DNA of 64,000 nucleotides, from assembly GCF_000024205.1 (NCBI RefSeq), contig NC_013216.1, forward strand, positions 3,224,001 to 3,288,000, written 5' to 3'. The stretch comes from Desulfofarcimen acetoxidans DSM 771. Lineage in GTDB: Bacteria; Bacillota; Desulfotomaculia; Desulfotomaculales; Desulfofarciminaceae. Shown here piece by piece: positions 1 to 64,000 of the stretch. The notes beneath the pieces were generated by a model that was not told the origin of the DNA, did not search any database, and was given only the letters and a program-made list of their open reading frames with translations. The translations under genes and the position numbers were made by a program. Position 1 is the first letter of the stretch. The number at the start of each line of letters is the position of its first letter.

Positions 1-224
1 GACGCTAACTCATCCAATCTAACCAGCAGTTCTTCCTCTCGCTGTAGGTAATACTCTTCAGTTATCTCCTCCAGCTCCAGTTTTATTTGCAGCTCCATTA
101 AATCTTGTTTAATCTTCGACTTATCGTAAAGCTCCTGATCAGCTTGCTGCTTTATTTTTTCCGCAATAAACTTAACACCCATTACAGGTCCCAGTATCGG
201 AGATAATAATAATTTTCCCAGCAA
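1..224 (-). CDS. gvpG: Gas vesicle protein GvpG (partial, C-terminus beyond window)
   Basis: Accessory protein for gas vesicle assembly. The readable part is about 74 residues and has the GvpG pattern: a short hydrophobic start (LLGKLLLSPILGPVMGV) followed by a charged helix containing QELYDKSKI, ELEEITEEYY and EELLVRLDEL. No stop occurs before position 1, so the end lies outside the window. The most likely start is a TTG at 224; the frame has no ATG or GTG in front of it, and the Shine-Dalgarno is weak. It follows the gvpF stop by 17 bases, so it is the fifth gene of the gvp transcript visible here. Confidence 0.8.
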   Translation of the reverse strand, partial: MLGKLLLSPILGPVMGVKFIAEKIKQQADQELYDKSKIKQDLMELQIKLELEEITEEYYLQREEELLVRLDELA

Positions 225-241
225 ATAACATCCCAGCTTTC

Positions 242-994
242 TTAAAAATTCACATATAAGGTTACAAAATTATAAGGAGGCAACGGACCAATATATTTAA
301 AAAGAGCTTGCTCATTAAAAAATTCACCCAATTCATTAACCTTTGCATTAAAATCATCAAGCGAGCTCCGGCTAATTAAAAAATCCGCATTTACAAACAT
401 TTGATCTCCGTATAAAAAACTCTCTTTTGTCTCTAAAGCAATTTTTTGCAGGGGCTTTAATACCATCTCTTTTTGCTTTTCTTTTTTTCTCAACAATGCC
501 TGGTTGACCATTTGCCCCAAATCAATCATTTCATAATGAATAGTTTCAGCTGGTTTGCTCTCCAATTTTTTCTTTAGGTTCTTTATTTGTGGATTTTCCT
601 CCACGATTTCTTGATATACCGTCTTCATATCAGTCCATAAGACTTTTAACCCCATTTGAACTTTTCCCGTTACATTATGCAGCATTGATCGCAATTCAGC
701 ATAACGTTCCTGCAAAAGAAACTTTTTTACAATTTCTTCATTTTGAGCTACCGTACCAAACCGTACAGGCAAAAGCGGATGGGATACCAATACCTCCTCC
801 AGAACCTTCTGATGAGCAATGGTGTTTTCTCTGCACACATTATATTTTTCTTCCGATGATTGGCTTACTACAGCAGCAAGTTCTTTATAGTGAACGGTAA
901 ATACTCCCTCAGGTTCATTTCCTACCGGTCCGGACATAAATGTCAACGGTTCAATAGAATTTATTACACAATAAACATATCTGCCTGTGCTCAT
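242..994 (-). CDS. gvpF: Gas vesicle protein GvpF/GvpL family
   Basis: A 250-residue GvpF/L family protein, thought to act as a minor structural or nucleation component that contacts GvpA during gas vesicle assembly. Family marks visible are the N-terminal strand RYVYCVI and the LPVRFGTV motif near residues 75-82, which is typical of this family. A basic helical segment (RKKEKQKEMV) and a C-terminal GPLPPYNFV stretch complete the GvpF pattern. GAGG lies upstream of the ATG at suitable spacing. It is flanked by gvpG and the J-domain GvpL on the same strand, so it belongs to one operon. GvpF and GvpL cannot be separated cleanly from sequence reading alone. Confidence 0.88.
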   Translation of the reverse strand: MSTGRYVYCVINSIEPLTFMSGPVGNEPEGVFTVHYKELAAVVSQSSEEKYNVCRENTIAHQKVLEEVLVSHPLLPVRFGTVAQNEEIVKKFLLQERYAELRSMLHNVTGKVQMGLKVLWTDMKTVYQEIVEENPQIKNLKKKLESKPAETIHYEMIDLGQMVNQALLRKKEKQKEMVLKPLQKIALETKESFLYGDQMFVNADFLISRSSLDDFNAKVNELGEFFNEQALFKYIGPLPPYNFVTLYVNF

Positions 995-1050
995 TCTAAA
1001 ACCTCATTCTTAGTCAATTTGAAACTTCTCATCCACATCTGAAAGTATTT

Positions 1051-2124
1051 TTACTCCATATTCATAGAGTTCACATTACTTTTATCTGCTTTTATCACTT
1101 TCATAATGTAATAGTCAGTTATCAGGTCAACATTAAAATCAGAAGAATTTTCTTGACAATATTCTTCCAATAATTTATAAGCAGCGTTAATCTCCTGAAC
1201 TTTATTTACTGCCGCGTGATCATTTTTATCCGGATGATAGCAATGCAGCAGGGCTCTCCTTGCCGCATTGATATCCTGAAGACTTGCTGTGTCAGGCAAT
1301 TTTAAAATATCCTTTGCCAGCAGCAACTGATCCATGGTAATTTTCTTTATGCTCACAGTTGAAAAGCCTTGCGGCAATAGACTTTTAGTTAAACTGAAAT
1401 CTAAACTGTCCCTGTATATTTGATTTAGATACTCTATTTTTTTATTAACATCATCTACTTTACCGGTTATTGCAAGTAAGGTTAGATTTAATATAGAGTT
1501 TTCATCAACTACCTCATTAATAAAATAATCCTCCCACAAATTTCTTAATTCAGATATGATGTACTCTCTTGCAGCCTGCTTTTTCTGCTGCATCTGAAAA
1601 CTTATTATTTTCCCGATCTTTATCAGGTCTTCCTGGCTGACTTGCTCCTGAGCTAACAAAGATTGCTTCAGTTTCTTTACTTCATCTTCTTCACCTATTT
1701 TTGCAACCACTTCGTTTAAGTCATTCCAGGAAACTGACAAATTAAGTTCCACCTTATCCTTCAGGTAGTTTAATAAATCATTAAATTTTTCTTCATTATT
1801 AGCTAATACCGCGGCAGCCTCTGTCACACTCTCTAAAACAGTACCCAGCTTTACCGGTATGAGAGAAAATTTTTGCCGTAGACATTCTAAGACCTGCTGG
1901 TGATCAACAAACAACTGTATTATTGATTCTTTAGATAAATCTTTTAAAGGATAATCCGGTGCGGCACTAACAGCAAAACCTATATTTTTATGCCAAACAC
2001 CATAAATGGGTGTATTTTCCTGAATAACTGAAATTTTTTCTAATTCATCCTTAAAGGGCGTGCCACCGATCAGGCCATATATATACAATTCCTTAAGGTG
2101 ATCAGTATTATGATTTTTTACCAT
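1051..2124 (-). CDS. GvpL/GvpF family protein fused to a C-terminal J-domain
   Basis: A 357-residue protein with two parts. Residues 1 to about 260 resemble GvpF/L: an N-terminal ELYIYGLIGG strand and an IPVKLGTV motif at about 89-96, matching the LPVRFGTV of the neighbouring gvpF. Residues about 268-325 look like a J-domain: LLLAKDILKLPDTASLQDI, then helix II with an intact HPD tripeptide at about 297-299, then KVQEINAAYKLLEEY as helix III. J-domains stimulate the ATPase of Hsp70 (DnaK), so the fusion may bring a chaperone to gas vesicle assembly (inference). AAGGAG lies about 10 bases before the ATG. It sits between the coiled-coil protein and gvpF in the gvp operon. Confidence 0.85.
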   Translation of the reverse strand: MVKNHNTDHLKELYIYGLIGGTPFKDELEKISVIQENTPIYGVWHKNIGFAVSAAPDYPLKDLSKESIIQLFVDHQQVLECLRQKFSLIPVKLGTVLESVTEAAAVLANNEEKFNDLLNYLKDKVELNLSVSWNDLNEVVAKIGEEDEVKKLKQSLLAQEQVSQEDLIKIGKIISFQMQQKKQAAREYIISELRNLWEDYFINEVVDENSILNLTLLAITGKVDDVNKKIEYLNQIYRDSLDFSLTKSLLPQGFSTVSIKKITMDQLLLAKDILKLPDTASLQDINAARRALLHCYHPDKNDHAAVNKVQEINAAYKLLEEYCQENSSDFNVDLITDYYIMKVIKADKSNVNSMNME

Positions 2125-2151
2125 GTTATTTAGACTCCTTGTAAATAAAAT

Positions 2152-2415
2152 CTATATTTCTGTTTCCCTGCGCATTTTCAACTCATACTCAATTTCATGC
2201 AATTTTTTCCTAATTATCCTTATATTTTTTAATAACTTTGCTCTTTTAACATCTACCATCTCAAGTTCCTGCGTTAATCTGTTCTTTTCAGTTTCAGACA
2301 TATACAACTCCAAATATTTTTTCTTTAAAGAAGCCTTTCGAGGAAAACTGCTCACCTTTTCAGTACTAACCGTACGAATGGAATTGAGATTGCTTATATC
2401 TCTTAAACCTCTCAC
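2152..2415 (-). CDS. Small coiled-coil protein in the gas vesicle operon
   Basis: An 87-residue protein not recognised as a named Gvp. The second half is a charged, heptad-like helix (ETEKNRLTQELEMVDVKRAK and onward) with no membrane segment, so it is probably a soluble coiled coil. The start is a GTG with AGGGGG about 10 bases upstream, inside the 3' end of gvpN; this suggests translational coupling. Its place between gvpN and a GvpL-type gene, on the same strand with short gaps, implies a role in vesicle assembly or regulation; this is context only. Short coiled-coil proteins occur in many gvp clusters without assigned functions. Confidence 0.6.
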   Translation of the reverse strand: MRGLRDISNLNSIRTVSTEKVSSFPRKASLKKKYLELYMSETEKNRLTQELEMVDVKRAKLLKNIRIIRKKLHEIEYELKMRRETEI

Positions 2416-2429
2416 AGCTATAACACCCC

Positions 2430-3353
2430 CTAAGCGTACTTATTAAACAGTTCATTAATAACTTTGCGCACCTTTCTAAGTGCTTGCAAATTGCCTGCCC
2501 TGCTTGTTTCGGAAGCCAGCACTTCTTCACAAATTTGCCGGAACATCTCGTTATTTTTATCTACCGGGGCACCTAATACCTGAAGTGTTTTCGCAATCAT
2601 TATACCGCCCCGAATGGTGGGTCCATATTCACAATCACCGAGCTCTCTCAGATCACGAAGAATATTAACCACTCGTTCGGAATCTTCCCGTGACAGCTTG
2701 GATTTACTTTTAATTATGCTAATCTCCGTTTCTTTATCATAGTTGTCCAAATCCAAGGTCACCATTCTGTCTCTGAGCGCATCCTGACTCCCATAAACAC
2801 CGGCATAATCTTCCGGATTACTGGTAAAAATAGCTGTAAAATCCGGATGCACTTTTACATATCCTTCCTCCGCTCCACGGGCTACTGATATATCCAAAAG
2901 TCTTTCCTGAAGAACAGACAGCAAAATATTATTGGCTTCCGGGCGGGAACGGGTAAATTCATCATAGACTAAGGTATACCCGTTTTTACAGGCGGTAGTT
3001 AAGCGACTGTCCACCCACCGTTCAACCAGGTCCTCTTCTACTTTTACAACTGATTGAACAAAATTATCTATTGTTTTGCGGATCCGGTAACCATAACGGC
3101 CGCCTATTAAATCAGAAGTGCGAAATTCTTCATCACCATGAATGACCAAGGTCGGTCGGTTTAATTTACTGGATATATACATAGCAATGGAAGTTTTGCC
3201 TGTTCCGGACCTGCCACGCAAATGTATGGCAAAACCCGCCTTAATATAAGCAAGCGCTCTATCTACAACATTCGAAATATAATCCGTAACAACAAAATCT
3301 GATAGGACAACCGGATTTATAATACTGTTTTTATCCAATCCATTTAACTGCAT
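2430..3353 (-). CDS. gvpN: Gas vesicle protein GvpN, AAA+ ATPase
   Basis: A MoxR-like AAA+ ATPase of about 307 residues that supports gas vesicle enlargement. Visible motifs are Walker A GRSGTGKTS near the N-terminus, Walker B LVYDEFTRS, a sensor-like AIFTSNPEDYAG and an arginine-rich RDRMVTLDLD. A GTG at 3362 is also open, but the ATG at 3353 has GGGG eight bases upstream and is the better start. It is the first gene of the visible gvp operon. The 198-base region to the divergent YkgJ gene should contain its promoter; a TTGACA on the minus strand at 3408-3413 lacks a convincing -10 partner, so an alternative sigma factor is possible. Confidence 0.93.
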   Translation of the reverse strand: MQLNGLDKNSIINPVVLSDFVVTDYISNVVDRALAYIKAGFAIHLRGRSGTGKTSIAMYISSKLNRPTLVIHGDEEFRTSDLIGGRYGYRIRKTIDNFVQSVVKVEEDLVERWVDSRLTTACKNGYTLVYDEFTRSRPEANNILLSVLQERLLDISVARGAEEGYVKVHPDFTAIFTSNPEDYAGVYGSQDALRDRMVTLDLDNYDKETEISIIKSKSKLSREDSERVVNILRDLRELGDCEYGPTIRGGIMIAKTLQVLGAPVDKNNEMFRQICEEVLASETSRAGNLQALRKVRKVINELFNKYA

Positions 3354-3560
3354 TAATAACACCCCGTCTTTTAATTTGTTTTATGCTGACTAACTATTTT
3401 AAACACCTGTCAATTATAATTTACTATTTACAATACTAATTTATGCTAATATTTTTTTGGGGTTACAGTTTTTTATTTTAATAAATGAATTTAAATATAA
3501 AAGGTAAACGACACTATATGTCGAAGTATTTTTAGATTAACTATTGCGGGGGGTCAACCT

Positions 3561-4274
3561 TTGTCAACTGAATTGCTGACAGAAGCACAATTATCAGAAA
3601 TCACTCTTAACCCTGATAAGGAAATTGCAATCAATAATATTTATCAGCTATACCAAATTATTGATCAGGCCAATTTACAGCTCAAACAGGTTCATGATGT
3701 TCCCGACTGTCTCAGGTGCGGAGTTTGCTGCAATGGAGTTTTCGAAGTTTCTCCGGTGGAAGCGCGGGTAATTCAGGTCGCTCTGGAGGGTTATGTTCCG
3801 TCAGGCCTGTTTCCTCCTATTTCTGAAGAATCATTGCGCAGTCGTTTAAACATGGCAAGCGACCAGCTCTCAAATGCTCTTTGCAATAATCATTTCGTCT
3901 GTCCTTTTTATAACAACAGATTTGGCTGCCTGGCTTATCAAGTCAGATCTGTAATTTGTCGTGTTTTTGAAACAGCTGTTCCAGACTTTAGTTTTATTCC
4001 TGAACTCAATGAAGATATTCTTGGTGACACAGACATAAAAAAAAGCGGTTTTCTATGCCCCAATCTTAAAAAGGCAAAAAAATATCCCGGTACCTTTGCG
4101 GTCTGGGATTATACGGGATTAATTTCGGTTCTGGAACAAATATATCCCGGCACAACCAAATATGAAGCCAGATTACTGGCTTTTTTTAAATACCCGGTCG
4201 ATATAATTGCGCTAAAAGGACTGCCTTATAAATTCAGGCTTAATAATTTTTTAAAAGTTATCCATCCGGGTTAA
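3561..4274 (+). CDS. YkgJ-family cysteine cluster protein
   Basis: A 237-residue protein of the YkgJ/UPF0153 family, predicted to bind zinc or an iron-sulfur cluster; its biochemical role is unknown. The family signature is CLRCGVCC (Cys50, 53, 56, 57), followed by CPFYNNRFGCLAY and ICRVFE, which supply further conserved cysteines. Translation starts at TTG 3561, preceded by a strong GGGGGG Shine-Dalgarno. It is transcribed divergently from gvpN, and its stop overlaps that of the convergent zinc-ribbon gene by four bases, so no terminator separates them. Family-level assignment only. Confidence 0.82.
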   Translation: MSTELLTEAQLSEITLNPDKEIAINNIYQLYQIIDQANLQLKQVHDVPDCLRCGVCCNGVFEVSPVEARVIQVALEGYVPSGLFPPISEESLRSRLNMASDQLSNALCNNHFVCPFYNNRFGCLAYQVRSVICRVFETAVPDFSFIPELNEDILGDTDIKKSGFLCPNLKKAKKYPGTFAVWDYTGLISVLEQIYPGTTKYEARLLAFFKYPVDIIALKGLPYKFRLNNFLKVIHPG

Positions 4275-4993
4275 ACAATCCGAGTATCAAAACTATCTTC
4301 CGGGCAGAGGATACGACCACAAAAACTGCATAATATCACTTCACTCTTTATTTTTTGAGCATCGCCTGAGGATAAACCTATATGGCAGCCGGAACAAATA
4401 CCGTTATTTACTATGGACAGGGGATTGGGGTACTTTTTCTTCAATCCCATAAATTTCAACCACAAAGGTTCTTCTACATTTTTTACCAGCACCAACTTTT
4501 GTGCAACAAGTTCCTTTATTCTGGCTTTTAACTTATATCTTTTTCCCTGCCATTCCTTATGCAGGGACTTAAATTCTTCCTGCAAAGAAAACAATTCTTG
4601 CTTTAAATTCTTATACTCAAGCTTTACCCTGTCCTTTTCCTCCAACTGCTGTAAATAAATATCTTCTGTTTGTATAAAGCTTCTTTTTAATTCCTCTAAT
4701 TTTTCCATTTGTACAGACAATTCCTTGTAATCACTGTTTCCTTCAGCGTAAAGCTTTTCGTCAGACACTTTTAAATCACTGCTCAGTTGAAACAGTTTCC
4801 TCTCCAAATAATTACCTTCCTTTTTTCTGGCATCAAAATCATCTTTCATAATTGTTAATTCCTGCTGTATATTTATTATTAACTCTTTTAGTTCCCGCAA
4901 CCGGTCCGTCACAGGGTCTTTATTCAATTGATTTTCCAATAAAACCAATTCCATATCCAATTCTTGAATCTTCCATAAAGCCTGCAAGGTCAT
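4271..4993 (-). CDS. Coiled-coil protein with C4 zinc ribbon (zf-RING_7/DUF164 type)
   Basis: A 240-residue protein. Residues about 5-175 form a long antiparallel coiled coil rich in Glu, Lys and Leu; the C-terminus carries two CxxC pairs (CSGC near 200-203, CSFC near 222-225) forming a zinc ribbon. This architecture is the widespread CT398-like family, of uncertain function, possibly in nucleic acid binding. GAGGAGG precedes the ATG. It follows nif3 in the dgt-dnaG-sigA-trmK-nif3 neighbourhood, a conserved arrangement in Clostridia, but a terminator overlapping the nif3 stop may partly separate the two. Confidence 0.85.
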   Translation of the reverse strand: MTLQALWKIQELDMELVLLENQLNKDPVTDRLRELKELIINIQQELTIMKDDFDARKKEGNYLERKLFQLSSDLKVSDEKLYAEGNSDYKELSVQMEKLEELKRSFIQTEDIYLQQLEEKDRVKLEYKNLKQELFSLQEEFKSLHKEWQGKRYKLKARIKELVAQKLVLVKNVEEPLWLKFMGLKKKYPNPLSIVNNGICSGCHIGLSSGDAQKIKSEVILCSFCGRILCPEDSFDTRIV

Positions 4994-5027
4994 TCTGTTT
5001 TCCTCCTCATTTTTGTCTAAACAAAAA

Positions 5028-5055
5028 AGGACAGGAAATAATCTTCCTATCCTTA
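5028..5055 (-). terminator. Terminator overlapping the nif3 stop
   Basis: On the minus strand AAGGATAGGAA and TTCCTGTCCTT pair around a short loop and are followed by TTTTTTG. The stem begins inside the last codons of nif3. Confidence 0.6.
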
Positions 5056-6174
5056 AACATACACAAAAACATCATTTTGCTTTTGAGAAAGCAATATATC
5101 CACAGCAAAATTATGCTTAGAGCATACTTTGATCAGATATTTATATAAAACAGGCAGAATAATTCTCTCAGTGGGGAAATGGCCCGCATCTATGAAACTT
5201 AGGCCCGCCGTTGACATATCCAAAGCCTCATGATACTTAATATCTCCGGTAACATAAACATCAGCACCCTTACTCAAAGCCTGCTTCCATAAAGATGCCC
5301 CGGCCCCTCCACAAACAGCAACTTTACGTACAGGTTTTCCGTGTTCATTTCCCCCCAGACGAACAGCATCAACCTGCAAGGTCATTTTTACCAGTTTAGC
5401 AAAATCACCTAGAGATACTTCCTGCGGCAAACAACCTATTCTACCTAAACCATGTCCGGCTGTATTATTGGCCAGAGGATATAAATCGTAAGCAACTTCC
5501 TCGTAAGGATGAGCGTTAAGCATAGCTGCTATAACGCTTTTTTTATCTTTTTCCGGCACGATAGTTTCCAAACGGAATTCTTCAACTTTTTCCAGCAGGC
5601 CCGTTTGTCCTATAAAAGGCTTGCTGCCTTCCAGCGGTCGAAAGGTACCAATACCTGTTGACTGAAAAGCACAATCCCGGTAATTGCCAATCCAACCTGC
5701 ACCCGCCTCTGTAATGGCGGTTCTGACTTGCTCAACCTGCTCAAGCGGTACAAAAACTACTAATTTGTAAAGCTGCTCCGCTTTACCGGGAAGCATATTA
5801 TCGACTTCAATTAAGCCCAACTGTTCAGCCAGAACACTGTTCACTCCGCCTGCCGCGCTGTCCAGATTGGTATGAGCAGAATATACAGCTATATCTTTTT
5901 TTATTAAAGCCTCAATTAGTTTTCCCTCAGGCCGGTCCAGGCAGAGGTTTTTCAGCCCTTTTAAAAACATTGGGTGGTGACTGATAATCAATCCGGCACC
6001 GGCAGCGGCAGCTTCCTCCACAACAGGAGGTGTTATATCCAGGGTCAGCATCACTTTAGCAGTCGGGGCACCCGGGTCGCCCAGCTGCCAGCCCGAATTG
6101 TCCCATTCCTCGGCCAACCTCAAAGGAGCCAAATTTTCAACCAGCTTAACTATTTCTTTGTTAGCTACAGCCAT
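5053..6174 (-). CDS. Nif3-like dinuclear metal centre hexameric protein
   Basis: A 373-residue Nif3/YqfO family protein. The N-terminal part has SHHPMF (His66, His67) and SAHTNLDSAAGG, and the C-terminus has DAGHFPTE, all contributing ligands to the dinuclear metal site known in this family. The middle (about residues 130-235, with NAHPYEEVAYDLYP) is the inserted PII/CutA-like domain of the long form, and the length fits that form. Function is still debated; GTP cyclohydrolase-like roles have been proposed for relatives. It overlaps the end of trmK by 10 bases, so the two genes are co-transcribed and probably coupled. Confidence 0.92.
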   Translation of the reverse strand: MAVANKEIVKLVENLAPLRLAEEWDNSGWQLGDPGAPTAKVMLTLDITPPVVEEAAAAGAGLIISHHPMFLKGLKNLCLDRPEGKLIEALIKKDIAVYSAHTNLDSAAGGVNSVLAEQLGLIEVDNMLPGKAEQLYKLVVFVPLEQVEQVRTAITEAGAGWIGNYRDCAFQSTGIGTFRPLEGSKPFIGQTGLLEKVEEFRLETIVPEKDKKSVIAAMLNAHPYEEVAYDLYPLANNTAGHGLGRIGCLPQEVSLGDFAKLVKMTLQVDAVRLGGNEHGKPVRKVAVCGGAGASLWKQALSKGADVYVTGDIKYHEALDMSTAGLSFIDAGHFPTERIILPVLYKYLIKVCSKHNFAVDILLSQKQNDVFVYV

Positions 6175-6902
6175 TTTCCCAGCACCTCTCTAATTGCAGC
6201 TGCCTTATTTTCAACACTTTGAGCTTTAGCTTTGTTCTCCGTCTTTTGGCTTTTTGCCAGACCCTCAAGTATTACCATGTAATCATGCAGTAGTTTCCTT
6301 AGCAATAACGACAAGTTGGGGTCATTTTTTAAAATCAAACAAGGCCCGATTTCCAGCAGCAAATCCTCGGATAGTATCTCGTATGGAAACGCAGGCTTAC
6401 TTTCACAGGGCGTTATTCTGGCGCAAGGTTCGGCCACTATGATAACATATAACCTATCAGCCTCTAAAACCAGTTTCTCATCTATTAAACACCAACCATT
6501 CTCTAATAGCCAGCGGCGCAAATCGCAGGCATCATTCATAGGCTGCAGTATTAATCTTTCAAACAGACCAACTTCGGCCGGGCAATCGGCCAGCACCTGG
6601 CGAATGGTATTGCCCCCCATACCGGCAATAATAACTGCCTGTACCTCTCCCGGAAACAGGACATCCAGCCCGTTACCCCTGCGCACATCAATCATATCCT
6701 GCAGACCTTTAGCCTTTACTGCCTGTCGGGCGGACTCAAAAGGCCCCCTATTAATATCCGTGGCAATAACCTTATTAGTTATTCCTCTTTCTATTAAATA
6801 AACCGGCAGCAAGGCATGATCAGTACCGATATCAGCCACAATTTTTCCTCGCGGAACCAGAGCGGCAATTTCTCTAAGCCTATTACTCAATTCCAAAGAC
6901 AA
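6165..6902 (-). CDS. trmK: tRNA (adenine(22)-N(1))-methyltransferase TrmK
   Basis: SAM-dependent methyltransferase that methylates N1 of A22 in the D-arm of certain tRNAs. The protein has 245 residues. The SAM-binding motif IVADIGTDHALLPVYL lies at about 21-36, then VIATDINRGP, a VIIAGMGG motif typical of TrmK (COG2384), and LQPMND, which replaces the usual NPPY. The neighbour order sigA-trmK-nif3 matches Bacillus subtilis (sigA, yqfN, yqfO). A four-gene tRNA unit with its own promoter and terminator separates it from sigA here. Assignment rests on motifs and synteny. Confidence 0.92.
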   Translation of the reverse strand: MSLELSNRLREIAALVPRGKIVADIGTDHALLPVYLIERGITNKVIATDINRGPFESARQAVKAKGLQDMIDVRRGNGLDVLFPGEVQAVIIAGMGGNTIRQVLADCPAEVGLFERLILQPMNDACDLRRWLLENGWCLIDEKLVLEADRLYVIIVAEPCARITPCESKPAFPYEILSEDLLLEIGPCLILKNDPNLSLLLRKLLHDYMVILEGLAKSQKTENKAKAQSVENKAAAIREVLGKWL

Positions 6903-7106
6903 TCACCCGTTCAATCTATATATTCTTTATTATTTCCCGTTTTTCCTCTATTTCAACATCAAAGTTATTATTACCGTCCCGGTAAAAGAAAAAGTTTCAG
7001 GTCCATAAATGATTTGAGCAGCTATTTTCATATGTGGATTGAAATTTTAAGTTTATGAAAACGGATAATATAACTAAATCATTAAGGATTTTATATTCAG
7101 AGGAAA

Positions 7107-7134
7107 ATAAAAAACACCCGTATAACAGGTGTGT
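7107..7134 (-). terminator. Terminator of the tRNA operon
   Basis: Immediately after the tRNA-Val CCA end, the minus strand forms ACACCTG / CGGGTGT around a short loop, followed by TTTTTTATTTT. Confidence 0.75.
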
Positions 7135-7137
7135 TTC

Positions 7138-7213
<76 letters not shown>

Positions 7214-7224
7214 TTGATTTTTTA

Positions 7225-7300
7225 TGGTGACCCCACCGGGATTCGAACCCGGGTTACCGCCGTGAAAGGGCGGTGTCTTAGACCGCTTGACCATGGGGCC
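7225..7300 (-). tRNA. tRNA-Glu (anticodon TTC)
   Basis: A 76-base cloverleaf with encoded CCA. The acceptor GGCCCCA pairs with TGGGGTC (one G-U), the anticodon stem CCGCC/GGCGG carries loop CTTTCAC (anticodon TTC), and the T-loop is TTCGAAT. Confidence 0.95.
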
Positions 7301-7309
7301 GTTATAATT

Positions 7310-7384
7310 TGGTGGGCCCACCAGGATTCGAACCTGGAACCAGCCGGTTATGAGCCGGATGCTCTACCGTTGAGCTATGGGCCC
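7310..7384 (-). tRNA. tRNA-Met (anticodon CAT)
   Basis: A 75-base cloverleaf with encoded CCA. The acceptor GGGCCCA pairs fully with TGGGCCC, and the anticodon loop is CTCATAA (anticodon CAT). The paired 1-72 position argues against an initiator tRNA. CAT can also be tRNA-Ile2 after lysidine modification, so elongator Met is the favoured but not certain isotype. Confidence 0.88.
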
Positions 7385-7388
7385 TATA

Positions 7389-7463
7389 TGGCTCCCCGAG
7401 TAGGACTCGAACCTACAACCTACCGGTTAACAGCCGGTTGCTCCACCATTGAGCTATCGAGGA
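7389..7463 (-). tRNA. tRNA-Asn (anticodon GTT)
   Basis: A 75-base cloverleaf with encoded CCA and G73. The acceptor TCCTCGA pairs with TCGGGGA, and the anticodon stem ACCGG/CCGGT carries loop CTGTTAA (anticodon GTT). First gene of the tRNA operon. Confidence 0.95.
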
Positions 7464-7477
7464 AGGCTACGGACTCT

Positions 7478-7506
7478 ATTATAACAAATCCATATCCGTG
7501 AGTCAA
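7478..7506 (-). promoter_or_regulatory. Sigma-A promoter of the tRNA operon
   Basis: On the minus strand the -35 TTGACT (7501-7506) and -10 TATAAT (7478-7483) are separated by exactly 17 bases, about 15 bases upstream of tRNA-Asn. This is one of the best matches to the housekeeping consensus in the window. Confidence 0.85.
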
Positions 7507-7530
7507 TATTTATATTAAATTAAATCAAAG

Positions 7531-8610
7531 TTAGTCCAGATAATCTTTTAATTTCTTACTGCGACTGGGATGACGCAGCTTGCGCAGTGTTTTAGCTTCA
7601 ATTTGTCTGATCCGCTCACGGGTTACACCGAACTTTTGGCCCACCTCTTCCAAAGTTCGGGCACGGCCATCATCCAAACCAAAACGAAGTCTTAAAACCT
7701 TTTGCTCCCTGTCAGTAAGAGTTTTTAACACATCATCCAGCTGCTCCCTTAATAAGGTAAAGGATGCTTCTTCAGCAGGAGCACGGGCATCATGATCTTC
7801 AATAAAATCGCCCAAATGGGAATCTTCTTCTTCACCAATAGGAGTTTCTAAGGAAACCGGTTCCTGAGCAATTTTCATAATCTCCCTGACTTTATCTTCA
7901 GTTATGTTCATTTCCTTAGCAATTTCTTCGGGCATTGGTTCACGACCCAATTCCTGAAGCAGCTGGCGGGATACTCTAATCAGCTTGTTGATAGTTTCCA
8001 CCATGTGAACGGGAATTCTGATGGTTCTGGCCTGATCGGCTATCGCCCTGGTAATCGCCTGCCTGATCCACCAGGTAGCATAAGTGCTGAACTTATAGCC
8101 TTTGCGGTAATCAAACTTCTCCACTGCTTTAATCAAACCCATATTGCCTTCCTGAATCAAATCCAGAAACAGCATGCCCCGTCCTACATAGCGTTTGGCT
8201 ATGCTGACCACCAGCCGTAAATTCGCCTCAGCCAAACGCCGCTTAGCCTCCTCCTCGCCCATCTCCATGCGCTTGGCCAATTCCACCTCTTCTTCGGAGG
8301 ACAATAAAGGTACCCGGCCGATTTCCTTCAGATACATCCTAACCGGATCGTCAATGCCAATACCTTCCGGCACACTCAAATCAACTTCAACGTCTTCATC
8401 AGGTTTTACTGCCGCCTCATCCATTTCAGGCTCTGTGGCTAAGAGATCTATCCCCATCCCGGACAACTGTTCATAAACATCATCAATCTGATCCGGCGTA
8501 AGTTCAGTAGTTTGCAAAACATCCATTATCTCGTGGTAAGTCAGGTAGCCTTGCTTTTTGCCTTTCTCTACCAAGCTTCTTATATTTTCTACTTTCTTTT
8601 CATCCCTCAA
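7531..8610 (-). CDS. sigA: RNA polymerase primary sigma factor SigA (RpoD)
   Basis: Housekeeping sigma-70 factor of 359 residues. Region 1.1 is acidic, then [17 protein letters not shown] (1.2), the core-binding region 2 with [17 protein letters not shown] and FLDLIQEGN, the -10 recognition segment [20 protein letters not shown], region 3 and the -35 helix-turn-helix [20 protein letters not shown]. The length is that of the short Gram-positive primary sigma factor. It lies 30 bases downstream of dnaG, the conserved macromolecular synthesis arrangement. The TTGACT/TATAAT promoter of the tRNA unit just downstream is the type it would read. Confidence 0.97.
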
Positions 8611-8640
8611 AGCACACTCCCCCTTTCTAAGGGTTTAACA

Positions 8641-10440
8641 TTAGTAACTTTTCTGTAATTCCTGGAGTATCTGTGAAAGGCTTTCCCTATCATTATTTTT
8701 CTCAGCTTCTGCCAATTTTTTCAGCAACAACTCATGCTGTTCTTTATAGATAGACCGTTTGACAGTTATAATAAAGTCTGATATTATTTGAACTAGGTTA
8801 TCTCCGGGAATTTTCTTACTCAGTAAATAACTTAAAATATTCTGCTCACGGTCATCTAAAAAACTAAACAGGCAAGAAGCTTGGTAATCGTTTTTTGTTG
8901 ATTCACGAAGCAGCAGATCAAATATTTTTTGATATTCTTTATTACTGAAAAATACTTCTCCTAATCCCTTTTTAATAGTTTCTACCCAGGATGGGTTTTC
9001 TAAAGCTAAAATTAGCAGTCCCTGTTCTGCTTTTTCCACGGCATCCATTTTATTCTGACCATGATTTATTAAATTATGCTTATTATTAACATTTTTATCG
9101 TAATTTGTTCTTGTTTGCTGATTTTTTTCCGTATTTTTTTTATATCTAAGAAAATCAGAGTAAATCGCTTCCCAACTTATTTTAAGCAAAGAAGCAGCTT
9201 TTTTGGCAGCTTCCTCTCTTTCCACGGCACTGTACATATAATTAAGATTAGGAAGTATGGTCTGTACAGCATTCATTTTATCGGCAAAAGATAAATTATG
9301 ACCTACAGAATTTTCAAATTGCCACAGTTTATATTCAACCAGATCAAGGGCTTTTTCAATTAAATTTTCAAAGGCTCCGGTTCCCGCCATTCGGATAAAC
9401 CCATCGGGATCTTTACCGTCAGGAACTGTTACCACCCGTACATTAAAACCTAATTTTTGCAATATATCAAGAGCACGCAGCGTCGCCTTAATGCCAGCCT
9501 GATCTGAATCATAAGCTAGAATCACATCCGTTGTGTAGCGCATTAGAAGCTTGCCTTGCTCCAGAGTTAAACTGGTACCAAGTGAAGCTACAGCATTTTT
9601 TATGCCAGCGAAGTGAGCTGTAACTACATCCATATAACCTTCCATAACTATGGCAAAGCCCTTTTCGCGAATGCCCTGACGGGCCAAATGCAAACCATAA
9701 AGAGTTTGACCTTTGTTAAAATATTTCGTTTCAGGTGAGTTTAAATATTTAGGGTTATCTGTCTCATCCAGAGCCCGCCCACCAAAACCAATTGTTTTAC
9801 CTGTCTCATTGATAATGGGAAAAATCAATCTGTGCCTGAACCTGTCATATCTCCTGCCGGATTTATTGACGGCACACAAACCAAGCTCAAGCATTTTTTC
9901 ATAGTCTATGCCATGTTTTTTTTGTAAATATAAAGCTAAGCTGTCCCACCTGGGGGGAGCATAACCTAGCTCAAATGACTGTGCTATATCATGAGATATT
10001 CCCCGTTTTACCAGGTAATCGCGAGCAGGCTGGGCAATCTTATGGTTTAACAAAACATAGTTATAGAAGTTTTTAGCTAAATCATTAATTTCCCATGCCG
10101 CCTGCCGCTTTCGCTTTTCGTCCAAACTTTTGGGGTCCAGCTCGACCGGCAAATCTATATTTAAAGTTTGGGCTAACTTTCTCACTGCTTCAGGGAAGCT
10201 TATAGCCTCCTGCAGCATCAAAAATCTAAAAATATCGCCACCTGTATGACAACCAAAACAGTGGAAAATTTGTTTTTCCCTGTTTACCGAAAAGGAAGCT
10301 GTTTTCTCCTGGTGAAAGGGGCAATAACCAATATAATTTTTACCTTTTCTTTTCAAAGGCACATATTCCGATATAACCTGAACTATATCTGAACGAACAC
10401 GAACCTCTTCTATTATTTCTTGCGGAATCACACCCCGCAC
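8641..10440 (-). CDS. dnaG: DNA primase DnaG
   Basis: Synthesises RNA primers at the replication fork. The N-terminal zinc finger is CPFH...CFGC (CHCC type), the TOPRIM core shows VMEGYMDVVTAH and LAYDSDQAGIKA, and the C-terminal 150 residues form the variable helicase-interacting domain. I place the start at GTG 10440 because AGGGTGG lies six bases upstream and the protein then begins RGVIPQEIIEEVR as family members do; an ATG at 10461 in the same frame has no clear Shine-Dalgarno. The length (about 599 residues) is normal. The gene is upstream of sigA on the same strand. Confidence 0.96.
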   Translation of the reverse strand: MRGVIPQEIIEEVRVRSDIVQVISEYVPLKRKGKNYIGYCPFHQEKTASFSVNREKQIFHCFGCHTGGDIFRFLMLQEAISFPEAVRKLAQTLNIDLPVELDPKSLDEKRKRQAAWEINDLAKNFYNYVLLNHKIAQPARDYLVKRGISHDIAQSFELGYAPPRWDSLALYLQKKHGIDYEKMLELGLCAVNKSGRRYDRFRHRLIFPIINETGKTIGFGGRALDETDNPKYLNSPETKYFNKGQTLYGLHLARQGIREKGFAIVMEGYMDVVTAHFAGIKNAVASLGTSLTLEQGKLLMRYTTDVILAYDSDQAGIKATLRALDILQKLGFNVRVVTVPDGKDPDGFIRMAGTGAFENLIEKALDLVEYKLWQFENSVGHNLSFADKMNAVQTILPNLNYMYSAVEREEAAKKAASLLKISWEAIYSDFLRYKKNTEKNQQTRTNYDKNVNNKHNLINHGQNKMDAVEKAEQGLLILALENPSWVETIKKGLGEVFFSNKEYQKIFDLLLRESTKNDYQASCLFSFLDDREQNILSYLLSKKIPGDNLVQIISDFIITVKRSIYKEQHELLLKKLAEAEKNNDRESLSQILQELQKSY

Positions 10441-10540
10441 AATTAACCACCCTAACGGCATTATCTTAAAACAATATCAACAATAAAGTCTTATAAATAA
10501 GAATTTCTACACTAAATCAGCTTTTCCTTCTATACTTTTT

Positions 10541-10613
10541 TATACTCCAGGAAATTATGCTTACGACGAATCTGCAGATAGATCATTGTTTAATGAGGCA
10601 GATATTTATGCCG
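10541..10613 (+). repeat. Dispersed repeat, copy A (degenerate left part)
   Basis: Matches the left part of the repeat at 19799-20024: TATACTCCAGGAAATTATGC, then a decayed form of the CTTATGAYAGATCTGTGGATAAG near-palindrome, then ATTGTTTAATG. The terminal hairpin end is absent. It lies in the 371-base gap between dnaG and dgt; the rest of that gap is AT-rich and holds a GTTCG-N9-CGAAC inverted repeat near 10699-10717 but no gene I can support. Confidence 0.6.
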
Positions 10614-10811
10614 CTATATTTCTGTACAATCAATTCTACTCTACCTACCTGCTTCCTGTTGCTAACTATTCGCCGATATTTATATATATTCCTGCAGATG
10701 TTCGACATTTTTTTCGAACAGTTTGCCTAACTATATATAGTTACATGATATATGATACCTCGCTTACTTCAATTATTCTATAATACCTATACTTCCCACA
10801 ACAGAGCATTA

Positions 10812-11819
10812 TTAGACTACCGGAAAGCCCTGCGGGACAAATAACTTTTTAAACATGGCTATAGCATATCGATCGGTCATACCTGCAATATAATCGGCTA
10901 TAACCAGTTTTACGCCTGTTTCTCCAACCCTCAATCTATGTTCAACCGGCAAATCTGCCTGATTGTTAAGGAAATAATTATAAAGCGCCCTGATAAGATT
11001 AACTGCTTTGTTTTCTTCCAGCTTGGCTTCCGAACCAATATAGACATGACGAAACATAAAGCTCCTTAATTCATCCGTAGCCTGCTGAATCGGCTCGCTC
11101 ATGCTGATTTTGCCGGGACACGAAAGTCCTGTTTTAATCAGATCTGTGACCATTGTATTAATCCGCTCCCTGTGCTGCCAACCCAGAACATCCAGGCAAG
11201 CAGCCGGCAATTGTTCCATTGTTAAAACACCGCCTCTTATTGCGTCATCAATGTCATGATTTATATAAGCAATACGATCGGCAATCTTAACTATCCGTCC
11301 CTCCAGAGTCAGAGGCTGAACCTGCCCGGTATGGTTTAAAATACCGTCTCTCACTTCGTGCGTTAGATTCAGGCCCCGTCCGCCCTCTAAAATATCAACA
11401 ACACGCAGGCTTTGTAAATTATGCTTAAAACCTGTCTCCCCTATAATAGAGTTTAAAGCGGCTTCACCGGCATGGCCAAAAGGAGTATGTCCAAGATCAT
11501 GTCCGAGCGCTATAGCCTCAGTAAGATCTTCATTTAGTCGTAGAGCCCGGGCTATTGTCCGGGCAATCTGAGCAACCTCCAAAGTATGAGTCAATCTGGT
11601 ACGAAAATGATCGCCTTCCGGTATAATGAATACCTGTGTTTTATATTTCAGCCTCCTAAAACTCTTGGAATGAATAATTCTGTCCCTGTCACGCTGAAAA
11701 ACGGTTCGCACCGCACATTCTTTGTCAGGGAAAAGCCTGCCCCGGCTGCTGTCGCTAAAACAAGCGTATGGAGACAGGTATAATCGTTCTAATTGTTCGG
11801 ATTGCCGGCGAATTTCCAT
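10812..11819 (-). CDS. dgt: dGTPase-like HD phosphohydrolase
   Basis: Deoxyguanosinetriphosphate triphosphohydrolase-like protein; this family hydrolyses dNTPs to the nucleoside and triphosphate. The HD metal site is spread over RLTHTLEVAQIARTIAR, ALGHDLGHTPFGHAGE and a later DRIAYINHDIDD. The start is taken as ATG 11819 (MEIRRQSEQLERLYLSPYA), because GGGGGA lies six bases upstream; a longer frame from 11870 lacks a Shine-Dalgarno. The length (335 residues) fits the short Gram-positive form. The order dgt-dnaG-sigA is conserved in Clostridia. The substrate (dGTP or other dNTPs) cannot be told from sequence. Confidence 0.92.
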   Translation of the reverse strand: MEIRRQSEQLERLYLSPYACFSDSSRGRLFPDKECAVRTVFQRDRDRIIHSKSFRRLKYKTQVFIIPEGDHFRTRLTHTLEVAQIARTIARALRLNEDLTEAIALGHDLGHTPFGHAGEAALNSIIGETGFKHNLQSLRVVDILEGGRGLNLTHEVRDGILNHTGQVQPLTLEGRIVKIADRIAYINHDIDDAIRGGVLTMEQLPAACLDVLGWQHRERINTMVTDLIKTGLSCPGKISMSEPIQQATDELRSFMFRHVYIGSEAKLEENKAVNLIRALYNYFLNNQADLPVEHRLRVGETGVKLVIADYIAGMTDRYAIAMFKKLFVPQGFPVV

Positions 11820-11908
11820 AAAAAGTCCCCCATTTGCTCCGGGATACAACAACCCTGACGGGTCATTCAATGAGATTATCCGCCAGGGTTGCCAGGTTGC
11901 TTAAACTA

Positions 11909-12517
11909 CTAATTTTGACGGTGGGCTCTTAGAGCAGCGGTGGCTTGAGCCACCTCCAGCACTCTTTGGCCTAAAATACGGGCCCTCTTCAAACCGTCAC
12001 TGTCCTGTGCGGAAGGTTTTTGAGCCGCGGCACCGTAATGACCGGCATCACTGTCGATATGACCGTCACCAACCAGTGTCATACCCTGCACCAGCATCAT
12101 GTCCATCAAAACTTTTATTGTAGTTTCCTGACCACCGAAGCGGGACGCCCCAGTAGATAAAGCACCCCCGACAACATTGAGCAAGGCTTTATCCTTTCTA
12201 AGTGATCTGCCTTTATCCCAAAAAGCTTTTAGCTGAGCTGATACTGTACCGAAATATACAGGACTGCCCAGTAAAATTCCGTCCGCACGCCGCAAAAGTT
12301 TATACATTTCAGCCAATTTGGTATCCTTAAAACATTTGCCTTCGCAAACAGTGCTGCAATTAACGCAGAAAGGATTTTTCAGCTCTTTAACTGCTTCAGA
12401 AACTTGCATAAAAGCAGTTTCCACCCCGGCAACTTGAGCAGCACTGAGTGCAATTTTTAATAGCCCGGCGGTATTCCCTTCCGGATTGGGACTGCCGTTA
12501 ATTGCTACAATTAGCAC
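11909..12517 (-). CDS. NADPH-dependent FMN reductase / iron-sulfur flavoprotein-like
   Basis: A 202-residue flavodoxin-fold protein. The phosphate-binding loop INGSPNPEGNT is near residues 6-16, and GILLGSPVYFGTVSAQLKAF forms the second flavin contact. A cysteine cluster NPFCVNCSTVCEGKCF near residues 48-63 resembles the compact [4Fe-4S] motif of the iron-sulfur flavoproteins of anaerobes, although spacing varies. Electron transfer or detoxification of oxygen species or xenobiotics is likely (family inference). It is a stand-alone gene with a dispersed repeat upstream. Confidence 0.8.
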   Translation of the reverse strand: MLIVAINGSPNPEGNTAGLLKIALSAAQVAGVETAFMQVSEAVKELKNPFCVNCSTVCEGKCFKDTKLAEMYKLLRRADGILLGSPVYFGTVSAQLKAFWDKGRSLRKDKALLNVVGGALSTGASRFGGQETTIKVLMDMMLVQGMTLVGDGHIDSDAGHYGAAAQKPSAQDSDGLKRARILGQRVLEVAQATAALRAHRQN

Positions 12518-12663
12518 AATAATCCCTCCCTAAATAGCAGTTTGAGCGAAAATTATCTTTAAAATACTATTAATTTACCAATTCGACTTCAACAAAAGAA
12601 TTTCCTCTTTTTTTAGAATGATTAAATATATGTATTTTATATTTGTCTTAGACCTCATCTTTT

Positions 12664-12831
12664 ATTTCGCAAGAAAGTCACCTTAAGCGCCTTTCGAGGC
12701 GGGCATAGGCACTTATGTTAACCTGAAATTATGACTACTGCCCTTGCTTAGGCAACATGAATTTGTACTTCATTAAACAATGACTTATCCCCGGATCCAT
12801 CATAAGCGTAGTTTTCCAGAGTATAAAAACA
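12664..12831 (-). repeat. Dispersed repeat, copy B
   Basis: Read on the minus strand it matches the 19799-20024 copy: TATACTCTGGAAAAC, CTTATGATGGATCCGGGGATAAG split by drift, GTCATTGTTTAATG, ACAAATTCATGTTGCCTAAG, AAGTGCCTATG, and the terminal hairpin GAAAGGCGCTTAAGGTGACTTTC in two arms. It fills most of the 318-base gap between the flavoprotein gene and thpR; nothing else was recognised in that gap. Confidence 0.85.
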
Positions 12832-12835
12832 AGCG

Positions 12836-13405
12836 CTACAATACAATACTTTCCATTATAGTATAAATTGCTCCATTCCTGGTAAGCTCGCTCCGCATAA
12901 GGTCAACAGAGTCAATAATCTCATCTCCTAAAAAACAATTACTGCTGTTAAAAGAAGCCATAGCTGCCGTTAACTCTTTGGTCCCACGGGCTGAGCGTAC
13001 CCTGCCCAGGGTAAGGTGCGGCGACAAAGGCTTTTTATCGGGCGCAAAGCCCAGAGTCCGGAGAGACCGCTGCGTCCGGTCATATAAATTCCTAAATTTA
13101 TCCTTTTTCCCGTTCACTCCGGCCCAGATTACTTTTGGCAATCCCTTGCCGGGGAAAACCCCCAATTTTTCGATTCTTAAAGTAAAAACCCCCAGGCCTC
13201 CTACTTCTTGCTTCATTTTTTTAACCATAACCGGTACAATTTCCGGTTCAGTGTCGCCCAAAAACTTTACCGTTAAATGAAAATTCTCCTCGTCAACCCA
13301 CTTAACATCCGCCCCGCACTTCTTTAGCTGTGACTGCAGCACAGCAATCTTTGCCTTTAGTTCCGAAGAGAGATTAACTGCCCAAAACAAACGTATGGGC
13401 TGCAT
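12836..13405 (-). CDS. thpR: RNA 2',3'-cyclic phosphodiesterase ThpR
   Basis: A 189-residue 2H phosphoesterase (the LigT / 2'-5' RNA ligase family) that opens 2',3'-cyclic phosphates of RNA. The two catalytic HxTx motifs are present: HLTV with His43 in FHLTVKFLGD and HLTL with His130 in PHLTLGRVRS. The length is standard. It lies four bases downstream of the candidate selenoprotein gene, so the two are co-transcribed. No physiological substrate is known with confidence for bacterial members. Confidence 0.92.
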   Translation of the reverse strand: MQPIRLFWAVNLSSELKAKIAVLQSQLKKCGADVKWVDEENFHLTVKFLGDTEPEIVPVMVKKMKQEVGGLGVFTLRIEKLGVFPGKGLPKVIWAGVNGKKDKFRNLYDRTQRSLRTLGFAPDKKPLSPHLTLGRVRSARGTKELTAAMASFNSSNCFLGDEIIDSVDLMRSELTRNGAIYTIMESIVL

Positions 13406-13409
13406 TATA

Positions 13410-13745
13410 TCACCTCAATTTTTTTAAAGAGAGTTCTATAAGTTTATCTACTACCGGTTGAACAGCTATGTTTGCGTTTACTACCGGTTCATTATCCACA
13501 ACGATTACCGGAGCAATCAGAGTACCCACAGCAATTCGTGTCCAAATCTCCGGGTAATTTTCTTTAGCCCAATCATTAAAAATATTGACAAATTTTATTT
13601 CGATCTGATCACCAAAAAAACCACGCAATTTCTTAGCTAAAATTTCATATCTTGCTTTAACAGAAATTAAATTAGCGCTGCAGCCCAACGAGCTGCCCGG
13701 CGCTCTTCAGCCTTCCCAGCCAAAAACAATAACCTGTACAGGCAT
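13410..13745 (-). CDS. Candidate thioredoxin-fold selenoprotein (in-frame UGA as Sec)
   Basis: If the TGA at 13707-13709 is read as selenocysteine, a 111-residue protein results: it starts at ATG 13745 with GGAGG seven bases upstream, runs MPVQVIVFGWEG-U-RAPGSS and LGCSANLISV, then continues without interruption to 13410. Without readthrough the perfect Shine-Dalgarno and ATG would serve only a 12-residue peptide, while the downstream frame would need a TTG with no ribosome site. Features of a thioredoxin fold are a beta-strand before U13, Cys22 and a cis-Pro-like APVIVVDNEPV near the C-terminus. It weakly resembles the YuzD/DUF1462 pattern. A hairpin follows the UGA. SelD in this window is itself a Sec protein, so the organism makes Sec. 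Co-transcribed with thpR. Confidence 0.72.
13674..13704 (-). promoter_or_regulatory. Putative bacterial SECIS hairpin of the candidate selenoprotein
   Basis: Starting three bases after the UGA, the minus strand folds as AGCGC/GCGCT (lower stem) and GCAGC/GCTGC (upper stem) around loop TCGTTGG, with a small internal loop. Bacterial SECIS elements lie just 3' of the UGA and have a G in the apical loop, as here. Confidence 0.6.
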
Positions 13746-13889
13746 AAAGTTACCTCCCGAGCTCTTTTACCAATACATTTTCTATAGTTGCCTGCATATT
13801 CCTTCTTTATTCTAAACAAAAACCCTGCTACATTGTAAAAAGGATTTGTTTTTTACACATAGAATTATTATAATTATCTCCTGCAGGAA

Positions 13890-14048
13890 AGTCGCCCTAA
13901 GCGACTTTCTGGACAGCCACATACACTCGTGCTCGACGTAAATTACGCAAACACAAATTTCCTATTAATTGGATCAAATTATCACGGAAATAAGCTTACG
14001 GTTATCTACAGATCTGTCATAAGAATAATATAACATCATAAAAATATG
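13890..14048 (-). repeat. Dispersed repeat, copy C
   Basis: On the minus strand: CTTATGACAGATCTGTAGAT near-palindrome, AAATTTGTGTTTGCGTAATTT, GAGCACGAGTG and the terminal hairpin GAAAGTCGCTTAGGGCGACTTTC in two arms. It occupies about half of the 308-base gap between the selenoprotein gene and dedA. Confidence 0.85.
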
Positions 14049-14053
14049 CTCTA

Positions 14054-14758
14054 TTGAAAGTACGGGCAATTTCTTGTAAGATAAAGCAAAGTGATACCGT
14101 TTGGAAATCCTATCAAAGAAATACACAGGGAGTGATCCGGCTGGAACCCAGGGAATTAATTTTTCACCTGCTGCAACATTACGGTTATATCGGTCTATAT
14201 TTATTGTTTATAATTGACACTCTGGGTGTTTTTCTACCTTCTAAGACTATACTGATAATTTCAGGCTTTTTAGTCAGTCAGGGCTTTATTAAACACCTGC
14301 CATTATTTATTGCCGCACTGGCAGGCAGCCTGACCGGCTTTTTTACCGGCTACCAGGTGGGCACAAAAGTAGGTAAACCGTTTTTAGACAAATATGGCAA
14401 GTGCATATATCTCACGCCTAAACTGCTGAGAAAAGCGGAGAAATGGTTTGACGCCTACGGCACAGCAGCAATTCTAATAGCTTACTTTATACCCGGCTTA
14501 AGGCATATTGTACCCTACCTGTCCGGTATAGCCCAAATGCCGGTCCGCAAAGTCATGCTCTGCGCCTTCAGCGGGGCAACGCTCTGGGTTTTGACGTTTA
14601 CATTAATAGGAAGATTTTTAGGCAATAACTGGTCTACAATAATAAATATACTCAATAATTATAGGTTAGAGATTGGTGGGATTGCGGCAGCAATGGCCTT
14701 AGTGTCTTTTTTAGTAAGACGGGCTTTTGGGAAAAACTACAACAATAAGAGAGCATAA
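14054..14758 (+). CDS. DedA family membrane protein
   Basis: An integral membrane protein of the DedA/SNARE-associated (VTT domain) family, linked to membrane homeostasis and lipid or drug handling; members are proposed flippases of undecaprenyl or phosphatidyl lipids. Visible marks are YIGLYLLFIIDTLGVFLPSK (the re-entrant PSE-like segment), GSLTGFFTGYQVG and the family motif ILIAYFIPGLRHIVPYLSGI. About five hydrophobic segments are present. The N-terminus is uncertain: TTG 14054 lacks a ribosome site, and GTG 14132 (26 codons in) is close to the expected start. A dispersed repeat ends just upstream. Confidence 0.85.
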   Translation: MKVRAISCKIKQSDTVWKSYQRNTQGVIRLEPRELIFHLLQHYGYIGLYLLFIIDTLGVFLPSKTILIISGFLVSQGFIKHLPLFIAALAGSLTGFFTGYQVGTKVGKPFLDKYGKCIYLTPKLLRKAEKWFDAYGTAAILIAYFIPGLRHIVPYLSGIAQMPVRKVMLCAFSGATLWVLTFTLIGRFLGNNWSTIINILNNYRLEIGGIAAAMALVSFLVRRAFGKNYNNKRA

Positions 14759-14958
14759 ATATTCACTAAACTGCAAGCCAGCTTCCGGCAAATTTCAACT
14801 ACTTAACCGCACCATCACTCCACAATTATTCTTCACACATATGGGAATTAAAGAAATTGATAAAAAATGCGGATTTAAAACGGAGAACATATAAAGTTTC
14901 TTAGATGCGCATTTAAAAACCAAAGAACAAAAACTTACATTAAGGAGGTATTTATTAT

Positions 14959-15117
14959 ATGGATAGTATGAATACAACTTTTTTTGCACAAATTTTTAAT
15001 TTTATTATTTTAATGGGTTTTATTTCCGCGATTTATTTTTCTGTTCAATTCATTAAAAGCTTGAGTAAAAAAGTAAACTCAATTGAGAAAAAACTGGATG
15101 ATTTATCAAAAAAATAG
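14959..15117 (+). CDS. Small single-span membrane protein (52 residues)
   Basis: ATG 14959 is preceded by AAGGAGGT at good spacing and opens a 52-residue frame. Residues about 8-32 are strongly hydrophobic (FAQIFNFIILMGFISAIYFS), then a basic, heptad-like tail SLSKKVNSIEKKLDDLSKK. It is followed after about 30 bases by a strong intrinsic terminator. The excellent ribosome site and terminator make it a real gene; no named family is recognised. The N-out or N-in topology is not decided, though the basic C-terminus suggests it is cytoplasmic. Confidence 0.75.
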   Translation: MDSMNTTFFAQIFNFIILMGFISAIYFSVQFIKSLSKKVNSIEKKLDDLSKK

Positions 15118-15145
15118 TTTAAAACATATATTACCTTTGCAGCTT

Positions 15146-15175
15146 AAAACCCCTCCGCAATCGGAGGGGTTTTTA
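15146..15175 (+). terminator. Bidirectional intrinsic terminator
   Basis: AAACCCCTCCG CAAT CGGAGGGGTTT followed by TTTA. It ends the small membrane protein gene and, read on the minus strand, can end ppdK (tail TTTT). Confidence 0.85.
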
Positions 15176-15190
15176 TATCTAAATGAGTAT

Positions 15191-17854
15191 TTACTTATCA
15201 ACACCGGCAGCACTGCGCTCTTTAGCGGCAGCCTGAGCCGCAGCCAAACGGGCGATAGGTACACGGAAAGGTGAGCAGGATACATAGGTTAAGCCGGTAT
15301 TGTGACAGAATTCGATAGATCTTGGCTCGCCGCCGTGCTCGCCGCAAATACCCAGCTTAATATTCGGACGGGCCTTGCGTCCCAATTCACAGGCTATATT
15401 CACCAGTTTACCGACACCTGTCTGGTCAATAGAAACAAACGGGTTTTCCTCAAGAATCTTCTTCTCGATATAATAATGCATAAATTTACCCTCGGCATCA
15501 TCACGGCTAAAGCCCAAGGTAGTCTGCGTCAAGTCATTGGTACCGAAAGAGAAAAACTCAGCGTACTCAGCCACCTCATCGGCAGTCAGGGCAGCTCTGG
15601 GTATTTCTATCATAGTGCCAATACTTACCGGTAAATCCACACCTGTCTCAACCTTAATCTCTTCAGCAATAGCTGCTGCCTGGTCACGCAATACCTGCAA
15701 TTCTTTAGCATGGATAACCAGCGGAATCATAACCTCCGGCTTAGCATCAACACCTTCTTTAATCAGTTGAGCAGTAGCATAGAAAATAGCTTTTACCTGC
15801 ATAGCATAAATTTCCGGGTTGGAGATGCCCAGCCGGCAGCCGCGGTGTCCCAGCATGGGATTGAATTCGTGCAGTGCTCTGGCTTTCTTGAGAATAGTTT
15901 CTTTCTTTTTAATTACTTCCGGGTCACCGTTAGTCAGTTTCAAAGTGGTAATTTCAACCATCAAATCCTCAATATTGGGCAGGAATTCATGCAAAGGAGG
16001 ATCCAGCAGACGAATAGTAACCGGCAGTCCCTGCATAGCCTTCAAAATACCGTAAAAATCACCCTGCTGCATAGGCAGCAGCTTAGCCAGAGCTGCTTCA
16101 CGCTCTTCCAGAGTATCGGACATGATCATCTGCTGCACTACCGGCAAGCGATCCTGTGCCATAAACATATGCTCGGTACGTGTCAAACCAATACCTTCGG
16201 CACCGAAAGCCCTGGCTTTTTCAGCATCCTCCGGAGTATCGGCATTAGCCCGTACACCCAGAGTCCTGATTTCATCAGCCCAGTAGAGCATAGTTACAAA
16301 ATCATCATTTAATTCGGGATCAATCATCGGTATTTCACCGGCAATAACCCGGCCGGTGCCGCCGTCAACCGAAATCAGTTCACCTTTCTTAAACACGCGT
16401 GAGCCAACTGCAAACTCTTCTTTGGCATAATCTATCTTTATAGCTTCACAACCGCAGATACAAGGTTTGCCCATACCGCGGGCAACTACAGCAGCATGCG
16501 AAGTCATGCCGCCACGTGAAGTAAGAATAGCCTGAGCTTTAACCATTCCATGGATATCGTCAGGAGTAGTCTCCATGCGCACAAGAATGACTTTTTCGCC
16601 ATCATCCGCCATCTGTTCAGCCTCATCGGCGCTGAAAACGACTTTACCGCTGGCTGCTCCCGGTGAGGCGGGCAAACCTTTGGCTAAAACTTCAACGCTG
16701 GCATTGGGGTCAATGCGCCTGTGCAAAAGCTGATCCAATTGAGCGGGATCAATACGCTGAACGGCAGTGTTTTTATCAATCAAACCTTCATTGACCATTT
16801 CTACGGCAATTCTTAAGGCAGCCGGAGCGGTTCTTTTACCGGTTCTGGTCTGCAGCATATAAAGTTTGCCCCGCTCAATGGTAAACTCAATGTCCTGCAT
16901 ATCTTTATAATGCTTCTCCAACAACAAGCAGGTGTCCACAAACTGCTGAAAGACAGCCGGCATTTCCTCTTTTAATTTACTAATCGGCTGCGGCGTGCGA
17001 ATACCGGCAACCACGTCTTCGCCCTGGGCATTAATCAGGTACTCACCATATAAAGCCTTTTCCCCTGTAGAAGGGTTGCGGGTAAAGGCTACCCCGGTAC
17101 CACAATCGCCGCCCATGTTGCCAAAGGCCATTGACTGCACGTTTACGGCAGTACCCAGGTGACCAGGAATATTGTTAATTTTACGGTAATAAATAGCCCT
17201 GTCGTTGTTCCACGAACTGAATACAGCTTTTATCGCCATTACCAGCTGCTCTTTGGGATCCTGCGGAAACTCACGACCTGATTCACGCTTGACCACCTTT
17301 TTAAATTCTTCCACCACACCACGCATAGTAGCGGCATCTATTTCATTATCATATTTTACACCCAGAGTTTCTTTGGTATTGACTAAAACATTCTCAAATT
17401 CATAATGCTCAATACCCATAACTATATCAGAAAACATTTGAATAAACCGGCGGTAACAGTCCATAGCAAAACGCTCATCCTGAGAATTAGCGACTAAAGC
17501 CTGTACTGTGGTATCATTTAATCCCAGGTTCAGTACTGTATCCATCATACCGGGCATGGAAAAAACGGCTCCTGAACGAACCGAAACCAATAAAGGATTG
17601 GTAGGGCTGCCAAACTCTTTGCCTGTCTGATCTTCAATAACCTTAAGGCTGGCCCATACCTGCCCCAGCATACCCTCAGGAAAATCCAAACCTGACTCAT
17701 AATACTCGTTGCAGGCCTCAGTGGTAATGGTAAAACCCGGAGGTACCGGCAATCCGATATTAGACATCTCCGCCAACCCGGCACCCTTACCACCCAGGAG
17801 TGACCGCATATCAGCATTTCCTTCTTTAAAGAGATAAACATACTTCTTGGACAT
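15191..17854 (-). CDS. ppdK: Pyruvate, phosphate dikinase
   Basis: Interconverts pyruvate, ATP and Pi with PEP, AMP and PPi. About 887 residues, full length. The N-terminal ATP-grasp starts MSKKYVYLF and contains GGKGAGLAEM; the swivelling phosphohistidine domain shows TSRGGMTSHAAVVARGMGKP; the C-terminal PEP/pyruvate TIM barrel has GHRGCRLG and CGEHGGEP. The start at 17854 is favoured by GGGGG eight bases upstream; a longer frame to 17887 encodes an unlikely leader. It is downstream of its regulatory protein and a CcpN-like gene, separated from them by a terminator, so it has its own promoter. In anaerobes it supplies PEP for gluconeogenesis or works in glycolysis. Confidence 0.97.
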   Translation of the reverse strand: MSKKYVYLFKEGNADMRSLLGGKGAGLAEMSNIGLPVPPGFTITTEACNEYYESGLDFPEGMLGQVWASLKVIEDQTGKEFGSPTNPLLVSVRSGAVFSMPGMMDTVLNLGLNDTTVQALVANSQDERFAMDCYRRFIQMFSDIVMGIEHYEFENVLVNTKETLGVKYDNEIDAATMRGVVEEFKKVVKRESGREFPQDPKEQLVMAIKAVFSSWNNDRAIYYRKINNIPGHLGTAVNVQSMAFGNMGGDCGTGVAFTRNPSTGEKALYGEYLINAQGEDVVAGIRTPQPISKLKEEMPAVFQQFVDTCLLLEKHYKDMQDIEFTIERGKLYMLQTRTGKRTAPAALRIAVEMVNEGLIDKNTAVQRIDPAQLDQLLHRRIDPNASVEVLAKGLPASPGAASGKVVFSADEAEQMADDGEKVILVRMETTPDDIHGMVKAQAILTSRGGMTSHAAVVARGMGKPCICGCEAIKIDYAKEEFAVGSRVFKKGELISVDGGTGRVIAGEIPMIDPELNDDFVTMLYWADEIRTLGVRANADTPEDAEKARAFGAEGIGLTRTEHMFMAQDRLPVVQQMIMSDTLEEREAALAKLLPMQQGDFYGILKAMQGLPVTIRLLDPPLHEFLPNIEDLMVEITTLKLTNGDPEVIKKKETILKKARALHEFNPMLGHRGCRLGISNPEIYAMQVKAIFYATAQLIKEGVDAKPEVMIPLVIHAKELQVLRDQAAAIAEEIKVETGVDLPVSIGTMIEIPRAALTADEVAEYAEFFSFGTNDLTQTTLGFSRDDAEGKFMHYYIEKKILEENPFVSIDQTGVGKLVNIACELGRKARPNIKLGICGEHGGEPRSIEFCHNTGLTYVSCSPFRVPIARLAAAQAAAKERSAAGVDK

Positions 17855-17899
17855 TCTTCTTCCGCCCCCTAAATTATTACTTTTCACAAATCACAGGTA

Positions 17900-17942
17900 C
17901 ATACTGATTATACAAAAAAACTCAATGTAGCATACTAATTAT
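17900..17942 (-). promoter_or_regulatory. Twin ATAATYAGTATG motifs upstream of ppdK
   Basis: On the minus strand ATAATTAGTATG (17931-17942) and ATAATCAGTATG (17900-17911) are spaced 31 bases apart, about three helical turns. The same core, ATAATTAGTAT, occurs once upstream of the CcpN-like gene (19588-19598). The downstream copy overlaps a TATAAT that could be the ppdK -10. Candidate operators for the CcpN-like repressor (inference). Confidence 0.45.
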
Positions 17943-18028
17943 TTAATCATCTTATAAGATATATACTATATAAGCAAAAAATATCCTCTTTAAATTTTAA
18001 AAAATTACAAAAAAAATTGATAAAGAAA

Positions 18029-18050
18029 AACCGGTTCCCAAAAACCGGTT
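18029..18050 (-). terminator. Terminator after the PPDK regulatory gene
   Basis: AACCGG...CCGGTT hairpin with a TTTTTGGG loop region, followed by TTTTTC on the minus strand, 15 bases past the stop. Confidence 0.65.
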
Positions 18051-18064
18051 ATCTATATATTAAT

Positions 18065-18901
18065 TTACTGTTTGCTTCTCTCTCCGCGATAGTATAACTC
18101 CATCACCTTGCTGGCTGTTTCCTCTACAGCTTTATTTGTGACATCTATCACATGACAACCCACTCTTCGCATAATATCCTGAGCATACTCAAGTTCCTTG
18201 ATAATTCTGTTGATACTGGCGTAATCAGCGTCAGAGGTTAAACCAAGGGTTTTTAAACGCTCTGTTCTGATTTCGTTCAATTGACTCGGTTTTATGGTTA
18301 AGCCAACAATTTTATGAGAGGGCAGTTTAAACAATTCTTCCGGCGGAGCGGCCTCAGGTACCAGAGGAACATTGGCCGCCTTAATACGCTTATGAGCCAA
18401 ATACATACAAAGAGGTGTTTTGGATGTTCTGGAAATACCGATAACTACTATATCTGCTCGCATTATTCCCCGCGGATCTTTGCCATCATCGTACTTAACA
18501 GCAAACTCAATGGCTTCGACTTTTCTAAAATACTCATCATCTATCTTACGCACCAAACCCGGCTCTAACCTGGGGGAAATTCCCTCCGCTTTAGTCAGCG
18601 CATCCAGCATCGGGCCCATAATATCTACAATAACAACTTTATGCAGTTGGGCTTCCCTTATTAAAACCTCACGCAGATGTGGCATCACCAGAGTAAAAGC
18701 GATAATGCTCTCATCCTCTGCTGCCATCTTTACTATTTCCGGTATTTCCTCGGGATTCTGCACGTAAGGCACGCCATGTATTTCCACCCTGCCGCCGTCA
18801 AATTGACTGGCCGCGGCTCTGGCTACCAGCTCAGCAGTCTCACCCACCGAATCAGAAATGATATAAATAACGGTTCTGCCCTTTTTTTCAGCTGAAATAA
18901 T
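18065..18901 (-). CDS. Pyruvate, phosphate dikinase regulatory protein (DUF299), probable ATT start
   Basis: Bifunctional ADP-dependent kinase / Pi-dependent pyrophosphorylase that switches PPDK off and on by phosphorylating a Thr near its catalytic His. The P-loop GISRTSKTP and the conserved N-terminal ISDSVGETAE are present. The second motif lies upstream of the only canonical start in the frame (GTG 18847). Between that GTG and the in-frame stop of the preceding gene there is no ATG, GTG or TTG, but AAGGGGG sits 5-8 bases before two ATT codons (18899-18901 and 18896-18898). Translation therefore probably starts at ATT, giving about 278 residues, the usual family length. The order ccpN-like, DUF299 matches B. 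subtilis yqzB-yqfL. Confidence 0.85.
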   Translation of the reverse strand: MISAEKKGRTVIYIISDSVGETAELVARAAASQFDGGRVEIHGVPYVQNPEEIPEIVKMAAEDESIIAFTLVMPHLREVLIREAQLHKVVIVDIMGPMLDALTKAEGISPRLEPGLVRKIDDEYFRKVEAIEFAVKYDDGKDPRGIMRADIVVIGISRTSKTPLCMYLAHKRIKAANVPLVPEAAPPEELFKLPSHKIVGLTIKPSQLNEIRTERLKTLGLTSDADYASINRIIKELEYAQDIMRRVGCHVIDVTNKAVEETASKVMELYYRGERSKQ

Positions 18902-18913
18902 TATCGCCCCCTT

Positions 18914-19552
18914 TTAACTCCCTTCACCTAACTCGACAAAAAAGCGAACAATATTGGTTTTGCTGATTCTGCCAACTACCTCATAACCTTCCTGTTCCTT
19001 TTCTGTGGTAATTTTTCGAATTACAGGCAGAGCATCCACTTCATGCACAATCATTTTGTATGCCGCCAGCCAGACCGAATCCTCCAACTCAACTGTTATA
19101 ACTTTAGGCATACGAGTCATAATTACACCAACAGGAAGCTTATGAATATCCTGTCCGCCAAGAGTAATCTTAAGAAGGTCTTTGCGTGATATAACACCTT
19201 CCAGCAGTCCACCCTCCCGCACGACAAATAAAGTGCCGACATCCTCTATAAACATGGTAACCACTGCATCATATACCGAACATTTTTCTGACACGACAAT
19301 AGGTACCGATTTGATTTTGCTGACCATAGCACTGTGAATTTTCTCAGCCAGAACCCGGTTAAAAGATTTTCCGCTATAAAAATAACCGACCCTCGGCCTG
19401 GCTTCCAACAATCCCGCCATAGTCAATATAGCCAAATCAGGTCTCAACGTAGCTCTGGTCAGGCTTAAACGTTCAGCAATATGTTCTCCGGTTATAGGCC
19501 CGTCTTTTTTTACTATTTCAAGAATAGTTTCCTGCCTTCTGGTTAGCTCCAA
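18914..19552 (-). CDS. CcpN-like transcriptional repressor with two CBS domains
   Basis: A 212-residue regulator. The N-terminal winged helix (RRQETILEIVKKDGPITGEH through RVGYFYSG) is followed by two CBS domains (about residues 75-205), which bind adenine nucleotides in many proteins. In B. subtilis, CcpN (YqzB) represses gluconeogenic genes and sits next to the DUF299 gene; the same order here, with ppdK next in line, argues that it controls pyruvate-PEP conversion. Start TTG 19552 has GGGGAG eight bases upstream and no better in-frame alternative. The gap to the next gene is 12 bases, indicating an operon. Confidence 0.88.
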   Translation of the reverse strand: MELTRRQETILEIVKKDGPITGEHIAERLSLTRATLRPDLAILTMAGLLEARPRVGYFYSGKSFNRVLAEKIHSAMVSKIKSVPIVVSEKCSVYDAVVTMFIEDVGTLFVVREGGLLEGVISRKDLLKITLGGQDIHKLPVGVIMTRMPKVITVELEDSVWLAAYKMIVHEVDALPVIRKITTEKEQEGYEVVGRISKTNIVRFFVELGEGS

Positions 19553-19587
19553 TTCTTCATCTCCCCTTACGAGGACAAATATGTGTT

Positions 19588-19598
19588 ATACTAATTAT
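19588..19598 (-). promoter_or_regulatory. ATAATTAGTAT motif upstream of the CcpN-like gene
   Basis: An 11-base match to the twin motifs upstream of ppdK, located 36 bases before the TTG start. Possible autoregulatory site (inference). The rest of the 455-base gap is AT-rich up to the dispersed repeat at 19799. Confidence 0.35.
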
Positions 19599-19798
19599 CA
19601 TATACATTCAAATAATATATATTATATACTCTATTAATCTTGAATTACCTCCTGAAAAATCCACAAAACATTTATTTATATGGATAGTCAGCTAAATTTT
19701 TTCCTTAATCAAATGTCAGGTTCATTTTAATTTTTCTATCACTCGCCTGTAAAGTATATTTTAACATAGACTGGCAGAAGTAGAAATTAAATTTTTTT

Positions 19799-20024
19799 TA
19801 TACTCTAAGAAATTATGCTTATGATAGATCTGTGGATAAGTTATTGTTTAATGTTAGTGCAAATTTATGCTGCATAGGCAAGGCCGGTACTGCATAATTT
19901 CCATTGAGATTCCCACGCGGCGGTACAACACCACGGAGAATGAAAACGGTACTTCTTTAGTTTATTTTCAGGGTAGCACGAGTGCCTGCGGCTGTCTCGA
20001 AAGTCGCTTAAGCGACTTTCTTGT
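19799..20024 (+). repeat. Dispersed repeat, copy D (longest copy)
   Basis: Reference copy of the family: TATACTCTAAGAAATTATGC, near-palindrome CTTATGATAGATCTGTGGAT(AAG) containing TGTGGATAA, ATTGTTTAATG, AAATTTATGCTGCATAGGCA, an extra central block of about 70 bases, GCACGAGTGCCTGCGGCTGT and a perfect terminal palindrome GAAAGTCGCTTAAGCGACTT(TC). The palindrome overlaps the 3' end of glyS and supplies its stop codon. Confidence 0.9.
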
Positions 20025-22104
20025 CTTCAACAATTTTACTAAAATCAGCTACTGACTGCATTAAGCCGGCCAGGCTCTTTAATAATGCCAGCCGGTTATC
20101 ACGAATATTCGTGTCTTCCGCCATAACCATAACCGAATCAAAAAATTTGCCCAACGGTTCCCGAATTTCTGCAACTGCTTTAAGTACACCCAGGTAGTTT
20201 TTCTTATCCATTTCAACTGCAACCTGTTTTTTTAAGGCCAGAAAATGATCATATAAATTTCTTTCAGAGTCATCCACCAGAAATTCCGGTTTAATTTCTG
20301 CAACGTCCACGTTTTTGGATAAATTATTGGCTCTGTTAAAAACAGTCAGCAGATCACTGAAGGCCGGCTCATTTCTGAATTGAGACAGTGCCCTGGCCCG
20401 CTCCCAGGTATCGCTGAAATCATCAAAACCGGCAGCCAGCACAGCATCTATAGTATCATAACCCAGCCCGCAATCAGAAAAAATATTTTTTAAGCGGATC
20501 TGGAAAAATACCCACATTTCCACCAGCAGTTCATCCAAACCAAGCTTAAGCTGCACCTGCTCCTGCTCCAAGTAACTTGCATAAGCTGCCGTAACCAGAG
20601 CGCTTAAGGAAATTTTTAAGCCGCTGCTTAAAATAATATGACATATACCCAAAGCCTGCCGTCTCAAGGCATGGGGATCTTGTGAGCCGGTTGGCTGAAT
20701 GCCTATTGCAAAGCAGCCGGCTACTGTGTCAAATTTATCGGCAATAGCTAAAATTTTTCCCGGCAAAGTTTCCGGCAGGCTATCACCGGCAAAACGAGGC
20801 AAGTAATGCTCGAAGATGGCCTGAGCAACAACCGGCTCCTCACCCGACTTCAAAGCGTATTCCCGGCCCATAATACCCTGCAGTTCAGTAAATTCATAAA
20901 CCATATTAGTCACCAGATCAGCTTTGCATAGTACAGCAGCACGCATGATCTGCTCCTTTACCGCGGCGCCAACGATTAAAAGATCGCTCAAGTAATCGGC
21001 CAGTTTGATTACCCGCTTGACTTTGTCGTGGACTGTGCCCAGGCTCTCCTGATAAACAACCTTTTTCAGACCCTCAACCTTATCCGCCAGAGGTGTTTTC
21101 AAATCTTCCTCAAAGAAAAACTCTGCATCGGCCAGGCGGGCCCTCAGCACTTTCTCATTACCTGCCCTCACCGTGTCCAGATATTTATGAATACCGTTTC
21201 TGACAGCAATAAATTTAGGCATCAATCTGCCTTCACTGTCTAAGACAGGGAAATACCTCTGGTGCTCGCGCATCGGGGTGATTAAAACTTCTTTTGGCAA
21301 ATGCAAATACTTTTCCTCAAAACTGCCGCATAAAGCAGTAGGGTACTCTACAAGGTTGCAGACCTCTTCCAGTAAATCCTCATCAGGCTCAACCACCCCT
21401 CCTGACTGCTCGGCTAAATTTTGTATCTGCTGCCAGATCATTTGTCTCCGCTCATCAATATCAACTATCACATAATTGCTGCGCAGTCTGGCCAGGTAAT
21501 CCTTGGGACTGTCGACTTCCAAAGGACCGCTTAAAAACCTGTGGCCAAAAGTTACTTTTCCTGAAGATAAACCGGCAAAAGAGAAATTAACCGTTTCTCC
21601 GCCCCAAAGAGCAAGCAGCCAGCGAATCGGGCGGGCAAAACGCACCTCTAAATCTCCCCAGCGCATAGGTTTAGGAAAATGCAGCGAGCTGATTAATAAA
21701 GGACACAACTCTGTGAGAACTTCGTAAGCAGGACGGCCCAGTTCCTGTTTAATAGCATACAAATACTCTACTGTAGCTACCTGGCGCCTGACCAGATCTT
21801 TGATGTCTACCTGCTGGCTTTTGGCAAAACCGACAGCCGCCCTGGTTGGTTCTCCCTCAGGAGTAAAGGCTACTTTAACCGCCGGGCCTTTGACTTCTCT
21901 GAGAAGGGAATCCTGCTCTTCAGCCAGCGCCTCAATATAAAGTACCAGACGGCGCGGGGTCCCATAGGTATTGACTTTACCGTAGGAAAGACGGTTTTCT
22001 TCCAGAGCCTTGACTGTTATTTCCTTTAGTTCCGCCAGGGCCGGTGCTATAAAGCGGGAAGGGATTTCTTCCGTACCAATTTCAAATAAAAAGTCTTTAG
22101 CCAA
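20008..22104 (-). CDS. glyS: Glycyl-tRNA synthetase beta subunit
   Basis: Large subunit of the alpha2-beta2 bacterial glycyl-tRNA synthetase; it binds tRNA-Gly and carries an anticodon-binding-like C-terminal domain. 698 residues, full length. The start [19 protein letters not shown] is typical, as are [12 protein letters not shown] and the HD-like [15 protein letters not shown]. It overlaps glyQ by eight bases. The last residues (about KKVA) and the stop codon are encoded by the terminal palindrome of a dispersed repeat, so the native C-terminus may have been replaced by the repeat. Confidence 0.96.
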
Positions 22105-22987
22105 CCTGTTCAGACTCCTTTCTTTTCAAAAGCGGGAAACCAAGACGTTCCCGCTCAGCTACATAAGCACTGGCACAAGTGCGAGCCAGATTGCGCACCC
22201 TGCCGATATAATTGGTGCGTTCCGTAACACTGATAGCTCCCCTGGCATCCAGGAGATTAAAAGTATGGGAACACTTTAAAACATAGTCATAGGCCGGCAG
22301 CACAAGGCCTTTATCGGCTACACGCAGCGCTTCCTGCTCATAAACATTAAATAAATTAAGCAGCATAGCAGTATCGGCGGTTTCAAAATTATAGTGGGAA
22401 TATTCCACCTCTCCCTGGTGGTGTATATCACCATAGGTAACCCCGTCAACCCAAACGATATCAAAAACACTGTCCTTATTCTGGATAAACATGGACAGGC
22501 GCTCCAACCCGTAAGTGATCTCGGCTGAAACAGGGCGGCAATCCAACCCTCCGCACTGCTGAAAATAAGTAAACTGAGTCACTTCCATACCGTCCAACCA
22601 AACCTCCCAGCCCAGTCCCCAGGCACCCAATGTCGGTGATTCCCAGTTATCCTCCACAAACCTGATATCGTGACGCTCCGGATCGATGCCTATGGCCTTC
22701 AAGCTTTCTAAATAGACTTCCAAAACATTTTCAGGCGATGGCTTTAAAATAACCTGGTACTGATAGTAATGCTGCAGGCGATTGGGATTTTCCCCGTAAC
22801 GGCCGTCAGTCGGCCGGCGGGAAGGCTCCACATAAGCCACCCTCCAGGGCTCCGGGCCTAAAGCCCGGAGAAAAGTAGCCGGGTTCATAGTACCGGCCCC
22901 TTTTTCCACATCGTAGGGCTGAAGAATTATACAGTTTTCCTTGGCCCAAAAATTATTCAAGGCCAAAACTAACTCTTGGAAATTCAT
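22097..22987 (-). CDS. glyQ: Glycyl-tRNA synthetase alpha subunit
   Basis: Catalytic class II subunit that activates glycine. About 296 residues: [39 protein letters not shown] (motif 2 region), [20 protein letters not shown] and [13 protein letters not shown] are all characteristic. The ATG at 22987 is preceded by AGAGGTG; a longer frame to 23014 adds nine unlikely residues. Expression is controlled by the T-box leader directly upstream. It overlaps glyS. Confidence 0.97.
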
Positions 22988-23027
22988 ATTTTCACCTCTT
23001 GTGTTTAAATTCATATATTTACCAGAG

Positions 23028-23283
23028 CATAAAAAAACCCGCCACTGGCATACACCAGGGACGGGAATTATCCCGCGGTTCCACCCTGCTTGGCTGAGGT
23101 TTTGAATTCAGCCCTCTTTTCATGGTTGCAGGTTTTACTTGCTTTAGAAAAAATAAAGCTTTCCTCCTGCGGCTCAGGAAGCCCTTTCCCCAAAAAAGCA
23201 TTGCCGGCTCACACCAACCCGGCTCGCTGAAAACACGAATTCTGGGTACTCTTTCCCTCATTGCCTTTTTATTGACACTTTTT
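23028..23283 (-). ncRNA. T-box riboswitch (glycine, glyQS leader)
   Basis: The minus strand carries the T-box sequence AGGGTGGAACCGCGGG, the start of an antiterminator, followed by the terminator hairpin CCCGTCCCTGG...GGCGGG and TTTTTTTA. Upstream lie stem I elements: GAGGGAAAGAGTA and AGCGAGCCGGGTTGGTGTGA. Uncharged tRNA-Gly should stabilise the antiterminator and switch on glyQS. I did not place the specifier codon with certainty. Confidence 0.95.
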
Positions 23284-23289
23284 GTTTTT

Positions 23290-23318
23290 AATTTATCAGA
23301 TATCTCGTTCTAAGTCAA
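23290..23318 (-). promoter_or_regulatory. Promoter of the glyQS T-box transcript
   Basis: The -35 TTGACT (23313-23318) and -10 TAAATT (23290-23295) on the minus strand are 17 bases apart, with transcription expected to start near 23283, just before the T-box. Confidence 0.75.
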
Positions 23319-23359
23319 TTATTGTTTATACTATACATGTTATTAACAAAACTTACCTA

Positions 23360-23785
23360 TCAATGAATGTTTTCCATTAACTCATCCTCGGTATCGTCTG
23401 CCCGTGGATAATCAATCTCCATGGTATATTTATTGGCTACGGCAGACATTGTACCGACAGCACCTAAGAGAGCCAGTTCACTGCTAAATATTACCCCAAT
23501 TAAGCCCAGCACTCCCAGCGTGGCAGGTATTTCCATCACGGTTTGCTCATCTTTGATTAATCTGATTTTGGTGTCTTGCCCTTTATTAATCAAACTCTTC
23601 AGCTTTGACATTGCATTCTGCCCGCCGATCTGCATCTTCTCAGCTAACCTGCGGTTTTTTTCTTCTATATTTATGAGCGCTTCCACCACATCTCCATTTA
23701 CATTACCCAGGGCTTCTTGAGCTTCTTTATAGCTGATACCGGTTCTCGCTCTCAAAAGATCTATTTTCTCCAGCTCACTGGTCAT
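23360..23785 (-). CDS. DUF4342 domain protein (paralogue 1)
   Basis: A 141-residue protein. Residues 1-45 form a UBA-like three-helix segment (EKIDLLRARTGISYKEAQEA then GNVNGDVVEALINIEE), as in the N-terminus of EF-Ts; residues about 60-125 form the DUF4342 part with KIRLIKDEQTVMEIPATLGV and a hydrophobic stretch GLIGVIFSSELALLGAVG that could span or touch the membrane. A paralogue lies at 29133-29594. Function is unknown. Single gene upstream of the glyQS leader. Confidence 0.75.
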   Translation of the reverse strand: MTSELEKIDLLRARTGISYKEAQEALGNVNGDVVEALINIEEKNRRLAEKMQIGGQNAMSKLKSLINKGQDTKIRLIKDEQTVMEIPATLGVLGLIGVIFSSELALLGAVGTMSAVANKYTMEIDYPRADDTEDELMENIH

Positions 23786-23849
23786 AACATCGCCCCTCCT
23801 GATAGATAGACTAAGTCTTAAGCCATATTATTACCAGATTGGCCTTTAT

Positions 23850-24698
23850 CTATAATTCTTTAGACTCGCCCGTATAGTCCCATTTATGCAATTCCTCAAT
23901 AAATTTTTCATGATTATACTTTCCCATTATCCTTATCCGCTTTAAAAGATAGGCATCAGTATTTTGATAGTTTAAGCCCTGCTTAGTGGTGGTGGCTGCA
24001 CGGTAACCGGCCTCCTTGACCAGTCTAACCATTGACTCATTATACTCGCCATAGGGATAGCAAAAAAACTGAACTTCTCTGCCCAGTTTAGCCTCCAGCA
24101 CTTTTTTGGAAACCATAATCTCCTGCCTGGCTTCAGCGTCGGAAAGACCGGTCAGGTGAGGGTGGGTTAAGGTATGTGAACCTATGGTTATTCCGGCATT
24201 ATCTAGGGATATGATTTCAGACCAGTCCATCATTTTATTTTCCGGCTGCAAATGTTTTTTTACATCAAACTCATTGGTTTTACCTATAAGACCGGCAACA
24301 ACAAATATCGTTGCCGTATAATTATATTTTTTTAAAATAGGATAAGCATACCTGTAATTATCCTGGTAACCATCATCAAAAGTAATAATTACAGGCTTTT
24401 TCGGCAGGGCTTTTTTATGCTGGAAACTATCCAGCATATCTCCCAAACTGATTGACCGGTAACCGTTTTTCTTTAAATAATGCATTTGCCAATCAAAGTT
24501 TTCCGGAGTGACCCGCAAACCAAACCCCCCTGCACCTGAGTCAGGATTTACTTTGTGGTACATTAATACGGGTACTCCCTTCATAACTTTAATACCGGTT
24601 TCGATAGGAATTATATCTGAATGGCAATAGTGCCAAATCGCCCCGCCGGACAGAACCAGCACGGCCAACAGAGCCATCGCCAAAAATCTCTTTTTCAA
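23850..24698 (-). CDS. Polysaccharide deacetylase (NodB family), exported
   Basis: A 282-residue carbohydrate esterase family 4 protein, expected to deacetylate peptidoglycan or another N-acetylated polymer outside the cell. An N-terminal hydrophobic segment (FLAMALLAVLVLSGGAIW) after KKR acts as a signal anchor. The NodB motifs are VPVLMYHKVN, ITFDDGYQDNYRYAY (catalytic Asp and metal-binding Asp), GSHTLTHPHLT (metal-binding histidines) and FCYPYGEYNE. Length and motif order are normal for the short membrane-anchored type. It is a monocistronic gene with about 300 bases of AT-rich sequence upstream. Confidence 0.92.
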   Translation of the reverse strand: MKKRFLAMALLAVLVLSGGAIWHYCHSDIIPIETGIKVMKGVPVLMYHKVNPDSGAGGFGLRVTPENFDWQMHYLKKNGYRSISLGDMLDSFQHKKALPKKPVIITFDDGYQDNYRYAYPILKKYNYTATIFVVAGLIGKTNEFDVKKHLQPENKMMDWSEIISLDNAGITIGSHTLTHPHLTGLSDAEARQEIMVSKKVLEAKLGREVQFFCYPYGEYNESMVRLVKEAGYRAATTTKQGLNYQNTDAYLLKRIRIMGKYNHEKFIEELHKWDYTGESKEL

Positions 24699-24933
24699 AA
24701 CAGTTCTCCCTTCTGCTAATATTATTGCAAACGTTATTACCTTGATTAATTATCTGGTTATTATCTTAATATGATAACAATCTGACAGATCACCCGGCAA
24801 GAGTTTAAATCTTTCCCATTTAGTTTTATGAGCTGTTTGCTATTATTATACCATCGTATTTAAGCTGCTGCAGTTAAAATTTATAGCTTCTGCTTAGCCA
24901 AACTATCCCGGTACAACCTGACAAAAATTAAGC

Positions 24934-24980
24934 TTGACCAAACTCGTTAATATGTTTACAATATTGTTAATGTGTTTACA
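24934..24980 (+). promoter_or_regulatory. marR promoter with tandem operator-like repeats
   Basis: The -35 TTGACC (24934-24939) and -10 TACAAT (24957-24962) are 17 bases apart. Two direct repeats GTTAATRTGTTTACA (24946-24960 and 24966-24980) lie 20 bases apart over and after the -10, a likely site for autoregulation. The rest of the 304-base gap from 24699 shows no gene. Confidence 0.6.
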
Positions 24981-25002
24981 TTCAGGATAGGGGGTTAGAA
25001 AA

Positions 25003-25461
25003 ATTCAAGAAAAAGAAGACGCTCTGGATCGCTACCTTTCAACGCGCGTGCTCCTTGAACTGACCTCAGCCTGGGATGCTCTGGAAGATGTTCTCTCCAT
25101 GCACTATGCCCGCTTCAGCCTTTCCTGGCCCAAGTTCAATACTTTGGTTCATCTGTACATGACAGGTGACCGGGGGTTGACTCAATCGGAATTGAGCAAA
25201 AAAATGATGGTTTCCAGGGCCAACATCACCGGCCTGATAGAGCGTCTGGAAAAAGAAAACATGGTCATTCGCACGAACGATCCCTCGGATAAAAGGGCCT
25301 TTCGAGTCTGCTTGACAAACAGGGCTTTAACACTAATGAACACTTTCCTTCCCATACACAACAATTACGTACATAAAGTAATCTCCTCACTGGATAGAAA
25401 AGAAAAGGAAGTATTTGTAAAGTTGCTGGAAAAACTTAAAAAAGGCTTGGAATCACTATAA
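25003..25461 (+). CDS. MarR family transcriptional regulator, possible ATT start
   Basis: A winged-helix regulator. The DNA-binding part runs from LTQSELSKKMMVSRANITGL (recognition helix) through RLEKENMVIRTNDPSDKRAF (wing). The first canonical start is GTG 25048, but it lacks a Shine-Dalgarno and would begin inside helix 1. GGGGG (24990-24994) lies eight bases before an ATT at 25003; an in-frame TAG closes the frame just upstream. The ATT start gives 152 residues, the usual MarR length. It is followed after 29 bases by the DUF3786 gene, which it may control. Confidence 0.82.
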   Translation: MQEKEDALDRYLSTRVLLELTSAWDALEDVLSMHYARFSLSWPKFNTLVHLYMTGDRGLTQSELSKKMMVSRANITGLIERLEKENMVIRTNDPSDKRAFRVCLTNRALTLMNTFLPIHNNYVHKVISSLDRKEKEVFVKLLEKLKKGLESL

Positions 25462-25490
25462 TTCTCTGCTATTAGAAAAGGAGTAATCGC

Positions 25491-26291
25491 ATGAATAAAA
25501 TTAACAGTCCCTTAGAAATCTACAAGCTGCTGCCCAAATCAAATTGCAAACAATGCCAGATACCAACATGCCTGGCTTTTGCCGGTGCCGTGATCAAAGG
25601 TCAAAAAAAACTAAGCGACTGTCCTCACTTGGATAAAGATTTAATTGAGAGGTTTGAAGGAAAAATAGAAAAGCACAAGACACTTGAGGAACAGCAGCGG
25701 GAATTCATGGAGACATTAAAAAAAGAAGTCGTCAGGATTGATTTTCCTTCATCAGCAGATAGATTAGGAGCTTCTTTTTCCGCAGATAAGTTAACTATTA
25801 AGTGCCTGAATAAGAACTTCAGCGTTGATACCAAAGGCAACATTACATCCGAATGCCATGTAAATTCCTGGATAGCAGTTCCATTACTCAACTATGTTAT
25901 TATCTGCAAGGGCATGGACATAACTCAGAAATGGGTTCCGCTCAGAGAATTAAAAGACGGGGCGCAGTGGATCCCGCTATTCGAGCAGAGATGTGAAAAA
26001 CCTTTAAAACAGCTCGCGGACAATCACATGGAGCTTTTCGACGACATGCTGTCTGTTTTCGGGGGTAAACCGGCCGAAGTCAGCTTCGACTCTGATATTT
26101 CGCTCATTTTATATCCCTTGCCAAAAGTCCCCATGCTCATCTGTTACTGTCAACCGGAAGAAGATATGGAGTCCAAACTCAATGTTTTTTTTGACTCATC
26201 AGCCGACGACAATATAAACATTGAATCACTCTATTACCTTGGGGCAGGATTGGTGAATATGTTTGAAAAAATCGTTTCCAGGCGCAGCTAG
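25491..26291 (+). CDS. DUF3786 protein with N-terminal 4Fe-4S (CdhD/AcsC-like) domain
   Basis: A 266-residue protein. Residues 1-60 have the four-cysteine pattern CKQCQIPTCLAFAGAVIKGQ followed by DCPHL, as in the iron-sulfur domain of corrinoid iron-sulfur proteins (CdhD/AcsC) and related redox activators. The rest matches a DUF3786-like layout, with KCLNKNFSVDTKGNITSECH, then CEKPLKQLADNH and ILYPLPKVPMLICYCQPEED. It may bind or sense a corrinoid or low-potential electron donor (inference). It forms an operon with marR and is closed by a terminator. Confidence 0.8.
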   Translation: MNKINSPLEIYKLLPKSNCKQCQIPTCLAFAGAVIKGQKKLSDCPHLDKDLIERFEGKIEKHKTLEEQQREFMETLKKEVVRIDFPSSADRLGASFSADKLTIKCLNKNFSVDTKGNITSECHVNSWIAVPLLNYVIICKGMDITQKWVPLRELKDGAQWIPLFEQRCEKPLKQLADNHMELFDDMLSVFGGKPAEVSFDSDISLILYPLPKVPMLICYCQPEEDMESKLNVFFDSSADDNINIESLYYLGAGLVNMFEKIVSRRS

Positions 26292-26310
26292 GTTAAGCTG
26301 ATTGACAAAA

Positions 26311-26346
26311 ATGCGTAACACAGCAAGTTACATAGTGTTACGCATT
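26311..26346 (+). terminator. Terminator of the marR-DUF3786 operon
   Basis: ATGCGTAACAC pairs with GTGTTACGCAT across a 14-base loop; the tail TTTACT is weak. Confidence 0.6.
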
Positions 26347-26455
26347 TACTATCTTGGATTAATTATCGAAGCGCCTTGGGGATATAAAAATAAATCTTCC
26401 GAATTTTAGAAAAAATAAAGAACAAAATGTTAGGCACTATAGTTTAAAAGATAAA

Positions 26456-26719
26456 TTAACCAGTTATTAAATTTTTGATACGGTAAATATCCCGTTCGTT
26501 ATGAGTGGTTTTAGTCTGTAGAAAATCTAAATCACTACGTAACAACTTTAACTCGTACATGACCTCTTGATGGTTTGCGTCAACTCTAACCTCAATTGTG
26601 CTAACTTTAACCTTCAATTCCTTAACATCTGACCTTAATTCTTCTATGGCAGCATTTGTATTGCCAACTATCCGTATCAACTCGGTCACCATATCTTGTA
26701 TTTGTTTTAATTCACTCAT
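26456..26719 (-). CDS. Small coiled-coil protein of unknown function
   Basis: An 87-residue, almost wholly helical protein with heptads of Ile/Leu/Val and charged residues (ELIRIVGNTNAAIEELRSDV, then LKVKVSTIEVRVDANHQE). No membrane segment or catalytic motif is visible. Such short proteins resemble phage or conjugation-associated coiled-coil proteins, but no neighbour supports that here. A GGGGG-containing ribosome site lies upstream of the ATG. A real gene by codon use and ribosome site, but function unknown. Confidence 0.6.
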   Translation of the reverse strand: MSELKQIQDMVTELIRIVGNTNAAIEELRSDVKELKVKVSTIEVRVDANHQEVMYELKLLRSDLDFLQTKTTHNERDIYRIKNLITG

Positions 26720-27020
26720 TATTAATACCCCCTCCGATGCAATATAGATTAACTTTTTAATTAAGAATTGTCAAGACTCATGTTTCGTCTAAAGAGATGA
26801 AAGGCCGCCAAAGTTAGCTGCACAAGCAAATCAATAAAGGTTTCTTTAATATTTTATTATAGTTCAGGCAGCCGCCTTACGGTTCAACAGCTAAGTTGAC
26901 GGGGCTAGAGTGTGGAGGTATCTTGGTATAAGCTTAGAATCAGCAATACTCATTTTGCAGCCACATTACTGCTTAAATAATATTTATCCGGTTAACTACT
27001 CTGCCGCTTTCACTGGCCAA
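26720..27020. other. Intergenic region with no recognised feature
   Basis: This 301-base gap lies between the coiled-coil gene and the histidine kinase. It has a slightly higher GC middle (about 26810-26935) that could be a decayed gene or element, but no frame, repeat or hairpin is convincing. Confidence 0.4.
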
Positions 27021-28214
27021 TTATCGTCCCTGGTTTAAACAAAGCGGCAATTCAATCCGAACAAGCGTCCCTGCATTTAATTCGCTCCAAACATCAATTT
27101 TGCCATAATGATTGTCTATAATCCATTTGGCAATGGCAAGTCCCAGGCCTGTGCCTCCGCTGGACTTATTTCTTGATTTATCAGCCCGATAAAACCGGTT
27201 AAAAATATAAGGGAGATCTTCCTGAGAAATCCCAATTCCTGTATCTTCAATACTAATAAATGCTCTTTTGTTTTTAATGTATGAATTCAGCTTAATAGTA
27301 CCACCGGCAGGGGTGAATTTGATACTGTTGTCTATAAAAATTCTCATAGCTTCTTTAATTAGTTTTGGGTCCGCGTGAATGATAAATTGTTCATTTTGAT
27401 CATTTATAATGTTGTGGCTTTTATCAATTAATTTTGTTTCTTTTAAAATCTCATTAACAACCTCATTCAGTGCAAAATCTGACATCTCAACTCTCTGAGT
27501 ATTTTTATCTCCTCTAGCAAGAAATAAAAGCTTTTCAACCAGGGATTTCATACTTTCGGCTTCACCCTTAATTGCCGAGATAGACTCTTCAAGTACCTGT
27601 GAATCATCTTTTCCCCAACGATCAAGAAGATCGGCGTAACCTTGAATAACTGCAATCGGTGTCCTCAGTTCATGGGAAGCATCAGAAACAAACTGGTTTT
27701 GCTGTTCTACAGATTTTTGAATTCTATTAAGCATATCATTAAATGTTTTAGCCAGGTCTTTCAACTCGTCCTTTGAGCCGCTGACGTCAAGCCTTTTATC
27801 CAGCACATTAATGGATATTTCTTTCACTGTGCTTGTCATGACTTTTATGGGTGCCAGGAGTTTTCTGCTAGCCTTAGATCCGAAAAAAATTATGGAAATT
27901 AAACCAACGATATTAAAAATACCCAAGATAGCTCCCAGAAGAAGTAAATAGTTTTCAGGCGTATTATTATTTTGTATATAGTACCTGAAGCTAACCATTA
28001 TTCCAGCGCTCATCAGGCAAAAAATCAATAAAAACAACAATGCATAAGTTATAGTAATTTTAAAGGTAATGGAGAAACGCAGTTTGTCCATTATTATTTG
28101 GTAAACACGGTACAGTAAACGGGAAATAACTTTAAAAGCAACTGATAATACAATTCTGAGTGCTTTTATTACCTTGAATATAATTTTCAAGATAAGAATA
28201 ATTTTATTACCCAT
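27021..28214 (-). CDS. Sensor histidine kinase, HAMP type
   Basis: A 397-residue membrane kinase. The N-terminal region has a basic amphipathic stretch, then two hydrophobic segments (FKITITYALLFLLIFCLMSA and YLLLLGAILGIFNIVGLISI) with only about 20 residues between, so the extracellular part is tiny. HAMP follows (LLAPIKVMTSTVKEI), then HisKA with the phosphorylated His in SDASHELRTPIAVIQGYADL, and an HATPase_c with DNSIKFTPAGG, DTGIGI and GTGLGLAIAKWI. A sensor with so small an external loop probably reads a membrane-level signal. It overlaps the response regulator gene by eight bases. Confidence 0.93.
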   Translation of the reverse strand: MGNKIILILKIIFKVIKALRIVLSVAFKVISRLLYRVYQIIMDKLRFSITFKITITYALLFLLIFCLMSAGIMVSFRYYIQNNNTPENYLLLLGAILGIFNIVGLISIIFFGSKASRKLLAPIKVMTSTVKEISINVLDKRLDVSGSKDELKDLAKTFNDMLNRIQKSVEQQNQFVSDASHELRTPIAVIQGYADLLDRWGKDDSQVLEESISAIKGEAESMKSLVEKLLFLARGDKNTQRVEMSDFALNEVVNEILKETKLIDKSHNIINDQNEQFIIHADPKLIKEAMRIFIDNSIKFTPAGGTIKLNSYIKNKRAFISIEDTGIGISQEDLPYIFNRFYRADKSRNKSSGGTGLGLAIAKWIIDNHYGKIDVWSELNAGTLVRIELPLCLNQGR

Positions 28215-28890
28215 TTTTCAGCTGATATCCCACCCCTCGGACGGTGTGAATAAATTTTTGATGATAACGGTCGTCAATTTTAATTCTGAGATAACGGACA
28301 TAGACATCCACAATGTTAGTATCACCGGCATAATTATATCCCCATACTTTTTCCAGAATCGTATCCCTGGTAAGTACAATTTCATTATTAACCATCAAAA
28401 GTTTCAACAAATCAAATTCCTTTTTTGTTAAATCTATTGGTTCATTATTAAAACTGACAGTATATTTATACAAATCAAGTTTAAGGTTTCCGATCTGAAT
28501 AACATCGGACTTTTCATGCTGTACCCTTTTATGTTTAAACGCTACCCGAATCCTGGCCAGAAGCTCCTCAATGGCAAAAGGTTTGGTCAAATAATCATCA
28601 GCACCAAAATCCAACCCCATGACTTTGTCCATAACATCATCTTTGGCAGTGAGCATAATAACCGGAATCTCGGAAACTTGCCTCAAACGTCTCAATATTT
28701 CCATCCCATTCAGTGAAGGAAGCATCACATCAAGAATGATTAAATCATGATTGCCATGCAAAGCCTTTTCCAGACCGGCTCTTCCGTCCTTTTCCTTCTC
28801 TACAATGTATCCTTCATGCTCCAGCTCCAATTGGATAAATCTAGATATTTTCACCTCATCTTCTATGATTAGGATTTTTTTATCACACAT
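28207..28890 (-). CDS. OmpR-family response regulator
   Basis: A 227-residue regulator: receiver domain with IIEDE acidic pocket, phospho-accepting Asp54 in ILDVMLPSLNG, the conserved Thr/Lys (MLTAKDD, DYLTKPF), then a winged-helix DNA-binding domain with LTKKEFDLLKLLMVNNEIVL and DVYVRYLRIKID. It is translated ahead of the overlapping histidine kinase gene and is its partner. Its target genes are not evident in the window; the neighbouring DUF4342 gene is separated by a terminator and a repeat. Confidence 0.95.
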   Translation of the reverse strand: MCDKKILIIEDEVKISRFIQLELEHEGYIVEKEKDGRAGLEKALHGNHDLIILDVMLPSLNGMEILRRLRQVSEIPVIMLTAKDDVMDKVMGLDFGADDYLTKPFAIEELLARIRVAFKHKRVQHEKSDVIQIGNLKLDLYKYTVSFNNEPIDLTKKEFDLLKLLMVNNEIVLTRDTILEKVWGYNYAGDTNIVDVYVRYLRIKIDDRYHQKFIHTVRGVGYQLKNG

Positions 28891-28968
28891 AATGTACCCC
28901 CTGAAAGTTTAATACATTTTCTATAAATTATAATTCATGAAAACAGGAATTATATACAGATAAAATAA

Positions 28969-28999
28969 AACCTGCAGGAAAAATACCGGCAGGTTTTAT
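28969..28999 (-). terminator. Bidirectional hairpin between the two-component genes and the DUF4342 gene
   Basis: AAACCTGC and GCAGGTTT pair across a loop of about 13 bases; the plus-strand tail is TATTG and the minus-strand tail TTATTTTATC. Confidence 0.55.
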
Positions 29000-29002
29000 T
29001 GA

Positions 29003-29132
29003 AGTATAAATTTATGTTGCATAAGCTAGGTTAGTACCGCATAATTCCCGACGGGATTAATAAAACTTTTATTTTCAGGATAGCACAAATGCCTATGACT
29101 GCCTCGAAAGACGCTTAAGGCAACTTTCTTGT
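29003..29132 (+). repeat. Dispersed repeat, copy E (left end missing)
   Basis: Begins at TATAAATTTATGTTGCATAA, has the central TTTATTTTCAGGATAGCAC seen also in copy D, then AATGCCTATGACTGCCTCGA and the terminal arms GAAAGACGCTTAAGGCAACT(TTC). It ends directly at the stop of the DUF4342 gene, as copy D ends in the 3' end of glyS. Confidence 0.85.
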
Positions 29133-29594
29133 TTATGCTTTTTTTATTTCTTGAGCTACTTTGCTGGCAAAATTACTTACCGTATGGGAGATATTCTCGA
29201 TATTTTTGTTGATACCGCATTCTTCCCCGCTGCTTTTATGGAACCTGATTTTGCAGCCCATAAACAGAGCAAAGATCAGCGTTGCCACGGAAATCGGCAT
29301 TGCAACGACGGCTAATATCAGTGCAATTGTCAAGGGAATATCAAGTTTTGTTTTTTCATCGTGGGAAATAGTGAAACTGATTCTATTTAACTTTCCTACG
29401 ATTCTCTTAGTCTTCTGAAAAAAAGATGAGTGTCCGCAACATTCTATTTCCGGCTTTAATTTATTCTCCTCCTCCAGGAATGCCAGAGCCTCGACAATAT
29501 TTCCCCCGCATTTTTCCAGGGCCTCTTTTGCTTCTTTGTAGCCTACATTTGCTCTTTTTCTCAATAGATCAATTTGTTCCAAGTTAATTTCCAT
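29133..29594 (-). CDS. DUF4342 domain protein (paralogue 2)
   Basis: A 153-residue paralogue of the protein at 23360-23785: the same UBA-like N-terminus (EQIDLLRKRANVGYKEAKEA, then CGGNIVEALAFLEEENK), followed by RISFTISHDEKTKLDIPLTI and a hydrophobic helix LILAVVAMPISVATLIFALF. It has a longer C-terminal tail and additional cysteines (ECCGHSS). The function is unknown; the shared layout suggests a membrane-associated small regulatory or structural protein. Confidence 0.75.
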   Translation of the reverse strand: MEINLEQIDLLRKRANVGYKEAKEALEKCGGNIVEALAFLEEENKLKPEIECCGHSSFFQKTKRIVGKLNRISFTISHDEKTKLDIPLTIALILAVVAMPISVATLIFALFMGCKIRFHKSSGEECGINKNIENISHTVSNFASKVAQEIKKA

Positions 29595-29732
29595 GCTAAT
29601 GCCCCCGTTCTTAGTTTATATTTATATCATATATCACAAGAGTTAGAGGGACATTAATCAAAAATTAGAATTTGATTAGAAATTAGTTGGTGGCAGTACA
29701 TAGGAACAAATTGATTAAGTAATGACCGACAT

Positions 29733-32168
29733 TCAATAATCATCGTAACCTCCAGCTCTATCCAAGACCATCACAACACCTTTCCCACCGTCGACAAGCA
29801 CGCGGTCACCGGTGTTCAAACGCATAGTTGCATTGCCGCAGCCCACAACTGCAGGAATGCCTAACTCACGGGCAACGATGGCAGCATGCGAGAGCGGCGC
29901 TCCCACATCGGTAACAATTGCTGCAACGCGAGGAAAAAGCGGTGTCCAGGCAATGTCTGTCTGAGGGGTAACCAAGATCTCACCTTTTTGAAGTTGATCT
30001 CCTTCCCCCGGGCGTTTCAAGCATCGAACCACTCCCTCGACTCGACCCGCCGAACCTGCCGAACCGGTTATGGTGCCACATTTCGCATCGTTAGCATCAT
30101 ATATGGCACCGGAGTTAGGGAGGTATGCATCATAGATGTCATTGCGCCGGTTGGGATCTGCTCCCCATCGGAACGGATCGAAACAACCACGAATAATCGG
30201 AGGGTATGCAGGCAAAGCCAGGTACTTTCTGTAAGTTTCCTTCCTCGCAGGGATATACTTCACTGCGGTTTCGTCACCTGACAGGAGATCCAGCACCTCT
30301 TTGATGGTTAAGAAGAAGATGTCGTCCCCCAAACCTGTCAATTGCCCGGCGCGGAGAGCGAAAGTGCGCGCAACCCAACGATCGCGTACGTATTCAGAAC
30401 GAACAGCTTCACGCAAGCGAGCTCGTAAAGCTACCTGATCAATACGACGCCGCATTGATCGTGCCTTCAGTGGTTGGCTCGTCTGAAAATGATTCCAGGC
30501 TTCAATAAAATCGTTGCCTTTTTTTAACAGCAAAGCTTCTACATCCGCCGGAGATTTCCTGAACTGCACCAACTGCTCATCCAGCCAACATGAATCCTCT
30601 GCAGGGCGAGGGACAGACAGTTCAAACTCATCCGGTCCCCGGTGGCCATACTGAGCCATATACTCGGCGCGATCCATCTCCCCGCAAGCAACCCTGGCTA
30701 TTCCCAGGACAGGTCCAAGACTTGCTAACAAACCTGAGCCAACTTTCAAGTCTAAGCTGCTGCTCAGGCTCAATATGAGTGTATTCGCGTCACCTGGTCC
30801 AACCATACCGGTCAGATCACGCCGCAACTTTATTATATGGTCTATGAAACGGGAAGCGCTGCCCATTACTCTCCAAACACCTCCCATCAGGTGAGGTTCA
30901 ATCTCATTGTGCCATAAGGAATTCAGTTCATCCTTCTTCTTCAACTCCCTGATCTGTTCTCTCACCCTCCCACACCATGCCGGATTCATAGCAAGATACC
31001 GGGGCAATTCTTTAATCGCTTTATTCTGTTTCATTTGCATTTTTACGAAGTTGATAAGAATAGGTACAACGGACCACTTGGGCAGTGGTATCACCGGAAT
31101 CTCCATTCCCTCCGGAATTCGTGTGTACAATGTATCCTCCAGAAACAATAGAGTTTCTTTTTTACTCCTTCCCAAAACACGCAAAACCGAAGCAAAAAGG
31201 CTTATGTTAAGATATATCCGGCCGCCAATATTGCCGGAAGCTTGATATCCGGGCAGGAGATTCCACGATCCAAATATGCGCTGTTGAACAGTCCATGAGA
31301 GAGGTGTCATCACATTGGGCACTGCTTCACCGAAATTAACGTTTGACCACAAGAAATCACCGGTTGCAGTCTCGTTCCACTCGCCGGTTGCCGGATTGTA
31401 TCCGATCAGCGTAGTGATTGGACGGGACTGCAGCACCCATAGCTTACCGTCGACAATCGCCCACTCAATGTCCTGCGGGCAGCCCAATTCCTTCTCCAGA
31501 CGTCTGCCCAGTTTATAAAGCTTACCGGCAAATCGTTTCAGTTCCGGCGTCCCGTTGTAACCGATTCTACGCCAAATGCGATTTGATCGCCCCAATGTGA
31601 ACGTGAAAGGCTTGGCTTGACCGGACACCAATTCTTCACCCAGCCCAAGGATAAAGTTGCCTGTCATTTCATTGCGGTTGCCGGTAATCGGATCCTCTGT
31701 AAACAGAACTCCTGAAATATCCGCCCGGGCCAATCGCTGGACGACAACAGCCATGTCGTGGGTCATGTTGATGCCTTTCGCCTCGTTGTAAGCCCGCACC
31801 CCCTCGCTATGCCGTGACCGGCGCACGGTTTGAATCGCCTTCCGAACTTCATTATCATCGCAAACATCCAGCACCGTTTGAAACTGGCCGGCAAAGGAAG
31901 CTATGGATGAATCCTCGCATAGCGCAGATGAACGGACAGCAAAGGAAATCCCATCGTCGTCCTTGCGCATCTGTTCAAGGCAAGACTGGACCTGCGCCCA
32001 TGCTGCCGGCACTAACTCGTCGTTTTCAAAGGCCACGGGCAAAATGATAAAGCCGCAGGGCACAGGATAGCCACTCTGATAAAGGTGAGCAAGGGTTCCA
32101 GCTTTACCTCCGGCAAAATAACCTTGATCGGTCTTTAATTCACCGAAAAAATAAACTAGCCGTTCCAT
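29733..32168 (-). CDS. Rifampicin phosphotransferase-like PEP/pyruvate-binding protein
   Basis: An 811-residue relative of PEP synthase and rifampicin phosphotransferase (Rph). The N-terminal ATP-grasp has GGKAGTLAHL, FAVRSSALCEDSSIASFAGQ and QDIEWAIVDGKLWVLQSRPI. The C-terminal swivelling domain carries the catalytic His in APLSHAAIVARELGIP and ends VLVDGGKGVVMVL. It lacks the PEP-binding TIM barrel of PEP synthase, which is the Rph layout. The substrate is unknown; antibiotic phosphorylation is possible but not shown by sequence. Base composition and codon use look more GC-rich than neighbours, and it is led by a TetR gene, together suggesting horizontal transfer. Confidence 0.8.
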   Translation of the reverse strand: MERLVYFFGELKTDQGYFAGGKAGTLAHLYQSGYPVPCGFIILPVAFENDELVPAAWAQVQSCLEQMRKDDDGISFAVRSSALCEDSSIASFAGQFQTVLDVCDDNEVRKAIQTVRRSRHSEGVRAYNEAKGINMTHDMAVVVQRLARADISGVLFTEDPITGNRNEMTGNFILGLGEELVSGQAKPFTFTLGRSNRIWRRIGYNGTPELKRFAGKLYKLGRRLEKELGCPQDIEWAIVDGKLWVLQSRPITTLIGYNPATGEWNETATGDFLWSNVNFGEAVPNVMTPLSWTVQQRIFGSWNLLPGYQASGNIGGRIYLNISLFASVLRVLGRSKKETLLFLEDTLYTRIPEGMEIPVIPLPKWSVVPILINFVKMQMKQNKAIKELPRYLAMNPAWCGRVREQIRELKKKDELNSLWHNEIEPHLMGGVWRVMGSASRFIDHIIKLRRDLTGMVGPGDANTLILSLSSSLDLKVGSGLLASLGPVLGIARVACGEMDRAEYMAQYGHRGPDEFELSVPRPAEDSCWLDEQLVQFRKSPADVEALLLKKGNDFIEAWNHFQTSQPLKARSMRRRIDQVALRARLREAVRSEYVRDRWVARTFALRAGQLTGLGDDIFFLTIKEVLDLLSGDETAVKYIPARKETYRKYLALPAYPPIIRGCFDPFRWGADPNRRNDIYDAYLPNSGAIYDANDAKCGTITGSAGSAGRVEGVVRCLKRPGEGDQLQKGEILVTPQTDIAWTPLFPRVAAIVTDVGAPLSHAAIVARELGIPAVVGCGNATMRLNTGDRVLVDGGKGVVMVLDRAGGYDDY

Positions 32169-32212
32169 AACAAACCCCCTTTACAATCATATCGTATAAT
32201 CTGTAGTCCGCT

Positions 32213-32839
32213 TTACTCTTCATTGCGCAGTGTCAAATCACGAATTAACGCCTGCAGCGCCCAGGTCAGCGCGCCGGCCGTCGCTTCAGCGCTTAGCCCA
32301 AACCGCTGTCTGAGGGTAGCCCAGGTTAGAGAACTGTGAAGATGACAGATTATCGCGGCGGCCTGGCCGGCAACTTCCGGAGACAAATGGGGAGCACTTT
32401 CCTCAACCATCTGCTGGTATTTCCGGTCTCGATGGTGCCTGCTTGGTGGCTGAACATTACTCGCCGCCAATGCCATCGTAAAAGCATGCAGGATAGTCGC
32501 ATTTTCCTCAAATACCGCTACTGTCCTCTCAGCCACTGCCGGAATCTCGTTCAGTGAGAGCGAGGTTAAAGAAATACTCTGCCCAAGGATCTTCGCGGCT
32601 GATTCATAAAGAGACTCCAGAAGTGACTCCCGTGTCGGGAAATGCCGATAAACCGAACCATAGGATATACCGGCACGGTCTGCCACATCCTTCACGCTGA
32701 AGCTAAGAATGCGTCCTTCACTAATAATTGCTGCCATCGACTCCACTATACGCTCCCTGGTATTCTCTTGCTGTTGACGCCGCAGGGGGCTAGTGTAGGA
32801 ACGACGGTTTAATTTTTCTTCTGTCATAAGGTTTTGCAC
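32213..32839 (-). CDS. TetR family transcriptional regulator
   Basis: A 208-residue repressor. The N-terminal helix-turn-helix is RERIVESMAAIISEGRILSF followed by VKDVADRAGISYGSVYRHFP; the rest is an alpha-helical ligand-binding domain. It lies 44 bases upstream of the Rph-like gene on the same strand, so the two are co-transcribed. Upstream is a sigma-A-like promoter followed by a perfect inverted repeat, typical of autorepression. Its GC-rich codon use matches the downstream gene. Confidence 0.9.
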   Translation of the reverse strand: MQNLMTEEKLNRRSYTSPLRRQQQENTRERIVESMAAIISEGRILSFSVKDVADRAGISYGSVYRHFPTRESLLESLYESAAKILGQSISLTSLSLNEIPAVAERTVAVFEENATILHAFTMALAASNVQPPSRHHRDRKYQQMVEESAPHLSPEVAGQAAAIICHLHSSLTWATLRQRFGLSAEATAGALTWALQALIRDLTLRNEE

Positions 32840-32854
32840 CTGCCTCTAAATTAG

Positions 32855-32902
32855 ATATAGATATTCTATATTTAATTATGCAATACTATCGCAAAATGTC
32901 AA
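32855..32902 (-). promoter_or_regulatory. tetR promoter and operator
   Basis: The minus strand has -35 TTGACA (32897-32902), a 16-base spacer and -10 CATAAT (32875-32880). Immediately downstream, ATATAGA-N3-TCTATAT (32855-32871) is a perfect inverted repeat at the start of the transcript, where a TetR dimer would block transcription. Confidence 0.7.
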
Positions 32903-32912
32903 CAGGGAAAAT

Positions 32913-32940
32913 AAAAAATCTGAGTACGAACCCAGATTTT
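32913..32940 (-). terminator. Terminator of the DUF3795 gene
   Basis: Minus strand AAAATCTGG...CAGATTTT hairpin followed by TTATTTT, about 50 bases past the stop. Confidence 0.65.
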
Positions 32941-32991
32941 TGCGTAACATCTATTCAACTTTTCATGTAATCCCTGTGCAGTATTATTTTT

Positions 32992-33342
32992 TTAATACAA
33001 CATCTCTTTTTTCAGAGCATCAAAGCAATCTTTTGCATACGATGAAAACTCATGGAATTTGATCAGTTTTTCACACTGCTTTTCATCGCAAAGAACACAG
33101 TTTTTCAGGCCCTTCTTACTACAACAATGTCTGATTTCACAAGCCCGGCAAAAGCCAAGCAGTCTCCCTCCCACTGGCAAACATCCGTCGCAATTGATTT
33201 CCCCGGGTTTCAGGTTAAATCCATACTTCTCAGCATACATGCCCGCAGTCTTTTCTCTGGCAACATCATCATCGTTTTGCGTAGCCAGATAGGCTGGACA
33301 GTCAGAGCAGATAAGCCCGCAATAGGCAATCATTCCAGACAT
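32992..33342 (-). CDS. DUF3795 cysteine-rich protein
   Basis: A 116-residue protein with about a dozen cysteines: YCGLICSDCPAYLATQ at the N-terminus, CDGCLPVGG, FCRACEIRHCC and CVLCDEKQC. This spacing matches DUF3795, a family common in anaerobes and thought to bind zinc or an iron-sulfur cluster. No enzymatic role is known. It is transcribed divergently from the LysR gene across a 160-base region, so the LysR protein may regulate it (inference). Confidence 0.85.
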   Translation of the reverse strand: MSGMIAYCGLICSDCPAYLATQNDDDVAREKTAGMYAEKYGFNLKPGEINCDGCLPVGGRLLGFCRACEIRHCCSKKGLKNCVLCDEKQCEKLIKFHEFSSYAKDCFDALKKEMLY

Positions 33343-33502
33343 GAAATATTCTCCTTTCCAATGTGTTTATTAAATTTAGCATAAAATTGAATAGCATTTA
33401 TTGGTTGATTTATTGTATCATGGAGTTGAATTTGTTAGAGACGAAACTACTGATAACACTAATCACTTTTTTAAATAGGATTAATACAAGAGGGTCAAGA
33501 AA

Positions 33503-34384
33503 ATGGAAATACGGCAATTAAAAGCTTTTGTCACGGTAGCAAAACAGCATAGTTTTACCCGGGCAGCGGAATTGCTTGACTATGCTCAATCCAGCATAAC
33601 AGCACAGGTCAGCGCCCTGGAAAATAAATTAAATACAAAGCTTTTTGAAAGGCTTGGGCGACAAGTCACATTAACCCAAAATGGGGAAAAGCTGCTGCCC
33701 TATGCCGAAAAAATTCTTAAACTGAACTCTGAGGCAATAGAATTGGTCTCGAGTTCGCCAGTTCCAAGGGGATCATTATCCGTGGGGGCAATGGAAACCT
33801 CTTGCATCTATCGCTTGCCAAAGTTGCTCCAGGAGTACCGCAAGCTTTTCCCGAATGTCGATCTCACCCTGGTGAACGGCTATCCGGAAGAACTGATTCA
33901 CAGTCTCAAGGAGAATAAAATTGATGTGGCATTTTTTACGGGACAGGAAATTACCAATCCTGACCTGGTATCTGAAACCCTGCTGGATGAACCCATAGTT
34001 CTGGTATCAGCTGCCGGACACCCTCTGAGTAAAAAGGCTCCCGTCATAACCCTTGACCTTCAGGGAGAAACGATAGTCCTATGCAGCTGTTGTTACCGGG
34101 CCACTTTGAGAAAAATTTTTGAAAACAAAGGCATACAGGTGGGTTCTATTTTGAAATTTGCTAACATTGAGGTCAGAAAAAGATGTGTTATTAACGGCCT
34201 GGGCATCACCATACTGCCCCGCGTAACAGTAGAAGCGGAACTAAATCAGGGAACACTGGTGGACCTTGGCTGGAACAGCTCGGATTTCAACATCATTACT
34301 CAGGTTGCTTACCACAAGGATAAGTGGGTCTCGCCTGTTCTTCGGTCCTTCCTGGAATTAGCCCATGAAATTATTGTTGGATAA
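33503..34384 (+). CDS. LysR family transcriptional regulator
   Basis: A 293-residue LysR regulator. The N-terminal winged HTH is EIRQLKAFVTVAKQHSFTRA and AELLDYAQSSITAQVSALE; residues about 90-290 form the periplasmic-binding-protein-like effector domain, starting GSLSVGAMETSCIYRLPKLL. An AGGG-containing ribosome site precedes the ATG. A CSCCYR motif in the effector domain could be redox sensitive. It is divergent from DUF3795, the most likely target by position. Confidence 0.92.
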   Translation: MEIRQLKAFVTVAKQHSFTRAAELLDYAQSSITAQVSALENKLNTKLFERLGRQVTLTQNGEKLLPYAEKILKLNSEAIELVSSSPVPRGSLSVGAMETSCIYRLPKLLQEYRKLFPNVDLTLVNGYPEELIHSLKENKIDVAFFTGQEITNPDLVSETLLDEPIVLVSAAGHPLSKKAPVITLDLQGETIVLCSCCYRATLRKIFENKGIQVGSILKFANIEVRKRCVINGLGITILPRVTVEAELNQGTLVDLGWNSSDFNIITQVAYHKDKWVSPVLRSFLELAHEIIVG

Positions 34385-34472
34385 CTATTGGGGGGATACC
34401 TGATGACTTTGCCTGAGCCTTGACATTGTTCGCTCAAAAAGGTAGTCTTTAGGTATACGAGGAGGGTTGTTT

Positions 34473-35024
34473 ATGCAAATTGAACCAACTGAAAAGTTGT
34501 ATACTTATGAAGATTATTTAAAAATTGACGACGATAACCGTTACGAGCTAATCGGGGGTAGGTTGATTATGGTTCCTTCTCCAAAATCAATACATCAAAT
34601 AATTAATACTGAATTAGTGGCAACCCTACGAGACTACGTACGAAAAAATAAATTGGGCAGGGTTATTACGGCTCCTCTAGATGTTTTTTTATCAGAAAAA
34701 GAAAAACCGCAGCCGGATATTTTATTTATTTCAAAAGATAGGTTAGACATTATTACTGAAAATAACATCCAAGGCGCACCGGATTTAGTAGTTGAAATAT
34801 TATCACCGTCCACAGGCAAATATGATAAAGTTGAAAAAAGTAAAATGTATTACAGACATGGAGTAAAGGAATATTGGATAGTTGACCCTGTTTATAAAGT
34901 TATTGAAATTTTTGTGTCCGGCGAAAAAAACTGGATTTTATTTCAATCCTATGATGAAGAGGATACATTAACATCTCCCCTGTTAAACGGTTTAGAAATA
35001 CAACTAAAGGACATTTTTGAGTAA
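34473..35024 (+). CDS. Uma2 family (DUF820) PD-(D/E)XK nuclease-like protein
   Basis: A 183-residue Uma2/DUF820 protein with a restriction-endonuclease fold. The nuclease core is PDILFISKDR, then PDLVVEILSPSTGKYDKVEK (Asp, Glu and downstream Lys), and KEYWIVDPVYKVIEIFV. ATG 34473 has GAGGAGGG six bases upstream; an in-frame TTG six bases earlier is less likely. The role of these proteins in bacteria is unknown; they are frequent in cyanobacteria and Peptococcaceae as expanded families. Stand-alone gene. Confidence 0.88.
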   Translation: MQIEPTEKLYTYEDYLKIDDDNRYELIGGRLIMVPSPKSIHQIINTELVATLRDYVRKNKLGRVITAPLDVFLSEKEKPQPDILFISKDRLDIITENNIQGAPDLVVEILSPSTGKYDKVEKSKMYYRHGVKEYWIVDPVYKVIEIFVSGEKNWILFQSYDEEDTLTSPLLNGLEIQLKDIFE

Positions 35025-35091
35025 TACACCTAATTGCTGGGTGTCTCTTATTTTTCACAACAGAAATGGCTGCTACTAAATTTATAATGCC

Positions 35092-35826
35092 TCACATATC
35101 CAAAAACCTGGCCGATTTTACCCGGTACTCCAGGTGATAATCTACATAACTACGTAAAATTTTCTTAAGCTGCCGCCGGACACCTTGGTCAGCCTTTAAA
35201 CGCACTAACTGTGAAGGCTCCCAGGCCAGAAGTTTCTTCATAGTTTCCAGCGTCCCCCTATTCAGACATAAAGCCCGTGCATCTTGTTCAAGACAGCTCT
35301 GACAGAGTACACCGCCCATTGCCGGGCTAAACCTTATCTCACCGCTGCTCAAGGGTTCCCGGCAATGAACACAGGATTCCCAATGAGGCCGAAAGCCAAA
35401 TACAGTTAGCAGCTTGATTTCAAAAGCCCTGGTTAGCAGTTCGGCATCAAGGGGATTCAACAAATGGAATATAGAAACCAGAAGCAAAAAAACATACTCA
35501 TTAGGATCACCCTCGACAGAAAATGCCTCCACCAGTTCCACCAGATAACTGGCGCAGCTCAGCAGCTCAAAATTACTGCGCAGGTGAGCAAATATCTCCA
35601 CCCCGTCGCACTGGCTAACAGAATCCAGCTGCCTGCCTTTGTGCAGTAAGAAATTTGTATGACAAAATGGCTGCACTGAGCCCCTCTTGCGACTGGACGG
35701 CTTACTGACCCCATGAGCCGCCACGGTTATTTTACCATGCTGCCTGGAGTAGAGGACTAATAATTTATCGGCCTCCCGCAGTTCACGGGTTCGTAAGACC
35801 ACTGCTTCAGCTTTGTACAGCTTCAT
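35092..35826 (-). CDS. recO: DNA repair protein RecO
   Basis: Recombination mediator that loads RecA with RecR and anneals SSB-coated DNA. A 244-residue protein: N-terminal OB fold (YKAEAVVLRTRELREADKLL and LYSRQHGKITVAAHGVSK), a helical domain and a zinc finger CVHC...CQSC near residues 150-180. In related genomes recO follows era in the same operon; here a UbiX-type gene, a zinc-ribbon gene, a PPC gene and a dispersed repeat lie between them. Confidence 0.93.
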   Translation of the reverse strand: MKLYKAEAVVLRTRELREADKLLVLYSRQHGKITVAAHGVSKPSSRKRGSVQPFCHTNFLLHKGRQLDSVSQCDGVEIFAHLRSNFELLSCASYLVELVEAFSVEGDPNEYVFLLLVSIFHLLNPLDAELLTRAFEIKLLTVFGFRPHWESCVHCREPLSSGEIRFSPAMGGVLCQSCLEQDARALCLNRGTLETMKKLLAWEPSQLVRLKADQGVRRQLKKILRSYVDYHLEYRVKSARFLDM

Positions 35827-35917
35827 CTTTTTCTTTGCCCCCGGTTTAAAATAATTCTATTAAGATTATTCCATAATAATTCTCTGTAATATGATACAAT
35901 AATAACAGCAGCACAGC

Positions 35918-36077
35918 AAGAAAGTCACCTTAAACGGCTTTCGCGCAGCCGCAGGCACTCGTACTCAACGAAAATTAAGCAGTATGACCTTGCTTATGCA
36001 ACATAAATTTGTACTTCATGGAACCATGACTTATCCACAGATCTGTCATAAGCACAATTTCATGGAGCATAAAAAAT
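35918..36077 (-). repeat. Dispersed repeat, copy F
   Basis: On the minus strand: TTTTATGCTCCATGAAATTG, near-palindrome CTTATGACAGATCTGTGGAT(AAG) containing a perfect TTATCCACA on the plus strand, CAAATTTATGTTGCATAAGC, GAGTACGAGTGCCTGCGGCT and the terminal arms GAAAGCCGTTTAAGGTGACT(TTC). It lies between recO and the UbiX-type gene, ending about 15 bases before the latter's start. Confidence 0.88.
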
Positions 36078-36091
36078 AAAGGATGAATCAA

Positions 36092-36658
36092 ATGCGTATA
36101 GTTGTGGGGATTACCGGAGCCTCCGGCGCTATTTACGGTATAAAACTACTTCAGCAATTGAAAAATATGAAAATAGAAACTCACTTAATTCTCAGCAAGT
36201 GGGCCAGGCGTACCATAGAACTGGAAACAGAACATACTCCGGACAGCTTAAGCCAACTGGCCGATTGCTGTTATGAAGCAGATGACCAGGCTGCACCGGT
36301 TTCCAGCGGTTCCTTTCTTCACCAGGGCATGGTCATAGTTCCTTGCAGTATGAAAACTTTATCAGCCGTTGCACACGGTTACACGGACAACCTGATCAGC
36401 AGAGCGGCCGATGTAACCATTAAGGAAAACAGGAAGTTAATTCTTGTACCCAGAGAATCACCTCTAAGTTCCATTCATCTGGAAAACATGCTCAAACTGG
36501 CCTCCCTGGGAGTAACAGTCATGCCTCCCATGCCGGCCTTTTATCATAAACCCAAAACCATTGAGGAACTTGTACTTCACACTATAGGACGCATACTGGA
36601 TCACCTGGCTATTGATCATGATATCAGCCATAGATGGACAGGCTTATCTCATAAATAA
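36092..36658 (+). CDS. UbiX-type flavin prenyltransferase
   Basis: A flavoprotein of about 188 residues that makes prenylated FMN, the cofactor of UbiD decarboxylases. Seen: RIVVGITGASGAIYGIKLL (FMN and phosphate binding), SSGSFLHQGMVIVPCSMKTL, a family mark, and LILVPRESPLSSIHLENMLK plus PPMPAFYHKP at the C-terminus. The ATG at 36092 has AAAGG nine bases upstream; an ATG at 36083 is too close to it. No UbiD gene lies in the window, so it may serve a decarboxylase encoded elsewhere. Adjacent to a dispersed repeat. Confidence 0.9.
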   Translation: MRIVVGITGASGAIYGIKLLQQLKNMKIETHLILSKWARRTIELETEHTPDSLSQLADCCYEADDQAAPVSSGSFLHQGMVIVPCSMKTLSAVAHGYTDNLISRAADVTIKENRKLILVPRESPLSSIHLENMLKLASLGVTVMPPMPAFYHKPKTIEELVLHTIGRILDHLAIDHDISHRWTGLSHK

Positions 36659-36843
36659 AACTTTATGTATTTTTTCAATTTTATTGTTTTACATTTTGCC
36701 GAAAAAAGAGTAAAATAAATCAATAGCTCAAGTAAAAGGTCTAGTGAGGTCCGGTTCATTTATCCTTCTCAACTGCCAATGGTAAGAGAGATAAGTGAAT
36801 TCTCTGGAACCAGTTTGGGCAAACAATTTTGAGGAGGATTACC

Positions 36844-37152
36844 ATGTATCAAGACAAAACTTTAACTTGCCGTGATTGCGGCGCAGATTTTATCTTTTCA
36901 GCTTCTGAGCAAGAGTTTTATAATGACAAAGGATTTACCAATGAACCCGGCCGTTGCCCCCAGTGCAGATTAGCCCGCAAGCAAAGAAATAACGGTGGTG
37001 GCTTTAATCGCGGTTCCAGTGATCGTCAGCCGCGTGAAATGTTTTCCGCAGTTTGTGCAGAATGTGGCGCTGAAACAGAAGTTCCGTTTCGCCCCAGCGG
37101 TAATCGTCCCGTATACTGCCGCGACTGCTTTAGAAAAAACAGCCGTTACTAA
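36844..37152 (+). CDS. Small double zinc-ribbon protein
   Basis: A 102-residue protein with two four-cysteine modules: N-terminal LTCRDCGADFIFSASEQEFY...GRCPQCRLAR (probable zinc-ribbon, zf-trcl like), and C-terminal SAVCAECGAETEVPF...VYCRDCFRKN, joined by a Gly/Arg-rich linker. Nucleic-acid binding is plausible. ATG 36844 has GAGGAGG at ideal spacing. A 60-base imperfect hairpin (36752-36811) lies in the leader just before the ribosome site and an intrinsic terminator follows, so it is a monocistronic, possibly leader-regulated gene. Confidence 0.85.
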   Translation: MYQDKTLTCRDCGADFIFSASEQEFYNDKGFTNEPGRCPQCRLARKQRNNGGGFNRGSSDRQPREMFSAVCAECGAETEVPFRPSGNRPVYCRDCFRKNSRY

Positions 37153-37158
37153 GCTATT

Positions 37159-37190
37159 AAAGTCCTCCGCTTTGCAGCGGAGGACTTCTT
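37159..37190 (+). terminator. Intrinsic terminator of the zinc-ribbon gene
   Basis: AAGTCCTCCGC and GCGGAGGACTT form a perfect stem with a short loop, followed by CTTATTATATTT. Confidence 0.8.
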
Positions 37191-37221
37191 ATTATATTTA
37201 ATATTCAAATAATTATCGACC

Positions 37222-37659
37222 TTATCCTAACATCATAACCTTCATGCCCAAAGCCGGATCTATGCCTCTCATAGCATTAATCCCGGTAAACTCCATAATA
37301 ATAATTTCGACAACTAAATATACCTCAGTATCCTTCCTGACACAGCCGGCAAGTGCAGATTCTCCCTTACCAAATACGCTGTGCAGGTGCACCACCGGTT
37401 CATTCCCGTCATGAAAAATAGTCCCCAGCCCAACAATTTCCCTGCCGTCGGCAAAGCTCACCCATTCTACTTCCGGAGGAACGGTAAGTGCTCTAGGACC
37501 GGTCACCAGTGCCGCGCTCTTCAAGGCCCCAATCATATACATGCCGGCTGACTCAATATTCTCCCGCACAGCCAATTTTTTAAGTTCTTCCAAGAGGTCA
37601 TCGCCATGCTCCATTTTAACCGCAAAAACCCGGCCTATATTTCCCTTTTGATATTTCAT
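37222..37659 (-). CDS. PPC (DUF296) domain protein
   Basis: A 145-residue PPC/DUF296 protein. The core runs FAVKMEHGDDLLEELKKLAV, GMYMIGALKSAALV, then VGLGTIFHDGNEPVVHLHSV with the metal-binding His pair and the C-terminal VVEIIIMEFTGI. Bacterial stand-alone PPC proteins are small trimeric proteins with a metal-coordinating pocket; relatives in plants are fused to AT-hooks, but none is present here. Function unknown. It lies 36 bases downstream of era on the same strand. Confidence 0.88.
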   Translation of the reverse strand: MKYQKGNIGRVFAVKMEHGDDLLEELKKLAVRENIESAGMYMIGALKSAALVTGPRALTVPPEVEWVSFADGREIVGLGTIFHDGNEPVVHLHSVFGKGESALAGCVRKDTEVYLVVEIIIMEFTGINAMRGIDPALGMKVMMLG

Positions 37660-37695
37660 ATCAGGACAACCCCCTTCATATATAAGACAGCACTA

Positions 37696-38598
37696 TTACA
37701 TATCTTTATACCCGAAAGCTTTTAAGTATGACTCTTTATTGCGCCAGTCCTCACGCACCTTAACTCTGATATCCAGAAAAATTTTAGAACCCAAAAGCTT
37801 TTCTATTTCCTGACGGGCCAACTGGCCGATATTTTTAAGCATCTGACCTTTTTTACCGATTATAATGCCTTTCTGTGAATCTCTTTCGACATAAATAAGC
37901 GCACCCACATATAGTGTATTGTTAGGCCGTTCCTCTAACTGTTCAACTATGACAGCCACGGAGTGAGGAATTTCCTGACTGGTCAAGTGCAGTATTTTCT
38001 CCCTGATTAGCTCCGCCATAATGAATTGTTCCGGCTTATCAGTAAGCATGTCGTCAGGATAGTATTTAGGACCGGGCGGCAGACAACCTGCGATTAACCT
38101 TTCCAACCTGTCTACGTTGTCCCCGTTCAGCGCGGACACGGGAATCACTTCTTGAAATTTATACTTGCTATGCAACTCATCAATCAGAGGTAAAAGCTGC
38201 TCCTTGGGGACCAGATCAACCTTATTTATGACTAAAAATACCGGAGTCTTAATCTTGGCTAAATGCTCCAAAATATACCGGTCGCCGGCACCGCAAAAGG
38301 AATTTGCTTCAACCAAAAATAAAATTAAATCCACTTCCCCAAAAGTGCTCAGGGAAGTATCCACCAGATGCTGGCCCAGCTTATGTTTAGGTTTATGAAT
38401 ACCAGGTGTATCTAAAAAAATTACCTGGTAATTGTCTCTGGTCAAAACACAGTAAATCTTATGCCTTGTAGTCTGAGGCTTATCGGACATGATGGCTATT
38501 TTCCGGCCTATCATGCGATTCATTAAAGTGGATTTCCCTACATTAGGACGCCCTATTATGGCTACAAATCCGGATCTGAATTGCTCTTTGCTCTCCAT
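37696..38598 (-). CDS. era: GTPase Era
   Basis: Ras-like GTPase with a KH domain that binds the 3' end of 16S rRNA and assists 30S assembly. 300 residues: G1 GRPNVGKST, G3 DTPGIHKP, G4 NKVD, and the KH loop IIIGKKGQMLKNIG. The full-length protein ends KAFGYKDM, as is common for Era. It is part of the conserved ybeY-dgkA-cdd-era block, here with dgkA decayed. Confidence 0.97.
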   Translation of the reverse strand: MESKEQFRSGFVAIIGRPNVGKSTLMNRMIGRKIAIMSDKPQTTRHKIYCVLTRDNYQVIFLDTPGIHKPKHKLGQHLVDTSLSTFGEVDLILFLVEANSFCGAGDRYILEHLAKIKTPVFLVINKVDLVPKEQLLPLIDELHSKYKFQEVIPVSALNGDNVDRLERLIAGCLPPGPKYYPDDMLTDKPEQFIMAELIREKILHLTSQEIPHSVAVIVEQLEERPNNTLYVGALIYVERDSQKGIIIGKKGQMLKNIGQLARQEIEKLLGSKIFLDIRVKVREDWRNKESYLKAFGYKDM

Positions 38599-38659
38599 TG
38601 CTTCACCTCATATAATGATTAGGCCATGCGTAAGACAGTACGGGTAAATGATCACAACA

Positions 38660-39052
38660 CTATAATTTACAAAAAGAATTTGGCAACAATTCGGCCGCTG
38701 TATACATTATGTATTCACCACGCAAGTTAACCAAATATACCTCCATATCAGGCCCGAATTCAACCAGCACCTGGCGGCAGGCACCACAGGGACTGCAGCA
38801 GTCCTCAGTACCGGCTATAATAGCAATGGCTTTAAAAACACGCTGCCCGGCAGCAACTGCATTAGCTATGGCAGCCCGCTCAGCACATATAGTTAAACCG
38901 TAGGAAATATTCTCCACATTGCAACCGGTATAAATTTGCCCGTCCCCGGCCAGCAAGGCGGCCCCTACTCCAAATCCGGAGTAAGGAGCATAAGCATTTT
39001 CTCTAACTTTACGGGCAGCAGCAATTAACTCCTGTATTTTAGAAGTTTCCAT
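38660..39052 (-). CDS. cdd: Cytidine deaminase
   Basis: Deaminates cytidine and deoxycytidine to (deoxy)uridine in pyrimidine salvage. 130 residues, tetrameric type. The zinc and catalytic site is CAERAAIANAV (Cys and Glu) and PCGACRQVLVEF (two Cys); substrate-binding NAYAPYSGFGVGAALL is at the N-terminus. It lies upstream of era, 61 bases away, in the conserved block. Confidence 0.96.
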   Translation of the reverse strand: METSKIQELIAAARKVRENAYAPYSGFGVGAALLAGDGQIYTGCNVENISYGLTICAERAAIANAVAAGQRVFKAIAIIAGTEDCCSPCGACRQVLVEFGPDMEVYLVNLRGEYIMYTAAELLPNSFCKL

Positions 39053-39078
39053 ATATTATAACACCCCGGGCATAGTTA

Positions 39079-39325
39079 TTACACATATTGTAAATTCAAT
39101 ACTTCTAAAACGTCTTTAATAATAGCATAAAAATATGGCCAGAGGATTAATATCCAATAACCAGCGCGTTTAATGCAGCAAGCAAAACAACCCCACTGCT
39201 ACGTCTTTTGCAATTTTAATCTCGACATGAAATTCTTTGGCAATAAAGCCCCCGGCAACCTGTCCAACATAAGCTTAAACCTGACCACCCACGGTTCCCA
39301 AACCCACCTGGCAGTTCCTTTATCA
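39079..39325 (-). pseudogene. dgkA: Decayed dgkA (diacylglycerol/undecaprenol kinase) remnant
   Basis: Between ybeY and cdd, where dgkA normally lies, the minus strand encodes DgkA-like fragments in shifting frames. FHVEIKIAKDVA (compare the family's FHPLAKIAKDVAAGAVLL) is followed by a frameshift to VLLAALNALVIGY and a second shift to LILWPYFYAIIKDVLEVL with a stop at 39079. The N-terminal two thirds are largely deleted; the remnant is about 247 bases against about 360 for an intact gene. At least two indels and the deletion make function impossible as a normal kinase. The cell must have another copy or do without. Confidence 0.72.
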
Positions 39326-39328
39326 ATA

Positions 39329-39793
39329 CTACCGTCTTGGCAAATCCATCCTTGACATAGCTTCTTCTTCCTTAGATCTCATAATAACCCTGTCCTCCTC
39401 TTCGATATGATCATAAGCAAGAAGATGCAAAACACCGTGCACTGTGAGAAAGGCTGCTTCACGCTCAAAACTATGCCCGTATTCCTCAGCCTGCCGCTCT
39501 GCTGTTTCCAGTGAGATAATTACATCTCCCAGAAGTTCTTCCGCCTCCTCTGCTGCTTGCAGCTGTTCACCTTCGTTTTGGGCAAAGGAGAGCACGTCGG
39601 TCGGCCTGTCAACACCACGGTAATCACGGTTTAACTCGTGAATGTACCGGTCATCCGTTAAAACCAGACTTACCTCTCCCTGTCCGGTATATCCGGCAAC
39701 CTGCATAGCAGTTTCCGCCGCCTTTTCCAGCAGATCCAGCAGGCCGTCAGTGATTTTAAACTTTTCCTGTAAGTTGTTTAGGAACACTGTCAC
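39329..39793 (-). CDS. ybeY: Endoribonuclease YbeY
   Basis: Zinc-dependent endoribonuclease in 16S rRNA 3' maturation and ribosome quality control. 154 residues, with the metal site HGVLHLLAYDHIEEEDR (H-x3-H-x5-H) and the preceding RPTDVLSFAQNEGE. The start GTG 39793 lies inside the 3' end of the yqfF-type gene (38-base overlap), with AAAGG upstream, so translation is probably coupled. Downstream is the decayed dgkA. Confidence 0.95.
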   Translation of the reverse strand: MTVFLNNLQEKFKITDGLLDLLEKAAETAMQVAGYTGQGEVSLVLTDDRYIHELNRDYRGVDRPTDVLSFAQNEGEQLQAAEEAEELLGDVIISLETAERQAEEYGHSFEREAAFLTVHGVLHLLAYDHIEEEDRVIMRSKEEEAMSRMDLPRR

Positions 39794-41933
39794 GTTTTGC
39801 CTTTCTCCTCTCCATTTCCTTACTCATGTCAGGATACTCAATACGGGTATGGAAAATACCTGACAATACCCGGCTAAAGGCATTTGCTATAATATCCAAA
39901 TCCTTTAGAGTTAAATCACACTCATCCAGCTGACCGTCCATAAGTTTATCCTTAATAATTTTTCTAACCAAGCCTTCAATCTTGCCCGGTGTTCTGTTTT
40001 GCAAAGCCCTTACCGCCGCCTCAACCGAATCCGAAAGCATAACTATAGCAGCCTCTTTAGTCTGAGGTTTTTTACTCTCATAACGATAATCTTCTTCATT
40101 AACAGATTCAGTCTTATCATTTTCCAGCGCCTTATTATAAAAATAAGTAATCAGCGTGGTCCCGTGATGCTGTTCAATGATATCGACAATACCTTTAGGC
40201 AATTTATTCTCCCTGGCCAATTCCACACCATCTTTGACATGAGAAGTAAGTATAAGCGTACTCAAACTGGGGGCGATCTTTTCATGAGGATTTTCGCCAC
40301 CCAACTGGTTTTCTATGAAAAAACATGGCCGCTTAATCTTTCCTATATCATGATAATAGGCACCTACCCTGACCATCAGAGAATCACCGCCCACCGCGTC
40401 AGCTGCCGATTCAGCCAGGTTGCCCACTAAAATACTGTGATGATAAGTTCCGGGAGCCTCTGTCAACAGTTTTTTCAACAGAACATTGTTAGGATTGGAG
40501 AGCTCCAGCAGCCTTACAGCAGAGGTTATGCCAAAAGTACTCTCCAGATAAGGCAATGCCCCGTTAGTCAGCACTGAACACAGAATACCGTTAATTAAGC
40601 CTAAAATAAGACTCGAGCTTACCACCAGACCAAAAGGCGTCTCAGACATCAAGCCAACAGTAAAAATTGCCAGTATATTAGCCAGGCTGGTATACATACC
40701 GGACCGCACCAAATCACCCCGCTGGCTAAGCTTGGAAACACTGTAAACGCCGGTTATACCTCCCAGCATGCCTACCAGGCCAAAACGAATCTGCCCACCG
40801 GTCATAATAGCCAAAAACAGGCTCATCACTGCCACCACTAACACCGCCAGGCGGGAATCCAGCAAAATAGCGATCAACATACCGGCAGAGGCCAGAGGCG
40901 CCATATAACCTAAAAGCGCTCCTAATTCCGGCCACTGAGTTATATTTATCGATATTATACCTTTACTGACAGCCAGCACTACTACTACTATAATACCAAT
41001 TAAATAAAGATGACCGGGATTTTTATAAATTTCTCTGTTTTGCTGGTAAAGATAAAACATCACCACAGTAAACATCAAACCAACCAAAAATGCAGTCCCC
41101 AAAACTACAGTATAGGGTACAGACTGTCTGGAATAACCAAGTGCCTCCAGCTTAGCCATGTGCTGGTCGGTAACAATCTCACCTTCCCCGATAATCTTTT
41201 CTCCTTCTTTTACTCCTATGATAATCGGAGATACAGACTCTATGGCAGCTCTTTTTAAGCGCTGAGTTTCTTCAGTATTAACAAAGGCATTTGGTCTCAT
41301 ATACTTGTTTATGATTTCTCTGGCTAAAACTTGATAAGGCTTAGACAGCTTAAGATTATCTACGTCACTGGAGAGCTTAGTCTTTACCGTTTCCAGATTA
41401 TCCTGAGTCACCTGCTCAGGCTCCTCCATGACATCGCTGACCAGACTGTTTAAACCGCTCTCCAGTCTGGTTAAACTTTCCGGCTCCGATTGAGCCAACA
41501 CGGCCAGGTTCTCATCCGATAAAACAAAAGGCAAAGTGTTTTTTATACGTTTAATTTTTTCCTCTTCATTTAATGAACCGTTAGCCAAAATAATTTTCAG
41601 AGCTGCCAGCAAACTGCTTATATCCCTCTGCACAGCTGTAATTATCTGAGGATCACGCATATATTGATTGGGTACTGACTCAACAGCTCTTCGCCTGGCT
41701 TCTTCAGTTTTTATCCTGTCTTCAAAAGTTATGCTGCGAGACGCCTTAATAGTCAGCGGTGATACCTGGCCTACCTGCATATTCAGACGGTGTGGGAATA
41801 CATCCACCGATATAATAAAAGTTAACGCAACCAGAAACAATATAGCAGCTAAGCTCCTGCGCACCTTACGCTGCTTCATCAAGAAAGACAACCAACCAGC
41901 CAATTTAGATCTAAATTTTCTTAGAGGAAGCAT
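39756..41933 (-). CDS. 7TM-HD phosphodiesterase, PgpH/YqfF type
   Basis: Membrane-bound cyclic di-AMP phosphodiesterase candidate. 725 residues: an N-terminal membrane segment and extracellular 7TMR-HDED domain (about 50-280), seven membrane helices (about 285-480, starting YTVVLGTAFLVGLMFTVVMF), and a cytoplasmic HD domain with HHSILVGNLAESAADAVG, YYHDIGKIKRP and HHGTTL. This is the full PgpH architecture, and PgpH of Listeria hydrolyses c-di-AMP. The phoH-yqfF-ybeY neighbourhood matches B. subtilis. Substrate by family knowledge only. Confidence 0.93.
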   Translation of the reverse strand: MLPLRKFRSKLAGWLSFLMKQRKVRRSLAAILFLVALTFIISVDVFPHRLNMQVGQVSPLTIKASRSITFEDRIKTEEARRRAVESVPNQYMRDPQIITAVQRDISSLLAALKIILANGSLNEEEKIKRIKNTLPFVLSDENLAVLAQSEPESLTRLESGLNSLVSDVMEEPEQVTQDNLETVKTKLSSDVDNLKLSKPYQVLAREIINKYMRPNAFVNTEETQRLKRAAIESVSPIIIGVKEGEKIIGEGEIVTDQHMAKLEALGYSRQSVPYTVVLGTAFLVGLMFTVVMFYLYQQNREIYKNPGHLYLIGIIVVVVLAVSKGIISINITQWPELGALLGYMAPLASAGMLIAILLDSRLAVLVVAVMSLFLAIMTGGQIRFGLVGMLGGITGVYSVSKLSQRGDLVRSGMYTSLANILAIFTVGLMSETPFGLVVSSSLILGLINGILCSVLTNGALPYLESTFGITSAVRLLELSNPNNVLLKKLLTEAPGTYHHSILVGNLAESAADAVGGDSLMVRVGAYYHDIGKIKRPCFFIENQLGGENPHEKIAPSLSTLILTSHVKDGVELARENKLPKGIVDIIEQHHGTTLITYFYNKALENDKTESVNEEDYRYESKKPQTKEAAIVMLSDSVEAAVRALQNRTPGKIEGLVRKIIKDKLMDGQLDECDLTLKDLDIIANAFSRVLSGIFHTRIEYPDMSKEMERRKAKRDSVPKQLTGKV

Positions 41934-41938
41934 CTATT

Positions 41939-42913
41939 TCACTCCTCTTTGGCTTGCAACTGTTCTCCATCGTAAGCCTGAATGATTTTTTCTACCAGCG
42001 GGTGCCTGATAATATCCGCACCGCTTAAATACTGAAAACTCAAGCCATTAATCTCGCTCAACAGCCGCCTGGCCTCTTTTAAACCTGAAACCTGGCCTTT
42101 GGGCAAATCCACCTGGGTAATATCCCCGGTAATTATCGCCTTAGACCCAAACCCCATGCGTGTTAAAAACATTTTCATCTGCTCCGGGGTAGTATTCTGC
42201 GCCTCATCCAGTATAATAAAACAATCCTCCAAAGTCCTCCCCCTCATATAGGCTAAAGGGGCAATTTCAATAACCTGTCGCTCCATATATTTCTGCGTGA
42301 CATCCAAACCAAGCACATCATAGAGGCTGTCATAGAGAGGCCGCAGGTAGGGATCTATTTTCTCCTGTAAATCCCCCGGTAAAAAACCCAGCTTCTCTCC
42401 TGCCTCTACAGCCGGGCGGGTCAGTACCAAGCGGGTTATCTCTTTATTGCGCAGGGCCTTGACAGCCATAACCACCGCCAAATAAGTCTTTCCCGTACCT
42501 GCCGGACCCACTCCAAAAACTATATCATTTTTTTCTATTGCTTCAATATACTTCTTTTGGCCTATTGTCTTAGGCTTAATTTGTTTACCCCTGTAGGTCA
42601 CCATAATCACATCTTTGGCCAGTGCTATAAGAGCATTTTTTTGCCCGCTTTGTACGGCTTTCAAGACATAATTAATATCTCTTAAGGTTACCCGGTTGCC
42701 GGCCCGGTAAAAGTTTTTAAGTTGACTGAAAACCTCCTGCGCGTAACTAACCTGTGTAGCCGCACCGCTGATCACCAACTCCTCACCCCGCACAACCACC
42801 TTCACCATCAAAGCTTTTTCTATAGTCACCAGATTTTCATCATTTCTGCCAAAGATTTCACTTAAAGCGCCAATATCGTCAAGTATAACTCTAGCTTCAA
42901 TTTGCTCAGTCAA
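41939..42913 (-). CDS. phoH: PhoH-like ATPase (YbeZ)
   Basis: A 324-residue PhoH/YbeZ ATPase, functionally linked with YbeY and RNA metabolism. Walker A GVGPAGTGKTYLAV is near residue 126, Walker B FIILDEAQN near 235, with LTRPAVEAGEKLGFLPGDLQ and ITGDITQVDLPKG typical of the family; an N-terminal KH-like part precedes. Its stop is five bases before the yqfF start, so the genes are translated from one transcript. Confidence 0.95.
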   Translation of the reverse strand: MTEQIEARVILDDIGALSEIFGRNDENLVTIEKALMVKVVVRGEELVISGAATQVSYAQEVFSQLKNFYRAGNRVTLRDINYVLKAVQSGQKNALIALAKDVIMVTYRGKQIKPKTIGQKKYIEAIEKNDIVFGVGPAGTGKTYLAVVMAVKALRNKEITRLVLTRPAVEAGEKLGFLPGDLQEKIDPYLRPLYDSLYDVLGLDVTQKYMERQVIEIAPLAYMRGRTLEDCFIILDEAQNTTPEQMKMFLTRMGFGSKAIITGDITQVDLPKGQVSGLKEARRLLSEINGLSFQYLSGADIIRHPLVEKIIQAYDGEQLQAKEE

Positions 42914-42931
42914 AAGTGCTTGAAACCTCCT

Positions 42932-44194
42932 CTATTCAGGCTTAAAAGTTCTTTTCTCGCTTATATCCTCCAAAGTTTCCACAGAAACATTTACACGCAC
43001 CAGATTCTTATCCCTACTGCCGGCGCTTGCCTCCTCAACCTTGCGTTTTTGCATTACCGCATTGGCCGGAAGCTGCTTAACAATTTTTTCCATAGCCCTT
43101 CGCTCAGCCAAAATTTTCGCCCCCGCGCGACCCCTTTCCTCCTTGAAGTCCACTATTTCAAAATACTTTAATGTCACTATTTCGACGGGCAAATTAATAT
43201 TCCTCCATGAAGGTAATTTTTTAACCCGGGAACTTACCTTATATTGTTTGAAGGGGATTTTTTGTTTTCCCATTAAAATTATTTCCTTAGCACCGATTTT
43301 AATACCGAAACGGCTGACAGTTTTTCCCGTAGCTTTTTGACCCTGCTCAATAATGGCAGCCTCAGCACTGCTTTCATACCATACTCTGGCCCGCACCGTA
43401 CCCTTAGCGTGTACAATCTTCGGCTCACCGGACTCTTTTTCCAATAGCTCCTTTTGTTCGCTGGACAGAGGCTGCTCCGGTATTTCTTTTTCTTTTAAAG
43501 TAGGAGGAATCACCCCGGAAATGAGTATCTGCCCGGCAAATACCGTATCACCTTCTTTAACCAGAGGATTACCGACCAAAACCAATACTTCTTTAACCAA
43601 ACCTTCTTTTGAGGCTACAATATGAGCAGGTTGATTTTCAGAGGTTTCAGGCAACTTTTTCTCTACAATTTCAATTATAGCTTTTGTTCCTTTGATTTCA
43701 ATGCCCGTCCAGCTAATTTCCGGCAGTTGTTCACGAATATCTCTTTCAAATTCGGCTGTATCAAGATTCCATTTTAAGACGCCTCTTTTTAGACCCGCAT
43801 TTTTTGCCGCTCGCAATACTGCTTCATTACTGATCTTACTTGTTCCGGTCACTTCAATGAACCAGATAAAGGAAGTTAAACTGTAAAGAGAAACAACAAA
43901 TATAATGGCCCCGGCCAGCAACATTTTTCGCCGTTTAAGGCGTGCGGCCAGAAAAGGCATCCCCGCACGCTCTTGAAAATAAAACCTGCTGCCTGTCTGC
44001 CTGGCAATATGACGCAAAGGATTGATCGCGCTCAACCTGACCTTCACCCGAACCCTGTCACCTTCCAACCTGGTTATATCCCACAAATAAATCCCCCGGC
44101 TGACAGCCATATTTATAAATTTCTCCAAACTCTCACCCCGCACCACCAGCGAAACATGGCCTATCAAAAAAGATAAAAGCTTAAATAGAAACAT
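42932..44194 (-). CDS. yqfD: Sporulation protein YqfD
   Basis: Membrane protein of the YqfD/stage IV sporulation family, expressed in the mother cell (sigma-E) in B. subtilis. About 420 residues from ATG 44194, which has GGGAGGTG upstream. The N-terminal part LSFLIGHVSLVVRGESLEKF and RGIYLWDITRLEG is characteristic; one membrane span (LLAGAIIFVVSLYSLTSFIW) precedes a POTRA/FtsQ-like region and a large extracytoplasmic domain. The yqfC-yqfD-phoH-yqfF order is conserved in spore formers. Confidence 0.95.
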   Translation of the reverse strand: MFLFKLLSFLIGHVSLVVRGESLEKFINMAVSRGIYLWDITRLEGDRVRVKVRLSAINPLRHIARQTGSRFYFQERAGMPFLAARLKRRKMLLAGAIIFVVSLYSLTSFIWFIEVTGTSKISNEAVLRAAKNAGLKRGVLKWNLDTAEFERDIREQLPEISWTGIEIKGTKAIIEIVEKKLPETSENQPAHIVASKEGLVKEVLVLVGNPLVKEGDTVFAGQILISGVIPPTLKEKEIPEQPLSSEQKELLEKESGEPKIVHAKGTVRARVWYESSAEAAIIEQGQKATGKTVSRFGIKIGAKEIILMGKQKIPFKQYKVSSRVKKLPSWRNINLPVEIVTLKYFEIVDFKEERGRAGAKILAERRAMEKIVKQLPANAVMQKRKVEEASAGSRDKNLVRVNVSVETLEDISEKRTFKPE

Positions 44195-44256
44195 ACCGGC
44201 ACCTCCCAACACAGGTAAAAATTTAGAAAAACTGTAGAAATTCAAAAGCATATTGA

Positions 44257-44544
44257 TTATAATTGCATAAAATTCAAACTGCTTATCTTGCCTTCAATAC
44301 ATATCTCATCCAACAAAATATTCCGGAGTATAAGACTCTCTCCTGTTATCACTACTTCCCCGTAGCCCACATTCACCCGCATCAATTGAGGAGAATACTC
44401 TACAATACCTTTGTGGTTTTCAATAAAGACTTGCAAATTACCCACCATTATAATTTTAGGCAAGTCCAAAACAATATCATTGGGAATTTCCAATAAATCG
44501 GAAACCTGCTGTTTAAACTTTTTCTTAATCTTGTTCCAGGACAT
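44257..44544 (-). CDS. yqfC: Sporulation protein YqfC
   Basis: Small (95-residue) sporulation protein of the YabP/YqfC family, sigma-E regulated in B. subtilis. MSWNKIKKKFKQQVSDLLEI, then PKIIMVGNLQVFIENHKGIV and VGYGEVVITGESL match the family. ATG 44544 has AAGGAGGG at good spacing; a much longer frame is open upstream but has no ribosome site. A hairpin covering the ribosome site and a sigma-E-like CATAAGAAT in its loop lie directly upstream. yqfD follows. Confidence 0.92.
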   Translation of the reverse strand: MSWNKIKKKFKQQVSDLLEIPNDIVLDLPKIIMVGNLQVFIENHKGIVEYSPQLMRVNVGYGEVVITGESLILRNILLDEICIEGKISSLNFMQL

Positions 44545-44551
44545 AAAAAAT

Positions 44552-44587
44552 CCCTCCTTGCCATAATTCTTATGCGGCAAAGAAGGG
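44552..44587 (-). promoter_or_regulatory. Hairpin covering the yqfC ribosome site, with sigma-E-like -10
   Basis: On the minus strand CCCTTCT-T-TGCC pairs with GGCA-AGGAGGG, hiding the Shine-Dalgarno of yqfC. The loop contains CATAAGAAT, close to a sigma-E -10 (CATAnnnT). A transcript starting after this -10 would lack the 5' arm. Confidence 0.4.
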
Positions 44588-44660
44588 ATAAATAACTCAA
44601 CCTTGACAGTCGACCAACTAATTAAACATATTAGTTCCAACTCAAGAAGTTTATCTTTTT

Positions 44661-45071
44661 CTATAAAATCTTTTTCAAATCAAGCAACAGCCATAATTCG
44701 TCGCCTTTCTTAATAACACCTCTTAGGAAATCAATTTCTTCCCCGGTTATATCCGGTGATTCTATTTCTTCCTCACTGCAGCGGCCAACTTCATTAACTG
44801 CGTCCACAATCATACCTACTCTTTCTTTATTGTGCTCTACTACAATTATTCTGGTATCCTGATCATATTCAGTTTCATACAAGCCTAACCGCCGGTTCAG
44901 ATTAATTACCGGGGTTACATCACCGCGCAAATTAATTATTCCTTCAATAAAGTGATCTGTATTAGGCACCTTGGTTATCTCAGCCATGCGAATAATTTCC
45001 TTAGTCTCATTAACCGAAAGGGCATAGTTCTGCTTATTTAATTGAAAGATCACAAGCTGCTCTTCCGCCAT
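44661..45071 (-). CDS. cheW: CheW-like chemotaxis scaffold protein
   Basis: CheW-domain protein of about 136 residues that couples receptors to the kinase CheA. Characteristic stretches are QLVIFQLNKQNYALSVNETK, then TKVPNTDHFIEGIINLRGDV (the conserved NLRG) and RIIVVEHNKERVGMIVDAV. The start could be ATG 45071 or TTG 45077; GGAGG lies upstream of both. No cheA or receptor gene is in the window. Its 5' end overlaps the preceding small gene, so the two are translationally linked. Confidence 0.93.
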   Translation of the reverse strand: MAEEQLVIFQLNKQNYALSVNETKEIIRMAEITKVPNTDHFIEGIINLRGDVTPVINLNRRLGLYETEYDQDTRIIVVEHNKERVGMIVDAVNEVGRCSEEEIESPDITGEEIDFLRGVIKKGDELWLLLDLKKIL

Positions 45072-45330
45072 AGCCAATATTCCTCCTCAGTCTTTCATAT
45101 TCTTCGAAAAGAGCCAGAGCATAATTCTGCTGCATAGCCGGTGAAACATAATTTTTTTCCTTCACCTTTTTCAAAAGCTCAATTTTTATTTGTTCATCCG
45201 AATGAACACCGCTGTTTTCAACTTCAAATAAGATTCTGTCCAAATCCTGTATGCCTATTTGCTTGCCATTTACCATTATTGTTCTTGTTTTTGGTCCCCT
45301 GGTATCGCAGCAATCAAAACCCAAAATCAA
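45034..45330 (-). CDS. Small conserved-looking protein upstream of cheW, unknown
   Basis: A 98-residue protein: FDCCDTRGPKTRTIMVNGK at the N-terminus (vicinal Cys pair), then a compact helical part GIQDLDRILFEVENSGVHSD and NYVSPAMQQNYALALFEEYE. I recall similar stretches in short proteins of anaerobes near redox genes but cannot name a family. The start is TTG 45330 or 45324, with AAGGAG upstream. It overlaps cheW by about 40 bases, a sign of coupled translation. The Cys pair may bind a metal or be redox active (inference). Confidence 0.6.
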   Translation of the reverse strand: MILGFDCCDTRGPKTRTIMVNGKQIGIQDLDRILFEVENSGVHSDEQIKIELLKKVKEKNYVSPAMQQNYALALFEEYERLRRNIGYGGRAACDLSIK

Positions 45331-45545
45331 TTACTCCTTAAATTCTGATTAATAGTTCTGGTTTTTTCTATGTTAACGCAACAGTACATTTATATTATTT
45401 TACATCAAAGTTAAGTATAATAACAATATATGCATAAAAATAATACCAGATCCCGAAATATAATTTTTTTTCATTTTAAATATAAAGGATTTTCTATAAG
45501 CATTAATGAATATTAGAAAAATAACCAGTCACGGGAGTGATCAGC

Positions 45546-46691
45546 TTGCCGGTAATTTATATGGATAACGCGGCCACCTCCTGGCCCAAGCCTAAAGCCA
45601 TGCTCCAGGCCATGCAGCAATTTACAGAGGAATACGGCGCTAATCCGGGACGCTCCGGTCACCGCATGAGTCTGGCTGCGGCCAGAGTTATTAACGATAC
45701 CAGAGAAGAAATAGCATCATTGTTTGGCATAAAAAACCCCCTGAGAATTATTTTCACTCTGAATGTCACTGAAGCACTTAACCTTATCTTACACGGGCTC
45801 TTAAAGCCGGGTGATCATGTTATCACCGGCAGCATGGAACATAACTCGGTTGCCAGGCCACTGCGTGAACTGGAGAATCGCGGGGTCGAGGTTACTGTAA
45901 TCAAGTGCTCTCCCAAAGGACAGTTAACCCCGGATAAGGTTAAGAAAAGCTTTAAGAAAAACACCCGGCTGGTTATCCTTACACATGCGTCAAACGTTGC
46001 GGGAACTTTGACTCCAATTAAAGAGATAGGCAGAATTACCGGAGAGGCCGGTATTTTATTTGCTGTAGACGCTGCACAAACCGCCGGAGCCTGCCAGCTT
46101 AATGTCAAGGATATGAAAATAGATTTGCTGGCCTTTACCGGGCACAAAAGCTTACTGGGACCACAAGGTACCGGGGGACTTTACATAGCCGCCGGTGTGA
46201 ATTTAGCCCCGCTCAAGTTCGGAGGCACCGGAAGTCGCTCGGAATTGGACTTGCAGCCGGAATTTTTACCGGATCGCTATGAAAGTGGGACTCCTAATAC
46301 CATAGGATTAGCCGGTCTGGGAGCTTCTGTCAAGTTTGTACGGGAAACAGGAGTTGACAATATTTACCGCCATGAAAGGGCTCTTACCGAACAGCTTTTA
46401 CAGGAACTGGCGGGCATTAAGAATTTGCTGGTTTACGGTCCAAATGATGCTTCCATGCAAATGCCGGTTATATCCATCAATATCGAAGGAAGGGACCCTG
46501 CCGAAATAGGTCTGCTCCTGGATGAAAAATACGGTATATTAACCAGAGTAGGGCTGCACTGCGCACCCTGGGCACACAAAACAATAAATACCTTTCCGGC
46601 CGGCACAGTTCGACTCAGCCCGGGGTATTTTACTACTGCAGCTGATATAGATTACACAGTCCGGGCACTCAGAGAAATTGCCGGAGGGTAA
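45546..46691 (+). CDS. Cysteine desulfurase-like class V aminotransferase (selenium cluster)
   Basis: A PLP enzyme of about 381 residues, of the cysteine desulfurase family. MPVIYMDNAATSWPKPKAML is the typical start; the PLP lysine is in FTGHKSLLGPQGTGG, and HEHNS-like MEHNSVARP and VDAAQTAG complete the active site; the active-site Cys loop RVGLHCAPWAH is near the C-terminus. The TTG at 45546 has GGGAGTG upstream and gives the expected start, while GTG 45537 has none. It lies 31 bases before selD, and members beside selD are thought to supply selenium or sulfur for SelD. Selenocysteine-lyase-like function is inferred. Confidence 0.88.
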   Translation: MPVIYMDNAATSWPKPKAMLQAMQQFTEEYGANPGRSGHRMSLAAARVINDTREEIASLFGIKNPLRIIFTLNVTEALNLILHGLLKPGDHVITGSMEHNSVARPLRELENRGVEVTVIKCSPKGQLTPDKVKKSFKKNTRLVILTHASNVAGTLTPIKEIGRITGEAGILFAVDAAQTAGACQLNVKDMKIDLLAFTGHKSLLGPQGTGGLYIAAGVNLAPLKFGGTGSRSELDLQPEFLPDRYESGTPNTIGLAGLGASVKFVRETGVDNIYRHERALTEQLLQELAGIKNLLVYGPNDASMQMPVISINIEGRDPAEIGLLLDEKYGILTRVGLHCAPWAHKTINTFPAGTVRLSPGYFTTAADIDYTVRALREIAGG

Positions 46692-46722
46692 AGGTTTTAA
46701 TATTAGATCGGAGGTGTTCAAT

Positions 46723-47766
46723 TTGAGTAACATATCTCCAAGATTAACTCAAATGACTAAGACTTCCGGGTGAGCGGCTAAACTGGGGCCGGAAGCCCTG
46801 TCGCAGGTTCTGCGACATATTCCGTTTATGACAGACCCAAATCTCCTGGTAGGAACCGAGACTGCTGATGACGCGGCAGTCTACAGGTTAAACGAAACAA
46901 CTGCCTTAATACTTACTACCGATTTCTTTACACCGGTAGTGGACGACCCTTTCATCTTCGGACAGATTGCAGCAACCAATGCTTTGAGTGATATTTACGC
47001 CATGGGCGGTCAACCGCTGCTGGCTTTAAATATCGTATGCTTTCCCAACTGTCTTTCTACTGATATCCTGGGACTGATTCTTCAGGGCGGAGCATCGAAA
47101 GTCATAGAAGCAGGAGCAGTTATCGCCGGAGGTCATACCGTGCAGGATGATGAACCGAAATACGGGCTGGCGGTGGCAGGTCTAATCCACCCGGACAAGG
47201 TTCTAACCAACGCAAAAGCCCGGATCGGAGATGTTTTGATACTAACCAAGCCTCTGGGCACAGGAATAATAAACACTGCTATAAAAGGCGAGTTAGCCGC
47301 ACCGGAGGCTGAAAAAAAGGCTGTTGAAACTATGACTGAGTTAAACAAAGCCGCTGCACAGGCCATGCAAGCCACAGGAGTGCACGCATGTACTGATATA
47401 ACCGGGTTTGGCCTGCTGGGACACGCGGCGGAAATGGCCAGGGGCAGCGGGTTAAGCATCCAGATAGATTCATCTTCAGTATTGTTCCTGCCGGAGGTAA
47501 AAAACTTAGCCTCCATGGGTATGATTCCCGCAGGAGCCTATCATAATAAGAATTACCTGGCAGAAGATGTTTATATTAAACCCTCCGTTGATGATATAAC
47601 CGGCTTTGCACTGTATGACCCACAAACCTCCGGAGGTCTGCTGATAGCTGTTGAAGAGGAAAAGAAAGACTTGCTTATGGAAAACTTGAGCCGCAACGGT
47701 GTTCAGGAATTTGCCGCAATAGGCAAAGTAGTCGACAGGAAAGATTGTTTAATCTCAGTTGCATAG
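46723..47766 (+). CDS. selD: Selenide, water dikinase SelD, Sec-containing
   Basis: Makes selenophosphate from selenide and ATP. The full gene starts at TTG 46723 with GGAGGTG upstream and reads through a TGA at 46771-46773: TKTSG-U-AAKLGPEAL, where U17 is the catalytic selenocysteine (Cys in many relatives). The rest, from ETADDAAVYRLNETTALILT, is the conserved AIR-synthase-like fold with GGHTVQDDEPKYGLAV and DITGFGLLGHAAEM. 347 residues, normal length. An ATG at 46828 after the Sec site would give an inactive protein. A hairpin lies after the UGA. It shows that the organism has Sec insertion. Confidence 0.95.
46799..46817 (+). promoter_or_regulatory. SECIS-like hairpin in selD
   Basis: TGTCGCAG-GTT-CTGCGACA is a perfect 8-base-pair stem starting 25 bases after the UGA, with a G and U in the apical loop as in bacterial SECIS elements. 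Confidence 0.7.
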
Positions 47767-47836
47767 TTATAGTTAGTCTGCCTCAGCTAATTTTTCATCA
47801 AACAAATTCGTACTTAATAAGGAGTTGATAAAGATT

Positions 47837-48436
47837 ATGTCAGAAGTCAATTGCCGGGGACTTGCCTGTCCATCTCCGGTTATCAATACTAAAAAAGCCC
47901 TGGACAATATAGAATCAGGCACAGTGACAACCATAGTTGATAACGCAATCGCGCGAGATAACGTGGCTATGTTTGCCAGGAACTCCGGTTACCAGGTTTC
48001 AGTTGATCAGCAGGGCAATGAATACTATATTACTGTAACCAAGGGAGACGAGCAGATCAAAACATCACCCGCGCCTGCTTCGACACTTAGTGAACAAAAC
48101 AACCAAATGTATTTCATATCCTCCGACAGTATAGGCAAAGGTTCGGACGAACTGGGCACTTTATTGATGAGAAGCTTCATCTTCACCTTAACCGAAATAA
48201 AACCGGTACCCGCTGGACTAATATTCGTCAATGCCGGGGTAAGGCTAACCACTGAGCATTCACCGGTACTGGAACACCTGCATACGCTGCAAAACAACGG
48301 TACTGTTATAATATCCTGCGGAACCTGCCTGGACTACTACGGTCTGAAAGAAAAGCTGGTTGTCGGCAAAATATCAAATATGTACGATATAGTAGAATAT
48401 ATGTCCGGTGCAAGCAAAGTAATTAACGTTTCATAA
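47837..48436 (+). CDS. yedF: Selenium metabolism protein YedF
   Basis: A 199-residue protein with two parts: a TusA/SirA-like N-terminus (EVNCRGLACPSPVINTKKAL, CPxP motif) and a DsrE-like C-terminus containing FVNAGVRLTTEHSPV and SCGTCLDYYGLKEKL. This layout is the YedF family that accompanies selD in selenium-using bacteria, where a persulfide or perselenide carrier role is inferred. ATG 47837 is used; AAGGAG is 12 bases away, and a TTG at 47825 directly abuts it. It is followed by an intrinsic terminator, the end of the selenium operon. Confidence 0.9.
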   Translation: MSEVNCRGLACPSPVINTKKALDNIESGTVTTIVDNAIARDNVAMFARNSGYQVSVDQQGNEYYITVTKGDEQIKTSPAPASTLSEQNNQMYFISSDSIGKGSDELGTLLMRSFIFTLTEIKPVPAGLIFVNAGVRLTTEHSPVLEHLHTLQNNGTVIISCGTCLDYYGLKEKLVVGKISNMYDIVEYMSGASKVINVS

Positions 48437-48439
48437 AAT

Positions 48440-48473
48440 AAGTAACGCCGCAGAAATTTCTGCGGCGTTACTT
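48440..48473 (+). terminator. Terminator of the selenium operon
   Basis: AAGTAACGCCGCAGA and TCTGCGGCGTTACTT form a long, perfect stem with a four-base loop and tail ATTTTAC. It ends csd-selD-yedF. Confidence 0.8.
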
Positions 48474-48596
48474 ATTTTACCATATACATTTCACAAGCAC
48501 AAAACTATTTAATTTAAGTTGTATAAAAACAAAAATTTAATTTTAAATAATGAAGGAAAATAAAATAATTTGTAGTATATATTTACTTATAAAGCT

Positions 48597-48625
48597 TTGA
48601 TGAGCAAACATGTTAAGCATAATAT
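48597..48625 (+). promoter_or_regulatory. Promoter of the Agr-like cassette
   Basis: The -35 TTGATG (48597-48602) and -10 TAATAT (48620-48625) are 17 bases apart. Transcription would start at about 48632, the first ATG of the downstream frame, so the mRNA may be nearly leaderless. Confidence 0.6.
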
Positions 48626-48631
48626 TTATTT

Positions 48632-49126
48632 ATGGAGGATAAAACAATCTCAAAAATACTAATCCACTTTTTTCTGCAAAATCTTCCTGAAAGCTTTGTA
48701 GTAATTTTATTTTGTTATTCTCTGTTAGGTATTAAAGCCAACATAAAAGACATTTTTTTATTAGCCGTTATTCAAGGAATATTTAATTTTGTAATCTTCT
48801 TACCTATAAGTTTTGGATTTCACAGTGTTATTCTAACCTTTACATTAATTTTTCTGTTATATTGGAAAACCAAAATAAATATCTCAAAAATTATACTTTG
48901 CGTTTTGGTGTGCCTATTAACATATCTTTTAATTGAGGCAATCAGTTTGCCATTAATGGTTAAGTTAACAGGTAAGCAATATAGTGTTATGTTTAATGAC
49001 CCTATTTTAAGGGCATTTTTAGCAGCACCCGTAGAATTAGCAGTTCTTTTACTAGCCATCATAAAATATAAGTTCATGGAGAAATTTAATGATTGGGGAA
49101 ATGGTTATAAATTTTCTAAAAAATAA
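48632..49126 (+). CDS. Stand-alone membrane protein resembling an AgrC-type sensor domain
   Basis: A 164-residue, very hydrophobic protein with about five membrane segments and no cytoplasmic output domain. Its start (FFLQNLPESFVVILFCYSLL) resembles the N-terminus of AgrC-like GHKL kinases of Clostridia. ATG 48632 is at the predicted transcription start without a Shine-Dalgarno; GGAGG (48634-48638) is instead ideally spaced from ATC 48647, so the real start is unclear. It overlaps agrB by 38 bases and is the first gene of the cassette. Candidate peptide receptor, decoy or partner for AgrB (inference). Confidence 0.6.
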   Translation: MEDKTISKILIHFFLQNLPESFVVILFCYSLLGIKANIKDIFLLAVIQGIFNFVIFLPISFGFHSVILTFTLIFLLYWKTKINISKIILCVLVCLLTYLLIEAISLPLMVKLTGKQYSVMFNDPILRAFLAAPVELAVLLLAIIKYKFMEKFNDWGNGYKFSKK

Positions 49127-49691
49127 CACTTCGATTAATAAAAATCAGGAGCAGATTATTGTTTTTGCCGGCCAACTAATTGAATCAACAATAATAAGTA
49201 TTTCTTTTATTATTTTCATAAGTCTAATACTTAATAATGTAAGAGAAACTCTTTTAGTGTTGCTTGCTTCCGCTTCAGTTAGGTTAGTCAGCGGTGGAGC
49301 ACATTGTGGCTCAGCAATACGTTGTGCTATATTCAGTGCCATGATTTTTCCTCTTATCGCAACTATATCCACTTTTACAGTCACTTATTTTAATTTATGG
49401 ATTTTGTTATTTATTTTATCTATATCTCTGTTACTTATCATCAGATATGCTCCGGCAGAGTCTGCCGGTAAACCTCTAGTGAATAAAGATTATATAAAAA
49501 AATTATATCGTTTATCCATAACAATTGGATTATTGGTATCCTTACTGGCATTTTTCATTTATAAGTTTAACAACAATGTTGCAATATGTATAGCATTAGG
49601 TTTTTTGTGGCAAGCGTTTTCAATTTCGCCTTTGGGGTATAAATTCATTACATCAATGGATAAGGCACTATATATAGTATTAAGGAGGTGA
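49089..49691 (+). CDS. agrB: AgrB-like cyclic peptide maturase
   Basis: Membrane cysteine protease that cuts an AgrD-type prepeptide and closes the thiolactone ring. 200 residues with about six hydrophobic segments. The catalytic pair lies in RLVSGGAHCGSAIRCAIFSA: His at GGAH and the nucleophilic Cys seven residues later, as in AgrB. GGAGA is seven bases before the ATG, which lies inside the previous gene. Its stop overlaps the AAGGAGGTGA ribosome site of agrD, five bases before the agrD ATG, so translation is coupled. Confidence 0.93.
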   Translation: MIGEMVINFLKNNTSINKNQEQIIVFAGQLIESTIISISFIIFISLILNNVRETLLVLLASASVRLVSGGAHCGSAIRCAIFSAMIFPLIATISTFTVTYFNLWILLFILSISLLLIIRYAPAESAGKPLVNKDYIKKLYRLSITIGLLVSLLAFFIYKFNNNVAICIALGFLWQAFSISPLGYKFITSMDKALYIVLRR

Positions 49692-49695
49692 TATA

Positions 49696-49830
49696 ATGAA
49701 AAAGATTTTCATGACACTCTTAACCTCATCATTGCTTACGATAATGATGTTTGTTGCCAGCGCCGGTGCACAATCTGCATGTTGGCTGGCTACTTATCAG
49801 CCCGAAGTACCGGAATGCCTGCGCAAGTAA
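49696..49830 (+). CDS. agrD: AgrD-like cyclic lactone autoinducer peptide precursor
   Basis: A 44-residue prepeptide too short for ordinary gene finding. AAGGAGGT lies just before the ATG. Residues 1-24 are an amphipathic, signal-like leader (KKIFMTLLTSSLLTIMMFVA); the mature region is SACWLATYQPEVPECLRK, with the ring Cys in CWLATY and the conserved QPEVP tail seen in clostridial AgrD peptides that is removed by AgrB. Ring residues (C-W-L-A-T and perhaps Y) are predicted. A second Cys (PECLRK) lies in the tail, which is unusual. The partner is the AgrB gene upstream. Confidence 0.88.
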   Translation: MKKIFMTLLTSSLLTIMMFVASAGAQSACWLATYQPEVPECLRK

Positions 49831-49872
49831 ATTTTTATTTAATTAAATTCTATTAAAATCAAGTAGGTCTAA

Positions 49873-49934
49873 AGTTCGAGTGTTTGCTTTAATGTTTTTG
49901 TTATCCCCAAAAGCAAGTACTCGAACATTTTTTG
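49873..49934 (+). terminator. Terminator after agrD
   Basis: GTTCGAGTGTTTGCTTT and AAAGCAAGTACTCGAAC form a long stem around a central AT-rich loop, followed by ATTTTTT. It would separate agrBD from the kinase gene, or attenuate it. Confidence 0.7.
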
Positions 49935-49964
49935 TATTTTTCCTGAACAGGTTAGGTGGTTCTT

Positions 49965-51605
49965 TTGAAATGGTTTGATCATAAGAACTATGGCTACAAA
50001 AAATTAATAAATGAAATTTATGCCTTTTGTACTGTTATCTTTGTTGTGGCAGTAATATATAAGTTTTGGTCATCTCTAGATAACTTTCCCAACATACCCA
50101 TAACATCACTTATTAAAAAAGATATACCTATTATTATTTTCATGATAAGTGTACTGTTCGGGTTTATTCTAGTTATGAAATACAGCAATGTATCGGCAGG
50201 TATTTTTATTTTGTCCATGTTTATTTTTATATTTGTTTTTGGATTTCAAGATGTTCATTTTAAGACACTATTAGTAATACCTGTAATTTTAGTTGCTTTT
50301 ACCAAGAATAAAACTGCTGGTTGTCTAATAGCAATAGGTTGCAGTTTTTCATTATTTCTTACTGATATCTTTTTTTATAAATATAGTTATCCAAACATAA
50401 TTCTAGAGTCAGATATTATTTTTACCGGTGTTATGTTAATTAGTGCATGGCTTACCGGAAATTTAGCGGGTATTGAGAGACAACATAGACAATTGCTGAG
50501 AAAAAGCCTCTCATCACTGAAAAAAGAAATTAAAGCCAGAAAAAAAGCTAATGAAAAAATGTACCAGTTAACCCGTGCAGTTGAACTCAGTCCAAGTATT
50601 ATTATAATAACTGATTTTAAAGGAAATATTGAATATACAAATCAAAAATTTAAAAAGGTTACCGGTTTTTCATCTGATGAAGTATTAAATAAAAGCATAG
50701 ATAAATTAATCATTAATCTAGATCAAGAGCAACATGTGTGGGACGCCGTAAGCTCCGGTGAAGAGTGGTCCGGGGAACTTTGCAGTAAAAAAAAGAACGG
50801 GGAGCTTTTTTGGGAGCGTGTCTCTGTTTTACCACTCAGAAACAATGAAAATATTATTACACATTTTCTCAAAGTATCCGAAGATATAACTGAACATAAA
50901 CAAATGGAAAGGGAAATAGCTCGTTTAGATAAGCTTAATTTAGTAGGAGAAATGGCTGCCGGAATCGGTCATGAAATTAGGAACCCTTTGACCACCGTTA
51001 GGGGTTTTTTGCAATTCCTTGCCACAAAAGAAGAATGTGCAAAGTATAAAAGCTATTATAGTCTTATGATAGAGGAACTGGATAGGGCCAATTCAATAAT
51101 TACAGAATATTTATCTCTGGCTAAGGATAAACCCCTAAAATTTAACATGACCAATTTAAACTCAATAATAACAACTTTATTTCCCTTAATTCAGGCTGAT
51201 GCATTGAAAAAAAATAGCAGTGTTAATCTTGAGATGAAAGACGTCCCTGATTTACTACTTGATGAAAATGAAATCCGCCAATTAATACTCAATTTAGTAC
51301 GCAATGCTTTAGAGGCAATGCCTTTAAGTGGAAATCTGACTATCAAAACATTTTCAGATGTAGACAATGTGGTTCTTGAAATACAGGATGAAGGTAAGGG
51401 GATTCCCTTGGACATAATGGAAAAAATAGGAACACCTTTCTTCACTACAAAGGATGATGGAACGGGACTGGGACTGGCAGTATGTTATAGCATAGCTGCT
51501 CGACATGATGCCAAAATAAATGTTAAAACAGGTTCAAGCGGAACTACCTTTTCAGTAAGATTCTTACCAAACCAAAATAAAAATAAAAATAAAAATTACC
51601 TATAA
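49965..51605 (+). CDS. Orphan PAS sensor histidine kinase with shared membrane domain
   Basis: A 546-residue kinase. Residues 1-165 are a membrane domain with about five to six hydrophobic segments (IYAFCTVIFVVAVIYKFW through FTGVMLISAWLTGNLAG), then a short coiled coil, a PAS domain (about 200-310), HisKA with His336 in GHEIRNPLTTVRGFLQFL, and HATPase_c with NLVRNALEAMP, DEGKGIP and GTGLGLAV. HEIRNPLTxVRGFLQ is the type seen in Spo0A phosphorelay kinases (KinA-E). No response regulator is adjacent. TTG 49965 has AGGTGG at five bases. The membrane domain is nearly the same as that of the next gene, and both follow agrBD, so it may sense the Agr peptide (inference). Confidence 0.85.
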   Translation: MKWFDHKNYGYKKLINEIYAFCTVIFVVAVIYKFWSSLDNFPNIPITSLIKKDIPIIIFMISVLFGFILVMKYSNVSAGIFILSMFIFIFVFGFQDVHFKTLLVIPVILVAFTKNKTAGCLIAIGCSFSLFLTDIFFYKYSYPNIILESDIIFTGVMLISAWLTGNLAGIERQHRQLLRKSLSSLKKEIKARKKANEKMYQLTRAVELSPSIIIITDFKGNIEYTNQKFKKVTGFSSDEVLNKSIDKLIINLDQEQHVWDAVSSGEEWSGELCSKKKNGELFWERVSVLPLRNNENIITHFLKVSEDITEHKQMEREIARLDKLNLVGEMAAGIGHEIRNPLTTVRGFLQFLATKEECAKYKSYYSLMIEELDRANSIITEYLSLAKDKPLKFNMTNLNSIITTLFPLIQADALKKNSSVNLEMKDVPDLLLDENEIRQLILNLVRNALEAMPLSGNLTIKTFSDVDNVVLEIQDEGKGIPLDIMEKIGTPFFTTKDDGTGLGLAVCYSIAARHDAKINVKTGSSGTTFSVRFLPNQNKNKNKNYL

Positions 51606-51811
51606 AACCTATGCTAATACTTTATCAAAAAATCAAAATAAATATTATGCTTAAAACCGGTAAATAAATTATCTAAAGCCTTAATGTACGCTAAATGTTT
51701 TTAAAAATAAATTATCATTAAAAATCAGCAATATATAGGGCTTAGGGCTGATCCCTATTACTTGCCGAGCTAAAATTAAAACATACAATTATTTCTACTT
51801 TGGTGATTCTT

Positions 51812-53464
51812 ATGAATAAGTGGCAAAATAATAGTGATCATAGGTATATAGGCCTAATCAATGAAATTTATGCTTTTTGTGCAGCTGTTTTTATTACAGC
51901 TGTTATATATAAATTTTGGAATATAAATGATTTCCCAAATATCCATGTAATGTCAATAATCAAAGAAGTAATACCTATAACTGTCTTTTTACTAAGTGTG
52001 CTGTTTGGTTTTACACTAATAATAAAATATAGTAACGTATCAGCGGGTATTTTTATTCTTTCTATATTTATTTTTATATTTATCTTTGGATTCCAGGATA
52101 CCCATCTAAAAACATTATTAATAATACCTGTAATTTTATTTGCTTTTACCAGGAATAAAATTGTTGGTTGTTTTGTAGCAATAGCATGTGGTTTGTCATT
52201 AGTACTTATTGATATATATTTTTATAAATATGATTACCCAAACAGAACTTTGGAGTCGGATATTATTTTTACCGGTGTTATGTTAATTAGTGCGTGGCTT
52301 ACCGGAGGAATAACAAGCATAGAGCGAGAAATCAGAGAGCATTTGATTGATATGGCTAACCGGGATGGTCTTACCGGCTTGTATAACCACAGGTTCTTAC
52401 AAGAATACTTTAAGACTCTTTCAGAAGAGACAAACAACACCGTTAGAAATATAAGTCTTATACTTTTTGATATAGATCACTTTAAATACTTTAACGATAC
52501 TTTTGGTCATACCGCCGGTGATGAAATTTTATTAAATGTAAGTAATATAGTAAAAAATCATATTAGTTATCCTTCTATTGTAGCCAGATATGGTGGAGAT
52601 GAATTTTGTATTTTATTAATTGATTATGATTTATCTTCTGCCTATAAATTAGCAAGTGAAATGTCTGAAAAGGTAGAACAACTGGTTATTAAAAATACCG
52701 AAAAATTACCCAATGGAAAGATATCAATTACTGCGGGAATAGCAAATTATCCGAGCCATACAAAACATTGTGAAAAATTAATAGATCTTGCCGATCAGGC
52801 TCTCTACAAAGCCAAAAAAACCAGCAAAAATAAAGTCGAACTGTATTTTAACGTCTTAGATTCTCTTAATACCAGCAATCCAACAGAACTTGAGCTGTTA
52901 AGTTCGATCAAAACACTTTTAAGTATAATAAATGCCAAGGATCGCTATACCTACGGGCACTCAGAACGAGTACTTGAATATTCTACATTATTGGCACAAA
53001 AATATGGACTGCCAGAAGAAGAAATCAGGTTAATCGAATACGGCGCTTACCTTCACGATATAGGAAAAATTGAAGTTGATATTGAAGTACTTAACTCTTC
53101 GGGCAAACCTACTGAGAGAGAGTGGGAAATATTAAAACAGCATCCCTATTGGGGCAGCGAAATTATCAAGCCTATTAAATCACTGGAAAAAGTAGGCCCG
53201 TATATCTTGTATCACCATGAGAATTATAACGGAACAGGCTATCCCAGCGGCTTAAAGGATACATCCATACCACTGGGAGCCAGAATAATCCGTATAGCCG
53301 ACAGTTTTGACGCTATAACCACCGACCGGCCTTATAAAAAAGGAAAGACTCAGGAAGAAGCATGTGAAGAAATTCTGTCTCTGGCCGGTGCACATTATGA
53401 TCCCGTACTGAGTAAGATTTTTGTTAAAGCAATGAGAGAGGAATATATTTTAAAAGGCAAATAG
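51812..53464 (+). CDS. Diguanylate cyclase/phosphodiesterase (GGDEF + HD-GYP) with the same membrane domain
   Basis: A 550-residue c-di-GMP signalling protein. The membrane domain (residues about 10-165) is nearly the same as that of the kinase upstream, with FNISDFPNI-like FPNI, YSNVSAGIFIL and ESDIIFTGVMLISAWLTGG shared. A GGDEF domain follows with intact GGDEF at residues 261-265 (RYGGDEFCIL) but no obvious RxxD inhibitory site, and then an HD-GYP domain with HD at 415-416 (YLHDIGKIEVD) and GTGYPSG. Both catalytic sites look intact, so it could both make and degrade c-di-GMP. The ATG at 51812 is the probable start. Confidence 0.9.
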   Translation: MNKWQNNSDHRYIGLINEIYAFCAAVFITAVIYKFWNINDFPNIHVMSIIKEVIPITVFLLSVLFGFTLIIKYSNVSAGIFILSIFIFIFIFGFQDTHLKTLLIIPVILFAFTRNKIVGCFVAIACGLSLVLIDIYFYKYDYPNRTLESDIIFTGVMLISAWLTGGITSIEREIREHLIDMANRDGLTGLYNHRFLQEYFKTLSEETNNTVRNISLILFDIDHFKYFNDTFGHTAGDEILLNVSNIVKNHISYPSIVARYGGDEFCILLIDYDLSSAYKLASEMSEKVEQLVIKNTEKLPNGKISITAGIANYPSHTKHCEKLIDLADQALYKAKKTSKNKVELYFNVLDSLNTSNPTELELLSSIKTLLSIINAKDRYTYGHSERVLEYSTLLAQKYGLPEEEIRLIEYGAYLHDIGKIEVDIEVLNSSGKPTEREWEILKQHPYWGSEIIKPIKSLEKVGPYILYHHENYNGTGYPSGLKDTSIPLGARIIRIADSFDAITTDRPYKKGKTQEEACEEILSLAGAHYDPVLSKIFVKAMREEYILKGK

Positions 53465-53473
53465 CAACGCTAT

Positions 53474-53525
53474 AAAAGTGGCGTAAGTCAGCATTCAATC
53501 AGACGCTGGCTTACGCCACTTTTAT
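53474..53525 (+). terminator. Bidirectional terminator between convergent genes
   Basis: AAAAGTGGCGTAAG...CTTACGCCACTTTT with a central part TCAGC/GCTGG and loop; T-tracts on both strands. It closes the GGDEF/HD-GYP gene and the convergent ASKHA gene. Confidence 0.85.
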
Positions 53526-53541
53526 AAATACCTCACGACTT

Positions 53542-55131
53542 TTATGAAAGCAAACCTCTATCCTTCAGCTTTTGCTTAACTGTAGGATAATAATCCAGAT
53601 TTGTATGGGGCAAAAACCTGCTTCCTACAAACCTGCTGAAAAATGAATCATTGGCGTTCAATTCGAAATAAGTTATCCGCCCGGCAATCTCTTCGGCTTC
53701 CAATCTTTTTTGGTTAGACAGCAATGCCTGCCTTGCTCCCTCACCGGAGCTGTTGCCCAGCAATCTTATTTTATCCCTGGGTAAATCAGGATATAAACCA
53801 ATATTTATACTTGATTCTATAGGCAAATACTGTCCGAAAGCACCGGCAGTGAAAAATTTGCTGACAGAAGCCAGATCGCAGCCGATTCCCTCCAGCAAAG
53901 TTTCCACGGCAGCGTTAACAGCTCCTTTTGTCCGCATCAAGTCATCTATATCCTTTTGTGTAATCTTAATCTCTTCGCCCGTACCTGATTCCGTCGCAGG
54001 TACCAGAACAAATTCCTTGCAGCCGTCCTGAAACTTAGCCTGACGGTTAATCAAACCGTTTAGCAATAGTTCCGACAAGCAATCAATTAATCCCGAGCCG
54101 CAAATACCAATCGGCTTCACATCACCTATAGTTTTAAAACTGACAGCCAGAGTACCAGGCTCTATACTAAGCCTTTCTATTGCTCCTTCTGCCGCCCTCA
54201 TACCCGCTTTAGCCACACCGCCTTCCAGAGCCGGCCCGGCTGCTCCGGCACAGGCTACCAGCCAATCCTTATTGCCCAACACGATTTCACCGTTTGTACC
54301 TATATCAACGAATAAGGATACCTCACTGTCCAGGTGCATACCGCTGACCATAACACCGGCTATGACATCTCCACCCACATAACTGCCTACACTGGGAAAA
54401 GAATAGAGCATAGCCAGCTTGTTCACCCGCAGTCCTATTTCAGAAGCTCTTACAAAACCGGGACTGTTCACTACAGGTATATATGGCTCTTTACATATGC
54501 GGGAAGGATCTAAGCCCAGCAGCATATGAATCATGGTGCTGTTGGCTCCTACCGTGACAGCTGATACCTCCTCAGGGTTGACCGCATTTTTACCGGCCAG
54601 CTCAAGTATAAGATTATTAATAGTAGTTACAACTGCTTTCTGAAAATCAGGCAGTTTATTCTCGTAAACGGCTAAAAAAATTCTGGTTAATATATCATCT
54701 CCCAACACAACCTGTCCATTATAATCAGAAGCAGTACTGATAATTTGGCCGGTCAACATATCAACTAAATAAACTACTACCGTAGTTGTACCTATATCAA
54801 TAGCCAGTCCGTAATGCCTGTCGGTTGTATTACCGGGCTCCAGGGCAATTAACTCCCAATCACTGCCGTTGTACCCCACCGTAGCTGTAACCTGCCAATC
54901 AGTCTCCCGGCAAATATATGGAATATACTGCATTAAAGACAGAGGTACTCGCACCGGGCCAAACTGCTTGATTAACTCCTTGCGCACCCTGTCAACATCT
55001 GCCTGATTGTTGCCCATACTGGGGGGAGTAATTTCCAGCAATATTTTTTTGGTAAGAGGGTCCAGGGGAAAATCCTGAGCCAACACCCTGCCTTCTAAAA
55101 TAACACCCTTTTTATTGTTTGCAGTAGTCAT
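53542..55131 (-). CDS. ASKHA domain protein (DUF4445), corrinoid activator type
   Basis: A protein of about 529 residues of the RACo/RamA-like activator family, which drives ATP-dependent reduction of Co(II) corrinoid proteins. The ATPase core is GLAIDIGTTTVVVYLVDMLT, DIGTNGEIVLGN, AGAAGPALEGGVAKAGMRAA and GICGSGLIDCLSELL. The N-terminus lacks the [2Fe-2S] ferredoxin domain of canonical RACo, so it must receive electrons from another protein or use a different donor. ATG 55131 has CAGGGGG six bases upstream. No corrinoid methyltransferase gene is adjacent, but the window ends in cobalamin genes. Confidence 0.88.
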   Translation of the reverse strand: MTTANNKKGVILEGRVLAQDFPLDPLTKKILLEITPPSMGNNQADVDRVRKELIKQFGPVRVPLSLMQYIPYICRETDWQVTATVGYNGSDWELIALEPGNTTDRHYGLAIDIGTTTVVVYLVDMLTGQIISTASDYNGQVVLGDDILTRIFLAVYENKLPDFQKAVVTTINNLILELAGKNAVNPEEVSAVTVGANSTMIHMLLGLDPSRICKEPYIPVVNSPGFVRASEIGLRVNKLAMLYSFPSVGSYVGGDVIAGVMVSGMHLDSEVSLFVDIGTNGEIVLGNKDWLVACAGAAGPALEGGVAKAGMRAAEGAIERLSIEPGTLAVSFKTIGDVKPIGICGSGLIDCLSELLLNGLINRQAKFQDGCKEFVLVPATESGTGEEIKITQKDIDDLMRTKGAVNAAVETLLEGIGCDLASVSKFFTAGAFGQYLPIESSINIGLYPDLPRDKIRLLGNSSGEGARQALLSNQKRLEAEEIAGRITYFELNANDSFFSRFVGSRFLPHTNLDYYPTVKQKLKDRGLLS

Positions 55132-55270
55132 AACCAACCCCCTGTTTCCTGAATTTTTATAATATTTAAATTATAGCACAACATATACCCCTAAGGCACA
55201 AAAGTTTTGCAGCTATTCAGCTAAAGAAAAGCTAACACTGATAAGAAGCTTGCGGTAATCCTACACTCAG

Positions 55271-56761
55271 TTAGTGAACCGCATTTTCTCTGAAAACAGG
55301 CAAGCAAACAGTCATAACAGTCCCTCTGCCCGGTTCACTGGTCACTTCTACCCATCCTCCATGAGCGTCAATAATGGCTTTGGTTATGGCCAGGCCTAAG
55401 CCGCTGCCTTCCCCGCCTCTAGAACGGGCTTTATCAACTTTATAAAATCTCTCCCAGATTAAGGGCAAATCTTTCGAAGAAATTCCCGGTCCCGAATCCT
55501 TCACAGTAACAAAAACCTTATCTGTCTCAAGTGCTGAACTAATCTTTACTTCGCCGCCTGCCGGAGTATGTCTCAAAGCGTTATCAATTAGATTGACAAA
55601 TACCTGTTCCAACCGGTCCGGATCAGCATATACGGCTTCCCAAACCTCCTCAGCGGAAAGACTTAAAAACACCTGTTTCTGGGCGTAAAAAGGCTTAAAT
55701 ATTCCTGCCACTTTTGCCAAAAGCTTTGTTAAATCAACCTTCTGCTTGTATAAAACCATTTTTCCTGATTCCAAGCTGCGCAAATCCAACACATCATTAA
55801 CCAAACGCTGCAATCTCTGAGATTCCTCCAAAACATTGTTCAGATACTGCTGGCGTTCCTCTTCAGTCTCGGCAAAACCATCTAAAAGGGCTTCTGTATA
55901 CCCCTGTATAATTGTTAAAGGTGTCCTCAACTCATGAGATACATTGGCCACGAAATCCCGCCTGGTTTGATCCAATCTCTCAATTGCAGTAATTTTTTCC
56001 TGTATTTCCTGCGACAAGCTGTTCAGAGAAGCAGCTAAAAGGCCAATCTCATCCTTCGACCTGACCGGTACACTGCGACTGTAATCGCCTCTGGTTATGG
56101 CCTGAGCAGTCTGGTTCATCTGCAATAATGGCCTCGACAGGCTGCGTGACAAAAAAAGACTGAGTATCACAGCTAAAAGCAGCACACCACCCAATATGTA
56201 AAAACTGGCAGTATACAAAACATTAATTCGTTCAGCGATCGGTTGCAATAAAGTATGAATAAAAACTACCGATTGGGTTGCGTCCTTGTCCCGAACAGGG
56301 ATAGCAGCCCAGAGCAACTCCATCTCAAAAGCCTGGTTGTAGCCCCTGTGCACAACCGTTTGACCGTCCAACAATAGCTTCAGGTCTTCCCGGTCAATGG
56401 GCAGGCTAAACTGCTGCTGCATTTGGCCCCGCTCATTAAACATCTGGAAATGCCGCCTCATCATACCCCAATGCATGCCGCCCCGCCCTTGAATTACTAT
56501 ACCGCTGCGGTCAACCACCATGACCGAGGCGTTCAACACCTCCGAAACAGTTTTAATCCTGTCGGCTAACTGCTCTTGAGATGGTTGGCCCTCTATATAT
56601 GCAGCCAGTTTTCTGCCTTCCTCAATAAGCTGCTCAGACTGCTGGTTAAGATAAATATCCTTTAATACGAAGTTTTGTACGATACTCATAACTGCTAAAA
56701 TAACCACTACAAAGACCAGAATAGCCAGCCAGAGTTTGCCAACAATACTTCTGAAAATCAT
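55271..56761 (-). CDS. Sensor histidine kinase with periplasmic sensor, HAMP
   Basis: A 496-residue membrane kinase: first membrane span IVGKLWLAILVFVVVILAVM, an extracytoplasmic domain of about 150 residues, second span near ASFYILGGVLLLAVILSLFL, HAMP (SRPLLQMNQTAQAITRGDYS), HisKA with the phosphorylated His in FVANVSHELRTPLTIIQGYT, and HATPase_c with DNALRHTPAGG, DSGPGI and GSGLGLAI. It belongs to the PhoR/BaeS-like type. Overlaps the response regulator gene by four bases (ATGA). Confidence 0.95.
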   Translation of the reverse strand: MIFRSIVGKLWLAILVFVVVILAVMSIVQNFVLKDIYLNQQSEQLIEEGRKLAAYIEGQPSQEQLADRIKTVSEVLNASVMVVDRSGIVIQGRGGMHWGMMRRHFQMFNERGQMQQQFSLPIDREDLKLLLDGQTVVHRGYNQAFEMELLWAAIPVRDKDATQSVVFIHTLLQPIAERINVLYTASFYILGGVLLLAVILSLFLSRSLSRPLLQMNQTAQAITRGDYSRSVPVRSKDEIGLLAASLNSLSQEIQEKITAIERLDQTRRDFVANVSHELRTPLTIIQGYTEALLDGFAETEEERQQYLNNVLEESQRLQRLVNDVLDLRSLESGKMVLYKQKVDLTKLLAKVAGIFKPFYAQKQVFLSLSAEEVWEAVYADPDRLEQVFVNLIDNALRHTPAGGEVKISSALETDKVFVTVKDSGPGISSKDLPLIWERFYKVDKARSRGGEGSGLGLAITKAIIDAHGGWVEVTSEPGRGTVMTVCLPVFRENAVH

Positions 56762-57456
56762 AATGCAACCTCAAATTTATATCCCACACCCCATACTGTA
56801 TGAATATACTGAGGTGCATCCTTAATTTTAGTTAATTTATCTCTAAGACGGTTAATATGAGTATCAACCGTACGGGGATCGCCGAAATAATCATAGTTCC
56901 ATATATTCCGCAGCAGCTGCTCCCTGGAAAATACTTGTCCCGCCGATTGAGACATAAATAACAGCAGGTCAAATTCCTTGGGAGTTAGTGATAATACCTG
57001 TCCCATTAAGATAACCTTTCTGGAAGCGGGATCAATGGTTAATCCAGAAAACTGCAACTGCACTTCATCCCCATAAACCTGCTTACGTCGAACCCTTCTC
57101 AATAAAGCCTTAATCCTGGCTACCAGTTCTCTTGGACTAAAGGGCTTAAGCACATAATCATCGGCGCCTAGTTCCAGACCCAATACACGGTCAATTTCAT
57201 CACCTCGCGCCGTCAACATAATTATCGGGATATCGGATTTTTTGCGAAGCTCCCGGCAAACCTGCCAGCCGTCAGTTTCAGGCATCATTAAATCCAACAG
57301 CAATAAATCCCAAGAGGCATCCTGTCCCAACTGCTTCAGGACATCCTCACCGTTTATTGCCTGGCCAACTTCATAGCCTTCCTTTTCCAGATACATCTTT
57401 ACCAGACGACGGATTCTTTCTTCGTCATCGGCCACCATAATTTTTATTTTACTCAC
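56758..57456 (-). CDS. OmpR-family response regulator
   Basis: A 232-residue response regulator: acidic pocket DDEE, Asp55 in LLLLDLMMPETDGW, MLTARGD, DDYVLKPF, and a winged-helix DNA-binding domain (LSLTPKEFDLLLFMSQSAGQ, VDTHINRLRDKLTK). It is the partner of the overlapping kinase. Targets are not evident. Confidence 0.96.
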   Translation of the reverse strand: MSKIKIMVADDEERIRRLVKMYLEKEGYEVGQAINGEDVLKQLGQDASWDLLLLDLMMPETDGWQVCRELRKKSDIPIIMLTARGDEIDRVLGLELGADDYVLKPFSPRELVARIKALLRRVRRKQVYGDEVQLQFSGLTIDPASRKVILMGQVLSLTPKEFDLLLFMSQSAGQVFSREQLLRNIWNYDYFGDPRTVDTHINRLRDKLTKIKDAPQYIHTVWGVGYKFEVAL

Positions 57457-57604
57457 TCCGCCACCCCACTAAACCGAGCAAGCATTGCTCAATATTAACA
57501 CAGAAACAACTGGCTTAATACTAACTAATTTTTGCGGCAAAAGCAACATTAAAGTATCAAAAAAGCCTATACTACCGCCCTAAGCAACTGGCAAATGACA
57601 AAAA

Positions 57605-57649
57605 GAGGGTGACCACGGAGCCTTTTTAAAGGCCCTTTGAGTCATCCTC
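57605..57649. terminator. Hairpin between the response regulator and coiled-coil genes
   Basis: GAGGGTGAC (57605-57613) pairs with GTCATCCTC (57641-57649) with an inner GCCTTT/AAAGGC stem. It lies just downstream (minus strand) of the winged-helix/coiled-coil gene and may end its transcript; T-tracts are short. Confidence 0.45.
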
Positions 57650-57664
57650 CAGCCGTAAAGCTTT

Positions 57665-59074
57665 TCACATAATCTCTCTGGGAATTCTCCTGCTTACCCC
57701 GCAAACCCAGGCTATAAACTTAACCAGCGGGTGGGCCAGTCCTCTTTCCAACTGGGCACATCTGGCCTCATATTTTTTAAGTTCCTGTTTTAACAACAGC
57801 ATCGACTTTTGCATATCCTCCCCGGCTAAAAAAGCATCTCTTAAATCACCCGTTAGGCGGTTGATCTGCTCCATCAAATGCTTTTCATCCTGCAGAGACA
57901 ACTCCTTTTGTTTCTCCAGTTTCTGTTTCAACTCCACAATTTCGGTTTGCAGCTCGGCTACCCGGCTGCTGTGCTTGTCTTGTATTTCAGCTAATTTTTG
58001 CTTATTCTCCCTGTCTTTCTCTTTATATTGCTGCAATTTCACAAAAAGAGAAGCCTGACTGCTCTGGTTTTTCTCCAGTGAATCCCTTAACCTTTGAATC
58101 TCCTGCTCCGACTCACGGCTTCTTTTAACCCAAAGGCGGCACTGGTGCAAAATACTGTTAGCTTTAGTGTCTGTCTTGCTTATATGTTCCCGGTAACTAA
58201 ACAATTCTTTTTTTCTCAGAGACAAAAGCAAATCCTTTTCAGCCATTTGAGTAACCAGGTTTTCATGCTGCTCAACTATTTCTTTTTGTTCAGCTAAAGC
58301 AGCGGCAACCTGTTTATTGGCCGCAAAGACTTCCTCCAACTGGTTCTCCAATAACTCCACTTTTTTAAACCAGCGATCCCTGTCCCTGCGCCATTTGATC
58401 CTCTGCTTACCCAGCAACAGTAATGATTTCTTTGTAAATTCTTCATACAGCATATGACACTGTGCATTATAGCACCAGAGGCCCTCAGCCAACTGCTCAA
58501 AATAAGGGTACTTATTTAAAACACCTCTCACCGCCGGCAAAGTCACTTCCCGCCAACACTGCACCACATCAAAAAGCTGCTGTTCAGATAAGCCACAGGA
58601 ATTTAGTTTCATAGCTTTTATTACCAGTTGCTTCAAAGAATAACTGGCCGACTCAACTTCCAGTTCGGTAAGACTCCAACTGCCGTTATTCCACTGAATA
58701 AAACGACCGTCATGAATTAATACTGTCTCCTCCCCGATTAATTGCTTCTTAGTTTTCTTTTGTTTGCCCAAATTATGCTTGACAAAATCCCTTAAACCCA
58801 TCGGCTTCTGTCTTTTTAACAGAAACGAGTAGAACTGGTCATTTTGCGGCAAACCCTGCAGATTTAAACGCCATAAACCGTCTGAACCGGCATAAAAGCA
58901 TGGGTTTTGTCTTAAACAATGACTTACTTTTTCTTCCACTTGTTTAACCTCATAATCCTGCAGCATAATCTGACGAACATATTGGGTTAGCTCCGCAACC
59001 GTCAAAGCCTCGAAAAAAAATAGATTTTTTTTCAAAACATCTGTTAATGACTGTAATTTATTTTCCAATTTCAT
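57665..59074 (-). CDS. Protein with winged-helix-like repeats and a long coiled coil, unknown
   Basis: About 469 residues from ATG 59074 (AAGGTG upstream). Residues about 1-195 contain three similar modules, each a helical part ending in a hydrophobic strand motif: CFYAGSDGLWRLN, RFIQWNNGSWSLTE and YFEQLAEGLWCYN. This is the pattern of HARE-HTH/RpoE-delta-like winged helices ending in a W-x-hydrophobic strand. Residues about 225-440 are one long coiled coil (VAALAEQKEIVEQHENLVTQ and onwards), and the C-terminus HPLVKFIAWVCGVSRRIPRE is amphipathic or basic. A scaffold on DNA or at the membrane is possible; no named family is recognised. Confidence 0.65.
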   Translation of the reverse strand: MKLENKLQSLTDVLKKNLFFFEALTVAELTQYVRQIMLQDYEVKQVEEKVSHCLRQNPCFYAGSDGLWRLNLQGLPQNDQFYSFLLKRQKPMGLRDFVKHNLGKQKKTKKQLIGEETVLIHDGRFIQWNNGSWSLTELEVESASYSLKQLVIKAMKLNSCGLSEQQLFDVVQCWREVTLPAVRGVLNKYPYFEQLAEGLWCYNAQCHMLYEEFTKKSLLLLGKQRIKWRRDRDRWFKKVELLENQLEEVFAANKQVAAALAEQKEIVEQHENLVTQMAEKDLLLSLRKKELFSYREHISKTDTKANSILHQCRLWVKRSRESEQEIQRLRDSLEKNQSSQASLFVKLQQYKEKDRENKQKLAEIQDKHSSRVAELQTEIVELKQKLEKQKELSLQDEKHLMEQINRLTGDLRDAFLAGEDMQKSMLLLKQELKKYEARCAQLERGLAHPLVKFIAWVCGVSRRIPREIM

Positions 59075-59181
59075 TTTCACCTTCCTCAAATAAACTATGA
59101 TATTGACAACCAATATATATATTCCCTATATTGTTATTATTTTCCTGTCTGTGGGAAAAATTTTTTTGCATTTAACAAAAA

Positions 59182-59213
59182 AAAATAACCTCACTCGGAG
59201 ATTATTTTTTAGC
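59182..59213 (-). terminator. guaB terminator
   Basis: On the minus strand AAAATAATCTC CGAG TGAGGTTATTTT followed by TTTTTG, 16 bases past the guaB stop. Confidence 0.8.
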
Positions 59214-59228
59214 ACTAAATTACTATCT

Positions 59229-60872
<1,644 letters not shown>

Positions 60873-60925
60873 TTATGAAAAAATTAATGCTGCCAAGGCA
60901 GGTGGGGTGTTGACACCGGGTATTC

Positions 60926-60956
60926 TAAAAAATATTCAGGAGGGCTATGCCCTCCT
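60926..60956 (-). terminator. Terminator of the cobalamin operon
   Basis: AGGAGGGC-ATA-GCCCTCCT followed by GAATATTTTTTAG on the minus strand, 22 bases past the cobC stop. Confidence 0.75.
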
Positions 60957-60978
60957 CTATTTGCAATTAATGCTTATT

Positions 60979-61620
60979 TTACTTATCAGAAAATGTATCT
61001 CCTGATTTGCCCCCCAGATGATTGGTGTCGTTATACAGCACCAGGATGCCTTTATCCCACTCAGGGAATTCTATAATATTTAAAGCAGTATTATCCAGCC
61101 TCAAGCGCCAGTATTGATTTAAATTGATACCCAGTACGCTGCTGACAATACACCTGATAGTTCCCCCGTGCGCAACCACCAGCACTTCCTGGTCTTTATG
61201 CTGCTCAACTATCAATCTCAGTTCGTTGTAACACCTTTCAGCAACTTCGGTTAATTTTTCACCACCAGGTATACGTGTAATACTGGGATTATTCCACCAC
61301 TTCCTGGCAGAATCACCAAATTGCTCAATAATCTCTTTATAAGTAAGACCTTCCCACTTGCCAAAATTAATCTCACGTAAGTTTGGTCGCTTGTGCACAC
61401 GCAAACTGTGCGTCTCCGCTAAAATAGCGGCAGTTTCGTAAGCTCTGAGCAGATCGCTGGAATAAACAGCATGAAAAGTTTTGTCTGAGAGTCTCTCAGC
61501 CAATGCCTCAGCCTGCTCCCTGCCTGTCTGGGTCAGAGCAATATCGGCGTGTCCCTGAAAGCGCATGTTGGCATTCCATACGGTTTCCCCGTGTCTGACC
61601 AAATAAACCCGGCAGCTCAT
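60979..61620 (-). CDS. cobC: Histidine phosphatase, probable alpha-ribazole phosphatase CobC
   Basis: A 213-residue phosphoglycerate-mutase-like phosphatase. The catalytic motif is LVRHGETVWN (His10 region) with the second His in VLVVAHGGTIRCIV. Being last in an operon with cobD and cobS, it most likely dephosphorylates alpha-ribazole 5'-phosphate in lower-ligand assembly of cobalamin; by sequence alone it could be any family member. Its ATG overlaps the cobD stop by four bases. Confidence 0.88.
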   Translation of the reverse strand: MSCRVYLVRHGETVWNANMRFQGHADIALTQTGREQAEALAERLSDKTFHAVYSSDLLRAYETAAILAETHSLRVHKRPNLREINFGKWEGLTYKEIIEQFGDSARKWWNNPSITRIPGGEKLTEVAERCYNELRLIVEQHKDQEVLVVAHGGTIRCIVSSVLGINLNQYWRLRLDNTALNIIEFPEWDKGILVLYNDTNHLGGKSGDTFSDK

Positions 61621-62717
61621 TTAACAACTCCTCTCAAAAAATCCTCTAAAGCTTCTATAAGTCTCAGATTGTCTTCACGTTTTTTTACAGCCACCCTTAG
61701 ATAATTGTTTCCCAGACCTTTAAAACTGGCGCAATCACGAACTAAGACACCTCTTCTACCTAACTGCTCCACAAAAACCTGTGAAGTGTATTGGGTATCC
61801 TTGATATTGATCAGCAAGTAATTGGCTACTCCGTGATAAACTTTTAAACCAACAATCCTTTGTAAAGCCTCTTCTAAAAATTCTCTCTCTTGGGTCACCA
61901 GAATTTTTGTATTTTTAATATATTCAGCATCAGCCAAAGAATGCACACCTGCAATTTGCGCCAGAGTATTGACGCTCCAGGGATCCTTGGCCGCCTTGAG
62001 ACGCGCAATAATCTCCCGCGAGGCCACCGCCGTCCCCAGCCTGAGGCCAGGTATACCGAAATATTTAGTTAACGAGTACAAAACAATTAAATTATCCCTG
62101 TTTAAAGCTTCCTCCAGAACAGAATAATTATCCTTTTCTTCAACAAAATCCATAAATGCTTCATCTACTGCCACCATACAGGAACATTCACGGGCAGCAG
62201 CTGCAATACGCAAAATATCCTGTTTTGAACAAAGCCTGCCTGTAGGGTTGTTCGGATTGCACAGGAACAATATTTCCACTGACGGCAGGCGCGCTATAAT
62301 CTCCTCCACCGGTAAAGCGAAGTTATCCTCCTCGGCAAGCAATATCTCCGCAACCTCACCACCCCGGCTGAGAACTGCCAGCCCGTATTCACTGAAAGTA
62401 GGGGCGCAAACCAGTGCTTTTTTATATTTAAACACATCTACCAGAAGGTAGATCAATTCAGTCGCGCCGTTGCCAAACAGAATATTATCACTGCCTATAT
62501 GCAGGTATCCAGCTAAAGCGGCAGTAAGTTCACGGCAATCCGGATCAGGGTAAGCAGTAATACTTGCCAAGCCTTCTGACATAGCCAGCATAGCCCTGGG
62601 AGATGGCCCCAACGGGTTTATATTGGCGCTAAAATCTATAAATTGTCTCTGTTCGTAGCCAAACTTTTCACTGGCAACCTTTAGATTACCTCCGTGAATG
62701 TGCTGTAAAGAACTCAT
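61617..62717 (-). CDS. cobD: L-threonine-O-3-phosphate decarboxylase CobD
   Basis: PLP enzyme making aminopropanol phosphate, the nucleotide-loop linker of cobalamin. 366 residues of the histidinol-phosphate aminotransferase-like class: FSANINPLGPSPRAMLAM, LFLCNPNNPTGRLC, and the PLP-binding lysine in YSLTKYFGIPGLRLG. HisC is the close alternative, but the cobS and cobC neighbours favour CobD. Overlaps cobC. Confidence 0.92.
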   Translation of the reverse strand: MSSLQHIHGGNLKVASEKFGYEQRQFIDFSANINPLGPSPRAMLAMSEGLASITAYPDPDCRELTAALAGYLHIGSDNILFGNGATELIYLLVDVFKYKKALVCAPTFSEYGLAVLSRGGEVAEILLAEEDNFALPVEEIIARLPSVEILFLCNPNNPTGRLCSKQDILRIAAAARECSCMVAVDEAFMDFVEEKDNYSVLEEALNRDNLIVLYSLTKYFGIPGLRLGTAVASREIIARLKAAKDPWSVNTLAQIAGVHSLADAEYIKNTKILVTQEREFLEEALQRIVGLKVYHGVANYLLINIKDTQYTSQVFVEQLGRRGVLVRDCASFKGLGNNYLRVAVKKREDNLRLIEALEDFLRGVVK

Positions 62718-62733
62718 CTTATTCTAACTCCTT

Positions 62734-63495
62734 TCAAAATCCTATCAAAATATGCGGTATATATTGCAAAACCGGATAACTGAGCAGTAATACAATCACC
62801 TCAGTAATTTCATTTACAGCACCGTAAATATCTCCCGTCAATCCCCCCAACTGCCGGTAAACCCTTCCATACATTAGAAACGCCAGTAAACCGGCAAGCA
62901 ACAGCATAACCAAACCTGGCAAACCGGCTAAAAATATGGTTATAAGCACCACCAAAACTGTGGCAAAAATAAATTCAATCCAGCCTGTATACTGGGAATA
63001 CAGCTTGCCCAAGCCCTGCTCTCTTAGATAGGGATAAAATTTTATACCTATGACCATAGACCAGCGACTGATAACCGGGGCAAGCATTAGCAGCGGGTAG
63101 ATAAAATCAAATGGTAAATTCAGTATAACAGTATATTTTACCAAAAACAATGATACCAGGCCGACCGCCCCGAAGGCTCCTATTCTGCTGTCCTTCATTA
63201 TCTCCAGCTTACGCTCTCTGTCCCGCCCGCTGAAAAGTCCGTCCATACTGTCCATAAAACCGTCTAAATGTATGCCTCCTGTTAGCAAAACCATACTCAG
63301 GATTGCTAAAGCCGAGGTAACCTCCAACGGAAATACCGTAATGCAAACACGGTATAAAAGAGCAGTAATGGCACCTAAGATAAGCCCTATTAACGGGAAA
63401 AATCTGGTAGCTTTGCCAAAAGCGGCTTCTTCAAAAGCAACATTAAATATATGAATTCGAGATATGAACTGAAGTGCCAGCATAAAACTTTTCAT
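62734..63495 (-). CDS. cobS: Adenosylcobinamide-GDP ribazoletransferase CobS
   Basis: Membrane cobalamin synthase joining adenosylcobinamide-GDP and alpha-ribazole. 253 residues, with about six membrane segments. The conserved cytoplasmic motif is GGIHLDGFMDSMDGLFSGRD followed by KDSRIGAFGAVGLV. LMLAPVISRWSMVIG and GGLTGDIYGAVNEITEVIVL complete the family pattern. It lies between cbiA/cobB and cobD, with intergenic gaps of 2 and 16 bases. Confidence 0.95.
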   Translation of the reverse strand: MKSFMLALQFISRIHIFNVAFEEAAFGKATRFFPLIGLILGAITALLYRVCITVFPLEVTSALAILSMVLLTGGIHLDGFMDSMDGLFSGRDRERKLEIMKDSRIGAFGAVGLVSLFLVKYTVILNLPFDFIYPLLMLAPVISRWSMVIGIKFYPYLREQGLGKLYSQYTGWIEFIFATVLVVLITIFLAGLPGLVMLLLAGLLAFLMYGRVYRQLGGLTGDIYGAVNEITEVIVLLLSYPVLQYIPHILIGF

Positions 63496-63497
63496 AT

Positions 63498-64000
63498 TTA
63501 CTCTCCTTGGCGGGATTTTCTGAAAATCGCGCAGCTTTTCAGAAAATTCTCCGCTAAATCCGGGTAAGCTGCCAGGTGCAGGTGTAGATAAGAAGCCAGA
63601 ATATTGCCGACTGAATACCCGGCATAGCTTTCCTGAGAACCGTCACTCTTAACCATCAGGTAAGCAGGGGAAGGCAGTACCTCCTCAGAAGCAAAATATG
63701 TAGAATAATGAAACTCATGCCCTTTGATTTCAGTACCACGGGCAGACAATACATTATCCTTTAATACAGAGGCCCTAACATACCCCAGTGCAACACGGCG
63801 CCGCTCCATACGGCAACAACCGGGAACGACCCCTGCCATTGCCAGTCTTTTGCCTGAAAAGTCTTCAATAGCCTCAGTTAAATACATAAAACCGCCGCAT
63901 TCGGCGTAAACCGGCATTCCTGAGGCCGCTGCGGTTCGTATGTCAGAAAGAAAAGTTTTTCGGTCTGCCAAATCTTGTAGGAACATTTCCGGAAAACCGC
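63498..64000 (-). CDS. cbiA: Cobyrinate a,c-diamide synthase, C-terminal part
   Basis: The visible part is about 166 residues of the glutaminase domain of CbiA/CobB, which amidates the a and c side chains of the corrin ring using glutamine and ATP. GFPEMFLQDLADR enters from the window edge, then PVYAECGGFMYLTEAI with the nucleophilic Cys, and KGHEFHYSTY with the catalytic His. The reading frame is open through position 64000; the N-terminal dethiobiotin-synthase-like domain lies outside. A methionine near 63986 is internal, not the start. CobQ shares the glutaminase domain but the length and ending fit CbiA. Confidence 0.92.
   Translation of the reverse strand, partial: GFPEMFLQDLADRKTFLSDIRTAAASGMPVYAECGGFMYLTEAIEDFSGKRLAMAGVVPGCCRMERRRVALGYVRASVLKDNVLSARGTEIKGHEFHYSTYFASEEVLPSPAYLMVKSDGSQESYAGYSVGNILASYLHLHLAAYPDLAENFLKSCAIFRKSRQGE

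What the first reader, a model, noticed from the sequence alone, without database searches (positions are those of the whole stretch)
48597..53464. Agr-like peptide signalling cassette wired to an orphan Spo0A-type kinase and a c-di-GMP enzyme
Seen: a stand-alone membrane protein, AgrB, a 44-residue AgrD (CWLATYQPEVP), a terminator, then two membrane proteins whose first 165 residues are nearly the same, one a PAS histidine kinase (His336, HEIRNP type) and the other a GGDEF/HD-GYP protein. Known: classical agr uses AgrC (GHKL kinase) and AgrA (LytTR), neither of which is here. Inference: one peptide could be read through the same membrane domain by two outputs, a phosphorelay kinase (perhaps towards Spo0A and sporulation) and c-di-GMP turnover. 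I do not know of a described system of this form.
Basis: partly seen in the sequence, partly recalled or inferred. Interest (0 to 1): 0.82.

Follow-up and report, generated by a model that had tools for sequence, protein, structure and literature searches.

The report
Agr peptide cassette with swappable outputs
A spore-forming anaerobe, and dozens of its relatives, carry the genes for a secreted ring-shaped signalling peptide directly in front of a membrane protein that is either a sporulation-type kinase or a c-di-GMP enzyme; this looks like an undescribed way for bacterial groups to steer sporulation and c-di-GMP-controlled behaviour with one signal.

Summary
The genome is Desulfofarcimen (Desulfotomaculum) acetoxidans DSM 771. 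Between two strong hairpins lie a 164-aa membrane protein, AgrB, AgrD (CWLAT|YQPEVP), a hairpin, a PAS kinase and a GGDEF-HD-GYP protein whose first ~165 residues are 67% identical to the kinase's. The sensor tree needs 6-7 output switches (one origin of the kinase form rejected, AU p ~1e-35). The window kinase is a chimera: its sensor comes from the neighbouring c-di-GMP protein, its kinase from a second agr cassette of the genome. Its specificity residues match Dtox_3081, already predicted to feed the proven Spo0F-Spo0B-Spo0A relay of this species; agr was not noticed there. Correction: AgrC is not fully absent; the small membrane protein is its detached sensor half. No paper found describes the cassette. 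Peptide binding, phosphotransfer and c-di-GMP activity are untested. Verdict: a real, widespread, apparently new variant of agr signalling.

The parts
48434..48479 (.). strong perfect hairpin that separates the cassette from the upstream selenium-related genes (terminator-like)
   Evidence: fold -32.5 kcal/mol, z -11
48632..49126 (+). 164-aa, 5-helix membrane protein: detached N-terminal sensor module of an AgrC-type kinase ('AgrC-N'); its 3' end overlaps agrB
   Evidence: profile of stand-alone members only finds the N-terminus of GHKL kinases of classical agr loci; alignment A3; AlphaFold pLDDT 91.6
49089..49691 (+). AgrB, peptide-processing membrane protease
   Evidence: PF04647 4.8e-38
49696..49830 (+). 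AgrD, 44-aa precursor of a cyclic peptide
   Evidence: TIGR04223 2.8e-12
49780..49794 (+). predicted five-residue ring C-W-L-A-T, followed by the conserved YQPEVP
   Evidence: 69 of 71 AgrDs scored in these cassettes have exactly five residues from Cys to the residue before (Y/H)QP; cleavage site inferred from known AgrDs
49874..49926 (+). terminator-like hairpin between agrD and the kinase, 17 pairs and a T-rich tail
   Evidence: similar hairpins in 16 of 70 cassettes, 1.2 expected from shuffles
49965..51605 (+). sensor-PAS-HisKA-HATPase orphan histidine kinase (probably Dtox_3081)
   Evidence: Pfam; specificity residues TTGFQF as listed for Dtox_3081 in PMC6136694
49980..50510 (+). shared 6-helix membrane sensor domain, copy 1 (weakly DUF4118-like)
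51812..53464 (+). sensor-GGDEF-HD-GYP protein; GGDEF and HHExxxGxGYP motifs intact, no RxxD inhibition site seen
   Evidence: Pfam, sequence
51836..52357 (+). shared 6-helix membrane sensor domain, copy 2
   Evidence: sister of copy 1, inside a clade of GGDEF-HD-GYP sensors
53471..53526 (.). strong hairpin closing the unit (terminator-like)
   Evidence: fold -35.7 kcal/mol, z -10

Best explanation
This is a self-contained agr-type quorum-sensing unit in which the usual AgrC-AgrA pair is replaced by a split receptor and exchangeable effectors. AgrB cuts and cyclises AgrD to a thiolactone peptide with the ring CWLAT. The peptide is sensed in the membrane by the 6-helix domain shared by two effectors, most likely together with the AgrC-N-like 5-helix protein as receptor or co-receptor. 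Effector 1, the PAS kinase, changes phosphate flow into Spo0F, then Spo0B and Spo0A (sporulation). Effector 2, the GGDEF-HD-GYP protein, changes c-di-GMP. One signal thus has two outputs in this species; most relatives have one output per cassette. Shown here: the conserved cassette, its two alternative outputs, repeated output switching, the chimeric origin of the window kinase, and the Spo0F-type specificity residues. Inferred: peptide structure, peptide binding, the role of the small protein, the direction of each response, and that both effectors are active.
For: Linkage: sensor domain within 2.5 kb downstream of agrB on the same strand in 84 of 98 scorable cases in the class, 50 of 60 outside it; agrD lies in the gap; AgrC-N in 76 of 83 cassettes, overlapping or within 20 nt of agrB in 75 of 76. 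Two outputs, 52 kinases and 51 GGDEF-HD-GYP in the class. Sensor and AgrB trees match beyond same-genome swaps, rho 0.775 against mean 0.484 and maximum 0.717. At least 4 output switches forced by supported branches; kinase-type sensors as one clade rejected, AU 6e-36. Window kinase: sensor sister of the neighbour's (100/99), kinase part sister of the kinase in the other agr cassette of the genome (100, 71% identity). Kinase specificity residues TxGFQx in most agr-linked kinases, the pattern of Spo0F-directed kinases in PMC6136694; the species' phosphorelay is biochemically proven there with another kinase, Dtox_1918.
Against: No biochemical or genetic test exists. Fourteen scorable sensors in the class have no agrB nearby, and one near relative (G052) keeps the GGDEF-HD-GYP gene without agrBD, so the sensor can be kept without local peptide genes. 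The mirror-tree result can also come from joint inheritance of one operon. The sensor is distantly like DUF4118, a domain not known to bind peptides. The hairpin after agrD may separate transcripts. TxGFQx is shared by all six PAS orphan kinases of this species, so it does not mark agr-linked kinases in particular.
Confidence: 0.62

Rival explanations
1. The AgrC-N-like small protein is the only peptide receptor; the 6-helix domain does not bind peptide but is a transmission module that the small protein docks on, as it would dock on the 2-helix GHKL half in split AgrC. (A variant of the main reading; the signal flow is the same.)
For: The small protein is homologous to the sensor half of AgrC, fused to or split from GHKL kinases in classical loci of the same bacteria. 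It stays next to the sensor gene in several loci that lack agrB.
Against: The small protein was not found in 7 of 83 cassettes that keep agrB and the sensor (some are contig ends). The sensor tree also tracks the AgrB tree closely (0.775).
Confidence: 0.3
2. Gene neighbourhood only: agrBD and the effectors are co-transcribed, but the effectors sense something else (for example membrane state) and the peptide acts elsewhere.
For: The sensor has weak DUF4118 similarity, and 14 scorable class members lack agrB. A hairpin follows agrD.
Against: Linkage across dozens of genera with different outputs, in fixed order, and matched trees. No GHKL kinase-LytTR pair is present in these cassettes to receive the peptide.
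Confidence: 0.15
3. The kinase feeds a response regulator other than Spo0F, so sporulation is not the output.
For: No response regulator lies beside these kinases to tell, and the genome has dozens of receiver domains.
Against: Specificity residues TTGFQF/TTGFQL match kinases shown to use Spo0F, the kinase is an orphan with PAS, and the relay works in vitro for another kinase of the species with nearly the same residues.
Confidence: 0.2
4. In this species the system is decaying: the window AgrB and small protein sit on long branches, so one or both effectors may be running without a signal.
For: AgrB end branch 1.57 and small-protein end branch 0.99, the first named among the long branches of their trees.
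Against: All frames are open, and the catalytic motifs and the AgrD ring motif are intact.
Confidence: 0.08

Closest known systems
agr quorum sensing (AgrB-AgrD-AgrC-AgrA), Staphylococcus type
   Same: AgrB and AgrD of the known families; a five-residue Cys ring; a membrane sensor module homologous to the N-terminus of AgrC-type kinases lies beside AgrB
   Different: no GHKL kinase and no LytTR regulator; the sensor half is a separate protein, and the effector is a 6-helix PAS kinase or a GGDEF-HD-GYP enzyme
AgrB1D1 of Clostridioides difficile (agrBD alone; promotes early sporulation by an unknown path; PMC11210211)
   Same: agrBD without agrCA, linked to sporulation
   Different: there the kinase that connects to Spo0A is unknown; here a Spo0F-type kinase is in the same cassette
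agr2 of C. difficile 027 (AgrA alters expression of c-di-GMP genes; PMC3754575)
   Same: agr influence on c-di-GMP
   Different: there the effect is on transcript levels of GGDEF/EAL genes in an agrA mutant; here the c-di-GMP enzyme itself carries the sensor
Orphan sporulation kinases Dtox_1918, Dtox_3081, Dtox_3426 of this species (PMC6136694)
   Same: the window kinase is most likely Dtox_3081, the second agr-linked kinase Dtox_3426; same type of specificity residues
   Different: that study did not mention agr; neither of the two was tested, only Dtox_1918
KinA-KinE of Bacillus subtilis
   Same: TxGFQx specificity residues, orphan kinases
   Different: no peptide-maker genes are known beside those kinases (own knowledge)

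Membership tests
agr quorum-sensing system | AgrB membrane protease | tested here: met
   PF04647 4.8e-38, over cut-off
agr quorum-sensing system | AgrD precursor with Cys ring and conserved acidic/Pro tail | tested here: met
   TIGR04223 46.5 bits, cut-off 19; ring spacing as in 69 of 71
agr quorum-sensing system | AgrC: membrane sensor fused to a GHKL kinase | tested here: not met
   sensor half present as a separate protein; the GHKL half is absent; the kinase present is HisKA type
agr quorum-sensing system | AgrA: LytTR response regulator | tested here: not met
   none among the ORFs around the cassette; present at other agr loci of the genome
agr quorum-sensing system | secreted cyclic peptide that activates its receptor | not testable with these tools
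   needs mass spectrometry and a reporter
Spo0F-directed sporulation kinase | orphan kinase with PAS domain | tested here: met
   PAS E 2.5e-18; no receiver gene in the cassette or beside related kinases
Spo0F-directed sporulation kinase | specificity residues like KinA-KinE (TxGFQx) | tested here: met
   TTGFQF; Table 1 of PMC6136694
Spo0F-directed sporulation kinase | phosphotransfer to Spo0F | not testable with these tools
   shown only for Dtox_1918 (PMC6136694)
bifunctional GGDEF-HD-GYP c-di-GMP enzyme | catalytic motifs | tested here: met
   window protein has GGDEF and HHExxxGxGYP; in the class 45 of 51 keep GGDEF or GGEEF and 49 of 51 the HD-GYP motif
bifunctional GGDEF-HD-GYP c-di-GMP enzyme | synthesis or hydrolysis of c-di-GMP | not testable with these tools
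   needs an enzyme assay
DUF4118 (KdpD-type membrane domain) | Pfam gathering score | tested here: not met
   window sensor 20.6 bits against 28.4; weak matches in 33 of 51 members

The most novel reading that the evidence does not exclude
A second, widespread branch of agr signalling in Bacillota: AgrC was split, its sensor half became a co-receptor beside AgrB, and a 6-helix effector with exchangeable outputs took the place of the GHKL kinase. One peptide can then act directly on the c-di-GMP pool and, in Desulfotomaculia, on the Spo0 phosphorelay; in this species both happen from one signal because a kinase was grafted onto the sensor of the c-di-GMP protein.
Probability: 0.5. Interest if true: 0.88.

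Novelty: new variant of a known kind. Interest (0 to 1): 0.8.

Why it matters
How agr peptides reach Spo0A in clostridia that lack AgrC and AgrA is stated as open (PMC11210211). Here a Spo0F-type kinase lies in the agr cassette itself, in a species whose phosphorelay is already reconstituted in vitro, so the question can be tested directly. It would also be the first direct agr-peptide-to-c-di-GMP receptor that I could find. The repeated natural swapping of outputs on one sensor gives ready-made chimeras for working out how agr receptors signal.

Tried and rejected
Homology between the 6-helix sensor and the AgrC-N protein: profile comparison gave nothing (probability 0.4%; made with few sequences). 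Known folds: no significant PDB match for either model (the sensor model is only moderately confident, pLDDT 78) and no convincing PDB sequence relatives. Named relatives by back-translation: alignment too divergent, single-protein search found none, so relatives are known here only by handle. Spo0A presence as a discriminator: 105 of 113 genomes have it, so it cannot test the sporulation link. A search with a hand-typed generic receiver sequence returned 56 receivers and was used only to say that the genome has many. Matches of the GHKL kinase in phage records cover only the kinase half. A c-di-GMP riboswitch near the cassette: none in the window at Rfam cut-offs.
Full report
Place and organism. 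The window lies at 3,224,001-3,288,000 of a single 4,545,624-base contig. That is exactly the length published for the type strain of Desulfotomaculum (now Desulfofarcimen) acetoxidans, a motile, spore-forming sulfate reducer (PMC3035247).

What is in the sequence. Strong hairpins bound the unit at 48434-48479 and 53471-53526; the first 150 bases between the two effector genes hold no significant structure. The hairpin after agrD has 17 unbroken pairs and a T-rich tail. Comparable hairpins occur in 16 of 70 cassettes (1.2 expected from shuffled gaps), so it is a recurring but not universal feature. Only about 40 bases separate it from the kinase start, so a leaky terminator seems likelier than an independent promoter (inference).

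The small membrane protein is half of AgrC. The genome has seven AgrB matches. At other loci AgrB lies with a GHKL kinase and a LytTR regulator. The N-terminal membrane half of those kinases aligns with the 164-aa protein. A profile built only from stand-alone small proteins of other genomes finds that half in 17 of 20 randomly chosen agr loci without a listed sensor match (39-92 bits): fused to GHKL in six, split in the others, and in four of them followed by a sensor-type protein that the first search had missed; in the window's own genome it finds the fused or split form at three further loci (33-70 bits). So AgrC's sensor half is part of the window cassette, as a separate protein. The model is a confident 5-helix membrane bundle with no PDB match.

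The sensor domain is an agr-linked family. Searching 113 genomes of the class found the domain in 71. I fetched and annotated every locus. Of 104 proteins, 52 carry a kinase and 51 GGDEF-HD-GYP; one is cut off. Leaving out contig ends, 84 of 98 have agrB upstream on the same strand, with a median gap of 175 bases between the open frames that holds agrD, and nearly all of these have the small protein in front of agrB. Outside the class, in a sample of 398 genomes of the phylum, 50 of 60 scorable fetched hits show the same cassette, mostly with GGDEF-HD-GYP. With about two agrB genes per genome, chance would put agrB there in well under 1% of cases (my estimate).

Two outputs, often exchanged. 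On the sensor tree the two outputs are clustered but intermingled: 6-7 changes, at least 4 forced by supported branches. A tree with all kinase-type sensors together is rejected (AU p 6e-36). In the window the kinase's sensor is the sister of the GGDEF protein's sensor (100/99), and both lie inside a clade otherwise made of GGDEF-HD-GYP sensors. AgrB and the small protein of the window also fall among GGDEF-type cassettes. The kinase part, in contrast, is the sister of the kinase of the genome's second agr cassette at L019 (71% identity, support 100). Identity along the protein changes sides near residue 165. The simplest history: an ancestral small-AgrB-AgrD-GGDEF cassette, into which a kinase was inserted that combines the local sensor with a kinase from the other cassette (inference from the trees).

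Matched evolution. Distances on the sensor and AgrB trees correlate at 0.775. Exchanging partners within the 15 genomes that have several cassettes gives a mean of 0.484 and a maximum of 0.717 in 300 trials; with the small protein it is 0.799 against a maximum of 0.700. This shows that sensor, AgrB and small protein stay together as sets. It does not by itself separate coevolution from joint inheritance.

The kinase and sporulation. Davidson and colleagues listed seven orphan kinases of this species, six with PAS and with specificity residues like Bacillus KinA-KinE, and proved the Spo0F-Spo0B-Spo0A relay in vitro with one of them (PMC6136694). Their Dtox_3081 (TTGFQF, the only one ending in F) matches the window kinase, and Dtox_3426 (TTGFQL) fits the L019 kinase by residues and by gene order; this mapping is my inference. 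Their paper does not mention agr. In the class, most agr-linked kinases have TxGFQx. The target is therefore predicted to be Spo0F, not Spo0A directly.

The c-di-GMP protein. The GGDEF and HD-GYP motifs are intact in the window protein and in most relatives, so it could make or break c-di-GMP; which activity the peptide favours is unknown.

Literature. Eight searches of open full texts found no description of agrBD linked to GGDEF-HD-GYP or to a Spo0F-type kinase. In C. difficile, AgrD1 promotes early sporulation by an unknown path (PMC11210211), and agr2 changes expression of c-di-GMP genes (PMC3754575). Most subscription papers and preprints were not searchable.

What is shown and what is not. 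Shown by sequence: the conserved cassette, the AgrC-N identity of the small protein, the two alternative outputs and their exchange, and the chimeric window kinase. Supported by published work on another kinase of the species: the Spo0F target. Inferred: peptide structure, receptor identity and responses.

Noticed in passing
window 46675-47766 (+): selD reads through an in-frame TGA at 46771-46773 (KTSGUAAKLGPEA), so it is probably a selenocysteine-containing SelD; a cysteine-desulfurase-like gene (45537) precedes it and a YedF/TusA-like gene (47825) follows.
   Followed up: partly
L019 7831-10801 (-): Second complete cassette of the same genome: AgrC-N, AgrB, AgrD (ring CAVTN), sensor-PAS kinase; probably Dtox_3426.
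   Followed up: yes
L077 (G051) and L078 (G052): Two relatives near the window's GGDEF-type sensor have a broken agrB (in-frame stop) or no agrBD but keep the sensor-GGDEF-HD-GYP gene: possible signal-blind or eavesdropping receivers.
   Followed up: partly
L016 2500-19900: A region with one intact agr locus and broken agrB pieces amid transposase-like genes, with small secreted-looking proteins nearby.
   Followed up: no
L240, L241, L247, L248: A further arrangement, agrB then AgrC-N then a sensor-type protein of another subfamily, found while checking unlinked agrB loci.
   Followed up: no
L127 (G095): Two sensor-kinases in a row behind one small-AgrB-AgrD set: another case of one peptide locus with two effectors.
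   Followed up: no
window 23054-23270 (-) and 7141-7463 (-): T-box leader and a cluster of four tRNA genes.
   Followed up: no
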